Assembly: GCA_021018995.1 (NCBI GenBank)
Contig: CM037590.1
Span: forward strand, 64,017,597 to 64,081,596
DNA from: Chloranthus sessilifolius
Lineage: Eukaryota > Streptophyta > Magnoliopsida > Chloranthales > Chloranthaceae
Direction: 5' to 3'
DNA length: 64,000 bases
This document shows positions 1-64,000 of the stretch, in pieces (the stretch's first letter is position 1; the number at the start of each line of letters is the position of its first letter). The translations under genes and the position numbers were made by a program. The notes beneath the pieces were generated by a model. The model was not told where the DNA came from. It worked only from the letters and a program-made list of their open reading frames with translations, and did no database searches.

Positions 1-1361
1 CCCAATGGGCCTTAGGGAGCATGGGTGATGGGGTGTTGGGCCACTAGGCCCTAGGACATGTGGGAAGAGGGGGCTTGGGCCAATGGGCCTTGGGATATGT
101 GGGAGTTTGGAGGTTGGGCCATTTGGCCTTGGGGTGTATGAAAAAAGGGGGTTTGGGCCATGGGGTCTTGGGGCATGTGGGAAAAGGGGGTTTGGATGGT
201 GTGGATTATGGGGGGTTGATGGGGGTCATGGGGGAGTGAGGCATGGAGATTGGCTAAGGTATGGGATGGGTTCATGGATGTTGGATGTGGAGGAGAGGTA
301 TTTTGGGAAGCCTTCCATGTGGAGTAGGCTTGGAACATCTCCTCCATCATGGCCATGGAGGAAGGATCAGAAGTGGATGGTGGATTTAATGGATGGTTAG
401 GTATGGATGAGGTGGATGTGAGGGTAAAATTGGGCATGGCCCCGGTGGGTGATGGGATATGGGAGGGGTTAAGGGGGATGGGTTGGAGATGTTTAAAGAT
501 GATGGAGGGTAAAGGGTGGGTGCTTGGGAAAAATTGGGCATGGCCTCGGTAAAAACGGGCATGACCCGTGTAGATGGGGGGATTTGTGGGGGATTGGTTA
601 GGGCGGAGGTGACATAGGTGAATAAGGGCGGATCGAGTCTATAGGGGGATGATGGGAATTGGGGCATGGATGTGGATTAGGAGAATGGGTTAGGGTTTTG
701 CATGGTTTGGGCAAAGGATGGGGAATGAGGGGTTGGATTTTGGATATTTTGGGGGGTAGCGGTTGGGAATATGGGGGCAAATGGGCGATGTGAAGGGAGG
801 TTGGGTGAGTTGGATGGTGGAAAAGACTTCTCCCGAATGGGAGTGGGTTGGAGAGTGTGGTGGGGATGAGTCGGGACCGGCGTAAGCCGGGTCCACTACC
901 CACGACATTCTACGGTATCGGGTCGGGTATGGGTGCCTTGGGTAAGGCCCAAAGATTTTCCTCCTCCTACGGGACGACGGAGGACTAGATGATGTCGTTG
1001 TGCCGGCACCACAAACTATCTATTTTTTGAATTTTATGAAGATTTTTTGAAAAACAGAGGTTCCGAGGCCTTGGAATTCCCTTTTCGGGTGGCCTTCGTA
1101 CCTTAATTCAAGACCCGCGGTGACGGTTCCAATGCACTTCGAAAGAATCGAAGGATAACCTCCGATCTATTGAAGGCACGAAAAATGAGGCAAACAACCC
1201 GATCCCCCGGAATGAGCCAAAAGAAGTTGCCCTCTTTTGACTCGCGGGGGCGTATTGGGTGTCGGAGGTGACAGGGCCCAAACAAGGTACTGAGCACACT
1301 AATCGGGGAACTCGAGAGGTGAAAAGGCCACAGATTCGGGCTAGGGTGCTGCTGAACACAC

Positions 1362-1530
1362 CTGACGCAACTAATACATGCGCCAAGGTTGTAGGGGACA
1401 AATTTTACACTGGCGCAACTATTAGTTACGCCAAGGTAAAATATGGGAGTTTAAAGCTGGCGCAACTATTAGTTGCGCCAGTTATAAATTCCAGTGTTTT
1501 TACACTGGCGCAACTAATACATGCGCCAGG
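1362..1530. repeat. Cluster of four ~25-bp palindromes in the Ogre leader
   Basis: Four copies of a near-perfect palindrome with arms CTGGCGCAACTA / TAGTTGCGCCAG lie at about 1362, 1409, 1457 and 1505. The copy at 1457-1481 is perfect apart from its single central base. The others differ by a few bases that mostly spoil one arm. The same word recurs three times in the LTR of this element, at 3485-3657. Confidence 0.85.
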
Positions 1531-2038
1531 CAAAAACTACCTCTCGAGCAGCGCTGCCATCGATGCGAAATGAGTCTCTTTTTTGGTTTTTTGTGGAAGC
1601 TAGGCCTCGAATCGAAAGCTTTTCTTAATGATCGATTCTCTCCTCACCGACGCCTAAAGGATTGAGTCCGGTATAACTCGCTAGCGCACTCCCCAAGGGT
1701 TTTAAGCTTTGTAGGAATGGGAACCCACCTGATATACCTCCGGCGCAAGCACCTTCTCAGATACTAGGTGGGCTGGGACTTTTCTGGATCATCACCACTA
1801 GGGGCTGCCGCCATACTAAGACCCGAGTGTTTGTATGTGTGCCTAAACCAACCCTTTTGAAAAATCTACCCCACAAAACAGATTAATTAAGCTCCCTAAC
1901 TTGGTTCAATTTTAATTTTTCAAAACCTTTCTCTTTTTTTTTGGAAGTTTTCAATAGTTCAAAGACCGGGGGTGATTATCCCGTGCCGCCACTACGGGCC
2001 GAAGTCCACTGTTAGGATATGATAAATAAAAAATGGGG

Positions 2039-2290
2039 CCAGTCAAGCGACTAGGCGGGAAATATAAAGTGCTGAAATTTAAAAAGTGCCAGTCAAGTGA
2101 CTAGGCAAAAAGTTGCTAAAATTTAAAAAGTGTCAGTCAAGCGACTAGGCAAAAAGTTGCTGAAATATTAAAGCGAAAACGTAGGGGTGAGTAAAAAAAG
2201 GTGCCAGTCAAGTGACTAGGCAAAGATTGTAGAAATTTAAAGCGGAATCGTAGGGGTGAGTAAAAAAAGGTGTCAGTCAAGTGACTAGGC
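2039..2290. repeat. Five irregularly spaced repeats around CAGTCAAGYGACTAGG
   Basis: Copies begin at about 2039, 2089, 2133, 2204 and 2273, with spacing of 44-71 bp, each followed by similar AAA-rich sequence. The core AGTCA-AR-TGACT is itself a short inverted repeat. This is a second palindromic word inside the same Ogre leader, unrelated in sequence to the CTGGCGCAACTA word. Confidence 0.8.
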
Positions 2291-2451
2291 AAAGATTGCA
2301 GAAATTTAAAGCGGAATCATAGGGGTGAGTAAAATGACGTAATCGGAGGGGTGAGTGACAAAAAAATAGCAAAAATAATAAAAAAACAGCAATAAAATGT
2401 TAGAAAAATAAAAAAGAAAAAGGCCTAGTTCAAGGGGAAGCTCTACTAGCT

Positions 2452-2471
2452 ACTCCCCAGCAGAGTCGCCG
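2452..2471 (-). promoter_or_regulatory. Retrotransposon primer-binding site (Ogre type)
   Basis: On the minus strand this reads GGCGACTCTGCTGGGGAG, close to the primer site characteristic of plant Ogre/Tat elements, which use a tRNA-Arg primer. It lies two bases inside the end of the LTR, fixing the orientation of the element as leftward. Confidence 0.8.
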
Positions 2472-3194
2472 TCTGTGCAACCGTGGGATCCGTGACGGTC
2501 CCGTCGCGACGATGCGCTCTCTAACGAAAAATATAGAGTCGCCACCCGGAGCTTTCGGTGTCCCGGGATACCTAGTTCATTTTTATGAGCACCGAAGTGC
2601 TAAAAATATGACTCTGAATCCGATCCACACCAAAGGCTCTTAGGTAGGGGCTTTGGTTATCGATTGGGAAGGTGTTAGGCACCCGATCAACCCGCTTAAC
2701 GCGGTCTCTACTAATGGCCAAAATAAAATAGAATAAAAGAAAAGGAAATGTTTCTCTCTTGCCCAAATGGGCCTCCAAAGCTATTTGTGCCCCTCCGTTC
2801 CTACCGAAAATTCGGTGGCGTAACGGCACAAATGAGAGGATGGAAGGAGCTAGAAAGAGATAGGAGAAGAAAGGAGAGAGCCGGAGCCCTCGGGCCCTGT
2901 AGCACCGTAGAGGAGCCTTGCTTGGCTTGCTTTTGATGAGCTCTTGAAGGCTTGAATGGTAGAGAAATGGGTTCTAACCACTAAGGCTTGAAGCTAAGGG
3001 AAGGCGAAGGGAGGCTAGGGGATCACACACACCTAGGCTATGGGTTTTTGATGTAAGAACAAGCTTAGAAGGGGTTTTAGAATTCTGGAATTTTAGGTGA
3101 AAATAGTGCACCAAAGGGAGGAAGAACTTCTCACTTTTAAGCTCTTTCTCTCTTAAGCAAACTTCTCAACCCTTAAACCAAGGGGAGGGGGGCT

Positions 3195-3203
3195 CTATTT
3201 ATA
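3195..3203 (-). promoter_or_regulatory. TATA box of the Ogre LTR
   Basis: The minus strand reads CCTATAAATAGAGCCCCCC, a textbook plant TATA context followed by a C-rich start region, as expected for an LTR promoter. Confidence 0.7.
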
Positions 3204-3484
3204 GGAAAAGGGTGGATTAGGAGATCACTTAGATGCTAATTGGAGTTAGCAATTAGGTAATCTTAAATCTAAGGTTTCCTAGGATTTTGAGAGGTTGGAA
3301 AGGTGTGAAGGTGGTTCTAATGGTGGATGATGGGGTGAGGCCTTAAGCCACTTAAGGGGTTGCCAATAGATAAGGAATGGGTGCAACAGGACTATCAAAA
3401 CACACCCCAAAGGTCGAGGTGGTCAACAAGTCAAACCCCAATCATAAATTTCGGGGCAAAACTGAATAGTTACTGTTCATATGT

Positions 3485-3657
3485 CTGGCGCAACTAATAG
3501 TTGCTCCAGGCAAATGTACAGTAAAACAGTGTTGCACAGTTCCCTGGAAGTTAGCCTCGCGAGGGGTTGGGGGACCCATTTATGCCTGGCGCAACTATTA
3601 GTTGCATCAGGCCATTTCTGGGGGAAAATTACCTGGCACGACTATTAGTTGCGCCAG
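3485..3657. repeat. Three palindromes in U3 of the Ogre LTR
   Basis: Copies at about 3485, 3585 and 3632 of the arms CTGGCGCAACTA / TAGTTGCGCCAG, each with one to three changes. They lie 280-450 bp upstream of the LTR TATA box. The word is identical in type to that at 1362-1530, so one element carries it in both U3 and the untranslated leader. Confidence 0.85.
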
Positions 3658-4062
3658 GCAAATCCCGAAATTTTGTCCGATTTTCGAATGGCCATAACTT
3701 TTAATGTACAACTCCGATTGGGGTGATTCTTGGCTCGTTGGAAAGCTGGAGAAGTCCTCTTTCCCATAGTATATGATTTGATATCAGTAAAAGACCTCAG
3801 ATAGTCCTGGTGCACCACTCTTCATCCATTGCCTGGAAAGGTTACGTTTAGGGTTCGGGATGGGTTCTAAGGGTTCGGATTGGTTTCTAAAGGTTTGGGA
3901 TAGGTTCCTAAGGGATATAGGGTGATTCCTAAGGGTTTGGAGTGATCCCTAAGGGTTCCATTCATACTATCAAAAGCTCAGAATTGTACCTCTCTTAAAA
4001 GGTGTTTCGATCGGGCCTTTGGCCAAATTTGGGTGTCTATAATACCTATCATCAGGGTTTAA

Positions 4063-4820
4063 GGCTTACTATAAAAATCAAGAGATTGTTAGGCACTGAA
4101 CAGTTCATGAAAATTCTCAGTAAAATGGCATAGCAGAGAGGATGAACAAAACATTATTAAAAAAAGTGTGATATATGTTGAATCATTCTGGCTTGAGTCA
4201 TGAGTTTTGGGCAAAGGCAGTGAACAGGACATGTTATTTGGTTAATCAGTCGCCTTCAGCGGCATTGAACTAAAAAGATGCAGATGAGGTTTGGTATAGA
4301 AGACACGGGAATTGCTCTCACTTAAGAGTGTTTGGATGTACGGCTTATGCATTACTTAAGGGAAGTGAACGATCCAAGTTGGATCTAAAATCTAAAAAGT
4401 GATAGTTGAAAGGGATGTTATTTTCAACGAAGATGAGTTTCATATGAAAAAGGTGAAAGACAAATCTCACAGTCATCTGGTAAACCTCAGGTACAAGTTG
4501 ATGTTGAAAGGCATGAGCAAGATCAGAAGGATAATGAAGACTCCGATAACACAATTTCTCAAGACTTACAGCCTCAGGTACCAATTCTGGTTCAGATTAC
4601 CTTGAGAAGGTCAGAAGGGGTGAAGAAACGTCCTGAAAAATTTAAGGACATGGTCCCTTTAACTCTTGCACTTATCAAAGAGAATGCAGTGAACATGTTA
4701 ATTAAATCAGTTACATAGAAGAAGTTTGGGCATTACCTAAACTTGATTAACACTCGTCGAAAATGTTGATGCCCATTGGGGCAGTGACGTGGTTGGGGAT
4801 GAAACCTAGGTGGAGATTGG
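4063..4820 (+). pseudogene. Copia integrase/linker fragment, broken
   Basis: Translation gives the C-terminal part of a Ty1-copia integrase: an AERMNKTLL-like stretch near 4125, EFWAKAVNRTCYLVNQSPS near 4205 and LRVFGCTAYA near 4324, followed by DVIFNEDEFH near 4415. Stop codons and frame changes occur throughout. The RT and RNase H domains are missing: the coding remnant passes at about 4690 into a short tail and the 3' LTR. The fragment begins where the Ogre LTR ends. It is dead sequence, assigned with good confidence to copia but not to a lineage. Confidence 0.75.
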
Positions 4821-5495
4821 TGTAATAGGTTTAAACCCCAACATTGGATTGCTCGAGCAGAAACCAAATCTGCTCGAGGGAGGTGAGCACTGCGAATGAG
4901 GAATTTTTACTGGTAAAAATTGCTCGAGCGATTTTGGTTATTACTCTAGCGACTTGTGCACTTTTGCAAGGGAAAACTTTCGGGTTGAAGTCGCTCGAGC
5001 AACTTTGGTTTTCGCTCGAGTGACCAAGCGACGTCGAAGTTACATGCAGATTTTAATTTTTAGGAGTTTCTCTTGGAATAGAAGTAGGATGCGGGACTTC
5101 TATATAAAGGAAAAGTTCATAGACGAATTGTGTGCTTGGAGAGAGCTTTTGTGAGAGTTTTTCAAGAGAGAAAACTTGGGTGAATACTTTGGAGAGGCAA
5201 GGTATTGAAGAATTGCTTGGGGATTGAAGATCTGATTGAAGTGGTTCTTGTGTCGGAATCATTGCTATATTCTGGCAGATCTCTTCTCTGTTCTTTGAAG
5301 GACCGCGTCCTTGGTTTAACAACGGGTTAGTTGTTAAAGATCATGTTTGATCTTGTTTGAGAGTGCACTAGAGAGAAGAGAGTGTATGTTTTGTAAATGT
5401 TAATAAATAGTGCATATACTCTCGTGGACGTAGCCCTCAATTGGGTGAACCACATAAATCTTGTGTTGAATGTAAATAGTGCATATACTCTAACA
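4821..5495 (+). mobile_element. Copia 3' LTR
   Basis: The purine tract AGGTGGAGATTGG just before 4821 and the start TGTAATAGG mark the left edge; TAACA at 5495 is the likely right edge, giving about 675 bp. A TATA box (TATATAAAGG) is at 5101. The stretch GTGGACGTAGCC...GAACCACATAAATC near 5424-5459 is a hallmark of the end of many plant copia LTRs. U3 contains repeated CGCTCGAGCG-type words. Confidence 0.75.
4851..5021. repeat. Five to six CGCTCGAGCG-type palindromes in copia U3
   Basis: CTCGAG cores flanked by GC or CG occur at about 4851, 4871, 4921, 4992 and 5013, with a decayed copy near 4943. The fullest form is CGCTCGAGCR. All lie between 80 and 250 bp upstream of the LTR TATA box. Confidence 0.75.
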
Positions 5496-5680
5496 AAAAC
5501 AATGCTTTATATCTTAACATATAACAATCTAGAGGGGATCCTTAACTACTTGTTCAACTTATAAAATTTAAAAACAACCTCCATCAAGTCCATGTGCTAG
5601 ATTAATGCATTCCACATCACCATGAGTGCGTGAATTCCAAACATGTTTTTTATGGCAATACAGATAAAGGAAAAGAAGTG

Positions 5681-5724
5681 AGCAGAGAAGAGAAGAGAAG
5701 AGAAGAGAGAGAGAGAGAGAGAGG
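5681..5724. repeat. GA-rich microsatellite
   Basis: (AGAGA)n grading into (GA)n. Purine-only on the plus strand. Confidence 0.9.
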
Positions 5725-5839
5725 ATAAGCCTCGATAAGAACAATACGTTTTGGGTTGCGTTATTTCAAATCCCGTCACTTCAGGCTTTTTCAAATTATT
5801 GGGATTTGGGCAATTCCAACCCTTTAAAATCATTCCTAA

Positions 5840-5972
5840 CACTACAAAAAATAAGACTATTAGCGATAGCCAAAAATTATTGCTATTAACAAAAAATTAT
5901 TGCTATTAGTCTTGTCACTACCAAAAACTGCCTTAATGGCAAGTGCTACTGAAACACCTTATTTTTGTAGTG
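5840..5972. mobile_element. CACTA-type MITE, 133 bp
   Basis: Ends are CACTACAAAAAATAAG and its inverse CTTATTTTTGTAGTG. The flanking trinucleotides TAA and AAA match at two of three bases, roughly as expected for the 3-bp duplication of CACTA (EnSpm) elements. The inside is built of short inverted pieces such as ATTGCTATTA. Relatives lie at 25063-25180 and 54943-55089. Confidence 0.75.
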
Positions 5973-6216
5973 AAAACGAAGGATTTGAAATCCGGTTATC
6001 CAAATCCAAATCAATATGTTTTGCAATTTTCCGGAAAACATAGGAAATGGATATGTAGATCCAATGGATTCCATCTCTTTGGAAATTCATAGAAATTCAT
6101 TGTTCATCGGTGTTTGGATTGAGTAATTACACCTAGAAAATAGAAAAAAAATACTATCGATGGTGAGCATCTCACACACCCAATAAATCCAACTTTCTTT
6201 TGTGAAGGAGATTTCA

Positions 6217-6497
6217 TGAGGGAGAGAAAATTTAGGAGAGAGAGAGAGAGATTAGGAGAGAGATTTGGGGAGAGAGACAGAAATTAAGAAAGAAATTAAA
6301 AGAGAAACATAGAGAGAGATTAAGAGAGAATCTAGAAGAGAGAGATTCGGAAAGAGAAAGAAAAATCTAAAAAAGAGAGATTATGAGAATATCTAAAATA
6401 GAGATATTCAGATAGAGAGATTACGAGAGAGAAAGAAAAAGGGGAGCACAATTTTTGGTGTACACAACACACCAAATATAAAATTAGAGAGAGAATG

Positions 6498-6528
<31 letters not shown>

Positions 6529-6530
6529 TT
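6217..6530. repeat. Degenerate GAGA-rich tract
   Basis: Almost entirely purine on the plus strand: repeated GAGAGA blocks separated by ATT, AAA or GGG. No frame or gene is seen. It continues into GGGGAGGGGAGGG at about 6547. Confidence 0.85.
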
Positions 6531-6719
6531 CTTAATCAATAAAAAGAGGGGAGGGGAGGGAGGCAAAAGATTTTCGATTAAATCCCTTTATTTTAGACGA
6601 ATTTGTCTTTTTCCAATGAAAAAGTAAATTTAAAAATTTTCTATTATTTCCAATGGTACAACTTCGTTGCTAGGAGCAGACAGGGATCGGAGCGGATGGA
6701 GTGGGCGCTTAAACACTAA

Positions 6720-7142
6720 GGTTGCATATGGCATTGCTCTTTGGTAGCCCCTGCCATAGTAGAGCTCACCTGCTTTAGCAAGTTACCATCCTCTTTGTTA
6801 ACATCCCGCTACCTGTTTTAGCAGACACCCATTCTCCTTGATAACTCCTTACATAACAAGATTTTATGCATGATTTACCTGTTTAGCAGTTCTACCCTCC
6901 TCTCTACTCACTTCTTGTCAGAACTGATTCTATTTGCTCTGATAGGAAGCTAATAGAGAGCATGGAGGTTGCTGCTAGTACAGGTAAATCATGTATAAAA
7001 TCTTGCTATATAAAAAGTTATGAAGGAAAAGAAATAATTGTTAAAACAAATAGCAAGATGTTAACAAAGAAGATGATAACTTGCTAAAATAGATGAGCTC
7101 TGTTATTACAGGAGCTATAAAGAGTAATGTCTTACGCTGCCT
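6720..7142. mobile_element. Foldback element with ~180-bp arms
   Basis: Bases 6720-6909 pair with 6951-7142 as a long imperfect inverted repeat, leaving a loop of about 40 bp. The best-matched pieces are GAGCTCA..TTTTAGCAAGTTA near 6773 against its inverse near 7085, and AAGATTTTATGCATGATTTA near 6859 against its inverse near 6985. TAA stands just outside both ends, which would fit the 3-bp duplication of a PIF/Harbinger-type MITE. If transcribed it would form a long hairpin. Confidence 0.7.
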
Positions 7143-7789
7143 AAATCAAAGATCAAATGGTAAACAACTAAACATCATTTAGCGAACTAAAGTTTGAGCC
7201 GAATCTAATCGAAACACACGTGTACCTGCACCAAGTGTTAAGAATGATTAAAGTTATATGCCACGTGTTAAATATTGATGACCAGGCCTGATTTGTAGTG
7301 CACCAGCCAGAGAACCTAACACTAAGTCACCAACTCCTCCATAATCATTAAAAATTTGTTCGGGCTGATTGGATCCTTTTGGGGAGGACCCCAAATCTAC
7401 CTCTCCTAGTTTAAAACCATTAGAAGTTTCTAAGGTGGGATGTAGGCATAAAACTATTATATAATCATCAACAAGGATAATTTTTTTTTTGCAACCGAAG
7501 ATTCTTTTGGTGCAAGTGATGGATGAGTGCATGGCAGGCACAACTTTGACTCTAGGGCGTGGTCGTGATGTTAAATCTTATGAAGGTTCAATATGAGCTC
7601 GCTATGATAAAATATGAGAATTTGCTTGTTGTATCATATCTTCGAAGGGTTCATTATCTCTCTAGACTTTATATATATTTAGGGTAATGATTCCCTCACT
7701 AGAGCCATGACATTATATATATATAAGGGATAACAAATCCTACATTTGAGTTATAGAGTTGAATACTATACTCGAATCAATTGGGTGTC
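7143..7789. other. Intergenic, no gene recognised
   Basis: AT-rich sequence with a 95-codon minus-strand frame (7254-7541) that resembles no family I know. Nothing else can be supported. Confidence 0.4.
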
Positions 7790-7970
7790 ACATGGCACCC
7801 AATCCAACCTTGGTGCGAGGAAAATGCTATCTTCCCAAAGTCGAAGGTTGAAATCCTGGACTCAGCCTCTCAATAGTGGGGGTAAGGCTGCCTGCCATCT
7901 ACTTCTCTTCGACCCCTCTGACAAGGGAGCCTTGTGCACTGGATATGACTTTTATGGCACCAAATTCTAG
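7790..7970 (+). mobile_element. Au-like SINE remnant
   Basis: GGTTGAAATCC at 7847 is a B-box of a tRNA-derived promoter. Downstream come GGGGGTAAGGCTGCCTGCC and GGGAGCCTTGTGCACTGG, the conserved body of the plant Au SINE family. The 5' part is diverged and no clear target duplication was seen, so both edges are approximate. Confidence 0.65.
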
Positions 7971-8548
7971 AATCAGGTATCAAACAAAAAGCAGAAGGTT
8001 GATCAACGACCATCCAAAAAAATAGTAACTTTTTTGACACAGTTGATTTTATGGTCAAAGACGAAATTATTTGTATTAAAAATCCTATATCTTTGACTCG
8101 TGGAATGCAGGGCAGAAAAGTTAAGCTTTAAAAATAAAAAATTGTAAAACTCTAGAAAGACTTGGGAACTCTTAGAGGATATGGTAAAACTCGAGATCAT
8201 GTACCATATGACATGTGATCTACATTCAGGAGTAGAGTTCGAACTCTATATTCAAGCACATGGACACTTAATATATATAGGCTGGGATGCTTCTCACAAT
8301 GGTATCAATTGTAAAAAAAAGCAGTAGTAGGTTTTTATACTGCTAGTGTCATATTTTTTTTCTCATTTTGGCGTAGTGAGGGCACTCAGTAGATCGAGTG
8401 CTATCTAAAAAAAATATTAAAAAATGTTGCTTTTCCAAGTGTTGAGTATAGGATTAAAGTTTGGAAATTTTGAATGTACTATGTTTGGGCCACAGACAAC
8501 AATATTTGATATATGATTTGAAAGATAATTAGTTCAAGAATTTTTTTG

Positions 8549-8902
8549 GGGTAGATTTATTAAGACCTTCAGAATTTTGGGGGACAATTACACTAAAAAT
8601 CAATGATTGCTTTGAACCAGATGTTGAAGATCGTTTTTCGCCCCAACCTTCCACATAAGGGATCTTGAGACTATGAGCATACCATCAAATGGTCAATTTT
8701 TTATTCCACACGGCAAAAATCTCAAAAACGCCACTTTAATATCACATGACACACATCACGCTCAAGCGTGATTTTAGGGCCACTATTTGGAATATGTGCC
8801 ATGTGGAATAAAAATTGATAGTCTCAGACCATAATATCAAGGTCCCTTGTGTGGAAGATTGGGGGGTCGTCCAAGATTTCATGGGTGTTAATAAAGCTAC
8901 CC
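8549..8902. mobile_element. Foldback MITE of the recurrent GATCTTGAGA family
   Basis: Terminal inverted repeats begin GGGTAGMTTTATTAA and run over 35 bp. Inside is the family core: a GATCGTTTTTCRCCCC-like stretch, AGGGATCTTGAGAC and a palindromic middle around TCACGCTCAAGCGTGA. At least ten full or partial relatives lie in this window. Some of them (16147, 18091, 43606) show 9-bp target duplications, pointing to Mutator-type transposition. Confidence 0.75.
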
Positions 8903-9033
8903 TCCTTTTTTCTAAAAGCCTAGAGGACTCAGTGAAACCTTATAAAATGTGATAGATCTCGCGTCTAGGTGCCACATGTCATGTGATCTAGTTGTCGAAG
9001 GTAGTATTTCATGATACCTTATAAGGGCATTGT

Positions 9034-9035
<2 letters not shown>

Positions 9036-9105
<70 letters not shown>
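9036..9105. repeat. (AT)n microsatellite
   Basis: About 35 AT units directly abutting the left end of the copia element; a short (TA)n also borders its right end. Confidence 0.95.
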
Positions 9106-9112
<7 letters not shown>

Positions 9113-10095
9113 ATTTACTAAATAAATATTTATATATTATTTTAATATTTTTTATTTATTATTAATTTAATAATATTTATTTATTAGTTTTGCTAAATCT
9201 TTAAATGGTTCCTTAAAATGTTGGTTTCATGTGAAAAAGATGCTTGTGACAACACTTGATCATTTAACCTTCAAGTCAAAATTATTTAAATTTTGAATAA
9301 TATTAGAGGGAAAATATTCCAACCAAAAATTTAAAGGGTTGCAAAAGTTTTGTCCCACCTTACTATTTTATGAGCAAAATCCATGTCATATATATGGAAG
9401 GTTACTTTTCATATTGTTTGATTTGAAAAAATGTAAAGAGCTCATAGCGGCAGTTCGCCGCCGCATACGCGTGTGCAATGGCGCAATTGGGGCTTTTAAG
9501 GCAAACTTTACACTTCGCATCATCTTGAGGAGCCTTTCCTATTTGAACTAAGATGGTCTGATCAATTGACTTGTTGACCGAGCACGGAATGACTTCGCAT
9601 GTGTGCACCAGGCAGTTTCCGGATTCGAACAAATAATTTGGATTCTAGATTCAGACAAGTTAGCTGACCAAGAGATGTAACTGTTCGGATGTGAACCGTC
9701 GGATCCTTGCAATCGTTGATCGGATCGATCAGGGCCCTCGATTGTAAGAAACTAACAGACACAACTGCCTTGAAAAGGTGTTTCGAAAGCTATAAATAGA
9801 GGACAGAGGAGGGATTTGAATCACTTGCAAATCTTGAATCTTACATCTGTGTCCTCGATATTCATGTGCCTACTAGAGCAATCTCTGTGTTTCGTTTTGT
9901 TAGGTCACACACTATAGTGTAACATAGTGTATGACAGATCGGTGCTTCACCGAGGCTTCATTGTATCCTGAAGGAGAATTTGCCGTTATTTCGTTGCATA
10001 TAAGAGGTAAATATTGTCTTAAAGACAGCGATCTAATTGCGCCTTGAAGCATTTTTCGATCTATTTTCCGTCAATATTTGTATAATCCATCAATA
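9106..10095 (+). repeat. 5' LTR of the copia element
   Basis: 990 bp, with TATA box TATAAATAG at 9791-9799. It contains about 300 bp (9505-9825) that the 3' LTR lacks, including this TATA box. Confidence 0.8.
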
Positions 10096-10119
10096 ATTTT
10101 AAGGCAATATATTTTTTTC

Positions 10120-10746
10120 ATGGCACAAAAGATGATGAAACTCTCCAACAGGAAGATCACGAAACTCGAGTGCTTTAATGGCACCAATTTCAAACGATGA
10201 CAATTAAAAGTACATTTCCTACTTACAACCTTGAAAGTCACATACGTTCTCACTATGGACTCACCACCATCAGCTCATGAAGATGAAATACTTGAAGAAG
10301 GTAGAATCTGTACGAAATGGGAAAGCGACAATTACACATGCAAAGGCTATATTCTTAACGCTCTTGCTTATTCTCTTTTTGATGTCTATCAAATTTACAA
10401 GACTGCAAAGGAGATATGGGAGGCTCTTGAATGGAAGTATAAAGTAGAAGAAGTCGGCGTGCACACATACTTAGTCAGTGAGTTATTTAATTTTAAAATA
10501 TATGATTCTAAATCTATTTTGGAGCAAGTGCACCAGATGCAGATTATCTTCAATAATCTTGTGGCGGAAGAAAGTACAATAGACGAAGGTTTTCAAGTCT
10601 CTGCGGTTCTTGCAAAGTTACCGTTGGGATGGAAAGATTACCATAAGAGCTTGAAATACACGAAGGAAGATCATACTATGGAGGAACTCTTAACTCATCT
10701 TCTTATAGAAGAAAATGCTCGTCTATGTGACAAGGAAGAAAACTGA
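10120..10746 (+). pseudogene. Copia gag with premature stop
   Basis: Reading from ATG at 10120 gives a typical copia gag start, with motif LECFNGTNFKR, then a TGA where the family has tryptophan (about 10198). The frame then stays open to 10746 and carries the alpha-helical capsid-like region (WESDNYTCKGYILNAL, TAKEIWEALEWKY, LPLGWKDYHKSL). The end overlaps the next frame by about 30 bp, a frameshift just before the zinc knuckle. Gag would package the element RNA in cytoplasmic particles; this copy is broken. Confidence 0.75.
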
Positions 10747-12565
10747 ACTCGTCTCCAATGCTCACATTATTAAAGATGCATCCATATCGAAGAAGAAGAA
10801 TAAAGAAAAGAACTTTAAACTGAAGTCGAATAAGAAGGATTTCAAGAGAGGACAATGCAAGGAAAAGGTAAAGAAGGATACTTGTTTTTATTATAAGAAA
10901 CTCGGCCATTTCAAGCGTGATTATCGAGAATTCTTGAAGAATAAAAATCGGGCAAACATTATGGGTGAAGAAGATCTCATTGCGGTGATATTCGAAGTCA
11001 ACATGGTAGATGGTGGAAATGAATGGTGGCTCGATTCTGGGGCTACTAGGCATGCGACCTTTGATAGGAATAATTTTGTATCCTATGAGGAGGCTCATTA
11101 TGGACATGAATTGTTTATGAGAAATTCTACTATTGCCAAAGTGGTAGGCAAAGGTAAAGTTGTTCTATACTTTACTTCAAAAATATCTACTACCCTGAAT
11201 GATGTACTTTATGTCTCTGAAATCCGAAAAAATCTTGTATCGGCTTATATTCTGAACAAACATAGATTCAAAATTGTGATCGAATCCGATTCCATTATAC
11301 TTTCTAAGAAAGGGATGTTTGTAGGCAAGGGATATGTCTCTTGTGAAATATTTAAGTTCAATATCAATGAGAAATTTGTTTCTTCGATTTATGTGTGACT
11401 CGATTTATTTATGGCATAATAAATTAGGGCATTTAAATTTACGTTCTATGGATAATATGATTAAATTAGAACTTCTTCCTAAAATACATATAGATTATGG
11501 TAAAGATAGATGTAGTATATGTGCCCAATCTAAAATGACTAAGAAGTCATTTAAAAGTGTTGAAAGACAATCTAAATTATTAGATTTAATTCATACTGAT
11601 TTGTATAATTTGAAAAATATTACTACTAGAGGAGGGAAAAGATATTAATAACTTTCATTGATGATTGTTCTCAATTTACATATGTTTTCCTTCTTCAATT
11701 AAAAGATGAATCATTTAATAAATTTATCTCTTATAAGGCCTTAGTGAAAAATCAATTAGATTTTAAAATTAAGGCATTACAATCAAATAGAGGAGGTGAA
11801 TACATGTCACATAAATTTTCAGATTTTTGTGATAAGTATGGAATTATTTATGAAATCACCACTCCATATTCTCTTTAATCAAATGGAATTACCGAAAGGA
11901 AAAATCGGACTCTAGTAGAAATGGTAAATTCTATGTTAACAAATTCTGGTTTAAATTCAAATTTATGGGGAAAAGCATTGTTTACTACATGTTATATTTT
12001 AAATCGGATACCTTTTAAAAAGTCTTCTAAAACTCCATATGAAATTTGGAAGAACAAACCTCTCAAATTATACTATTTAAAAGTATGAGATTATAAAGCA
12101 TTAGTTAGGGTACCCGATTATAAACGTACAAAATTAGATCCTAAAGCCATTGAATGTATTTTTGTGGGATATTCTATTAATAGTCCTATATACAGATTTT
12201 TAGTATGTGAGCATATTAATATTTTTGAAAAATATTCAATTTTTGAATCAAGAGATGCAGCATTATATGAGAATAATTTCTCTACTATTTCTAAACCTCT
12301 AGCATCCTCTAATTTAGATGAATTTTCTAATTATTCTCATCTCTCTAGTAGTGAAGATGAAAAGTTGAAACTTACAAGAAGTAAGAGGCCTAGGAAAGCC
12401 ATTGATTTTGGTTCAGATTTCTATATGTATCTTGTAGAAGGAATCAGAAATGAGAAAAGTAAGAAAATGAAGTTTATCTTTAATATCAATGAAGATCCTC
12501 AAACACTTGATAAAGCTGTTAAGTCTATTGATTCTGCATTTTGGAAAGAAGCCATAAATGATTAA
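10715..12565 (+). pseudogene. Copia zinc knuckle, protease and integrase, broken
   Basis: The first frame (10715-11398) has a ruined zinc knuckle, CFYYKKLGHFKRDY, in which two of the cysteines are now tyrosine. It is followed by the protease active-site motif WLDSGAT. After a shift the pre-integrase HHCC region is seen (LWHNKLGHL near 11410, CSICAQSK near 11515). Beyond a further shift near 11640 come the integrase core pieces FIDDCSQF, RGGEYMS and NGITERKNRTLVE, with a stop just before the last. The frame 12164-12565 holds the integrase tail and linker. Tyr-for-Cys changes fit G-to-A decay of methylated DNA. Confidence 0.75.
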
Positions 12566-14037
12566 ATGGATTCTATTATGTTTAATAATACTTGAAAATT
12601 AGTAGATTTACCACAGGGATCTAAACTTATAGGTTGTAAGTGGATATTCAAAAGAAAACTTAATCCTAATAGCACTATAAATAAAGTTAAGGCTAGACAT
12701 GTTGCCAAAGGTTTTAGACAAAAGCATGATATTGATTATTTTGATACCTATACTCCAGAAGCTAGGATTTCTTTCATAAAGATTTTATATGCTTTTTCTT
12801 TCATATATAAACTATAAGTTCATCAAATGCATGTTAAGACAGCCTTTAAAATGATGAACTTGAAGAGGAAGTATATATGGATCAACCAGAGGATTTTATT
12901 ATACAGAGACATGAAAATAAAGTTTGTAAACTTATTAGGTTTCTATATGGTCTAAAACAAGCTCTTAAACAGTGGCATGAAAAATTTGATAATATGATTT
13001 TATCATATGGATTCAAGATTAATGAATCAGATAAATGTATTTACAATAAAATATTAAACGGTAAAGGTATAATAATTTGTCTATATATAGATGACCTCTT
13101 ACTTTTTGGTACAAACTTAAAAAGTATTCAAAATATAAAAAGTTTTTTTGCTTCAAAATTTGATATGAAAAATATGGGTGAAGCCAACGTAATTCTTAAA
13201 AAATAATTATTTAAGCAAGATAATAATATTATTTTATCTCAATCACACTATATAGAAAAAGTGTTAAAGAAATTTAAACATAATGGAAAATCAGCACCAA
13301 CACCTTTTAATCTAAGTATAAAATTAAAACTCAGCGATAACAGAAGTGTATCTCAATTAGACTATTCTAGAGTAATTGGTAGTTTAATGTATGCTACTCA
13401 TTGCACTGGACCCGATATGACTTATGCAGTAGGGAAATTAAGTAGATATACTAGTAATCCTAGTCATGAACATTGGAACGCAATTAGTAGAGTATTAAGT
13501 TATTTTAATAAAACTAAGGATTATGCATTACATTATGTTGGTTATCCTATTGTACTTGATGGATACACAGACGCTAGTTGGAACAATGAAACAGATGAAT
13601 CAATGTCTACAGTGGATGGGTATTAACTCTTGGAGGTGCCGCAGTTTCTTGGGATCAAAGGAACAAACATGCATAACACATGCAATTATGAAATTAGAAT
13701 TTATTGTTCTTACGACAGGGAGCAAGGAAATAGTGTAGTTAAGAAATTTACTATTAGAAATTTCTATTTGGCCTAAGCCTATGCCATCAATCTCTTTATT
13801 TTATGATAGTGAAGCTGCACTATCTAAAGCTTATAGCAAAATTTATAATTAAAAGTCTAGACATATAAGTCTAAAACACAGTTATGTTAGTCAATTACTT
13901 CGTAAATGAGTAATTACTATCAATTCAATACGGACCTTTATAAATTTAGCGGATCCATTTACAAAAGGTCTTGCAAGAGATGTGATTATTAAAACATCAG
14001 AAGGAATGGGTTTAAAGCCTAATAAATTATATAACTA
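12566..14037 (+). pseudogene. Copia reverse transcriptase and RNase H, broken
   Basis: Pieces in order: WIFKRKLNP near 12644 and KARHVAKGF near 12690; CKLIRFLYGLKQ near 12927; the RT active site CLYIDDLLLFG near 13081; RVIGSLMYATHCTGPD near 13369; RNase H motif DGYTDASW near 13558; and the typical C-terminus LADPFTKGLARD ending at a stop near 14037. Stops separate most blocks. The YIDD box itself is intact. Confidence 0.75.
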
Positions 14038-14627
14038 AAGGTTTAATGGGAAAAATAAATCATATGTAGTGATTGCACATTCTTAAAAAGTATGAGTATA
14101 TAACTCCAACCATCTCAAGTAATAATGTGGTTGAGTTATAATTCTCTTAATCAGTCTATAACATATAATATTAAAATGTCTAAATTACAAGAGCATTAAT
14201 GATAGAACTGGCCTATATAAGTTACGAAGTGTAATCGCTTCGAAGATAGATAAGGGCTTTTCTTAAATACAACTCATAAATATCGGGGTATAAGCATAAG
14301 GCCATAAAAGTGTTGGTTGTAGGAATGAAATGAAATGTAGATTAGTTATGTGTGTGATATATCCGGCTGATTATACAAGAAATTTAGTTCAATAATTTAG
14401 ATCAGTAAAGTTCTTTATCAACTTTGATGTATTATCACTAAGTGAATGTTCAATTCCTTAAGAGACCTTTATTTATGCATACAATAGTCAAGAAGTGCTC
14501 AAATTTCTTTGATACATATATATACAGTTTTTGGTTATTAGATTTAAGAATGACTCTCAGTTTCTTTATTTTCGATATTTGACAAAATAGGGGAGGATGG
14601 ATATTTATTTTATAAATATGGGAGGCA

Positions 14628-15319
14628 TGTTGGATATTTATTAAATAAATATTTATTTATTATTAATTTAATAATATTTATTTATTAGTTTTGCTAAATC
14701 TTTAAATGGTTCCTTAAAATGTTGGTTCCATGTGAAAAAGATGCTTGTAACAACACTTGATCATTTAATCTTTAAGTTAAAATGATTTAAATTTTGAATA
14801 ATATTGGAGGGAAAATATTCCCTCTATAAATTTAAAGTGTTGCAAAAGTTTTATCCCACCTCACTATTTTATAAGAAAAATCTATGTCATATATATGAAA
14901 GGTTACCTTCCATATTGTTTGATTTGAAAAGTGGTAAAGAGCTCATAGGGGCGGTTCGCTGCCGCGCACACGCGCGCGTGTGCAATGTGTGAATGGCGCA
15001 ATTGGCACTTTTAAGGCGTACTTTACACTTTTAAGAGATTCAAATCACTTGCAAATCTCAAATCTTATATCTATGTCCTCGATATTCGTGTGCTTACTAG
15101 AGCAATTTCTGTGTTTCGTTTCGTTAGGTCGTACACTACAGTGGAACGTAGTGTGTGACAAATCGGTGCTTTACCGAGGCTTCATTATATCCTGGAGGCG
15201 AATTTGTCGTTATCCCGTTGTATATAAGGGGCAAATATTGTCTTAAAAACAGCGATTGAATCATGCTTTGAAGTATTTTCCGGTATATTTTCCGTCAATA
15301 TTTGTGCAATCCACTAACA
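14628..15319 (+). repeat. 3' LTR of the copia element, promoter deleted
   Basis: 692 bp, matching the 5' LTR at both ends but lacking an internal block of about 300 bp that holds the TATA box. The junction is near 15035 (TTTACACTTTTAAGAGATTC). Confidence 0.8.
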
Positions 15320-15580
15320 ATATATATATATATACTAGTGAACCGTGCACGTGTGATGCATGTTAGAACCGTTTATTTAGAATTTATTTGGAGAATGAAT
15401 AGATACAATGTAAATTTTAAAAATATTTTTTATGTTTCGTTTTAGATTGGGCGAACTCCTATTTAAACTTTTATGTATTTAATTTATTAAAGTACCCTTT
15501 TATCATAGGTGCATTAGTTTATATACCTGGTATCAACTCATAGAAAGAGAGTTGCAATTGAGTTGCACCGATATTGGTAT

Positions 15581-15780
15581 TTTTTTTTAGGTTGCCATAC
15601 CTCATAGACAACCCAGATATAGTGCGTGTGCAAACTTGCACGCATAGAGGATCCACTATTGGCCTAGCATACTGGGAAGGTACCCACTCAAAGGGAGGGA
15701 GCAAACATGGGAATTAGAATCCACGACATGTGCCTCCACAAAGGAAGAGGACATCAGTTGACCTATTGCACAATCGGTGC
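15581..15780 (-). mobile_element. tRNA-derived SINE in copy 1
   Basis: On the minus strand: a box-A-like GCACCGATTGTGCAATAGG region, a B-box around GGATTCTAATTCCC and a terminal A-run (T8 at 15581). Flanks ACCGATATTGGT and ACGGATATTGTT form a likely target duplication. Confidence 0.65.
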
Positions 15781-16146
15781 ACGGATATTGTTGAGCACCA
15801 AATAAGTATTGGGTGCTCACATACATCAATAAATTAATTAACCTTTATTATATTAAAAAAAATACTTTTGTTATGACACAAATGGTCATAATAGATCTAT
15901 TATATCTCTATATTTCATTCTGAGCAGACAAAAAAAATGCAACTCAAGCTCATGTAAAATGCATATATACGATTTGAGCCTATAAGATGAAGACAATACG
16001 ACTTAAAGTGGTAAACCAAAAGCAAGATGTATATGCTTGAAGCTCGTTCACTTGGTTTGAATACCCTTGAATTGGATGGAAGGTTATGTGACATTAGTGA
16101 CATGAAAAACATCTATACTGTAGTTTGGAATAATTAATTATTTTTA

Positions 16147-16488
16147 GGGTGCCATTATATGCAGCCCTTTCTCCTGTGAAGAGCACATACTCTTTCACAT
16201 GAAAAAACTATTGACTACCTTGAATCATACGATGGAGATTATTTTTCATCCAAATCTTTCACAAAATAGATCTTGAGATCATGGCACACCTGTCAGATGG
16301 TCACTTTTGGGAATGTCTGCCACATGGATTAAATATGTAACTGTCTGATAGGTGTGGCTTGATCTCAAGATCTATTATGCAGATTATTGGGACGAAAAAC
16401 GATCTTCATCGTTTGATTCAAGGCAGTCAACAATTTTTTTATGTGAAAGAGCGTGTATTCTAGAAAGATGGGTGTGAATAATCCTCCC
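16147..16488. mobile_element. Mutator-type foldback MITE, 342 bp
   Basis: Begins GGGTGCCATTAT, ends ATAATCCTCCC, and is flanked on both sides by TTATTTTTA, a perfect 9-bp duplication (16138-16146 and 16489-16497). The interior carries the family core, with TAGATCTTGAGATCATGGC and an inverse TGATCTCAAGATCTATT. Confidence 0.8.
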
Positions 16489-16548
16489 TTATTTTTATTC
16501 TTGATATTATTATATGTTAATATGATTTCATTTTTATCATAAATTGAT

Positions 16549-16987
16549 GGGTATCTCTCTTTGTGCCCACTCATTCTCTGAAAGCGCCCACGTTCCAAAT
16601 CCTTTGAAAACCATTGATTGCGTTGAATCAAATGATGAACGTCATATTTCACCCTGATATTCCACAAAATACATCTTGAGATCATGGCTCATCTATTAGA
16701 TGGTCATTGTTTAATTTCATGAGTCACAAATCTCCAAACAAAGGCCTTAACTTCACGTTTGAACGTGATGTGTGCCATATGATTAAAATGCCATTTGTTT
16801 TTGGATCTGCAACTTATAGAGTAAAAAAATGATCGTCTGTTAGGTGAGTCATGATCTCAAGATTTATTGTGTGGAATATCGGGGTGAAACACGATCTCCA
16901 TCATCTAATCCAAAGCAATCAATGGCGTTGAAGGGGTCTGGGACGTGGGCATTTTCAGAGAATATGTGAGCACAAACAGAGGTACCC
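16549..16987. mobile_element. Foldback MITE of the same family, 439 bp
   Basis: Ends GGGTATCTCTCTTTGTGCC and its inverse GGCACAAACAGAGGTACCC-like sequence near 16970. The two halves pair over most of their length around a centre near 16755 with TTCACGTTTGAACGTGA. No clear target duplication. Confidence 0.75.
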
Positions 16988-17489
16988 CAACTAAAATAAA
17001 GTCTTTATCATTTGGGATTTTGATAACCACATTCTGTTGTGCATTAATGAAGTCTACATAATTTGAGATTTTACTACAGTAAGCATGAGTTTTGCTCACT
17101 TAACATCATGCTAACTTGCACCTAACCTTTATTGTCCTATGTGATAGAATGAAATAATATCCTTTCGATAGAAAGGAATCAAATGAGTACCAAATTTTTA
17201 ATTCATTCATCTTTTACATTGGATATATATATATATATATATTAGTAGACACTGCATGTGCAATGCACATGAGAGTTGTTTATTTAGAGTTTATTTAGAG
17301 AATGAATCGCTACAATGTAAATTTCAAAATTATATTTTTGTTTCGTTTTAAATTGGGTGAAATCTTATTTAAACTTTGATGTATTTAATTTATTAAAGCA
17401 CCCTTTTATCATAGGTGCATTAGTTCACACACTTGATACTAACTCATTGACAAGAGAGTTGCAATTGGGTTGCAACAATATTATTATTG

Positions 17490-17700
17490 TTTTTTTTTTT
17501 TTTGCGGATGTCATACCTCATAGACAGCCCTAATGTAGTATCTGTGCAAACTTGCACGCATAGAGGATCCATTATATATTGGCCGAGCACATTGGGAGGA
17601 GACTTGCACAAAGGGCAGGAGTAGGCGTGGGGATTAGAATCCACGACCTGTGCTTCCACAAGAGAAGAGGATACCAGTTGCGCTATTGCTCAACCGGTGC
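17490..17700 (-). mobile_element. tRNA-derived SINE in copy 2
   Basis: Minus strand: ATAGCGCAACTGGTA (A-box), GGTCGTGGATTCTAATCC (B-box) and a tail of 14 A (T-run 17490-17503). Flanks AACAATATTATTATT and ACGGATATTATTGAG support a target duplication. Same family as 15581-15780 and the truncated copy at 24920. Confidence 0.7.
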
Positions 17701-18090
17701 ACGGATATTATTGAGTACCAAATAAGTGTTGGGTGCTCACATACATCAATGAATTAATTAACACTTATTATATTAAAAAAAATGTCTTTGTTAGATATCA
17801 TGATAGATTTATTATGTCTATTTTAACACAAATGATTAAAATAGATTTATTATGTCTATATATTCCATTCTGAATAGACAAAAAAAATGCAACTCAAGCA
17901 AAATGTATACAGTTGGAGCATATATGATGAAGACAATACAACTTAAAGCGAAAAATCGTAAGCACGCAATATGCATATGGTTGTAGCTGATTCACCTGGT
18001 TTGAATGCCCTAAAATTGGATCGAAGGTTGTGTGACATTACTGACACGAAAAACATTTATATTGTAGTTTTGAACAATTAATTATTTTTA

Positions 18091-18433
18091 GGGTGACATT
18101 ATTTGCACCCGATTTTCATCTTAAGAGCACACACTCTTTCACAGAAAAAAAAACGTTGACTACCTTGAATCAAACAATAGAGATTATTTTTCATCCCAAT
18201 CTTCTACAAAATAGATAACGAGATTATGGCACACCTGTCTGACGGCCACTTTTGGGGATGTGTGTCATGTGGAATAAATATCTAACTGTCTGATAGGTGC
18301 GACATGATCTCAAGATCTATTATGCTAAATATTGGGACGAAAAACGATCTCCATCCTCTGATTCATGGTAGTCAAAAGTTTTTTCACGTGAAAGAGCATG
18401 TATTATGAAAAGAGGAGTGTGAATAACTCTCCC
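18091..18433. mobile_element. Mutator-type foldback MITE, 343 bp
   Basis: Equivalent of 16147-16488 in the second tandem unit, with the same 9-bp flanks TTATTTTTA at 18082-18090 and 18434-18442. Starts GGGTGACATTAT, ends TAACTCTCCC. Confidence 0.8.
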
Positions 18434-18497
18434 TTATTTTTATTTATTATTGATATTATAATATGTTAATATGATTTCATTTTTATTGTAAATTGAT

Positions 18498-18935
18498 GGG
18501 TACCTCTGTTTGGGCCCACTCATTCTCTGAAAGCACCACGTCTCAGACCCTTTGACAACCATTGATTGTGTCGGATAAGGTAATGGATGTCATGTTTCAC
18601 CCTTATATTCCACAAAATACATCTTAAGATCATGACTCATCTATCAGACGGTCATTGTTTGATTCCATGTGTTACAGATCCTCAAACAATGACCCTAAAT
18701 TCATGTTTGAGCTTATGTGTTCCATGTGATTCAAGGGCCATTTTTTTTTGGGATCTATGATATATAGGGTAAAAAATGATCATCGGATAGGTAAGTCATG
18801 ATCTCAAGATCTATTGTGTGGAATATCGGGTTGAAACATGATCTCCATCATCTGATCCAAAACAATCAATGGTTTTGAAGGAGCCTGGGACGTGGGCGCT
18901 TTCAGAGAATGCGTTGGCACAAACAGAGGTACCTC
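18498..18935. mobile_element. Foldback MITE, 438 bp
   Basis: Equivalent of 16549-16987: ends GGGTACCTCTGTTTGGGCCC and an inverse ending GAGGTACCT. It carries AGATCTATTGTGTGGAATAT and its inverse in the opposite half. Confidence 0.75.
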
Positions 18936-19160
18936 AACTAAAAATGAAGTTTTTATCATTTAAAATTTTGATAATCACGTTCTATTGTCATTAATGAAGT
19001 CTACATAATTTGAGATTTTGCTACAATAAGCATGAGTGTTGCTAACTTGCACCTAACCTTTATTGTTTTATGTGATAGAATGAAAGAATATCCTTTCAAT
19101 AGAAAGGAATTAAATGAGTACCAAATTTTGAATTCCTTTCTCTTTTATATATAGGTGTGA

Positions 19161-19393
19161 TATATGCATATATAGGCAAAGGAGAAGATGCGCCCGGGCA
19201 CGTAACCCCAAGTCTTTGCCATGCTTTGCCTTTCTGATTCTGTCAGTGGTAATCATGATTAAAGTGGGGTAAAATGAGAAAAAGGAGGGACTGTCGTATC
19301 AGCGATAGAGGCGTTATGTGTCGAGCTCCTATCAATATGCGTAGAGATATTTCTAAGCCCGAGCACATATCTCCGACCCTCATATATATATAT
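19161..19393. other. Intergenic, nothing recognised
   Basis: No frame, repeat end or conserved motif that I can place. Confidence 0.3.
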
Positions 19394-19792
19394 AACTTTA
19401 ATAGCACCCACGAAATCTTCTCGGGCACTTACACTCAAAATCATGATTGCTTTAGATTAGACGATGGAGATCGTGTTTTGCTCCAATCCTCAACAAAAGG
19501 GATCTTGATGCCATGAACTTACCATCAGATGGCCTATTTTTGAGTCCTCATGGCACAGATTCTAAAAATGTAAAGTCATTTTTTAGCGTGATGTTTTCCA
19601 TTTGATTTTAGGGCCACATTTTCAAAATTGGTGCCATGTGAAATCAAAAAATGGCCATCTGATGCTACTTTTATGGCTTCAAGATGCCTTGCGTGAGATT
19701 GGAGTGAAACACGATTTATATTGTCTAATTTAAGGCAATCAATAATTTTACCAAAGGTGCCTAAGAAGATTTCATGGGCGTTATTAAAGCTA
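19394..19792. mobile_element. Foldback MITE between (TA)n tracts
   Basis: Ends ACTTTAATAGCACCCACG and, inverted, AGCTTTAATAACGCCCATG, followed inward on both arms by AAATCTTCT. The core matches the GATCTTGA family. Short (TA)n flanks both ends, so the element sits in a split microsatellite. Confidence 0.7.
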
Positions 19793-19990
19793 ATATATAT
19801 ATATATATATATGACACCACCCCAGCCAAGTCTACCTGGGCCGTCATATAAAAATCTGTTAAATCGGGGGAAAATTCCATTTTCTTCATAAATATTTGCA
19901 GTATTCGTCCGATATTAAATTGATATGGCTGGTATTCCTAATAAAAGACCGTATTTTTTTTTTATACGACCTTAATGCCAGACAGCCTCA

Positions 19991-20030
19991 ACGCAAAGGA
20001 GTGCACAGAGACGCAAAGGAGTGCACAGAG
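19991..20030. repeat. Two-copy 20-bp tandem repeat
   Basis: ACGCAAAGGAGTGCACAGAG occurs twice back to back at the left edge of the hAT element; part of it forms the likely target duplication. The sequence from 19813 to here starts TGACACCACCCCAGCC, which may be an LTR edge. Confidence 0.85.
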
Positions 20031-22063
20031 CCGGCCTTAGGGGGTGTCAAGTGAGGCAGCGGACACAGGCCCCCGACCGACCTGCTTAGGACCACGACTC
20101 ATGTAAGTTTAAATGAAAAACAAATAAAATTACATTACCAATAAGACTATTTGAAGATCTGACCATCTGATCGGTGCACCATGATTAGAAGATTTATTGT
20201 GTGGAAGATTAGTATGAAAAACAATCTCCATCGTTTGATTCAGGGAAGTCAACGGTTTTAATGGTGGAAATGTGTGTTTTTTCACCAAAAAAACTGATGC
20301 AAATAAAGCCACCCTATTTGGCATAAATTTTAGGAGAGATTTTTTCTACCACATTAGGGACTAATTTATAGAGAGATTTCTCTCACAAGAGGCTTTGCTA
20401 TTGTCTATTTAAATGAACTCCGGGCGAACAGACTCTAGTAAAATTAATTAATAGAGAACCTTATACAAAAGTGGATTTAGACTTAGAACCCATGGATCAT
20501 AAATTCGGCCAAAATTTGAAGATTTCAGTAGAAACTTATTGGTTTCGGTGCCACCCGAAATGAAATCCTCAAAATATCGACCAAGCAAATTATCGGCCAA
20601 AATTTTGAAAATATTGGCCGATAATTTGAATTTTTAAGATAATAATAATTATTATTATTATAATAATAAATTGGGCTTTGGAATTTCGGCCTGACCCTCA
20701 AATTTTCGATTTCAGTCATGCTCGAAACCGATATTTTGATTCTTGCTAGAGCCTATGTATTACAAACCACTAATTCAACCATTAGAGTGGATTACCAAAA
20801 CATGTAAAAAGATAAAAACTTTAATTCTTATATAAATTTTAAAAATAAAAATAATGTCATGCATTCTAGCAAGGGTAGAGTGATTAGCAGCCCTTTTCCT
20901 GTAAAGAAGACACACATTATCGCGCACCTTTCAGATAGTCCGATCTTGATTGCATGTGGCACGCATCCTTGGGTCCAACCTTAGCTATATATTACAATTT
21001 TTTTAGGGCACTTTAGAAAAATAACCTTACTTTTCAAACGTTTCAGCTTATTATACCAAAATCAAACTTTTTACCTAAAAGAGTTTTCACGTTTTTTTAA
21101 AATTTTAATGTTTGGGAGATTGAAAATTCTTCGCATGTACTAAGTAATGTTTGAAAAGTGACTTTACTAAACTATCTTTCTATAAAGGGTAATTTAGAAG
21201 CAAAAAACTTTCGTGAAAACCCTTAGTATTCTGCGCAGCTTCTTCTCTTAGGACACTCATTACAGCACATTGCGCAACTTCTTCTCTTAGGGTTGCTTCT
21301 CTAATTTTCCCTTTTTTTTATGGAGGATGTTATATTTATTGCACACAGTCTAGAGAAATTGCTCTCTTCGTTCTCTACTCCCCAACTAAAGTTGGATCTA
21401 CAAAAATAGAGAATCCAGAGGAAAGAAATGACGAAATTGCTCAAAACATGGACTCACTACTCATTCCAGCACATTGCGCTCGAAAGCACAGATCTACAAA
21501 ACCCACTGACCGAAATCGCTCAAAACATGAACCCACTACATTTCTATAAGAGATATCATGATTTATCGGATCGGAATGCTTCTCTTCTCTTGAATTCCCT
21601 TTTATCTTCTCAAACGATGGGATCCACGAGCTTATCCCTATCAGGTTCGATCAAATTGCATGAAAATTAGAGGCATAATCTTTATTTTCTTTAACAATGA
21701 CAAGAGAAATGGAGATTTGAGATTGAATTCGAGATGGGTTTGTAGAATGGGTGAGGTGGATTTGATGTTTTGAAAATAATGGTTGCCGTGGACGCCATTA
21801 ATGAAGGTGTTGGAGCTTCTTCTTTTTTTCTATTTGGTTTAGTAAAGTCATAACTCACCACGTGAGAAGGGGTTTTCAATCTCACAAAAATTAGAAGTTG
21901 AAAAAAGCGTGAAACCCCTTTTTCTAAAACGCTCGGTTTCTATGTAATAAGCTAAAGCGTTTCTAAATTAAGGTTGTTTTTCTAATTTCTCTTTTTTTTA
22001 TTAATATAGATAGGCCCCCTTTCAAAATATAGGCCACCAAAACCTACCTCAGGAACAGCCCTG
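20026..22063. mobile_element. hAT-type relic, ~2 kb, with nested MULE
   Basis: Left end CAGAGCCGGCCTTAGGGGG and, inverted, right end CAGGGCTGTTCCTGAGG, followed on both arms by a GGCCCCC-type stretch. Flanks GGAGTGCA and GGAATGCC agree at six of eight bases, as for an old hAT duplication. Between them lie a partial GATCTTGA-family MITE (about 20135-20320), a palindromic TATCGGCC stretch near 20590-20630 and the MULE 21006-21991. No transposase remains. Confidence 0.6.
21006..21991. mobile_element. MULE-type non-autonomous element, 986 bp
   Basis: Long terminal inverted repeats of about 150 bp begin GGGCACTTTAGAAAAATAAC (left) and GAGAAATTAGAAAAACAAC (right, inverted). Both continue with RAACGYTTYAGCTTATTA and TTTCACG. 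Flanks ATTTTTTTA and TTTTTTTTA agree at eight of nine bases. The middle (21210-21840) holds an 80-codon frame at 21428-21670 that I cannot assign and which may be captured DNA. Sister of the element at 31126-34249. Confidence 0.7.
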
Positions 22064-22669
22064 GGAATGCCCTTGTAGATGTGAGAGGTTCGACCACCAC
22101 CCCGACAACCGTTGGGTGGGGGGGGGGGGAGCTATTACTTCCCTTAGCAACCTTCCCAAACATAGCTCCTTATTTCATTCTCACAAATATATGCATGAAT
22201 TCCACACGGTACATGCCCAAGGTTGAGTTTGGGTTAGCTCTTTTGGGGCAATGAGCAGCTCTTTCAGTTTTTGGCTCCCACAACAAACTACTCTTACATT
22301 TGGTAGCACAGCTCCTTGTTGGCGAGGAATTGCCATAAGTGATAAAACTGCTCTACGCTTGCTATATCTTAGAGCAGATTTGTAATATTCTTGATATTTT
22401 GGACCTGATTTCGATTACCTCAATAAGCGTGCCTGAAAAATTTACAGGACAAATAGGGTTTAATTAGGTAAGTTAGGGTATGAGATGGAATATGACCAAA
22501 GGATTTTCATTTTGGACCTTGAGAAGTCAATAATTAGTAACTCATGCGCTAAGTCATATGTATGTGCTTAACACCGAAAATATATGCATGTTAAGTGGAT
22601 AGAATTTTAAGCATAAATATCATGATATTTATGTGAAATATCATGATATTTTGAGAGGAGATGTTTGAT

Positions 22670-22678
22670 TATATAAGG
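22670..22678 (+). promoter_or_regulatory. TATA box of the solo LTR
   Basis: TATATAAGG, followed about 40 bp later by a pyrimidine-rich start region. The palindromic array begins about 480 bp downstream. Confidence 0.6.
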
Positions 22679-23154
22679 AGAGGAGTGGAGGAGAAATTGC
22701 ATCTTCTTCCTCTCGTGAGATCAGATTTTAGGCCCTTTGCAATTTTATTTCCTTGCTAATTCCTAGAGATTAGAAATCCCTCTCCCCATCTTGGCCATTG
22801 ATAAGCCTTGTGAATGGATTCGTATTAGTTTGATATAATTAGAAAGAAGGCTAGGAGAGAGTGGACAGTTTTAATGTAAGATTTAGACTACACCTTTGCT
22901 CTAACAATAAGGTTAGTGATGGACTAAACTTTGAAGTCCAACTAACACTTGCGGATTGATCCGGGGCATGGACTTGGATCAAGGGAGGTTGAATTGACCT
23001 TGAAAGGTTGGCTCTTTAAGCACCTTTGATTAATATTATTTTTGCTTAGAATAGTTTAGATAAAGGGTGCATCTAGAGTAGATAAACAGATTGTGCTTTG
23101 GAAGGAAAAGAAACAAGTCGGAAGGATAAAAATTTGAACACCACAGACCTGAAA

Positions 23155-23260
23155 AAATTTGAGGGTCGAATTTGGGCTTTTCAGCCTGATGCGCTTTTGG
23201 GGCAATTCGAGGATCGAATTGGAATTCGAGGGTTGAATTTGGAATTCGAGGGTCGAATTT
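23155..23260. repeat. Four AATTCGA-GGN-TCGAATT palindromes in the solo LTR
   Basis: Copies at 23155, 23204, 23223 and 23243; the last three are 19-20 bp apart. Each is an AATTCGA arm, three or four central bases and the inverse arm. One arm is worn in the first and third copies. Confidence 0.8.
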
Positions 23261-24633
23261 TGCCCTGTTTCTGGACTTTGGAAAATTCTTGGAAAATGTT
23301 ATGGGGAGCTTTTGGGTTTGACTTTTGAACCTTATTAACATAGTATAGTGTTAATCATTGTAGGTTTGTGGTAAAGAGTCTATTGTGAGGACTTTTTGGT
23401 GTAATTTTTGACCGATTTGAATCGAGGTAGGGGAACCCTAAACCTAATTGGCATTTTATTTTAAGTATTGATTTTTTTTTTGTTTAAACATAAATTCTGA
23501 AATTTTGTTGGAATACAGCATAAATAAGAACTTTGAATTGTGACACAAATAAGAACTCAGAAATTTGAAACTTCAAAACCTCATTTACGAATGTGAATTT
23601 TGTATTAGAACTCCGAAAATTCAAAATGTATTATATACATAAAATCTTATATGTTTAGCAATTTACATTCGATTTGAGGTTAATACGAACGAAACCCTAT
23701 ATTTTGCCAACCGTGTTGACGGTAACTCAGTCTTGCGTAAGTTTCCCTCATTACGTAGGGGCTTGTTACTCTTTCTGAAAAAAGGTTCATGAACGACGAT
23801 GGTCAGTAGGGTTTTCCATCGGTGATACTCGTGCTCTCATGCTATATGTAATTTGAGAGATAAAATTAAGTTATAAATTTAAGATAAGAAGCATGCCTAA
23901 TTCAGAAATTTGAAAACATCTGAACATCGGATCTGTTGAATCATTTTTGGCTTACTATTTTAGAATTGGAATTTAGACATTAATGCATCTTTTGAAAACC
24001 ATATCTGATCCGATTTTTGTCTTTGAAAAACCTTTACTTATGAGAAGATGTAAATAGATAAGTTTCCTCTATTAAGCTTTGATGTTAGCTCACCCCGACT
24101 ATACGTCACAGGTGCTGAGACTGACTTAGGATCGGACGATCTTGATCTGGAGGACTCTGACTACATTCCTAAGGAGGAATTAGAGACCCCAGTAGAGGAG
24201 TTCTTTCCCTGATTTTGAACTGTCTTTTTAGTACTTTTGTTTAGAATTATTTTTGAATTATGGGCCCTAGGCCATTATTTTATCATTTTGACATCACTAG
24301 AGGAACCATCATTCGGAACGATTATTTTAGGTGTTTAGATTGGCCATCACCGGTGGTTCTTCCTGGTTACTCTTGGTGATATATTTTTTTTTGTATGAGC
24401 TTTGTCCTTGCTTTGTCTTTTGGTTTTGTTTAGACCTATGTTTATGGTGCCGGCTTTAGTTTGAATTGCGGCTTATTGAGAAATCAACAAGTTGATGAAC
24501 CGGCTTTTCTTATAACTTAAGGATTAAAAAATTCGAGTCGTCATAAGATTTTATCTGCTCTGACAGAGAGCAAGCAAAGAGCTGCTTCTGCTCTTATAAG
24601 AGCTAACCCAAACACTCCCCAAGGGGTTCTTCT

Positions 24634-24826
24634 TAGGGCTCTCAGCCAGTCGGTTTACCCAATACCCGACCCCATGTTTATCGGGTCCAACATATAAACT
24701 TGCTACCCGACCTTTAGTTCTGGTCGGGTCAACTAAGTGGTTCGTTGGGTCAAGTCGGGTCGGATTGGGTATATGCCATTTTCTCGTAAGGCAGCGAAAA
24801 TTTGGCCCGAACCGTTGACAGCGATA
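24634..24826. mobile_element. hAT-type MITE, 193 bp
   Basis: Ends TAGGGCTCTCAGCCAGTCGG and, inverted, TATCGCTGTCAACGGTTCGG. Flanks GTTCTTCT and GTTCTGCT agree at seven of eight bases. The inside is rich in CCCGAC/GTCGGG words. A probable partial relative starts TAAGGCTCTCAATGGGTCGG at 33591. Confidence 0.7.
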
Positions 24827-24919
24827 GTTCTGCTCCTTAATTTAACACAAAGGATTGATCCAGAAAAATAATAGGGAAGTAAAATGGGGTGGATTTTTTA
24901 AAAAAGGGAGGTAAATTTA

Positions 24920-25062
24920 TTTTTTTTAGGATGTCACACATCATAGACAGCTCGGATGTAGTGCCTGTGTAAATTGCATGCAGAGATGAGCTGATTTGGC
25001 GCAACACACTAGGAGGAGACCCGCACAAAGGACGGGAGCAAGCATGGGGATTAGAAAACTAT
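24920..25062 (-). mobile_element. Truncated SINE, third copy
   Basis: Same family as 15581 and 17490: T8 tail at 24920-24927, then the conserved body to GGGGATTAGA. It breaks off where a CACTA MITE has inserted. Confidence 0.65.
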
Positions 25063-25180
25063 CACTACAAAAATAAGGTGTTTTAGCGGCACTTGCTGTT
25101 AAGGCAATTTTTGGAAGCGGCAAGACTAATAGCGGCAATTTTTTATAGCGACAGTACTAATAGTCTTATTTTTTGTAGTG
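25063..25180. mobile_element. CACTA-type MITE, 118 bp
   Basis: Ends CACTACAAAAATAAGG and AGTCTTATTTTTTGTAGTG, with a perfect TAT duplication on both sides (25060-25062 and 25181-25183). Compared with 5840-5972 it lies in the opposite orientation. Confidence 0.85.
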
Positions 25181-25341
25181 TATATTAGAGAATGTGCATG
25201 AGATCTAGATGTTTGGGGATTAGTGACAAATAACACTTCATGTGCCATCCGATCTTATGATTAGGTGCTACAATAATATTACCTAGTCCTCCGTACCAAG
25301 CTAACTTTACCCTATATTCAATCCATGGTCATTTTTTTCTC

Positions 25342-25606
25342 GGAATAATTAGAGAAACATGCCTTAAAAACAAACTTTTTAGCAAAAAATGCCTCACCTC
25401 AAACATTTTAGAAAAAAGGTGCTTTCATGGATTTTGGAACTTCAGAAAACCGTGAAAGCACCCATTTAAAAAAAAATTTAAAAAAACAGTACTTGCACGA
25501 TTTTCTGAAGTTCCTAAATCCATGAAAGCACGGTTTCTAAAACATTTGATGTTGGGTCTTTTTTGCTAAAAAGTTTGTTTTTGAGGCATTGTTTTCTAAA
25601 GTGCCC
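25342..25606. mobile_element. Foldback MULE-type MITE, 265 bp
   Basis: Nearly the whole element is one inverted repeat with arms of about 105-110 bp: AACAAACTTTTTAGCAAAAA and GTGCTTTCATGGATTT occur in both arms. The terminal GGGCACTTTAGAAAA (right end, inverted) is the same as in the MULEs at 21006 and 31126. Flanks agree at seven of nine bases. Confidence 0.75.
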
Positions 25607-26193
25607 TTTCCTCTCTCTTGGTCTCCTTTCTTTTCACCGTAGATGGGTGAAAACGTCTGTCACCAGGAACCCTCACCAAGTCGCACACTTCTCCATTGAT
25701 GTGCCGCAGCAGCAAATGCTCTCCAAGCTCTGTCATAAAATTCTTCTAGTTTATTAAAATTTTGGAAAAAATTCTCGGAATAAGTGATTTGTCCAACTTT
25801 TTATCGAATATTCACTTGATTAGTCAATTCTTCAAAAATTTCAAAATTTGACGAGTTTTCTGAATTCTTTCAAAGTTTTATCAATGTAATACAGGTATTT
25901 TAATCATTTTTCGTAGTAGTTTTTCATGAGTGTAAATTGTTAATGCATGCCGACAATTAATGGTTAACATATATTTTATATACTTTAATAATTTACTATT
26001 ATTTTCATAATTTCCCAATTTTTTCCCGAATCATGAATTTATCCAAATTAAACTGAACTCCACTGAATGATTGCCGAATGTGAATTTAGTGAACTTATTT
26101 TCTTGCACACTAGTTTTTTATCAAACGATGGCCAAATCAAGAGAACTGGTGTACTTTCTTGCACACTAATCACCAGATTTAGCTGGTTTAACC
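25607..26193. other. Intergenic, nothing firm
   Basis: AT-rich. A 64-codon plus frame (25563-25757) overlaps the MITE end and has no recognisable domain. Confidence 0.35.
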
Positions 26194-26477
26194 TAGATCG
26201 ATAGTCCCACATCACTTGGGTCAATGGCCTTGAATTATATGCCTGGGCAAATCTTACCTTACAACTCGGTTTTGCAAGGTTGAGTTAGGCCATAGAATTC
26301 TACATGGTATCAAAGCAGGTAGCTACGGGGTTATAGAGAGACACGTTACACGTGAGGGGGCATGATCGATAGTCCTACATCGCCTGGGTCAACGTCCTTG
26401 GGCTATATATAAACCTGGGCAAGCCTCACCTTACAACCCGATTTTGTGAGATAGAGTTTGGCCCATGAAATTCTACA
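26194..26477 (+). mobile_element. TRIM retrotransposon, complete, 284 bp
   Basis: Two direct repeats of about 111 and 115 bp (26194-26304, 26363-26477) share GATCGATAGTCCYACATCRC, TGGGCAA, CCTTACAACYCG and end ATTCTACA. Between them are only 58 bp: a primer-binding site TGGTATCAAAGCAGG right after the first repeat and a purine tract GTGAGGGGG right before the second. Flanks TAACC and AAACC agree at four of five bases. This is the layout of a terminal-repeat retrotransposon in miniature, with no coding capacity and fully dependent on other elements. Confidence 0.85.
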
Positions 26478-26499
26478 AAACCAACCCTGAATTTGTCCC

Positions 26500-26750
26500 T
26501 TTAAGACTGATACATATCGGTCTTAGGCCTATATATATTTGCCTTAAAGGGAACCAATTTAGTTCGGTATTAAAACCTTCTTGGTATTAACCACTTTATA
26601 TCAAAATATCGACCAAATTGAACTGATATAGTATAAGTATCAGCTGGTATAGGCCAATATTTATACCCATATCGAACCGGGGCTTCATATCGGATATGAT
26701 ATAGCCGATATTTAAATCCATGCTGCAACCTTGCCCCTCTTCCTTTTTCA
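26500..26750. mobile_element. TATCGG/CCGATA-rich element, partial
   Basis: Dense in ATATCGG, CGATAT and GGTAT words like the hAT-type MITEs at 44014, 50792 and 54703. The right end, inverted, reads CAAGGTTGCAGCATGG; the left end is unclear next to the TRIM. Confidence 0.5.
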
Positions 26751-26833
26751 TCAAGACGAGTTGAAACTGGCACGGGAACTATGGATACTAATCACATCTA
26801 TGGTTTTGCCCATAACACAGAATTATGTGTGAC

Positions 26834-27014
26834 CATGTGTCAAAATCTCGGTTTTTCAATATGTATCTCAAGTTACGTATTAGTCAGCTCCAAAACTGAT
26901 ACATATTGGACGATACATACCAAAATATATGGGTCGATACATTCAATATAACAACTCAGTCTGCTCTGAAACTGATATATATCGGACGTATCGGTTTTGT
27001 CCGGAATTTTGACA
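26834..27014. mobile_element. hAT-type TATCGG MITE in the CEPR1 upstream region
   Basis: Inverted ends TGTCAAAATCTCGG and TGTCAAAATTCCGG, with the same internal lexicon (ACTGATACATAT, CGATACAT). TATGTGAC and TGTGTGAC flank it, matching at seven of eight bases if the right end is at 27014. It ends about 235 bp before the CEPR1 start codon. Confidence 0.55.
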
Positions 27015-27022
27015 TGTGTGAC

Positions 27023-27248
27023 TAGGATGCTCACATTCAAGTTAGTGGGTATAATTACAAAAGCTTCTTTTCGTAAAGACAGAGCTTCTCTCTCTTTTAA
27101 TCTCCATTGCAATCTCCTTTTATCATCATCACCAATGTTTAGTAGTATTACTGTTTAGCAATGATTCCTCAACTATGATGTTTATATACTTCATCTCTCT
27201 CACCCAACCTTCTCAGCAACTACCAAAGCCTCCATTAAAACACCTCCA
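27023..27248 (+). promoter_or_regulatory. CEPR1 core promoter and 5' UTR
   Basis: TTTATATAC at 27181-27189 is a good TATA box, followed by pyrimidine-rich CATCTCTCTCACCC, which would place the start near 27215 and give a 5' UTR of about 35 bp. The start codon context is CCAATGGC. Mobile elements reach to within about 170 bp of the TATA box. Confidence 0.5.
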
Positions 27249-30200
27249 ATGGCTCTCCCACTCTTCCACTTTCTCTTAATCATCTCTTCCCTTTCTTTCA
27301 TCACCCTCTCTTCACAAGATCACAACCAGTCACACTACTTCTCTCTCATGAAACAATCTCTGTTCGGGGAATCGATGTCCCGTTGGAATGGCGGCAGAAC
27401 CAGCAAAGACTCCTACTGTAATTACACAGGAATTGGTTGTAATGATCGTGGGTTTGTCACAAAAATCGACCTCTCCAAGTGGTCACTCTCTGGACGGATT
27501 CCACCCAACGTATGCTCATATCTTCCCGAACTACGAGTTCTTCGTCTCGATCACAATAATCTCGAGGTAAACTTTCCGGCTGGCCTCGAGAACTGCTCCC
27601 TTTTGGAAGAGCTCAATCTAAGCTGGCTGAACCTCGCGGGAAAGGTGCCAGATCTCTCGCGATTGAAATCTCTTCGGGTTCTCGATCTTTCGTACAACAA
27701 CTTCACTGGTGAGTTTCCAGTTTACATAACTAACCTCACAGATCTTGAGTACGTCAATTTTAACGAGAACCCCGGCTTCAGCTTGTGGGGCTTACGCGAG
27801 GAATTCACTAGGCTGACAAAGTTGAAGACTATGATCCTTACGACTTGCTCGGTGTCCGGTCAGATTCCGGCGTGGGTCGGGAACATGACGTCCCTCGTCG
27901 ACCTACAATTGAGCGGGAATTTTCTAGTGGGTCAGATCCCGGCCGAGATGGGGAAGCTGAAGGGCTTGAAAATGCTTGAGCTTTATTATAACCAACTCAC
28001 CGGGGATATACCCGATGAACTCGGAAACCTTACACAGCTCACAGACATAGATGCCTCCGTTAATCAGCTCATTGGCGCAATACCGGAGAGTTTATGCGTG
28101 CTTCCAAATCTCCGGGTTTTGCAGTTTTACAATAACAGTCTCGCAGGTGAAATCCCCATCATGCTCGGTAACTCCAAGACTCTGAGGGCCTTATCGCTCT
28201 ACGAGAATTCCTTAACTGGTGAATTGCCACCCAATCTGGGGCGATTTTCGAATTTGACCACGTTGGATGTGTCAGAAAACCGACTCTATGGCGAATTGCC
28301 GCCGGATATTTGTAGGGGAAGGCACTTGATGTACTTCCTTGTATTGGATAATTTTTTCTCCGGCAAGCTGCCAGAGAATTATGCCACATGTGACTCTCTA
28401 ATTCGATTTCGAGTTAGTAATAACCGGTTGCATGGTTCGATCCCAGAAGGGCTGTTTGGCCTTCCTCTCGTTTCGATCATGGATTTAGGCTTCAACAGTT
28501 TCGAAGGTCCAATTGCAGGAACCGTTCAGAATGCCAAGAACTTGCAGACCCTGATCATACAGAGCAATCGGATTTCAGGTGCCTTGCCGCTGGAAATCTC
28601 TCAGGCTAGTAATTTGGTGAAGATCGATCTCAGTAACAATTTCTTATCTGGTCCAATCCCGTCAAATATCGGAGACTTAAAGAAGCTTAATCTACTGAAT
28701 TTGCAGTACAACAGGCTAGTTTCATCCATTCCCGACTCACTTTCTTCGTTGAAATCTCTCGATGTTCTCAACCTCTCCAACAATCTTTTAACCGGTAGAA
28801 TCCCCGAAAAACTATGCAAATTATTACCCACATCACTCGATTTCTCAAACAATAAGCTCTCTGGTCCTGTTCCCCTGCCTCTGATCAGAGGAGGATTAGC
28901 CGAAAGCCTTTCGGGTAATCCGGGTCTTTGCGTTTCAGCTTACCTTAGTTGGCCAACCGAAACTTTCCCCATCTGTCCCCAATCCCCCCTTCAAAAGCGA
29001 GTAAACCGTGCTTGGGTGGTCTCAATTTCCTTGGTGATCGTTTTTGTCGGACTTCTCTTGTTTCTTAAACGATGGTTTAGCAGAGAGAAAGTAGTAACCG
29101 AACAAGACGCCTTGTCATCTTCCTCATCCTTCTCCTACGATGTTAAGAGCTTCCATAAGATAACTTTTGACCAGCGCATGATCATTGATGCCTTGATCAA
29201 TAAGAACATCGTGGGGCATGGAGGGTCTGGGACTGTGTACAGGATCGAACTGAGCCACGGTGAAACTGTCGCAGTGAAGAAGCTATGGCCTAGAAAAACA
29301 AAGGACCCGTCATCAGACGATTTCATTTTCGATAAGGAATTGAAGACCGAGGTTGACACTTTGGGAAATATTAGGCACAAGAACATCATTAAATTGTATT
29401 GCTGCTTCTCGAACTCGGATACTAATTTGTTGGTTTACGAGTACATGCCAAATGGTAATCTATGGGATGCTCTTCACAAAGGGAAGAGTGCTCTAGATTG
29501 GCCGACCCGACATAAAATTGCGCTAGGGGTCGCACAAGGCCTCGCTTACCTCCACCACGATCTGTTGCCGCCTATAATTCACAGAGATATCAAGTCAACC
29601 AACATCCTTCTCGATGCGGAATTTCATCCTAAGGTTGCAGATTTTGGTATCGCAAAGGTCTTGCAAGCAAGAGGAGATTCAACGACTACTGTGATCGCCG
29701 GGACGTACGGGTACTTGGCGCCAGGTAATTGAATTTTCAATTCTATTCAAATTAGAGATTAATTACTTCTTTTGGGTTTAATTCAGATAAGTCCCCTACC
29801 ATTTCTTTGTTGTTGATTGCTTTTTTTTCCATATTGTGCATAGTTACACAATTCACAAGCAATTTGGTTTCTTATTGGATCAATTCATGGTTCATGGAGT
29901 TATTTACAGTCATCAAAATTGATTTGGTTTTTAAAATTTCAAATCTTAATGAGGGCTAATCTCAATTAGGATCATGTATTAATCCAAGTCCTTTATAGAA
30001 TACAGATAGCACCCTGTTCATATTAATCATCCAAATTGATTTTTAGATCCAATTATCTTCCTTTACAATTGAAATTTAATCAAATTTCATTAAAAACTGT
30101 GACAGAGTACGCATATTCGTCCAAGGCAACAGTCAAGTGCGATGTTTACAGCTTTGGAGTAGTCCTAATGGAACTTATAACAGGGAGAAAGCCGATTGAA

Positions 30201-30494
30201 GTCGAATTCGGAGAGAACAAAAACATCATATTCTGGGTCTCGTGCAAGGTCGCGACCAAAGAAGGTGCAATGGAGGTGTTAGACAAGCGATTACAGGGCT
30301 TGTTCAAGGACGAGATGATCCGGGTTCTTCGGATAGCAATCCGATGCACTTGCAAAGCCCCATTGCTTCGCCCGACCATGACCGAAGTTGCTCAATTGCT
30401 GATTGAAGCGGACCCTTGTCGGTATGGAGAGTGCAAATCAGCAAACAAGCTCAAGGAACCATTATCCACCGTCAAGGATATGAACCCATCTTAG
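27249..30494 (+). CDS. CEPR1: LRR receptor-like kinase of the CEPR1/XIP1 type (two exons)
   Basis: The predicted product is a plasma-membrane leucine-rich-repeat receptor kinase of subfamily XI; Arabidopsis CEPR1/XIP1 perceives CEP peptides in nitrogen and root signalling. Exons are 27249-29724 and 30106-30494, with a 381-bp intron (CCAG|GTAATT ... GACAG|AG) that splits the APE motif, a usual place in this subfamily. The product is 954 residues, near the family length. Signal peptide is about 1-22. An N-terminal Cys pair (YCNYTGIGC) and about twenty LRRs run from roughly 70 to 550, with a second Cys pair (GLC..PIC) after them. The membrane segment is about 588-607 (VVSISLVIVFVGLLLFL). Kinase: GHGGSGTVY loop about 655, VAVKK lysine about 675, HRDIK about 778, DFG about 798. 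All catalytic residues are present and the frame is open. Orthology is inferred from overall similarity; a close paralogue is the alternative. Confidence 0.92.
29725..30105 (+). other. CEPR1: CEPR1 intron, 381 bp
   Basis: GT at 29725 and AG at 30104-30105; AT-rich and free of recognisable mobile elements. Splicing restores P-E-Y of the kinase activation segment. Confidence 0.9.
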
Positions 30495-31116
30495 TTTATT
30501 ATAGTAACAAAGGGTTTAGATAGGGGTTTAGGTGAAGGAACATATCAATAATCTCTCTCTTAGTAGTGAATGGCTCTTCATAAACTTTTTTATTTTTTTA
30601 TAAAATCTTCTATCTTTTTTATTTACTTACTGTTGTAATTTGTAAGGATGTGTTAGAATTTTGGTTAACAGCTTTAGAGTAACGCATGGCATCTATAAAA
30701 AATAGACCCAAAAAGATTACATTCTCTGCTTTTTAGCCATTCATTTTGTTGCTTTTTTCCTTTCTTTATAAGGATGTGATCCGCATTATTTGTATTCTGG
30801 TTTCTTTTGCAATAAAGTGGGTTCTAGATTATTTGAATTTAAAAGTTCGGTAAGATTCGGTTTGGCTTGGACCCACTTCAGATTTGCTTTAATTGATTGG
30901 AAAAGAGTTCCTACAGATTTTTGTGCAATTTTGTCTCTAATGTGGATAAAATCAAAGGGGTCGCAATTTGTGCCTGCTATCAAGTAAACCCAATTCACTT
31001 GGAGTAAGTTGAGTTCTAAAAGTTTTTATTAATTTTAAGTAAATTTATCATAATAACTCACTTTTCAAAAATAATGTCAATTTAATATCCATTTCAAACA
31101 TTTTATCAGAAGGAGG
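30495..31116. other. CEPR1 3' flank, no further gene
   Basis: T-rich sequence holding the presumed 3' UTR. Overlapping frames on both strands at 30786-30998 look like chance. Confidence 0.4.
30811..30816 (+). terminator. Possible CEPR1 poly(A) signal
   Basis: AATAAA 317 bp past the stop codon, with T-rich DNA before it. An AATAAT at 30549 is a nearer alternative. Confidence 0.35.
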
Positions 31117-31231
31117 TTTTATAAACAGAATTAGAAAAACGTCGTTATTTCTCAAAGGTTTCAGCGCATTATACTCTAATCAAAGCTTTTAGAAAAAAAG
31201 GATTTCACGGAATTTTAGGGTCTGTGGAAGT

Positions 31232-31681
31232 GTGAAATATATTTCTACTTTAGTCAACAAAATGGGATATGCCCAAAATACCCTTATTTTTTCCCCTCTT
31301 TGCTCAAGCTCTCCGACAATGGCGCCGACGACATCATTTCTAAACCCTATAGACAACGGCGCTGACGACACTATTCCTAAACCCTACTGGAGCTCTCCAA
31401 CAACAGCGCCGATGATGCCATTCCTAAACCATACTGACAACGGCGCCAATGGCCCCATTCGTAAATCCTACTTGAGCTCTCCGACAAAGGCGCTAACGAC
31501 GCCATTTCTAAACCCTACTAGAAGACAACTTCCGACTATTGAAACCGTGAGCAAAATGATTGCAAAAAATCAGCTGGAAAACAGAGAGCATCCAAACGAA
31601 ACCTTGATCAATGCCGGTTTTCCACGCGACACCATTGCCCTCGCCGGCATTGAAGCTAGGGATAGTTTTTTATATTATTAA
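31232..31681 (+). CDS. Hypothetical repeat ORF inside the MULE
   Basis: A 149-codon frame that starts just inside the left terminal repeat. Its middle is a tandem repeat of about 84 bp (28 codons) built from SSPT-A-TT-FLNP and DNGADDTIPKPY-like halves; roughly two and a half units are present. The C-terminal part (ETVSKMIAKNQLENREH) is not repetitive. I recognise no domain. It could be captured host sequence, as in Pack-MULEs, or simply a tandem repeat whose unit is a multiple of three. No expression evidence can be had from sequence. Confidence 0.3.
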   Translation: MKYISTLVNKMGYAQNTLIFSPLCSSSPTMAPTTSFLNPIDNGADDTIPKPYWSSPTTAPMMPFLNHTDNGANGPIRKSYLSSPTKALTTPFLNPTRRQLPTIETVSKMIAKNQLENREHPNETLINAGFPRDTIALAGIEARDSFLYY

Positions 31682-32717
31682 TTAAAAAAAATTTCCTTAA
31701 AACCTTTAGCCAAACCACTCATATGCCATTAATGGAGGTCATCAACAACTAACACATGATTTAAAACATCATTAGTGGAGGTCATCCGATGAAAACCATT
31801 AATAGAGGTCAACATTAATGAAGGTCGTCGTCACCGATCTAGAGCTTTGATATTTAAGAGAAGAAGATTAGTGGTCTAAAATTTTATAAATGGAAGTCAT
31901 CACCATATAATCACACAGAAATTGAATGTTAAAATGCCCAACAACCGATCGAAGCTTTAATTTTGTGAAAAAGGGTTTAGTTTTGGTTGTTGGAGAGAAG
32001 ATAAGTAGATGGGCATTATGGTCATTTCACATGGCCAAAAATCCTTGTGCTCAATCACGCTTGAGAAACTTTCTGCATATCACATGTTTTAGTACCTCTA
32101 ATTTCCGTGAAATCCTTATTATCTAAGGCTCCGTTCGAGAGCTTTTTCTAGCCAGATTCTGCCCAGAATCAGAGATAATATGTAAAATCTGATCAAAGAC
32201 CACGTTCGAGAGTTGTGCTTGGGATCTGGGAATCGGAGCTTTTTCCGAGTGAAAATGACATTTGAACGCTTGAGCAAATTGCTAGAATTAACTCAGATTC
32301 TGAGCTCAGATTTCGGTTGTGAAGTATACTTCACTTTAGCATATATATATGTAATCTGAACTCACTACTCAAGTAGTCAAAAACTGAAACTGCTATGTTG
32401 AGTCTTCGGCATGTCTTCTTCTCTAAAACAACTGAAATTGAAACCCAGATTTTGCAAAAAACTCATTTCTCTTCTTTCTCCTTCTCTCCCTCTCCTGAAT
32501 TTAGCCATTTTTTCGTCGAAAAATTCGTCGGAACCTTGCCGGAGAGTGTCTTCTTCTTCTTTTCTTCTTCTCTCTCCTCTTTCCTCTCTCCTCTCTCCTC
32601 ACTCCTCACTCCTCACTCTCTCTCTCTCTCTATCTTTTATACCTTTTTTTGTGTTTGAAGTTGGAACGAGAGGTGCCTCTCTCTTATCTTTTTGTCTTGC
32701 AAATTGGAACGAAAGAA

Positions 32718-32900
32718 GTGTCAGTTTTAAAAGAGAGCCATTACTTGCACCCTTAAAGCTGGGTTAGCTGCGTTTCAAAATCACCTTAAAGTTGGGTTTT
32801 TAAAAGGGATTCATTACTTGCACCCTTAAAGCTGGGAGCCATTACTTGCACCCTTAAAGTTGAGTTTTTTCAAAGAGAGCCATTACTTGCACCCATAAAA
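32718..32900. repeat. Four-unit repeat of GCCATTACTTGCACCCTTAA
   Basis: Units at about 32738, 32807, 32831 and 32879, each followed by AG-TGGG-like sequence and TTTT. Spacing is irregular because parts of units are missing. Confidence 0.8.
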
Positions 32901-33717
32901 TTGGCCCTTACACTGAAGTTAAAGAAAGACTAGGTATTTTAGAGACACATATCATGCGAAAACGCAATCTAGGCCGTCTGATTTGAAGTTTATGTTCTAT
33001 AGATCTCTATTCCATAAGATTTGAGCAAAACACGATACTTCTTATATGATATATTGTGGTCAACAGTTGAATGTGAAATAATCTTTGACTACTTTTAATC
33101 ACATGATGAAGAGTATATTTTGTAGTTAATATCTTTAAGGCATAGCCTTCAAATCAAACAGCTTAGATGATGCTTTCACATAACATAGGTCGCCAAATTT
33201 GCAAGTTTTTCTTTTAAATTCAGTGCAAGCACCAACTTTCCGAGTGCAAGTGATGGCTCCCTATTTAAAATTATACCCTTCTTTAAGTGCACTCATGATT
33301 ATTTAACGAAATTCAAACTTTTCCACCATCAGATTCATTGACCTTCTTGAATCAGAAATAGAGATCATGTTACCTTTAAATCTTCCACACATTAGATCTC
33401 AAGATCATGGTCCACTTATTATACGGTCAGATGTTGGTTCCATGTACCAATATCTCCTAATAAATAACTATGATCATGGAGTGTCATGAGAATTAAAAAC
33501 AGGCCTTCTATGGGTTTGACTTGGGTCACCCCCTCATTAAAAAGTTTGCATCTTTCACTAGCATGTAGGGCCTTATTGAAATGCGATTGACTAAGGCTCT
33601 CAATGGGTCGGGCAGGCCCAGAAAAAGTGATCCTTTCTATCAAGCAAACCTGACCCGATATTCGGATCGGGGTTGGGTTGAGTGTTCCAACACCCGGTCC
33701 GCACCCGACCAAGATAT

Positions 33718-33720
<3 letters not shown>

Positions 33721-33762
<42 letters not shown>
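33721..33762. repeat. (AT)n microsatellite beside GGGTCGGG-rich DNA
   Basis: About 21 AT units. Just before it (33595-33715) is a stretch of GGGTCGGG/CCCGACC words starting TAAGGCTCTCAATGGG, probably a truncated hAT MITE like 24634-24826. Confidence 0.8.
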
Positions 33763-33764
<2 letters not shown>

Positions 33765-34249
33765 TTTTAAAGTTATAAAAAAAATTGACTAACTCTTTGA
33801 TTAGATATTAGTGGCCCATTTTAAAAGTAATGATCATTAAATCAAATTCGAAAAAATACCCCGTCAAATATGTTCAGTCCCATCTTGATTGGTTGCCTAT
33901 AAAGTTTGAGAGAAATCCGAGTATAATACATAAATCGATGATTAGATCACGTTTCTACGGTCATAGCATAATCATTGATTAAATCAATTTCGAGAATTTT
34001 CTAAGAGAAACTTAAAAACAAAGGATTCTGTGTTTTATAAGAATTTGTTAGGAATCTGAGTAACTTAAGAACGCATATAGGAAAAATCAGGAATCTGAGT
34101 CTTCTAAGAATCTGTCAGGAATTTTAGTGTCCAAGAATCTGAGCTTTTCTGGGAAAAATTAGGAAACACCTGAACGAGCCCTAAAAGCTTTGGATTTAGT
34201 CTAATGCACAGAAACGTTTGAAAATGAGGCACGCTTTTCTAAAGTGCCC

Positions 34250-34620
34250 TTTTATAAAATATTTACTTAAACGGCTATCCATCTTATTTGATAAATGACT
34301 CGACTACCCCTATATTAAAGGCTTAATAAGATATAAATTATGAGTAAATATGTAATTTTATAATAGGTAAATTTACCATAATAACACTCTTTCTGAAAAT
34401 AATGTCAACTTTATGCCCATTTCAAATATTTTATCGGAGAGGAAAGTTTTATAAAATATTTACCTAAATAGCTATCCATCATATTTTGCAAATGACCAGA
34501 CTACCCCTGTATTAGAGGCTTAATATGATGTAAACCATGGATAAAGAGGTAATTTTATAAGCGAAGGTATGTTTTTGAGATACCTTTTTCAGTAAATTTT
34601 ATTTGATAAAATCCTATATG
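34250..34620. repeat. Two ~197-bp direct repeats beside the MULE
   Basis: TTTTATAAAATATTTAC followed by GGCTATCCATC begins at 34250 and again at 34447; both units go on with ACTACCCCTRTATTA and RAGGTAATTTTATA-like sequence. The first unit carries the MULE at its left edge; the second is uninterrupted. Confidence 0.75.
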
Positions 34621-34661
34621 GTTATTATTTTTAAAATTGTATAAAATGGTTATTATTTTGT

Positions 34662-35022
34662 GGAAAAGGGTTTCGTCCTCCATGGGAGGACGGTCACTGT
34701 CCTCCAAGGTTTTAGGTGGAGGTCCACTTGGCATCTAAAACAGTGTTTCAATGTCATATGGACCTCGGGTGCATTACTTAGATCATTTTTATAAAAAAAT
34801 AACTTTGAAAACTCATCTCCACCATGTTTTTTTTGAGCCATGAAATGTAGACCATTGAAACTAGTCAATGATTGACTTATGCTTTTTAAAAAAAAATTCG
34901 AAATTTATTTTTTTTAAATTGATCTAAACCATCCACCCATGCTCCACGTGGCAACCAAAAAGTGTTTGGGATGTCATGTGTACCACCACGTGGACCTTGG
35001 AGGACGGAACCGGCTCCCTTGC
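34662..35022. mobile_element. GGAGGACGG foldback MITE, copy 1 (361 bp)
   Basis: Left end GGAAAAGGGTTTCGTCCTCC; right end, inverted, GCAAGGGAGCCGGTTCCGTC. TTTGT flanks both sides (34657-34661, 35023-35027). About 130 bp away the uninterrupted sequence TTATTATTTTGTATATTGAT (about 35153) gives a paralogous empty site. Relatives are at 53951 and 54366. Confidence 0.75.
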
Positions 35023-36689
35023 TTTGTATATTGATTCCATGTCTGGTCAAGTGCCTTTTATAGTAGAAGGTATGTTTTTTAGATACCTTTTTCAGTAAAT
35101 TGTTTTTGATAAAATCATATATAATTTCTTTTTTGAAATGATTTAAAATGATTATTATTTTGTATATTGATTCCCTATTTGGTCAAGTGCCCTTAATGTT
35201 ACAATATAAAATTACACTCTATAATAAAAGAAACACATAATTATTTGATTAGCTACAAAACTTAAAAATCATAAGGTCTTAGGTTTAACTCCCCTCCCTA
35301 TGTTTTTAAAATTTTATTTTAAAATACAATATTTAGTATTCGCAGTAAGTTCACTTGTCATGCCGAATCGAACCGAATTGAATTGCAATCTGCTTCGATG
35401 CACCAACTTCACGGGTCTCTATGTGAATGAGTGATCTAACATAGGATTAAATGAGTGAAAGAAGTTGTATCGTGGTGCTTAGAACCATTAAAGAATGTAG
35501 TCTTCCCAATCTCTACATCTTCGAATCATACCGTCGAATCGATGGACTGCTACTTAGGTAAACCTGAGTGGCTAGAGAAAGATTTATTTTAGAAGATTGA
35601 CTCCCCGCACTCCTTAGTCACCAAATCGAGGGTTCGAGAATAAATCGGCAGGAAGAAAATTAAAAAAAAAAAAAAATTTTAATTGGGAAACTTAAGAAAA
35701 AAGCAAAGAAAATTAAAAATTTTGAAAAATAAGATTAAAAGGTAGGAAAAAATATAAGAAAATATTGAAAAACACACAATTAATTAATTAATTGATGATT
35801 TTTCTAATTAATCATTATTTAATCACAAAATTCGCGTCTTTCTTAAAAAATAAAAAATAAAAATTCTTGAAAAAGAGAATTTGGTGACTATGCTCTAGTT
35901 GACATAACAATCTCATCATCCCACTTTTAGGCCACATTTATAAATAGTTTATAGGCCACGTAACACATGTTTTTGAGCCGTCAAATAATATAGAGCTCAT
36001 ATATTGAATTCAACTGGACAATTGAATTCAACTGGACAATCTAGGTGCCCATACTTTTATAGATGACTAATATTAAGGTGCCTATTTTTAGAACTTTTAT
36101 ATAGTCTTATGCAACCCTTATTATGCCTTGTATTTAAGTACATGATAAAGGTAGCATGGTTGAAGACCGGGAAACTTATTGGATCCAACATTATTTTGCT
36201 ACCATATGACCATAAGAGTTTAGAATACCTTTTTCATATCTACTACAAGGTAATGTGAGATTTGGTGTAATAGTCTAATATTGGATAGAGAAAAGTTCTG
36301 ATCCTAGGCTATATGTGATTACGGATACTACATGTCATGACACGTTTTGGGTGGGGACGGCGAACCGTAACGCCTATGTTAGAAACAAAACTGGGGCAGG
36401 GACTTAAGCCCAAAATCAAATAATATTGTGGCATGTGAGGTTGGGTCGTCACACTAGGCAAGTTACTTGGTCCTATCCTATTGTCACTTAATTCATAACT
36501 TTCATGATTCACATTCAAATTTGTAATTTGCCCCTTTCATACGAACCTAATTCGCTAGAGATTGGATGAGTTTTTAAATTTTAATTTTATTTTTATTCTT
36601 TTTAAATTTTGTTTTTGCTAAGCTTACAAGAAGTGAAATCATATAATTAATAAAGTTAGGATATGTATCACAAGCTTTGTTTCGTTTGT
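35023..36689. other. Intergenic, decayed repeats only
   Basis: AT-rich. GTTGGGTCGTCACACTAGG near 36443 resembles the end of a gypsy LTR, but no matching start was found. AGGTTTAACTCCCC near 35281 and GAGGGTTCGAG near 35628 look like B-boxes of SINE relics, without a convincing A-box. No gene. Confidence 0.35.
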
Positions 36690-36790
36690 TGGTTAGCCGA
36701 GCATGATGCTCAGTCAATAGATGTTTAGGTCTTAGGGTTCAAGTCTTCCCAGCAAGGAATCAAATGACGAGTTTGGAGGGTTTATGAGCA
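36690..36790 (+). mobile_element. Possible SINE 5' part
   Basis: TGCTCAGTCAATAG near 36708 fits an A-box and AGGGTTCAAGTCTTCCC near 36734 a B-box, with about 25 bp between them. There is no cloverleaf for a working tRNA. Confidence 0.4.
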
Positions 36791-37572
36791 AATTACATAA
36801 AAATTATTTAATGATTAATATTAAAGTACATTAATTGAATGATTCCAATCTTCTTACAAATATATATATTTTTGGCTAAGACATATAATAATGATGAGTT
36901 GCTAAGTAAACTATATATGACACGTGATGTAAAGAGATTCCATATAAGCGGCAATAGGTATCAGATCCTAATGAGTAACTATGAATAGACTCGACACCGC
37001 GTCCCTAAAATTTGCACTAATCAAATAATAATTTTAAGAATCTAATTCAAAATGATACAAGGGTCCACCAAAAAAAGATGGTAGATGATAATGATTATTT
37101 GTCGGTGTAGTTCGGGTACCGCGCATTCAAGAGGTGGACTGATTGATTGGACGGTCCTGATTCACCTACAGTTACACCCATCATGTTTGATGGAGCTAAC
37201 CAAAAGCAATTGGCCTGGCTTTTTTTTTTGTGACAAAAAAAAGCTATTTCTTTCTTTGCGGTTGAGACTATTATTACTGAAAGGGAGAATTTGAAGGGTA
37301 GAAAAGAAGTGAGGGTCATTGGCACCGTAGATAGTGGCCATGAACTCCACTCGCAAATAGAAAACCTTTGTTTATTTAAAGGGGATGTGAGTGAAAGAAT
37401 AAGCTTCTTCCATTGTGAAAAAGCATTTTTGTCTATTGTATGCAATTATTATCACTACTACTTAGTTGAGCTAGTATAGAGCTACCAACTCGTTCACTGA
37501 GGTTGATGACTCGATCATTGATTCATACACGTGGCCCATTTTGGTGCCACGTGGTTTAGGAGGGATTGGACT
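36791..37572. other. Intergenic, no gene recognised
   Basis: Overlapping frames on both strands at 37085-37479 have no domain I recognise. Confidence 0.35.
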
Positions 37573-37835
37573 TAGGGTGCAAACCGGTCGGGTTGATCTG
37601 GCAAGACTTTCAGACCCCACCTGCTTTAAGCCAGGTTTGGGTTTAAAAAATATGAACTGTCCGGTTGAGTCGGGTCGAAAATCTCAGCCTATTACATAAA
37701 TAAGTTGGGTTCAAGGTAGCCCCAAACCCAACCCAAATCTAACCTAATACCTTTTTTATATAAGCCTATATATAGGTTATATGTTTAACTTGTCCTGGAT
37801 AGGCCCAAATGCCAGTTAACAAATTGGGTCCAAAT

Positions 37836-38042
37836 TTTATTTTTTTATTTTTATTTTTTTTCATAACTTGGATATTCGGGCCTCTTAGAGCACTCATCTA
37901 ATCTCAGGGGCACATGCGCACTAAATTCAAAGACATGTCGTCAAAGACAGATATAAATCCCTAAGGTGGCCTCAAGGGGAGGATTCAACTCGTGTCTCCG
38001 CTTTTGGCAGTGCACTGCCAACTCACCTAACCCCTCAAGGTT
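37836..38042 (-). mobile_element. tRNA-derived SINE with clear target duplication
   Basis: Minus strand: TTAGGTGAGTTGGCA as A-box, GAGTTGAATCC as B-box, and an A-rich tail (T-rich plus strand 37836-37862). Flanks AAATTGGGTCCAAAT and AAATTAGGTCCAAAA form a target duplication of about 15 bp with two differences. Confidence 0.8.
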
Positions 38043-38089
38043 AAATTAGGTCCAAAATTGAAAATTCAATGAAATGACACTAGCAAGAC

Positions 38090-38426
38090 TACGGGTGGCA
38101 ACGGGCTGGGTTTAGGCCGAGCTCGAATATACCCAAGCCTGACCCAACAAAACTGAACTTGGTTGATGCCCAGCCCTGGCCTGTGGCAGTCTTATGATTC
38201 CAAGCCCAAGACCGGCCCCCAAAAAACTTTCAAAACTCAAGGCTGGCCTGGCCCGACTCGTTTATTTATGGATGTGCTGAATGAAAGGAATTATAGATGG
38301 GGAGATAAGGTGATTTATTTAGTCCTTTGTCCTTTCAAAGTCTTGGAAATCTTTTTTGTTGGGAGTATAATGGTTTCAAAATTATTTTTTTATTGAGAAT
38401 TTGATCTTATAATTATTAGATTAGAC

Positions 38427-38463
<37 letters not shown>

Positions 38464-38621
38464 TCTCCACTACTTCAAATGGATGGCGTGAGATTGGTGA
38501 TAAGAATAAATCAAATATTCAAATATGAGAGCCCGAAGGGCTTAGGAGGTTAGGCATGTGCCCGAACCCGACCTGTTTAATTAGCGGACCGAGTGGGCTA
38601 CCCAACCCATTGCCACCCCTA
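38090..38621. mobile_element. Inner hAT-type MITE, 532 bp
   Basis: A perfect 8-bp duplication AGCAAGAC (38082-38089, 38622-38629). Ends TACGGGTGGCAACGGG and, inverted, TAGGGGTGGCAATGGG, a terminus seen in many plant hAT MITEs. It contains a (GA)n tract at 38429-38460. A perfect duplication suggests it is one of the younger insertions here. Confidence 0.85.
38429..38460. repeat. (GA)n microsatellite
   Basis: Sixteen GA units inside the inner hAT. Confidence 0.95.
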
Positions 38622-38823
38622 AGCAAGACAAGTTCAAGTTGTGTGCAGGTCCAAGTAGCATGTCCGGGTCAGGTCAGGTCCAAGTCAAGGTATTTTTAAC
38701 AGGTCAAATTCAAGTTCAGGGAATGGTTTATAGGTTAGCAGGGTCAGGTCAAGGGATGTGATTAACAGGTCGGGTTCAAATTGACCCTAAACCCGCCCTG
38801 AACCTAACCTATTTGCGCCCCTA

Positions 38824-40030
38824 ATTGGATCCAACTCTAAGATTGCACACAAATTAAACTTTCTACCATGCTATACAGAGCCTGTAAGGACAAAAAATGA
38901 AAAGAAAATTTGGTAATCGACGACTATAGTTTCACATTTTTCAGCAATGGACCTCTAATTTCACCGCTTCCATAACTGACCAGCTTGAAGCCAAACCAAG
39001 TTAAAAAGTCATAAATGCCTCCTAAGGTATGTAAAAGGTGATAAAACCTTGGGCGATTATAAGCGTCTTAGCGTCATTGACTATTCTGGATCCAATAGTG
39101 GAGATCTATTTATGTCCTAATCTTTCACGGGATTAATCTTGAGATCATGGTCGTACCATTAGCCGATCCATTTTGTTAAAAAACAGGGACAAAAATGGTG
39201 GGGAGCGTTAGCATTCCTCTAACACTCGTTTAGGGGAGCGTCAGCGCTCCTTTAGGGCAACGTCAGCGCTCCTCTGGAGGATTTGCAGTGCTCCCGTGGA
39301 GGAGCTCCAATGCTCTTCTATAATGGCATAATATTTTTTAGTAAAATGAACAATTTGATGGGACGCCCATGATCTTAAGACCCCTCTAGCTTCACCCTTT
39401 TTACTTAACTGACCAGTGGCCCTCTAGTTTAACCGTTTTACAAGACTAACCAGCTTGAAGCCGATAGAGCCACCCCAATCTAGCGTCAAAAGTCCAACAT
39501 ACTCCTTGGACCTTTCTAAAATCAAAAGCAAGTAGCTCTTCCTCATTCCAAAAGGCTACAGATTTTTTTTAGAGAGCGAGAAGAGGGAGAGAGCGAGCAT
39601 TAGTGGGAGAAACAAGGTGATTTTTTTTAGAGAGAGAAGAGGGAGAGAGCGAGCAGTAGTGGGAGAAACAAGGTGCGAAACCACCATTTTTGATGAGGGA
39701 AGAAAAGAGATTGAAGGAATCAGGAAAATATCGACAACGCCCAATTTACCGATCATTATCAATAACTTAATGAATCGTTACCGCCTACTTAACGAATTAC
39801 TGTCCCTAATATAATGAATCTACATCACTAACTTAATGAATCTCTCATTTAAAAAAAAAAAAAATTTATACATCCATTCGGCCGAGACATCCTCAAGAAT
39901 CGAGGAGCAGACACACATATATATATGATAGTTACGGAGCAACGTGAAAGAGCACCAACTAGAATGGTGAGGGTTAATTAACAGAACCCAACACACACCT
40001 TGTAAAGACAAGGTAAACAGCGTGGAGGAC
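38824..40030. other. Decayed inverted-repeat region left of a gypsy LTR
   Basis: CTGACCAGCTTGAAG-type sequence with a nearby TTTCACC block occurs near 38960 and 39450, and inverted near 43240-43290 on the other side of the LTR. AACTTAATGAATCGT occurs near 39760 and again near 43045. The LTR has therefore landed in an older repeat. A partial GATCTTGAGATCATGG element spans about 39075-39175. Confidence 0.45.
39205..39325. repeat. Palindromic minisatellite around GGAGCGTCAGCGCTCC
   Basis: Four worn units at a spacing of roughly 26-34 bp; the unit GGAGCG-TCA-GCGCTCC is itself an inverted repeat. It lies beside the partial foldback MITE near 39100. Confidence 0.65.
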
Positions 40031-42965
40031 TGTCACGACCCAGAATCCTTACCCGATATCGAGGGCCTAGAATTCTGTGTTATGACACCGCACGCTGGTT
40101 AAGGCGATAAACGGACATACACATAATCTATAAATTGACTTAGCATATGGATTGAGGCATGTAAGATAGCATTAAAAATAATTGACTCATAAATTAACAG
40201 CGGAAATCATAAAAGACAATAAAAAGATAAATCCTAACCATGCATCTAAGATAGGAAAAAAAATAAGTTTTACGTAGGATAAAATGGTTCTAAACTTGAA
40301 CTCACAAAATATCAAAATAACTAGAATATGTCTGTCAAAGAATAAAGTCTAAAGCAAAAGGACTCTCAAGGCTCGTAGAAATCTGCTGGATCTATGCCCT
40401 CCTCCGGATGATAGCTAACGTCTCCATCTACAAACCCGCCTCTGGAACGGCAGCTCTCGCGTCATCATGAACAGGATAAATGGAATCTTCACCTGAAACT
40501 GTTTGATTTGGGAGGGGGGTGAGTTTACTCAGTCGCGTAAACTCAGCGGGTTGCACAATCGATCCACCATAACTTACTCAGGTAGTCGTGTGTGCAATCG
40601 CTTGAATTGCGATGCATTTTAAAAATATAACCAACATCTTAAATAAATGAAATAAACTTATCCATAATTCATAGACTATCATAATTAAGACTGAAAAATA
40701 TACTAATATAACATGAAGAGTACATGATGCTTCTATTTTCTTATCTCTTTTCCTATTTGTCTCATCAACTTAGCATACGTGACATATCGTAAGTCTTATT
40801 AATTACTCCATACGCCTACACAACGTACTTCGCATCTTATCTTATTTAAACGATCTGTGCCAGGATCGCTGCTCTAGCCTACCACGCGAGGTCCACGTGT
40901 AGATAACCACGTAACCTCCATATCATAACATAAATCACCATCCAGCCAGATGAGGTTGTCGGCATAGTAACCACGATGTCTCCTTAGTTCGAGACAAGGC
41001 TATAATATCCTTAAGACCCGTCTTGGCTGCAGACGTTAGACCCTTACGGTGGCTCGTAAGGTATGACACGTGTAGAAACTTAATTTATATTTAGCTGGCC
41101 TTCACAGCATATCTTAACATATCATAACATTATTCGGTTCTGGGCTTAGGTTCCCGCCCCGATTTTTATATTTGCGTGGGCTTAAGTCCCCACTTTCTTA
41201 ATATACATGTGTCTTAACATATTCTTTTATCATTTTTTCTTAAAACTTAGTTAGAATAGGTCACGGTGCGCTAGGCTTCACTAAACCACGTTTTCCAAGG
41301 GACGGGTTCCGTAGTAACCTAGATGTACTTCGTGTGGTGTCCCATACTACCATAGAGGGGTTGCATCCGTACATGGATGCCTACATTCCAAGTTCCACGT
41401 GACCGTGAAAGAAACCCCACCGTGACGAAGGCTTAAGTCATGTGTCATATCTTATTTTTAACTTATATGCGTGTGCCCTATCGTGATTTTCTATATGATG
41501 AATGTCATATGATAATGGTGAACATATATAAGAATGAACTATAATATAAACCTTAAGCATTTCATATTTATGAAAAAAATTAATAAAGAGCATAACATAC
41601 GAAATATTAAAGTAAAATAGAAAATAATAAATATTTAACTACATTTATTTTACAATAGAGTTGAAACTATACTTCATTAGGGTTAATTGTATTCATGAAA
41701 TTTGGTGATTGACTGATATAGCGATCCGACCTATTTTAAAATTCTAAATGAGCACATGTGTCAAATCAAGGATTGTATGAGGCTTAAAGGAGGTAATATA
41801 ATGGTAAGTATTAAAAACGTTAATATTTGACTCCTTAAACTTATAGATTGTTATTCGATGTAAGTTATTTAATGTATTTTATTTAATTTTAGCAATTTAT
41901 AAGTCTAGAGATAAGTTTAGCATAAAGTAGCCCAAGAGTTTAAAAAAATAATGTCAAACCCGTGTATCTTGGATCATCTAAAACGTATCCCGACTTGCAG
42001 CTCAATTTTGACCTTAAAAATATTAAATTCATGAAATTACTATTTTAGACAAAGTTATAGATCTCGTTGTCCTCTTTCCAATGCCATAAGAATCACGTCA
42101 ATCCGAGTTCGGGATAAAAAGTTATGGCCACAATACTGAGGCTGTGTCTGTTGAAGAGTTTGGCCGAATTTCACGAAAATCTGAGAAAAACGATCCTATC
42201 GATTTTGGGCCTAATTTCTATGTTTTTAAGACTCAAATTTTATCAAAATTTAAGAAAAAATTTGGGTTTTCTTTTTAAGAAATAACTGAATAATTTAAGA
42301 TGGATTTAGAGGCACCCACCTGTTGAAGCGTGATTCGAATCCTACGATGATTTGGGTTGATGGAGATCGGATTCGAGAGACGATATGCCCGAATCTTTTT
42401 GCGAGAATTCCTTTCTTATGATAAATTGGTCGCGGGGATGAGAAACTTTGATGGTGTAAGATTCTCTGATAAGATCAAAAATCGATGGAGATCCGACGAG
42501 GAATTATGAAAGATGGCACTGTCAGAGCTTTTGCAGAGAAGAGAGAATAAAGAGAGACAACTGAGAGAAGAAGTAAATATATATCTAATTCCCTGTATAG
42601 GTTAACTCTAATTAAGACTTTCCGTATAAGATTTAATAAAATAGTAGTTTTTACATGCAAGTAGCATTCATACATGACTTGAAAAGCTTGAGAAGAGGTT
42701 TTGCTCCAGCGCTTTGTGTAAGCACCAAGGTAAATGGTGATTCTCTCCCGAATTTGCAGTTGTGCCCTTTAACCCGCTTCACTCTTCAAACGGGCATAAC
42801 TTTTTATATTCTTATCGAAAATCGACAAATTATATATCGTTGGAATCGTATCGACGAGTACTCTGCAATGAGTCTAATATTGATATATAAAAAAAATCAG
42901 ACTATTTCTAAAGTGGATATATTCCGGTGTGGAGCGTTAGCACCACGCACTGTGTGGTACATCAT
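40031..42965 (-). mobile_element. Ty3-gypsy (Tekay-like) LTR, minus strand
   Basis: Read on the minus strand, the end is GGATTCTGGGTCGTGACA at 40031, typical of Del/Tekay LTRs. A TATA box (ATATATATTT) near 42575 is followed by ACTTCTTCTCTC. TGCTAACGCTCCACACCGG near 42925 matches CTCGTGCTCCACACCGG near 56135 in the other chromovirus LTR. The 5' edge, about 42965, is not sharp. No internal region follows on either side, so it is probably a solo LTR. I see no palindromic word array in it, unlike its relatives. Confidence 0.6.
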
Positions 42966-43605
42966 CTAATACCATTAAATAAAATTTAAAAATCTGTACC
43001 AACTAAGCTAATGAATTTTTATTGCTAACAGAATGAATCTTCACCAATAACTTAATGAATCGTCATCGCTAATTTAATGATGATCTCTCGAAAAAATCTC
43101 GTTGTCGCTCTTAAAACACGCAGCCCTCAATCTTTACGCTCGTAAGGAAGCAAAAAGTAAAGTAAAATAGTAAAAAAAATGAATGAAACTAGGTTTTGTA
43201 TGGCCCTAAGCGCATTTTGGTCATTTTAGATTCTTGGGCGACCGCTTGACTTCAAGCTGGTCAGTAATGTAAAAGGTGAAACTAGAGGGCCAGTACTTAA
43301 AAAGGTGAAAATGACGAGGTCGATCTTGTAAATTTCTCTATATATTAATATAAAAGGCGGTTGGTTGTTGACGTGGAACCGGCTAGGCTAGGAGCTGGCC
43401 TGTTATGCAAGTGATGAAACTATAGGGCCGTTTCTGCAAATATGCAAACTTATAAGGCCGAAAGTGCAAATTTTCCAATTAATTTTATTATTTTAGAAAC
43501 CTGTAACAATTGGTGTCAACCGGCGGCATTTTAAATCCATCGATCCGACAAGTTTTAAAGACCTATAAGTGACACATTTGAGGGAAAAAAAAGAGTTAAA
43601 ACTAA
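42966..43605. other. Decayed repeats right of the gypsy LTR
   Basis: Continues the older element split by the LTR, with TTCAAGCTGGTCAG near 43241 as the inverse of the copies at 38960 and 39450. No gene. Confidence 0.4.
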
Positions 43606-43971
43606 GGATACCTCTGTTCGTGCCCACGTGTTCACATCCCAGACTCCCTCAAAACCACTGATTGCTTCGGATCAGATGATGGAGATCGTGTTTCTCCCTA
43701 ATCTTCCACACAATGAATCTTGAGATCATGGCGCACCTATCAGACAGTCAATTTTTTACTCCATGTGTCCCAAATCCCCCAAAAATAGCTTTAAAATCAT
43801 GTTTGAGCTTGAGGTGTACCATATGATTGAAGAGCTATTTTTTGGGGAACTGTGATAGGAGATCGGTGTGAAACACGATCTCCATCATATTTTCTGAAGC
43901 AATCAATGATTTTGAAGGGGTTTAAGGATGTGGGTGCTCTCAGAGAAGCGTGGGCACAAACAAAGGTACCC
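43606..43971. mobile_element. Mutator-type foldback MITE, 366 bp
   Basis: Ends GGATACCTCTGTTCGTGCCC and, inverted, GGGTACCTTTGTTTGTGCCC; flanks TAAAACTAA and TAAAAGTAT agree at seven of nine bases. Core AATCTTGAGATCATGGCGCA. Same family as 16549 and 18498. Confidence 0.8.
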
Positions 43972-44013
43972 TAAAAGTATTGGGTGCAAGTGTGCCTTAA
44001 GTATAGTAGAAAG

Positions 44014-44211
44014 CAACGTATCAAAAATCGGTCGATACCGATACGTATCGGTATCCTAACTCAGGTATCCGATACCGTATCGGCCAATAGGTGCTCAGAC
44101 GTCGTGATTCGCCAATAAATAAAAATAGGCCGATATGTCTCGGTATCGGCCAATATATATCGGTCGAGTCGTATTTGTCTTGGGCAAACTGATACCGATT
44201 TTGATACCTAG
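44014..44211. mobile_element. hAT-type TATCGG MITE, 198 bp
   Basis: A perfect 8-bp duplication GTAGAAAG (44006-44013, 44212-44219). Ends CAACGTATCAAAAATCGG and, inverted, CTAGGTATCAAAATCGG. The inside is almost wholly made of GATACC, GGTATC, CCGATA and TATCGG words. Confidence 0.85.
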
Positions 44212-44269
44212 GTAGAAAGTATGACAGTTCAGGTGAGTACTTGGGGAATAATTCTTACACAATAAAACA

Positions 44270-44420
44270 CTCACATTGAGTGACATATAAGGGAATAAAT
44301 CCCACCCAATAACTCTCACTTTATTAATATGAGGAAGAAAACGTGGAACGTACAACCCACAACCTCAACCCTCGCAAAGGAGGGAGGATACCATCTGAGC
44401 TACCACTCAATCGGTAGTGT
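44270..44420 (-). mobile_element. tRNA-like SINE head
   Basis: Minus strand: TGGTAGCTCAGATGGTA is a canonical A-box; GTTGAGGTTGTGGGTTGTACG about 35 bp on is a worn B-box. The 3' end was not located. It is not a tRNA gene, as no acceptor stem closes. Confidence 0.5.
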
Positions 44421-44499
44421 GCAATTACTTATTAATACCCAAATTGGACCGTTGATATAGGTAGTAAGCAATAAAATGTCCGATTAGGATATGAATTGC

Positions 44500-44745
44500 T
44501 TGCTGAACATACATGAACTCTGAATCTGAAAAGAATATATGAACTCTAAATCTGAAAAGAATATATATGAACTCTAGATCCAAAATGAGTATTTGAATAT
44601 CTAAACTCTGGACCCGAAATGGGTAACTAAATTTCTGAACTCTGGACCAAAAATTGGTATCTGAATATCTGAACTCTAGACTTAAAATGAGTATCTGAAT
44701 TTCTGAATTTTAGACCCGAAATGGGTATCTGAATATGAATCTGGA
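44500..44745. repeat. Minisatellite with ~35-40-bp unit
   Basis: Six to seven worn units of ATCTGAACTCTAGAC followed by CGAAATGGGTATCTGAAT. Spacing drifts. Confidence 0.75.
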
Positions 44746-44927
44746 CCTCAAAAATGAGGTAATAAAAGATGAAAGATAGAATCTGATTTATATGAAATAA
44801 TTCAGAATTTGAAAGATAATGTAACGAAAACTGAAAATTTGAAAGTGGAAAGATGATACCATTTTGTTCTATTCTGACCTCACATAGCTGATCACTGTTC
44901 TCACGAGTGGGCTCGTATGAGCATTCT
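44746..44927. other. Short spacer
   Basis: AT-rich; may be the upstream part of the LTR-like segment that follows. Confidence 0.3.
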
Positions 44928-46256
44928 GTATATAAAAGAATTATGAAACGTCAGCTGAGGATCGGGTCTAGTTAGACCAACAGGGTCATTGATCTTTCCC
45001 TAAGAATGACTAAACTGCGGAGAGTGTCGGCCCTTGTCTAATCAACATTAGCATCTGAATTCTTTCTCGACCATGATTAGTGTTTGGTATCAACACCGAA
45101 TTAATTAAAAAATACTAATAATTAACTCATACTTCAAAATTTAATAATATTTAATCTTTAAGACAATTAAAATTTCACTTAATTATATTATGCTTAATTT
45201 CGAAGGAATGTAACCTATGCTTAATGATATTATTGAAATTTCTTTCTTTTTATTTATTTATGCTTAATGATAGTATTGAATCCCTCTCTTTTCATATTAT
45301 TGTTGTAGATAATTTGTAGTAAATTTTAATTTAGTACTTAGCACATTGAACCACTTTGTTTCTTATTCAGTGATAAATAACATATCATTGAGCTGTTATT
45401 ATTTCTGCAAATGTTTACTTGAGTAATAATTAGTATCAATTGTATTACATATAGTTAGAATTTTGTTGATAATTAGTTATATTCACAATTGTTGAAAACT
45501 CCACTTACACATGCACCTATTGATCAATGCCTATATGCTACCTATACTAGAATACTAAGACAATGCTAACTAAGATTTTATTGAGTTTCATAACTTACGG
45601 TTGTTTCATGACCCAAAAATTTTAGAGGCCAATTATAGTCAGCAGCCACCCAGCTAGGATTAAGGTAGTTAGACGCGGAAGGATCTGAGAGTAACAATGA
45701 GCTGATAGTTTTGAAGCTCCTTTTGTCTAGTAGTGCTACCAACACCTACACTTAGTTTTGAAATGATCTTTCCTTCTTTCTATAGTCTGTTTTTAAATCC
45801 ATTACTTTTGAATTATGGTTATATCTTTGTAATTGGGCTTGTAAGAATGGTTTAACTTTTAAGGTTTTATTTTGATGGAAAATGATTTTAAAAGTTGCAT
45901 TCATTATATTGTTTTACTCATTGAAAATTGTTTACGATCAAATCATAATTTTGAATATGCCCGTTAGGTTAACGAAATTGGAAGGTTAAACTGATAGCGT
46001 TTGACTTAAGTTTCTACTCATACTTTGATAACTAGTAATAATTGTTTTCGCACTCAAAAGTAATTTCCGTGAGATTTATAAAAAAATATATATGACAAAT
46101 TATGTGTAAAAAGAAATAAGAAGTAGGGAGTTATACGAATATGCAAGTATGTATATGAATGTAAGAGTGGTGCGTCACGCGCCCGCGCCGCCTTTCGGCT
46201 CTGCCAAACGGACCAGGGAGGCATGGGGGAGTGACACACGTGAGTTGGTATCAAAG
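44928..46256 (+). mobile_element. Gypsy LTR-like segment ending in a primer site
   Basis: TATATAAAAG near 44928 could be its TATA box. Near the right edge GTGACACACGTGAG is followed by TTGGTATCAAAG (46245-46256), close to the tRNA-iMet primer site of plant gypsy elements. The left edge was not found and the middle is AT-rich without motifs. Confidence 0.4.
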
Positions 46257-46654
46257 AATAAATATTATGAAACTACTTATTCGATTTCAAAAATCGTTTT
46301 CCGAAAGTTTGAGTTTTCGAAGGTTTTATCGACTTACTTGAGTTTGTATAGTGTCCAAAGAATTTTGAAAAATTGCACATGGCACAGTAGGGATATTTTG
46401 ATAATTATTAGAAGTTCTTGACCTTAGTTGACTGATACCTTTGACTGGAACATGCTATGGTTGGAACTGACTGATGGGTAATTCTCTAGAAGGTTTGATG
46501 AAGCATTTCAACTTAAACTAAATTAAGATGCCTAATAGCTTGTGTGATTGATTATTATGTGTATAACTTATATAGAAAGAAAAAATTGAGATACTTCTCG
46601 TAGATACTATTCATCCTTTTAGTAAAACTCTTATGTCTTCTACTTATCCTTTAG

Positions 46655-46845
46655 GATGACACTAGAAGGATCCGATAACCACCTTCACTCGAACCATCAA
46701 CTCAGCAGAGTAATCGCAATAAGGATGCTCCTGAACCTTGGGCCGGTTTGTATCGGCACATGGAGCAAATAAACTCCCATTTATTTGGAATTGGGTTTGA
46801 GAACTCCTCTCCCTTGAGACACAGCCCCAAAACCTCTCTCTCTCT
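46655..46845 (+). pseudogene. Possible gypsy gag N-terminus fragment
   Basis: About 400 bp past the primer site one frame reads NRNKDAPEPWAGLYRHMEQI, like the poorly conserved start of plant gypsy gag. The frame closes soon after; nothing of capsid or pol follows. A weak call. Confidence 0.3.
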
Positions 46846-46989
46846 AAACTAGAAAAAAAAGGCAGTTTCTAACTTTTTAACCTTGCCAATGAAATCACAT
46901 CAGTTGAATCCATCCATCGATTTATGATTCAACCTTCCCTTTGTGCTAAAGGCCCAATCCCTTGATTGAGTTCCACTCTAACATATATA

Positions 46990-47130
46990 TCATACCCGTG
47001 AAATTGTAATCACACCCTTTTCTTCCGATCGGAATGCATTGACGACTTTGAATTAACCATTTGATGATAGACCCATCATCTGAAGATCCACTCTATGGAA
47101 GATTGGAACAAAAAGCAATCAATAGTTTTC
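46990..47130. mobile_element. Partial foldback MITE
   Basis: TTTGATGATAGACCCATCATCTGAAGATCC and a GGAAGATTGG..AAAAGCAATCAAT piece match the right half of the GATCTTGA family, such as 52735-52840. Confidence 0.5.
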
Positions 47131-47310
47131 AATAAAAAATCATTTGCATTTTTTAATTTTTATTTTATCTCTTAGGGTTTTTTAATGGTTGATTTTAAAG
47201 TTCACTAAAAGGATGGCTCAAATCTACTTATAAGCATGAGTTTTTTACTAAAAAATTATTTTTTACTTTAATAACACCTCGCCCTATTTCATCTAACTTC
47301 TCTTTTATAC

Positions 47311-48100
47311 TTTTTTTTTTTTTTTGATAGGTAAGGTTGAGGTTGTAGGGTCCTCACCCTTATTATTAAATAGGAAGTATCATAGTACAAAGAGATCAAC
47401 AGAAACTACAAAGATCAAAAGGAGCTTCGACATTGCCATCACCCCTACAGATCTCCAAAAATCACCCTATTGCAAATTCCACATTTCCCCAATACAACCA
47501 TCATTTTTCAGAATCTTTAGTACTTCCACTCGAAAAGAGACTTCTCTAATGATATTATGAAGAATCGTTTTCTTTGGAGTAATCACATTGTTAAAGATAC
47601 GGTCATTCCGCTCTCTCCAAATGAAGGAAATGATAATACAAAAAAGCATTTTGAATGATATGATCCTTCCTTTTCTTCCCCTTAGACTTTTCCATACATC
47701 GCTTCAATTCTTCAAGGAAAGGAAGTTTATTGTTGTTTTTAAATTCCATTCTGAATTTAATGGAGCCCCAAATCCATTGAGAATAACCACAGCCAAAAAA
47801 TAGATGCTCAGTATCTTCTGAATTCGCCCAACATAAAATACACCTAGAGGGTATACTAATACCCCTTTTGCATAGATTGTCCATGGTCATTAGTTTAAAG
47901 CTTATTGTTTGCCATGCACAGAATGAGTATTTAGGAATATTACCCAAATTCCAAATGAAGCCTTTCCAATCAACCACCAAACCTTGGGTTCTAAGAGTAT
48001 GCCAAGCAGACCAAAGGAAAAATTTTCCATCCCCAGAAGGTTCTCAAATCCGTCTATCTTATTGATCCGAGTTTGGCGCATCAATATTACGAACAAAATA
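47311..48100 (-). pseudogene. LINE (L1-type) 3' fragment 1
   Basis: The minus strand ends in an A15 tail (T-run 47311-47325). Frame 47603-47980 has the zf-RVT domain: PKYSFCAWQTISFKLMTMDN then CILCWANSEDTEHLFFGC. Frame 47467-47649 has WRERNDRIFNN, the usual C-terminal motif. RT and endonuclease are absent, as expected for 5' truncation during target-primed reverse transcription. Confidence 0.8.
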
Positions 48101-48413
48101 CCTTGCTTGATAACCTCGGAGCCAGCTTGTGGGATACCGTTGGGATATTAGCAAGGCTGTTTTGGGCTTATCCTTTCAAATTAGCATTAGCTGTTTCAAT
48201 AGAATCTTCCTCTTGTATTACTATTTTAACTTATTTCCTTTAGGTACCAGGGATCTTATTATGGAGACTTATTCTCCCTCTTTCAACATGAAGTTCCATT
48301 GCAGAAACTTACACAGATAGCTGTCATGGGGCAATATATGGGTGGGTACCGTCATGAACACCCATTCAGTGACAGTTTTTGAATTAGCCATGGAGACTAT
48401 TTTTCATCCCAAT
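48101..48413. other. Spacer between LINE fragments
   Basis: Contains a truncated foldback MITE (about 48340-48413, GGAGACTATTTTTCATCCCAA) whose right part is replaced by LINE fragment 2, so that LINE inserted into it. Confidence 0.45.
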
Positions 48414-50540
48414 CTTTTTTTATGAGTAATGATAAAAAAAAAAAAAAAAATTTAAATGGTGAAAATTTACAAGTGAAATAGGTGGGCAAGAGCAAGAAAC
48501 TCCTAAGCCAATAGACTAAATACAATATACAACATTAACCAATCCAAGCTGGCCCTAGTGGTAAGCTCCTTCTTTGGCTAGGGAGTCAGCCATTGAGTTT
48601 GCACTCTGAGGGATGTGGACGAACCAAACCACTTTGCTTGGCAGGGAAGCCTTGATAGAGGCAATCATCCTGGAAAACCTCCATGGGAGGGAAGCAGAAC
48701 CACTAATCCACGCAAGCATGCACTTCGAGTCTCCTTCGATGACTAAATTGGGAGAGTTCATGTGTACAATGATAAAGATGCCCATCTCAGTCGCTTTGAG
48801 CTCAGGTCCTCGTTCGTTTGAGCATATTCCAACGTGGAAGCTATACGAATCTATCATAACTCCTGATGGATTTGATATAACCCCTCCTCCACCTGCAGGT
48901 CCTGGGTTGTCGCGCGAGCATCCATTGAAATTTAGTTTTGATAAAACCAGGGGATGGGGGAGGCCAAGGAATCATGGGGTGAGTTTTAGGTTTGCCACTC
49001 CAACACATTGTGGACCAATTTGCATTGATGAGGCTGTTGGGACAAGAGATAAATTTGTTATTGGTTTTGGCACAATTAATACTGAGATGTGGGTAGACCT
49101 GCATAGTGAGAGTAAGGATCTTGAACATCCCTCAAAAACTATGTTGTTTATCGCCTTCTAGATAATCCACAACACTACAAAAGGAGTGGCTTTCCATAAA
49201 AAAAAATTTCCACATTTCCTGAAAGGAGAGCAGGGCCAGGCAGCTAGCAAGTTAGCAATTGAATCAGGGAGAACCCATTGGATTTCAAAAGCCTCCAATA
49301 AGTTTGACTGGATGGTTGAGGCTACTTTATAATAGATAAAAAGATGATGAATAGACTCTTCAAATTTGCACTTTGGGCGTCTGTTTGCGAGCTACATCCC
49401 CCTTGATTTCAAATGGTCAATGGTAAGAACTTTATCAATTGCAACAAGTCGTGAAAAGAATAGAATGCGTGTTGGGACTTTAGTTTGCCACAACCAGGTC
49501 CATCCCAAAAACTTCTCATCTATGGATGAGAACCAAATTAGAGAGTCTGAGGAGGAGTTATCAAGAATCGAAGTAAGCTGAATTAACTTGAGGAGTTCAG
49601 ACAGTTGTGCAATTTCCAAATCAGAGAGTCTGTGCCTAGTAGGAAGTTGCCAATTTTGAGTGTCGGTTGCACTGCAAACGAAAGTTTTTCGGCAAGAAGC
49701 ATTGGGATATAACATGACCTTAAAGACTTCCGAATTTTTTTTTCCTAAGGATCAACCCCTCCAACCAAGGGTCGTGCTAAAACACCGTCTCTGCCCGGAG
49801 CCAAGGAGAATGTGGACTCTCTTAATGAAACTATAGTGTTTTGGATACAAATTTTCAGAAACCAGAGCCTGACAATGACGATGTTGGGCAAATGAACTAT
49901 GAGCTAGCATTGGTGTTGTATTTTAAAAGTAGAATTCGCCTCCATAAAGAATCTTTCTCCTACCCAATCCACCACCACCACTTAGTGAGGAGGGATAAGT
50001 TGAAGGCTTTGCGATTGAGAATACCCGCTCCACTAGCTTCCTTAGGGCGATCAATGAAATCCAAATCAGCTAGGTGATATTTTTTTTTTCCTCGGAGCAT
50101 GACTAGAAGAAATCTTTTTCCAATTTTCAATTTTTTGCTAGACCCAAACAAGGCATGAGAAGAAAGACATGAAGTATGTTGGTAAGAAATTTATAACCGA
50201 CTTGATAAGTGTAACCTTGGCCGCTGGTGATAAAACTTTTGTTTTCCAACCCTCAAGACGATGTTCAACTTTCTCAAGGATCAAAGACCATCCTACATTT
50301 TTTGGAATGCCGAAGCCAATTGGAATACCTAGGTATAAAAACGGAAAATTTCCCATCTTACAACCAATGTGATATGCTAGGAGATTAGTATCTGGCTGGG
50401 GCACAGAGACTCCAAAAATGACATATTTATCAATGTTAACATGCATTCCTGATGCTACCTAAAATAGAGGAGAATCCTTTTTATGTTTAGCAGATCCGAA
50501 GGGTCGTTTTTCCTGGAGACGATGAGGTCGTCCGCATATT
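48414..50540 (-). pseudogene. LINE fragment 2: RT end, zf-RVT and RNase H
   Basis: Minus strand in order: YADDLIVSRKNDPSD, the RT active site, at the very left end of the coding remnant (about 50500-50540); the RT thumb (FLYLGIPIGFG, RLEGWKTKVLS) 50138-50446; KWWWWIG region 49960-50151; zf-RVT (WLWQTKVPTRILFFSRL) 49392-49715; RNase H (GFIKTKFQW, ELKATEMGIF, VIEGDSKCMLAW, SANSMADSLAKEGA) 48555-49128. At least three shifts break it. A short T-run at 48414-48421 marks the tail. The carboxy-terminal RNase H sets it apart from fragment 1. The 5' side stops exactly at a CACTA-type terminus. Confidence 0.8.
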
Positions 50541-50692
50541 CACTACAGAAAAATGAGCCTACGCCGACGGCTGCCAGCCGTTGGTGGTCAGTTACGCCAA
50601 CGGTTGAGCCAACAGTTGGCAGCCGTTGGCGATGAGGTTGTCGGCATAGGTTAGACACCCAAAGCAGACGGTTGTAGCCGTCGGTGTAAGTT
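50541..50692. mobile_element. CACTA-like terminus with CCGACGGCTG palindromes
   Basis: Begins CACTACAGAAAAATGAG and is built of CCGACGGCTGCCAGCCGTTG and relatives that pair with one another. The opposite end is missing; a short (TA)n follows at 50692-50703. Probably a truncated MITE. Confidence 0.5.
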
Positions 50693-50791
50693 ATATATAT
50701 ATATGCCAAAGTTCCTACATGCAATAGCAATGACAAAGAAGAAAAATATTGAAGTTATTCTCTCCATTTCACTATCCTTATTTATGCTAAG

Positions 50792-51060
50792 CAAGGTATC
50801 AGTGTCGGTATCAGTCCATTTTGGACCAATACGTACCGACCGATATGGAGACGATATTGCCAATACCAAAACAGCCTTTTATTGTTTTTTAAGAAAAAAA
50901 AATTGTATCAGCCAGTATCGGCTGATCCTGAACCATATCGGTCCAATACAAATACTGATACCACCCTGATACCTGTATCAGGTGGTATCAGTATCGATCC
51001 TCGATGAAACCAATACGTATCGCCGATACGTATCGCTATCGGCCGAGTTTTGATACTATG
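50792..51060. mobile_element. hAT-type TATCGG MITE in a kinase intron, 269 bp
   Basis: A perfect 8-bp duplication ATGCTAAG (50784-50791, 51061-51068). Ends CAAGGTATCAGTGTCGG and, inverted, CATAGTATCAAAACTCGG. It lies in what was an intron of the kinase remnant to its right. Confidence 0.85.
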
Positions 51061-51090
51061 ATGCTAAGTGGAGAAACAAGAGAACTATAC

Positions 51091-51543
51091 CATGCAATTG
51101 AGTTTCCAAGGATCCCTTTTGCATCAATTCATAAACAAGAAACCTTGTCTGGTCGTGAATGCAACAACCCAAAAGAGAAACTATAGTTGAATGTCCTATT
51201 CTACACATCAAATCCAACTCATTATGCAAGTGCAATTGGAAAAAGGTAAACCAAAATAGATATAAGATGTAAAGCAAAATTGATTAAATGGAAATGAAAA
51301 TGAAGAACAAAATTAAATGCAGTTTAAATTTCATGAGAAGGGTACCTCGAATTCTCGTTCACAATTTTGTCCTCCATGATCTACTTTCTTCACAACACCA
51401 ATGAAACCTTCTTCAAATTGAGCCTTATAAACACACCCAAATCCACCTTCCCCCAAAACATTATTTTCGCTGAAATTGTTTGTTGCAGAATGATATAATA
51501 ATCTAAATTTCGAACTAAATTTTACAAAAATTGCAAACGGCAT
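51091..51543 (-). pseudogene. Receptor-like kinase fragment, two exons
   Basis: Exon A (51346 to about 51500) codes [22 protein letters not shown] and VVKKVDHGG, the kinase glycine loop and lysine, and ends with a GT donor (GAG|GTACC). Exon B (51091-51233) codes [19 protein letters not shown] and GSLETQLHG, ending CATG|GTATAG. This intron phase and wording match the PERK-like/At1g80640-type kinases. The AG acceptor before exon B is gone (CAT in place of CAG), and everything after exon B (HRD, DFG, APE) is missing, replaced by MITEs and a LINE. It is not functional. Confidence 0.75.
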
Positions 51544-51549
51544 TGAAGA

Positions 51550-51869
51550 AATAATAAAAATAAACTCAATTTAAGAATAAAGAGAAAAAAATAGAACCTA
51601 CATTAGTTCTTAGAGCAAAACCATAAATTCACAGTACAAATCACATGAATCGCAACAGTAAACTACAATAAGCATAAAGCTATCAAGTTTCAAACCACAT
51701 GCAATAGATTCTATGTCTAGAGATCTCAGCTCTAAAATCAGAAAGCTACCTCAACGGTGTTCCGAGATGTAAGCACGGTGTTTCGAGATCGACAATCTAT
51801 CTTTGATATTCCGATTCTCAGGTCCAAATGATGTTTAGAAATAAAAAACCTAGAGATCGATGGAATCTG
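51550..51869. other. Spacer upstream of kinase fragment
   Basis: AT-rich; may be the intron preceding exon A. No earlier exon is recognisable. Confidence 0.3.
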
Positions 51870-52140
51870 TTTTCGAACAGCTACAATAAATAGATGGAGT
51901 CCAATTTCGAGCAGCGGCAATGGATTGATGGACTCTAATTTTGAACAGCGGCAATGGAAGGCTGGAATCTGATCTCAAATTGCGGCAATGGAACGATAGA
52001 ATCCGAACTCGAACAACGATAATGAAACGATGGAAATCGATCTCGAAAAGCGATAATGGATCGATGAAATCTGAACGCGAATAACGAAAATGGAACGATG
52101 GAATCCGATCGCGAACAGCGGCAATGGATCGATGGAGAGA
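51870..52140. repeat. Minisatellite, ~42-bp unit, GCGGCAATGGATCGATGG core
   Basis: About seven units of GAACAGCGGCAATGG followed by ATCGATGGAATCTGATCTC; the period is near 42 bp, so minus-strand frames stay open (51935-52370) with a 14-residue repeat rich in S, I and F. Units vary at many sites. Confidence 0.8.
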
Positions 52141-52519
52141 GGGGTTTGGGTGGCAAATAGGGTTTTGGTGGAGAGACAGAGAGAGTGGTTTTGGAGAGAA
52201 GATCCCGCGTCTGACGTCGATGGAGAGAGGGGTTTGGATGGGATATAGGACTTTGGTGGAGTGAGAAAGAGAGAGAGGGGTGTTAGAGTGGTTTTGGAGA
52301 GAGAGAGAGAGAGAGATCCCGCGTGTGTTTGTATGTATTTAGGCAATGAGTTTAATATGTCGCAAATCATTTGGGGAAACTAATGCAAATATTAGGCGGG
52401 AACCAACAATTTCGCACATTTTGCAATGCCATATCCCTAAACGACGCCAATAATTTGTTTTCGCGACATTTCTCATCAAATGCCTCAAAAAGTGTGTCAT
52501 TAAAAGTCCATCTTTTTGT
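52141..52519. other. GA-rich leader-like DNA and unknown segment
   Basis: GATGGAGAGAGGGGTTTGG occurs twice (52132, 52218) with GATCCCGCGTST after each, then (GA)n at 52296-52315. From 52340 on nothing is recognised. Confidence 0.4.
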
Positions 52520-52890
52520 AATGATGCTTAAACTCCTTGACTATTTGAATTCATATGATGGAGATTGTTTTTCTCCCCAACTTCAATACAAATGATCTTG
52601 AGATCATGGAGTTGCTATCAGACGATCAAGTTTTGATTCTGCATGACACACATCCCAAAAATTATACGATCGTGGTGTATATCAAAAACGATTTTTAGAT
52701 CACTTTTTGAGATATGTATCAAGTGGAATAAAAAACTGATTGTTTGATGATAGACCCATGAGCACAAGATCCATTGTATAGAAAATTAAGGTGAAGAATA
52801 ATCATCATCATCCGATTCAAAACAATCAATGATTTAAGCACATGAGACTTGAGTTGAAAAGGAAAAATCTTGTGCTGAAAATAAAGGCAT
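52520..52890. mobile_element. Foldback MITE of the GATCTTGA family
   Basis: TGATCTTGAGATCATGGAG near 52598 and the inverse half CCATTGTATAGAAAATTAAGG near 52771; centre near 52675. Edges are approximate. Confidence 0.65.
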
Positions 52891-53894
52891 CTAAACAAAA
52901 GACTAGCATTCACGACATGCTCGCCTTAAATAGTTTTCCGAAGGGTCGGAAAACAAGAGTGCGAGGGGTACCCTTGCACTTTTTTCTCGGAAAAACGTGA
53001 ATTTTTTTCCGAATGTTTCTAACTCCGAAATTTTATCGAAACACTGGATTAACTCGGACTTTAAATTCTGACCCACAATATTCCTTTTTCCCCTAAATGC
53101 AAATAGGCCCTAATAGTTTTTTATACTTGAGTATCTCCGGTCACTACAACTGGTTTACTGAAGCACCAACATCATAACCCCATTAACAAAATTTTGTGGA
53201 AATTAATGATTTTTTAGAAATTTTGATCATTTTTAAATAATAATTAAATTTTATAAATAGTAAATATAATATTTTAATATATTATATATATAGATTTCTT
53301 GTACTCCTCGAAATTTTTCGAGCACTTTTTCAAATTTTTCTTTGAACTTATCTGAACCAAAATGATCCATATCAAAAAATTGCAGAAAATGAAATCTGTC
53401 ATTATGCTTTCAGTAAACCTATTGGTGCAAATAGAAGTATCCTTCATACTTTGGATCTCATATTTTTCTAAATTTTCCCCCCAACTTATCAAATTTGCTT
53501 AATCTTTTCGACTTTTTAACCTTGTCAAATTATTGCTAAACCCCCATTTCGTGACCATGCTTACAACCAGAAACAAAATTAGTTGGGGGCGAAGCTCTTC
53601 CGGAACGAAAATGACACAACGATAATAATGGTGCAGCCAAATCCAAGCAATAATGGCACGAGGCACGACCGAGCAGACAACAAACTTTTTACCTATTTTT
53701 CACTTCTCACTACTTTGCTCCAAAAACCTTCCCAATTACTATCCCCCAAGTTTACCGTATGCCAAATAGATTTAACAATCAATGTTCTCACTTCCCAGAT
53801 CCATGATATGATGTTCATCAATCTGGTAAAAGTTAGAACTAAAAATCATATAGATATAGAGATAGAATTAGGTGTAAGGACCAATGCATTACAT

Positions 53895-53897
<3 letters not shown>
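52891..53897. other. Intergenic, AT-rich, no gene
   Basis: The 122-codon frame at 53583-53951 ends in an (IY)n stretch coded by the microsatellite and has no recognisable domain. Confidence 0.35.

Positions 53898-53950
<53 letters not shown>
53898..53950. repeat. (TA)n microsatellite
   Basis: First of three long (TA)n tracts that separate successive MITEs. Confidence 0.95.
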
Positions 53951-53952
<2 letters not shown>

Positions 53953-54315
53953 AAAAGGCCTCAGTCCTTTACGGGTGGACGGTCATCGTCCTCCAAGCTT
54001 CCACGTGGCACCCAAAATATTGTTTTGATGCTATGTGAAGTTCAGGTGCATTGCTTAGATCATCTTTGAAAAAAAATAAATTTGAAAACTCATCTCCACC
54101 ATTTGTTTTTTGAACCGTGAAATGTGGACCAATGAAACCTATCAAACTTTGACTTTTAAGTTTAAAAAGTTTTTTTCGATTTTTTTTTAATATTGATCTA
54201 TACCATCCACTTGTGCTCCACATGACATCCAAATACTATTTTGGGTGCCACGTGGAGCTCCACGTGTATCTCAGAGGACGGTCACCGTCCTCCAATGGAG
54301 GACCTAATCGGCTCT

Positions 54316-54318
<3 letters not shown>
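53951..54318. mobile_element. GGAGGACGG foldback MITE, copy 2 (368 bp)
   Basis: Starts GGAAAAGGCCTCAGTCC, ends CCGATTAGG-type sequence inverted (54300-54318), with GGACGGTCA / ACCGTCCTCC near both ends. Bounded on both sides by (TA)n. Confidence 0.75.

Positions 54319-54365
<47 letters not shown>
54319..54365. repeat. (AT)n microsatellite
   Basis: Lies between copies 2 and 3 of the GGAGGACGG MITE. Confidence 0.95.
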
Positions 54366-54368
<3 letters not shown>

Positions 54369-54641
54369 GAGCACAGGTGAACAGTTTAGGTTAATATTTT
54401 AAAAAAAAAATTGAATTTTTTTTTTAAACTCACAAGTCAAAGTTTAACGATTTTCATTGATCCACATTTCACAGTTCAAAATATAGACAGTGGACATGAG
54501 TTTTAAATTTTTTTTTTTAAAGATGATCTAAGTAATGCACCCAAGGTCCACGTGGCACCCAAAAAGTGTTTTGGGTTCCATGTGGAGCTCTACATGGAAG
54601 GTTGGAGGACGGTGTCCTCCCATGGAGGACAGAGGCCTTTT

Positions 54642-54643
<2 letters not shown>
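54366..54643. mobile_element. GGAGGACGG foldback MITE, copy 3, inverted and shortened
   Basis: Inverse of copy 2, ending AGGCCTTTTCC at 54643; the first 70-80 bp are missing at its left end (starts at GTGGAGCACAGG). Confidence 0.7.

Positions 54644-54702
<59 letters not shown>
54644..54702. repeat. (TA)n microsatellite
   Basis: About 29 TA units. Confidence 0.95.
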
Positions 54703-54704
<2 letters not shown>

Positions 54705-54927
54705 AGGTACCAAACTTTGTATCGGTATCGGTCCATGGAGGACCAATACGAATCAGCCGATACCAATCTCGATCAAGAATATTAAAAATAAATAAATCCC
54801 AAATCGATCACACGTATATCGATACGATATAATACGATACGACGTCGTACACGATACATATCGGTTTGCCAAAAAATCGATACATATCGTCGAGACGTAT
54901 TGGTATCGGCTGATATTTGATACTTTT
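54703..54927. mobile_element. hAT-type TATCGG MITE in (TA)n
   Basis: Ends CAAGGTACCAAACTTTG and, inverted, AAAAGTATCAAATATCAG; both flanks read ATATATAT, so the duplication cannot be told from the microsatellite. The inside is rich in CGATACG and TATCGG words. Confidence 0.75.
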
Positions 54928-54942
54928 ATATATATATATAGG

Positions 54943-55089
54943 CGCTACAAAAAAACAGATTATTAGCGGCAGTTTTTTGTCCAAAAAATTGCCGCTATTA
55001 ACAAAATACTATTAAAGATTATTAGCGGTAGTTTTTTTGTTAATAGCGGTATTTTTTGGCTGCTGCTAATAGTCTTGTTTTTTGTAGTG
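54943..55089. mobile_element. CACTA-type MITE, 147 bp
   Basis: Ends CGCTACAAAAAAACAG (first CA changed to CG, a likely deamination) and CTTGTTTTTTGTAGTG. Flanks AGG and AGA match at two of three bases. Internal ATTAGCGGCAGTTTTTT and its inverse. Confidence 0.75.
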
Positions 55090-55211
55090 AGATAACAGTC
55101 ACCTAATAACTTGAGTCACTCATGACTCGAGTGATTGAGTGACAATCAGATCACGTTATGGTCAACATTTGACCACAATTTGACTATCACCCGCTCGAAT
55201 CACGTGCGGCT

Positions 55212-55217
<6 letters not shown>

Positions 55218-55242
<25 letters not shown>
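55218..55242. repeat. (TA)n microsatellite
   Basis: About 12 TA units. Confidence 0.95.
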
Positions 55243-55330
55243 GAATTAAGAATATTTAATTTGACTATTTTTTCTCCCAAAAAAGAAAACAATAGATGCC
55301 AATTTTCTGGCTTAAAAGAACATGAAAAAG

Positions 55331-55500
55331 CATTTATTAGCAAAGTTCAACCTTCCTGTATTTTGACTAAGGCATTGAACTGAGCTTTTGTGGCAACTAA
55401 GGCATTTATTAGTTAAACTCTAGGGACCACAAAAGAAACTGAACTGAGCTATAGTGGCAACTAAGGCATTTATTAGCAAAGTTCAACCTTCCTGCATTTC
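55331..55500. repeat. Imperfect direct duplication
   Basis: GCATTTATTAGCAAAGTTCA with CCTTCCTGYATTT occurs at 55331 and 55467; AACTGAGCTWTWGTGGCAAC with TAAGGCATTTATTAG occurs at 55378 and 55441. Confidence 0.8.
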
Positions 55501-55931
55501 GAGTCTTTGACTTTAAAGAGACGAATCTTTTCACCTTTACATGTGCCTTCCATGCTGTGCATCCGGCTCGGGTTGGCTTGAATGCACAAGCTATGGCTCA
55601 AAAACTCGAAAACTGGGTCGATGGTACTAGCCATCAGATCAACCATGATTAGATGGTTGCGATCATCCAATTGGTGTAATTTTGGGAGTATGAGTTTCAT
55701 CCTAGAGTTGCCCATCAAATGGGGGCTAAATCTATACAAAAATCTCCTATAGTGTCATATATACATGATCAAATACACACTGCTTTAGCCATGCGAGCCC
55801 AATCTATAGGTCCAAAGTTTGAGCTGTGGCATGTACTTACGGTCCATCTATGAAGAACCCACTTTCCATTACTGGCTAAGAGTTCTCTTCACACTAAATG
55901 AAAGCATTAAAAGCACAAAACAGAAGCAAAT
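55501..55931. other. Intergenic left of the chromovirus
   Basis: No element ends or gene recognised; an 88-codon minus frame (55473-55739) has no known domain. Confidence 0.35.
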
Positions 55932-56195
55932 TGTAACAACCCTGAAATCTAGAACACAAACCTGACTGTTTCGATCTACGTGCCCGGCACGGAAATCGAG
56001 ACCGATTTAAATTTTAAGAATTAATATTAGTTAAGATAAGGTTGCACCATGGTCGGATGAGTTCGCATGTGCATTTTCGTTTAAGTCTGAGCTGTGTAAA
56101 GGGTCAATGTAGTACGTTGCGTCGTAGCGACCGTACTCGTGCTCCACACCGGAACCTAAACTAAGAGGAAAACAGAAATATCTGTTTTCTTAGCT

Positions 56196-56200
56196 TATAA
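56196..56200 (+). promoter_or_regulatory. TATA box of the chromovirus LTR
   Basis: GCTTATAAGAG, with a CT-rich start region about 35 bp further on. The palindrome array starts 481-485 bp downstream. Confidence 0.6.
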
Positions 56201-56680
56201 GAGAAGGAAGGGAGACCTAGAGGGAGTTCTTCTTCTTCTTCTCCCTCTTCCCCTTGCTTTAGAATCTGAGAAGTTTGTAGCTAGGGTTGGTCTGTGAGAG
56301 AGTCCCTTGAGAAAATAGGGTTAAGGCAGAGGTACCACATTGTTCGAGATAGAGGATGGAGAGATGAACTAGGACACTCCACACTAGTTTAAGAGTGTGT
56401 ACGGTCTTGAAGATTGAAGGGGAGAACTGGGCATCGACTTATCCGAGCCGTAGCGACGATAAATTCCGAAAGCAAGATCCGAAACCCTCATTCGAGTCGA
56501 TTTGCCGAAACCCCGTGAGGGCCCTAACAAAGGTGAGTTTATGTGTTTAAATAGGGGCAAATGAGATGCCCAAGTATGGGCATTGACGTCAGGTTGATGG
56601 TTGTTGAGAACCATTAAGGAGAAAAGGGTTAAAATAGGGTTGGAGATGAACTCCATTAATGACAGATTTTCTGTCATTAT

Positions 56681-57268
56681 TGATCGATCAACACAAGTGG
56701 TGATCGATCAATAACAGTGGTGATCGATCAATGAAGACCATTGATCGATCAATCTGTATAGGACAGAATGGGAGAACAGTGGACCCAAAATGTGAGAAGT
56801 TCAATGCCCGAAGGGCATTGATCGATCAATGAGGGCATTGATCGATCAATGAGAGCATTGATCGATCAATAATAGTGGTGATCGATCAATGACATTTGGT
56901 GATCGATCAACATAGGTATTGATCGATCACTGTAGGGTGTTGATCGATCAATGAGGGCGTTGATCGATCAATGAGGGCATTGATCGATCAATGAGAGCAT
57001 TGATCGATCAACAGGGAGCATTGATCGATCAACAAAGGTGGTGATCGATCAATTTAAACAGTAATAGAAGAGTGTAGAAGAGAGGTTATTGATCGATCAA
57101 TGAGTGTATTGATCGATCAATGATGATAGGTGATCGATCAATAAGGTGTATTGATCGATCAACTGATTTGTTGTAGAAAGAGAACTGAAAGGGTGGTGAT
57201 CGATCAATGAGAAGTATTGATCGATCAACCAGGAGTATTGATCGATCAACAGGAGTGGTGATCGATCA
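56681..57268. repeat. Array of 24 TGATCGATCA palindromes
   Basis: Twenty-four exact copies of the 10-bp palindrome, mostly inside TTGATCGATCAA. Starts: 56681, 56701, 56721, 56742, 56819, 56839, 56859, 56879, 56900, 56920, 56941, 56961, 56981, 57001, 57022, 57042, 57090, 57110, 57131, 57152, 57197, 57218, 57239, 57259. All but three to four intervals are 20 or 21 bp. Spacers vary but reuse a few forms (ATGAGGGCAT, ACAGGGAGCA, ACAAAGGTGG). The palindromes are conserved exactly while the spacers are not. Confidence 0.95.
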
Positions 57269-58527
57269 ATCACCCCTGTTTTGGTTCTGTTTTGGTTTTG
57301 TGAATTAAACACCATCGGACATTGTGCCGGTTAGCTTTCTGACATCCCTAACATTTAAAGTACTATGTTGATGGTCTAGGAATCAAACCCTGACACCTTG
57401 AAAAGGCTTTGGATTTGCTTAGAAGATAAATTGACCTGAGGTAGGAGAAAATCAACTTAAACCGTTTTTGAGTATGATTCCATGTTTACCTCATATCTAT
57501 GCCCTGATTTCTGTTTTTACCAAACATGTATGCATATCATGATTCCTGTTATTTTGATTTCTGTCTCCTGATTCGCATTCTGAAAACTTGCTTCTGATTC
57601 TGTTATCTGATCTGTGAGGTATATAAGTATGTGATTTGATTATTTAAACCAGATGATCCCCACCGACCCGGCGGTATATCCGATGCCTGGCACACTTGTG
57701 CACCTGCTTGTAATCCTCGGCGCAATTGCACTCCATAGATGAGGCATTGTTGCACTTTCAAAATTGTTCATGTGAACGATGATTGGTTGGGGTTTCCTAT
57801 CGGACATTCCTGTTTACTCCGTGCTATATAGTCACGGGAGTTTCTTAAGTTAAACATATACAATTTAAGCTCTCTGATAATATACTTGCATAACATCTGA
57901 TTTCTTGTTTAAAAGCTCAGTGTTTGATTTGATTCGTCATGATTGTACATTTCTAATTTGATTTCTGTTATGAGATAGCATGATCTGCATATTCAATTCA
58001 TTTAGTTGAAATTCTTCTATTGAGCTATGATGTAGCTCACCCTGTATTCTAAATTAAACTATCATCCGAGGCCGAAGACGAGGAGACAGACGTTCAGGCG
58101 GACGAGTTCTATCCGTAGCCTGGGTACTAGTGTCTGTTATACTGTATTTTGGTTCTTTTGGATTATTGTGTGCCTGGTGGCCACTTTTGTGTACATTTTA
58201 GTAGGATTATTTACTGTATTATTTACGCATTCTATTCGGAACCACCATCGGGAACCATTGTTTGGGTGATGGATGTCCATCACCAATGGTTCTTCTTGGT
58301 TCCTTTTTGAGAATGCATTTTCTTTGAAAATATAGAAATTATTGTTTTATAATTATTGTTCTTTATGATTAAATATGTTGATAAATGACTGACTCGATCT
58401 ACCACTGCTGGGTGGCGTCTGCTTGGCTTCCGCTTTACAAGCAAACACTGATGATTTGTCCCGGGGATCATCCAGAGTATGATCCTAATGGCACGGATTT
58501 CTGGGTGTAGAAATCCGGTTATTCTGA

Positions 58528-58545
58528 TTGTATCGAGCCTAGACG
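58528..58545 (+). promoter_or_regulatory. Primer-binding site of the chromovirus, worn
   Basis: TTGTATCGAGCC differs from the usual tRNA-iMet site TGGTATCAGAGCC by one change and one missing base. It lies where the LTR should end. Confidence 0.55.
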
Positions 58546-58630
58546 TTAGGTTGAACTACGGGTTCAGGTTGGATTGTTTTCACAATCTATGTACTGATCA
58601 ATGTTGTTATTTTCACAATGACAGACCAGT

Positions 58631-59882
58631 ATGGGCCCTAAGTTCAGAGGAGGGCACGGCAGAGGTAGAACAGGTCAGAGAGAGATTCCTCTGAGGGATG
58701 TGCCCGAGGTCACGCCGAGGGGCTTGGAGTTCCTCTCACATGCAAATGCGGTTCCATTGGGACCCGGAGGAGGTAGAAGGAGAAGTGAAGAGAGGATGGA
58801 GTGTGTGTTAAAGCATTAGCTACCAACGCGCCGCCAGACAACCGCTTAGCTCAACAGTGACTAGACCACCCCATCAGCCTGGTGGATTTGCGGAGTTTAG
58901 GAGAATGAGACCTCCTAACTTCTCAGGTCAAACGGATCCCGTTGAAGCAGAAGGGTGGATAGAAGAGATGGAGAAGCTCTTTGAAGTATTACAGTGTAGT
59001 GACGTGGAGAAAGTGCGTTGGGCCACTTTCAAACTGGATGGTGACGCCGGACCTTGGTGGAAGTCGGTGTCACAAAGTAGACAGAGAGAATTTCCTCACA
59101 CTCCTTGGACGTGGGAGGAGTTTACGGAAGTGTTTTATCATAAATACTTCCCGAAAATTGTGAGGCATCAATGGGAAGTGAAATTCATAGAGTTGAAGCA
59201 AGGCGCCATGTCAGTAAGGGACTATGGAGCGGAGTTTGATAGGTTGGCTAGATTTGCACCTCAACATGTAGCCACGGAGTTGATGAGAGCAAGGAAATTC
59301 CAACTTGGCCTGAGACAAAATTTGCAAAAAGACGTCGCCATGTGGGAAATGGAGACTTATGAGGGAGTCATGGCCAAGGCTCTTATAGAGGAGGAGAACC
59401 GTAAACAATTCTCTTGGAGGGACAAGGTGCAAGAGAGAGGCCATTCAAGGGCAATCTCGTGGATACAGAGTGTAACAAGAGGGCTAGATTTTCCAGACCT
59501 CCGAGACACCCTACGCACTCTCGACCGGTGATTTCTTCAGGACCGAGTTCATATCAGAGAGCAGCAGCGCCTACATCTTCAAGATCATTTCGACCAGCTG
59601 GATCATCTGGTAGCAGGGCCTCAGTAACTCAGGGACCTTTAAGAGTCTCGTCCTTCACTCCATGAGCATGCGCAAAGTGTGGAAACCACACAAGAGAGGA
59701 CGAGGAGAGAGACAGGGCATGCTTTAGGTGTGGCAAGATGGGTCACTTGGTTAGGAATTGCCCCGAGGAGAGCAAAGAGGTGGGATCGGTATCTACCCAA
59801 AGATCAGTTCGACCAGTGGTTCACGGCCGAGCTTATGCCGTCACCGCCACCGATGCTCTGACATCAAACGACGTCATTCAAG
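58631..59882 (+). pseudogene. Chromovirus gag, frameshifted
   Basis: The N-terminus (58631-58819) reads MGPKFRGGHGRGRTG in one frame and closes. The capsid core follows in another frame (58857 on): RMRPPNFSGQTDPVEAEGW, then PWWKSV, FYHKYFP and LKQGAMSV, the retrotransposon-gag family pattern. Near 59450 the frame shifts again to an S/R/P-rich linker. After a TGA at 59663 comes one zinc knuckle CFRCGKMGHLVRNC (about 59720). Two shifts and one stop mean no full Gag is made. The order and motifs match Tekay/Del gag. Confidence 0.8.
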
Positions 59883-60033
59883 GTATGATTAGAATTCAAG
59901 AGATATGGTGTTGTTTAATATGATGAATTGGAAAGATTGAAAATATAAAATTTAGTTGATTGATTTTGATTATAATAATACACATAAACCTACATATCTA
60001 AAACGTTGAAGTAATGTTGAAATTGGTGTATAG
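59883..60033 (+). other. Candidate 151-bp intron between gag and protease
   Basis: CAAG|GTATGATT at the left, GTGTATAG|GTGAGC at the right; AT-rich with stops in all frames. Its length (151, remainder 1 after division by 3) exactly explains the change from the zinc-knuckle frame to the protease frame. Against it, the first codons past the donor (GMIRI) look like the normal continuation of the family, so this could be an insertion rather than a spliced intron. Confidence 0.4.
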
Positions 60034-63000
60034 GTGAGCTGAAATTGTATAGGAGTTGCAATATTTGCTTCCATAGAGCACGAGCCCTGATAGACCCAGG
60101 CTCCACGCATTCTTTCGTACGGCCTCAATTTACGAAGGAATTGAGTGCCACTCCAGAACAACTAGATTTTATCCTGACAAGAAATCAATTCCTACACGGT
60201 AGTGCAAAGGAATGCACTCACCGTGTGTAAATCAGTGGTAGTGGCAGTAGATGATCATGAGACGCGGGCAGACCTGATTCTGTTAGATATGAAAGGATTT
60301 GATATCATTTTGGGAATGGACTGGCTATCTGCTTACCACGCGAGTGTGGATTGTCTTCGGAAGATGGTAGTTTTCCGCCCTCCAAAGGAGCGATCCTTTA
60401 GATTCTTCGGAGTGAAGTCTAAGGTACCTCCGTTGATATCCGCTATTCGGGCGGAGAGGATGATGAAGAGTGGATGCAGTGGATATATAGCCTTCCTACA
60501 AGAACAACGGGAGAAGACAAATGTGATATCCGATGTTCACGTTGCATGCGAGTATTCCGATGTATTCCCTGAGGAATTGCCAGGACTACCGCCAGTTCGG
60601 GAGATTGAATTTGTAATCAATTTGGTTCCAGGCACTGAACCAGTATCTAAAGCTCCGTATCGGATGGCTCCAACAGAATTGCAAGAGTTGAAAGAGCAAC
60701 TACAAGAACTTCTTGACAAAGGGTTTATTCGACCGAGTGTGTCCCCTTGGGGAGCACCAGTATTGTTTGTTAGAAAGAAGGATGGTTCGATGCGTCTATG
60801 CATTGACTATCGGCAATTGAATAAGTTGACGATTAAGAATCGTTACCCGCTTCCTAGGATCGATGATCTGTTTGATCAATTGCAAGGAGCGAGGTTCTTT
60901 ACGAAGATAGACTTGAGATCGGGTTACCATCAATTACGAGTCAAGGCCGAAGATGTGGAGAAGACGGCGTTTAGAACCAGGTATGGACACTATGAATTCT
61001 TAGTTATGCCATTTGGATTGACGAATGCACCCGCATCATTTATGGACCTGATGAATCGTGTATTTAAACCACACTTGGACAAGTCAGTGGTTGTTTTTGT
61101 GGACGACATCCTTGTCTATTCTAAGATGAAGAAGGAACATGAAGAGCATCTACGTGTAGTCTTGCAGACCCTCAGAGAACATAAATTATACGCAAAGCTC
61201 AGTAAGTGTGAATTTTGGTTGAACCAGGTGAGTTTCCTGGGTCATATTGTCTCCACCAAGGGTATCACCGTAGACCCGACAAAGATTGAAGCTGTCGTGA
61301 AATGGGAACAACCTAAGACAGTGACAGAGGTCCGTAGTTTCCTAGGTTTGGCAGGATACTACAGGCGATTCGTAGAGGGTTTCTCTAAGCTATCAAGTCC
61401 GCTTACTCAGCTCACTAAGAAAAATGCTAAATTTGATTGGACTGAACAATGCGAGAAAAGTTTTCAGGAATTGAAGACACGTCTGACTACAGCACCAGTG
61501 CTAACTATACCCTCTGGGAGAGGAGGATTGGCTATCTACAGTGATGCATCGTATAGTGGTTTGGGTTGTGTTCTCAACCAACATAAGAAGGTTATCGCAT
61601 ATGGCTTTAGACAACTTAAGGAACATGAGAAAAACTACCCGACTCACGATCTGGAATTGGCAGCGGTGATATTTGCTTTGAAGATTTGGAGGCACTACTT
61701 ATACGGCGAAACGTTCGATATCTACACCGACCACAAAAGCCTTAAATATTTGTTTACCCAAAAGGATTTGAATATGAGACAACGCAGATGGATGGAGTTC
61801 CTGAAAGACTACGATTGTTCCATCCAGTATCACCCTGGGAAGGCCAATGTGGTGGCAGATGCTTTGAGCAGAAAGTCTCCAGCTCAGTTGGCACATCTTA
61901 TCACCCGAGTACAAAGGTGGCACCTACTTGAGGACCTGGCCTTATGTGATACGCTGATTGATGTTAGAGGTTCAGGGACACTAATGGCTACCATCGTGAT
62001 ACGCCCCACATTGTTTGACAATGTACGTAAGCTCCAGATGATTGACGGCGAGCTTATGGCGATTAGAAGGGATGTGATCAACGGGATCAGACCTGATTTT
62101 ACCATCAAGGATGATGGCACATTGCTATTTCGAGATCGAATATGCATACCAGATACAAAGGACCTAAAAGACACAATTTTGGAGGAAGCGCATAAGTCTA
62201 CATATGCTATACATCCGGGAAGTACCAAGATGTACCAAGATCTCAAGCAAAGTTTTTGGTGGAGATGATTAAAGAAGGATGTGGCGGATTATGTTTCTAG
62301 GTGTTTGGTCTGCCAGCAGGTGAAAGTGGACCATCAGAATCCAGCGGGTTTGTTGCAACCATTACCAGTGCCAGAGTGGAAATGGGAGGCCATTTCTATG
62401 GACTTTATATTAGGATTGCCGAGCACATTGAGAAAGAATAATGCCATTTGGGTTATTGTAGACAGACTGACGAAATCTGCACATTTTCTACCGTATCGGA
62501 CTACATTTACAGCAAATAAACTAGCCGAGCTATACATGAAGGAAATAGTTCGATTACATGGCATACCGGTCAGCATCGTGTGTGATAGAGATCCGCTATA
62601 TACATCGCAATTTTGGCGACGATTCCAGGAAGGCATGGGTACTAAATTGGAATTCAGCTCAGCATTTCATCCTCAGACAGATGGGCAGACCGAGAGAGTG
62701 AACCAAATCATAGAGGATATGTTGCGTGCGTGTATGTTGGACTTTCATGGTTTATGGGATCAACACTTACCTCTGATCGAATTCGCTTACAATAACAGTT
62801 ATCAGTCAAGTATTGGGATGGCGCCTTATGAAGCTTTATATGGACGTCGATGCAGATCTCCACTGAATTGGGAAGAAGTCGGCGAAAAGCTTGTCTTAGG
62901 ACCAGAGATCGTGGACAGTACCACTGAGACGGTTAGAGTGATTCGCGAAAGATTGAGGATGGCCCAAAGCCGTCAAAAGAGCTATGCGGATCTTCATCGG

Positions 63001-63545
63001 ACGCAAGTGGAGTTTCAGGTATAACCAAATACGTCAGACGATACGTATGCCCATGGTTAAAATTAAATCAATAGAGAATTAACACTTGTTTTCAGGTGGG
63101 AGACAAGGTGTTTGTGAAGATTTCGCCAACCAAGGGCGTCATGCGATTTGGAAAGCGCGGAAAGTTGAGTCCTCGATATATTGGACCATTTGAGGTACTC
63201 GAAAGGGTTGGAGAAGTCGCTTATCGGATTGCCTTGCCACCACAGTTGGCAAGCATGCACAACGTCTTTCACGTGTCCATGCTACGCCATTACGTACACG
63301 ATCCGACTCACGTCTTGGATTACCAACCAATAGAGCTTCTAAAGGATATGACGGTGATAGAAGAACCGATTGCTATTTTAGATCGTCGTGATCAAGTTCT
63401 GCGGACTAAGTTGATTCCACTGGTACTAGTCAAGTGGAGAAATCATTCGGACACTGAAGCTACTTGGGAACGCGCAACCGAAATCATAACGACCTACATT
63501 TGTTTGCCCAATGAGAAAGGTAAATTCTTAATCATTTTCGCTTAA
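60034..63545 (+). pseudogene. Chromovirus pol: protease, RT, RNase H, integrase, chromodomain
   Basis: Protease ALIDPGSTHSF (about 60086) is followed by a frameshift near 60200. From 60202 the frame is open to 62265: RT with FARTKIDL-type [14 protein letters not shown], catalytic FVDDILVYS (about 61090), RNase [21 protein letters not shown] and VADALSRK. Integrase begins with a zinc finger ([15 protein letters not shown]); its core residues are in MDFILGLP, CDRDPLYTS and DGQTERVNQ. A TGA at 62266, probably from CGA, breaks it just before the zinc finger ends. After a 77-bp intron the last exon (63096-63545) has the GPFEVLERVG region and a chromodomain-like EEPIAILDRRD...WRNH...ATWE. One stop and one shift in 3.5 kb make this the least decayed element here. 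Confidence 0.85.
63019..63095 (+). other. Intron within integrase, 77 bp
   Basis: TTTCAG|GTATAACC ... CTTGTTTTCAG|GTGGGAG. Removing it joins FQ to VGDKVF, which is continuous in other Tekay/Del integrases, and restores the frame (77 leaves remainder 2, matching the frame change). A branch-like ATTAAC lies 18 bp before the acceptor, then a T-rich tract. Confidence 0.8.
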
Positions 63546-63710
63546 AGGTTCATCACGTTATTAGGTCGTTGTACGTAAGCATCCATCAATTACTCGATGA
63601 ATCTTTATATAGGGATACTCTGTATGATGTGCACGTATTCTTAATTTCGAAATTCGGACGGTTCACTGTTGGAAAAGCTGACTGTTACAATGTAGTGTCA
63701 CAGATGTCAG

Positions 63711-63968
63711 TGATCGATCAATTTCATCAGTGATCGATCAACAGAGATTGGTGATCGATCAAGGACAGCGAAGGATTTCACTCAAAAGAAAGGCTGGTGA
63801 TCGATCAATAGCAGTATTGATCGATCAATAGAGGTTCAAGTGATCGATCAACATAGGTCAGTGATCGATCAATTTTGCATTGGAAGGAAAGCAGTGATCG
63901 ATCAACATTAGTAGTGATCGATCAATAAGGGCATCAGTGATCGATCAACAGAGGGTGGTGATCGATCA
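63711..63968. repeat. Second array: 11 TGATCGATCA palindromes
   Basis: Starts: 63711, 63731, 63752, 63798, 63818, 63841, 63862, 63895, 63915, 63938, 63959; most intervals are 20-23 bp. It begins 166 bp past the pol stop, in DNA that does not match the flanks of the first array or the start of the 5' LTR. So it is either 3' untranslated sequence or another intron. The window ends before the 3' LTR. Confidence 0.95.
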
Positions 63969-64000
63969 ATGCATCGATTTAGGGCTTAAAGATGCTTCAT

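Follow-up and report, generated by a model that had tools for sequence, protein, structure and literature searches.

This locus raises the question of what keeps a 10-bp palindrome with a central CpG, TGATCGATCA, unchanged through dozens of copies in a plant LTR retrotransposon. The window, meaning here the whole stretch of 64,000 nucleotides that was analysed, corresponds to C7:64017597-64081596 in a genome of 2.17 Gb and 32 contigs. A preliminary description had reported 24 identical palindromes in a chromovirus LTR, with no base change and at intervals of 20 or 21 bp interrupted by a few gaps. Our recount agrees on both points: 24 exact words and no one-mismatch word lie at 56681-57268 (array 1), where 20 of the 23 spacings are 20 or 21 bp and the remaining gaps measure 77, 48 and 45 bp. 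A second array, which was not part of that description, contains 11 exact and no one-mismatch words at 63711-63968 (array 2), and continues for three more words beyond the right edge of the window (in L019). All 35 exact words of the window fall within one or the other array, against a chance expectation of 0.07 per window obtained by dinucleotide shuffles. When other clusters of palindromes were sought in the window (arms of 6-8 bp, AT-repeats excluded), just two were found besides array 1, each with three copies and variable gaps, at 44033-44130. At the left end of the window (2038-2292 and 1412-3660) there is another repeat, with five copies of the inverted word CAGTCAAG[CT]GACTAGGC and several palindromes resembling GGCGCAACTA...TAGTTGCGCC.

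The element carrying the arrays

The features of the element are as follows.

55932..58518, plus strand: 5' LTR, delimited by blastn of LTR pieces against other copies, with the LTR ends and PBS aligned.
56195..56201, plus strand: TATA-like box TTATAAG, exact in 10 of 14 aligned copies.
56533..56538, plus strand: 5' splice-site-like sequence AAG/GTGAGT, its GT donor retained in 14 of 14 aligned copies.
56681..57268, no strand assigned: array 1, 24 exact TGATCGATCA words, in the 5' LTR.
58857..59531, plus strand: gag, Pfam Retrotrans_gag PF03732 / Ty3_capsid PF19259.
59883..60033, plus strand: pol intron 1, probable GT-AG intron, its ends and position common to the divergent relative L070.
60202..62268, plus strand: pol part 1, with Pfam matches to protease, reverse transcriptase, RNase H and the integrase zinc-binding domain.
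62281..63024, plus strand: pol part 2, integrase core, PF00665 at 22.6 bits, under the curated cut-off of 32.6.
63019..63095, plus strand: pol intron 2, probable GT-AG intron (GTATAA...TTTTCAG) at the boundary of integrase core and SH3 in the window.
63096..63545, plus strand: pol part 3, integrase C-terminal SH3 and chromodomain, PF00385 at 26.4 bits with a cut-off of 25.1.
63711..63968, no strand assigned: array 2, 11 exact TGATCGATCA words, between pol and the 3' additional ORF.

Judged by its domains, the element is a Ty3/gypsy chromovirus, because the Pfam order is gag, protease, RT, RNase H, integrase, SH3 and chromodomain (matches to RVP_2, RVT_1, RT_RNaseH, Integrase_H2C2, rve below its cut-off, SH3_Tf2-1 and Chromo). 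Array 1 is located in the LTR since the stretches flanking it on both sides also recur in other copies. The LTR of the window begins with TGTAACAACCC at 55932, homology to other copies ends at 58518, and the 3' LTR begins at L019:1890, outside the window. In sister copies the LTR ends are TGTAACA...TGTTACA, followed by the PBS GTTGGTATCAGAGCC, which we take to fit initiator tRNA-Met; from the LTR ends and the type of chromodomain, the clade is presumably Tekay/Del.

Matching 5-bp target duplications were found for L034/L035, L036/L037 and L021/L023. The flanks of the window's copy differ (CAAAT and GTAAC), with no matching duplication, and those of L026/L027 also mismatch. At the LTR/PBS junction the sequence is scrambled over about 25 bp in the window (58505-58540) and, independently, in L022, L035, L038 and L050, which may reflect assembly error or biology, other copies having a clean TGTTACA-GTTGGTATCAGAGCC junction. 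L021, L022 and L023 (C13:28465000-28491000) contain three LTRs about 10 kb apart, whose outermost ends are bordered by the 5-bp duplication ATTCT; this arrangement is probably LTR-internal-LTR-internal-LTR, produced by unequal recombination.

The TATA-like box and the splice-donor-like site were compared in 14 copies chosen out of the 41 described below. The box, which is not exact in L034, L031, L049 and L039, sits about 480 bp upstream of array 1, and transcription probably starts some 30 bp downstream of TTATAAG. Another TATA-like site near 57620 was rejected, since it is not conserved. The donor-like site precedes the first word by 148 bp and reads GTATGT in the divergent L039. Because of this conserved site and of the introns in pol, we suggest that array 1 probably lies within a leader intron, for which no acceptor or transcript was identified. 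As for the pol introns, the insert of intron 1 in L070 has the same position and a different sequence, and the acceptor pattern of intron 2 gave no match in the relative L069. A further donor-like site is present at 63520.

Array 2 and the 3' LTR enclose an additional ORF of about 500 aa just past the window edge (in L019). It is broken in the window's own copy; its start was located in ten fetched copies, and in four of these (L025, L027, L030 and L034) the ORF is open. The dN/dS values are 0.16-0.32, at dS 0.12-0.31, in all six pairs among the four open copies, and 0.28-0.43 in nine further pairs involving L033 or L037, both of them broken; the ORF is thus a gene of the element under purifying selection. 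It weakly resembles PF20167 (E 0.0014, 19 bits, cut-off 45), with no DNA-binding domain found in Pfam and no credible relative in PDB (best E 0.35). No homolog was found among 7995 scored candidates of the protein collection, a search that had no positive control and says little. A genome search with the ORF gave 51,803 first-look candidates, 86 of which were scored, and because of this number the family is probably very large. Array 2 lies upstream of the ORF in 10 of 10 copies that were picked by the ORF and not by the words. A related element represented by L055, L069 and L070 (72-81% identical to the window in LTR pieces, 83-87% in pol) contains the LTR array, no array 2, and a mere 38-residue trace of the ORF; for this reason, the ORF is not needed in cis.

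Constraint on the word and on its outer bases

The arrays were compared in 41 loci, namely the window and L019-L058, which were fetched where two neighbouring exact words occur or from the window's own 3' neighbourhood and therefore carry a mild bias. Both kinds of array taken together contain 1025 exact and 44 one-mismatch words, 16 of the latter being C>T or G>A changes in the central CpG, and the LTR arrays contain 18-26 exact words per copy. The preliminary description had proposed that selection or homogenisation targets the word itself instead of a longer satellite unit, and had suggested comparing rates of change in words and spacers over aligned LTR copies. In this comparison (300 of 809 between-copy pairs) the divergence of the spacers tracks that of the flanks, the two rising together from 4% to about 18%, whereas the words stay at about 1% (0.8, 1.5, 1.0 and 1.1% in the four bins where flanks diverge by less than 20%), so that palindromes change less than spacers throughout this range. 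Neither of the outcomes that the preliminary description would have taken as a refutation, joint evolution of the whole 20-bp unit or palindromes mutating as fast as spacers, was observed, and selection acts on the word.

At 20-40% flank divergence the word figure rises to 4-8%. The 110 pairs with at least 20% flank divergence provided 4525 ungapped words, whose partner was exact in 4109 cases, had one change in 182 and two changes in 27, and was unrelated in 207; the higher figure is explained by these 207 words facing unrelated sequence, which are lost or misaligned words, and by the 182 one-change words. For the 190 pairs below 20%, with 8207 ungapped words, the corresponding numbers are 7951, 210, 5 and 41.

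The 41 LTR arrays contain 33 one-change words, and just one of these changes recurs at an identical position in a second copy (L031 and L040). In the flanks, by contrast, variants shared by at least 2 of 39 copies occupy 834 of 1834 columns. Changes private to one copy (39 of the 41 copies, L039 and L055 having been dropped) amount in the words to 0.22% at non-CpG and 0.55% at CpG positions, and in the flanks to 0.56-0.73% and 0.6-1.2%, respectively, the flank figure including a patch of 109 changes in L025. The private rate in words is about one third of that in flanks, or nearer one half for the downstream flank when the L025 patch is removed. From the counts of private and shared changes it follows that words do mutate in single copies, yet hardly any change is inherited by several. 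The earlier proposal had left the choice between selection and homogenisation of the word; the single shared change among 33 speaks for selection, and homogenisation is unlikely as the sole cause because spacers within the same arrays diverge freely.

Ten older copies, in which the additional ORF is 84-86% identical to P0001 and carries in-frame stops in 9 of 10, were fetched regardless of words. Their arrays before the ORF contain 121 exact and 24 one-change words (words with more changes were left uncounted), and 16 of the 24 changes are CpG transitions. These sequences indicate that words decay in older copies, mostly at CpG, and that arrays are not fully protected at each locus. Since words erode in broken copies, clean arrays reflect selection within those lineages that keep multiplying.

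Both LTRs of a single insertion are expected to differ by ageing alone. In ten pairs of neighbouring LTRs, two of which come from the triple L021-L023 and two of which (L034/L035 and L036/L037) have verified target duplications, words differ by 0.2% and flanks by 4.2% at non-CpG positions, and by 1.4% and 11.7%, respectively, at CpG positions. Both this gap and the low private rate in words appear to exceed what selection before insertion alone should produce, and they count against the protein-binding explanation favoured below; some protection of the words after insertion may be involved. The differences within LTR pairs are strongly patchy, also in both verified pairs, and for this reason we read them, short of proof, as gene conversion from other copies or as assembly patches in a high-copy repeat.

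The constraint does not stop at the word. On each arm the word is followed outward by A or C and then by T or C, a rule obeyed in 1000 of 1024 cases on the left, 979 of 1024 on the right and 961 of 1024 on both sides. Substitutions at the first base are mainly between A and C (662 of 760 on the left, 181 of 270 on the right), and those at the second mainly between C and T (679 of 720 and 843 of 1012, respectively; 260 of 820 pairs in each case). On this evidence the full site can be written as RKTGATCGATCAMY, 14 bp long with symmetric degenerate outer bases.

Among the short LTR spacings (16-23 bp), 660 of 700 measure 20 or 21 bp. Length differences between copies affect 711 of 3525 comparable spacings and amount to one base in 609 of them. 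It had been claimed that all sites face the same side of the helix; two helical turns do fit within runs, but across gaps the phase is lost (37 distinct long LTR spacings in 41 loci, periods 10.2-21 bp, Rayleigh p 0.32-0.71), and one continuous face over the whole array was rejected beyond single runs for that reason.

A pattern of three words was matched 25,122 times in the genome, overlapping matches included, and not once by the reversed-word control. Five of the places with other spacers (L071-L075), selected because three exact words occur there, come from more divergent LTR families, for which the matches listed cover the window LTR in pieces only; they contain 73 exact words, with A or C adjoining on 145 of 146 sides and a looser rule for the second base. 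One of them, L071 (C1:15247600-15251100), consists of two LTR-like arrays head to head and inverted, 92% identical over 1.6 kb. A DNA transposon with terminal inverted arrays (C1:15248295-15250381) was considered for this locus and dropped. Because L071 matches the window LTR in pieces (among the matches listed, 79-81% in segments of 159-177 bp that lie 140-290 bp downstream of the window array), we interpret the locus as two LTRs of a divergent related family placed head to head. Scans of the collections with the word gave four viral and six prokaryotic stretches, and triple-word matches were observed in the prokaryotic contigs L005-L010, with three close together in the haloarchaeon Halonotius roseus (L006).

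Candidate functions of the arrays

The symmetric constraint on the degenerate bases that flank the word makes a dimeric DNA-binding protein, whose binding the preliminary description had thought possible, the best reading. We consider it somewhat probable that both arrays are reiterated platforms for one homodimeric, sequence-specific DNA-binding protein and act as cis-regulatory modules of the element. Such a protein, which could be a host factor or the product of the additional ORF, would read TGATCGATCA plus the degenerate outer bases (RKTGATCGATCAMY), and neighbouring sites, two helical turns apart within each run, would be bound side by side. Array 1, in the transcribed LTR leader and probably in a leader intron, would then serve the genomic transcript, and array 2, before the additional ORF, would serve the expression of that ORF; the effect could be activation or protection from silencing.

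In a special form of this explanation, the product of the additional ORF would itself bind the word arrays and remove silent chromatin marks, in the manner of the anti-silencing protein VANC21. An arrayed short motif in non-coding parts and introns, together with an extra protein encoded by the element, is what has been described for VANDAL21 in the accessible text (PMC5735166). The constant position of array 2 before an ORF under purifying selection (10 of 10 copies) and the CpG at the word centre, which decays by transition in older copies, are also in agreement with this idea. On the other hand, the element represented by L055, L069 and L070 retains the LTR array with its 38-residue ORF trace, and the ORF product has given neither a DNA-binding domain nor any match better than those to PF20167 (E 0.0014) and PDB (E 0.35). 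We regard this form as a tentative possibility, and one that is probably not correct.

A function at the RNA level, in which the words pair in the transcript and so create a strong duplex that serves packaging, dimerisation, nuclear export or the production of small RNAs, seems rather unlikely to us. It counts against the protein platform that an RNA function would likewise demand an invariant self-complementary word: if every word can pair with every other, a change in any one of them is penalised too. As RNA, the array folds to -269 kcal/mol, compared with a mean of -150 and a lowest value of -248 in 40 word scrambles, and the outer stem extension pairs slightly above shuffles (p 0.03 and 0.0002). 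RNA hairpins, which had been listed among the possible structures, thus find some support in the strength of the fold, but the inner stem extension does not covary (paired 0.42 versus 0.47 in shuffles at position 1, 0.71 versus 0.72 at position 2). Moreover, the A/C rule beside the word permits mismatches in such stems, which would not predict a degenerate rule, and pairing has no obvious need for a spacing of 20 or 21 bp or for one common word in very divergent families.

It is highly improbable that the arrays are a functionless tandem repeat of satellite type, made uniform by slippage and gene conversion. The 20-bp unit is indeed tandem, its number varies (18-26 exact words per LTR array), and the patchy LTR differences suggest conversion. 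Conversion would homogenise the spacers as well, yet their divergence keeps pace with that of the remaining LTR, and the same word turns up next to other spacers in divergent families, and once more in another part of this element. A homogenised satellite whose whole unit evolves together was rejected, since spacers track flanks and words do not.

Related systems and the meaning of the arrays

The closest layout to that found here is known from Sireviruses, which belong to Ty1/copia. According to the accessible part of the source (PMC2829016), they carry palindromic repeated motifs (RM) in the LTR and more of them in the linker before an env-like gene, and four RM elements that have no env-like gene also have no copies in the linker. 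The same text describes for Tnd-1 an ATCGAT-centred palindrome in eight copies at 100% identity, and calls the motifs of unknown function and specific to Sireviruses among the Ty1/copia elements compared (PMC2829016). The likeness consists in conserved, high-copy LTR palindromes that recur ahead of a 3' extra gene (PMC2829016), and in the absence of the second array where the extra gene is absent, which here concerns one element (L055/L069/L070). In contrast, the Sirevirus boxes have, in the accessible text, a CGG-CCG core except in Tnd-1, number at most 32 units per element and lie upstream of the TATA box (PMC2829016), whereas here the word is TGATCGATCA, the spacing is 20 or 21 bp and the LTR array lies downstream of the TATA-like box. 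The element here is no Ty1/copia Sirevirus, its domain order and chromodomain being those of Ty3/gypsy. On the sequence evidence, then, the arrays are a Ty3 chromovirus counterpart of the Sirevirus motif layout.

The preliminary description had stated that no function was described for this motif. Among the matches listed for the word TGATCGATCA there is indeed no title about such arrays, the matches being probably primers; very similar palindromic arrays have nevertheless been described in Sireviruses, as far as the accessible text goes (PMC2829016). Among the matches listed for palindromic or tandem arrays in plant LTRs, titles and abstract starts contained no Ty3 case, subscription papers being outside the scope of this search.

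The arrays of the Drosophila gypsy Su(Hw) insulator offer a comparison within Ty3/gypsy, as they too are reiterated protein sites in the non-coding leader of such an element. The Su(Hw) site is different, degenerate and non-palindromic, and it is bound by an animal zinc-finger protein.

VANDAL21 is a DNA transposon of Arabidopsis whose arrayed motifs are bound by the element-encoded anti-silencing protein VANC21, according to the accessible text (PMC5735166). A short motif dense in non-coding parts and introns, and a gene for an extra protein in the element, are common to VANDAL21 (PMC5735166) and to the present case, and growth by tandem repetition is a further shared trait in the accessible parts of the sources (PMC5735166, PMC10398659); dense tandem motif arrays in non-coding regions, as in VANC/VANDAL, are present here. 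The VANC21 motif YAGTATTAY is no palindrome in that text and belongs to a DNA transposon (PMC5735166).

Extra ORFs are found in other plant Ty3/gypsy elements, among them Retand, Tekay and Athila (accessible parts of PMC11963269, PMC11728184 and PMC7264820). Retand has an extra ORF with tandem repeats between pol and the 3' LTR in the text available (PMC11963269); in sunflower, as far as the source could be consulted, Athila has a PF20167-like extra ORF and the extra ORFs of Tekay lie 5' (PMC11728184). The repeats of these elements are described as family-specific, and no shared palindromic LTR word is named in the accessible parts of these sources (PMC11963269, PMC11728184, PMC7264820).

Because the Sirevirus layout, in which one array lies in the LTR and another goes with a 3' extra gene, is matched in a different superfamily, the comparison suggests that chromovirus and Sirevirus may have converged on the control of both transcription units. 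With 25,122 overlapping triple-word matches in one genome and a 14-bp bait, a protein that reads the site could be fished directly. More speculatively, and with considerable doubt on our part, a large clade of chromovirus LTRs in this genome might depend on one dimeric factor, possibly the product of its own additional ORF, which would read the RKTGATCGATCAMY arrays in the leader intron and before the ORF and so allow escape from silencing; this would be a VANC-like system that evolved independently and serves ORF-less deletion derivatives in trans. The arrays touch in this way on the questions of how a very abundant plant retrotransposon escapes silencing and of what additional ORFs do.
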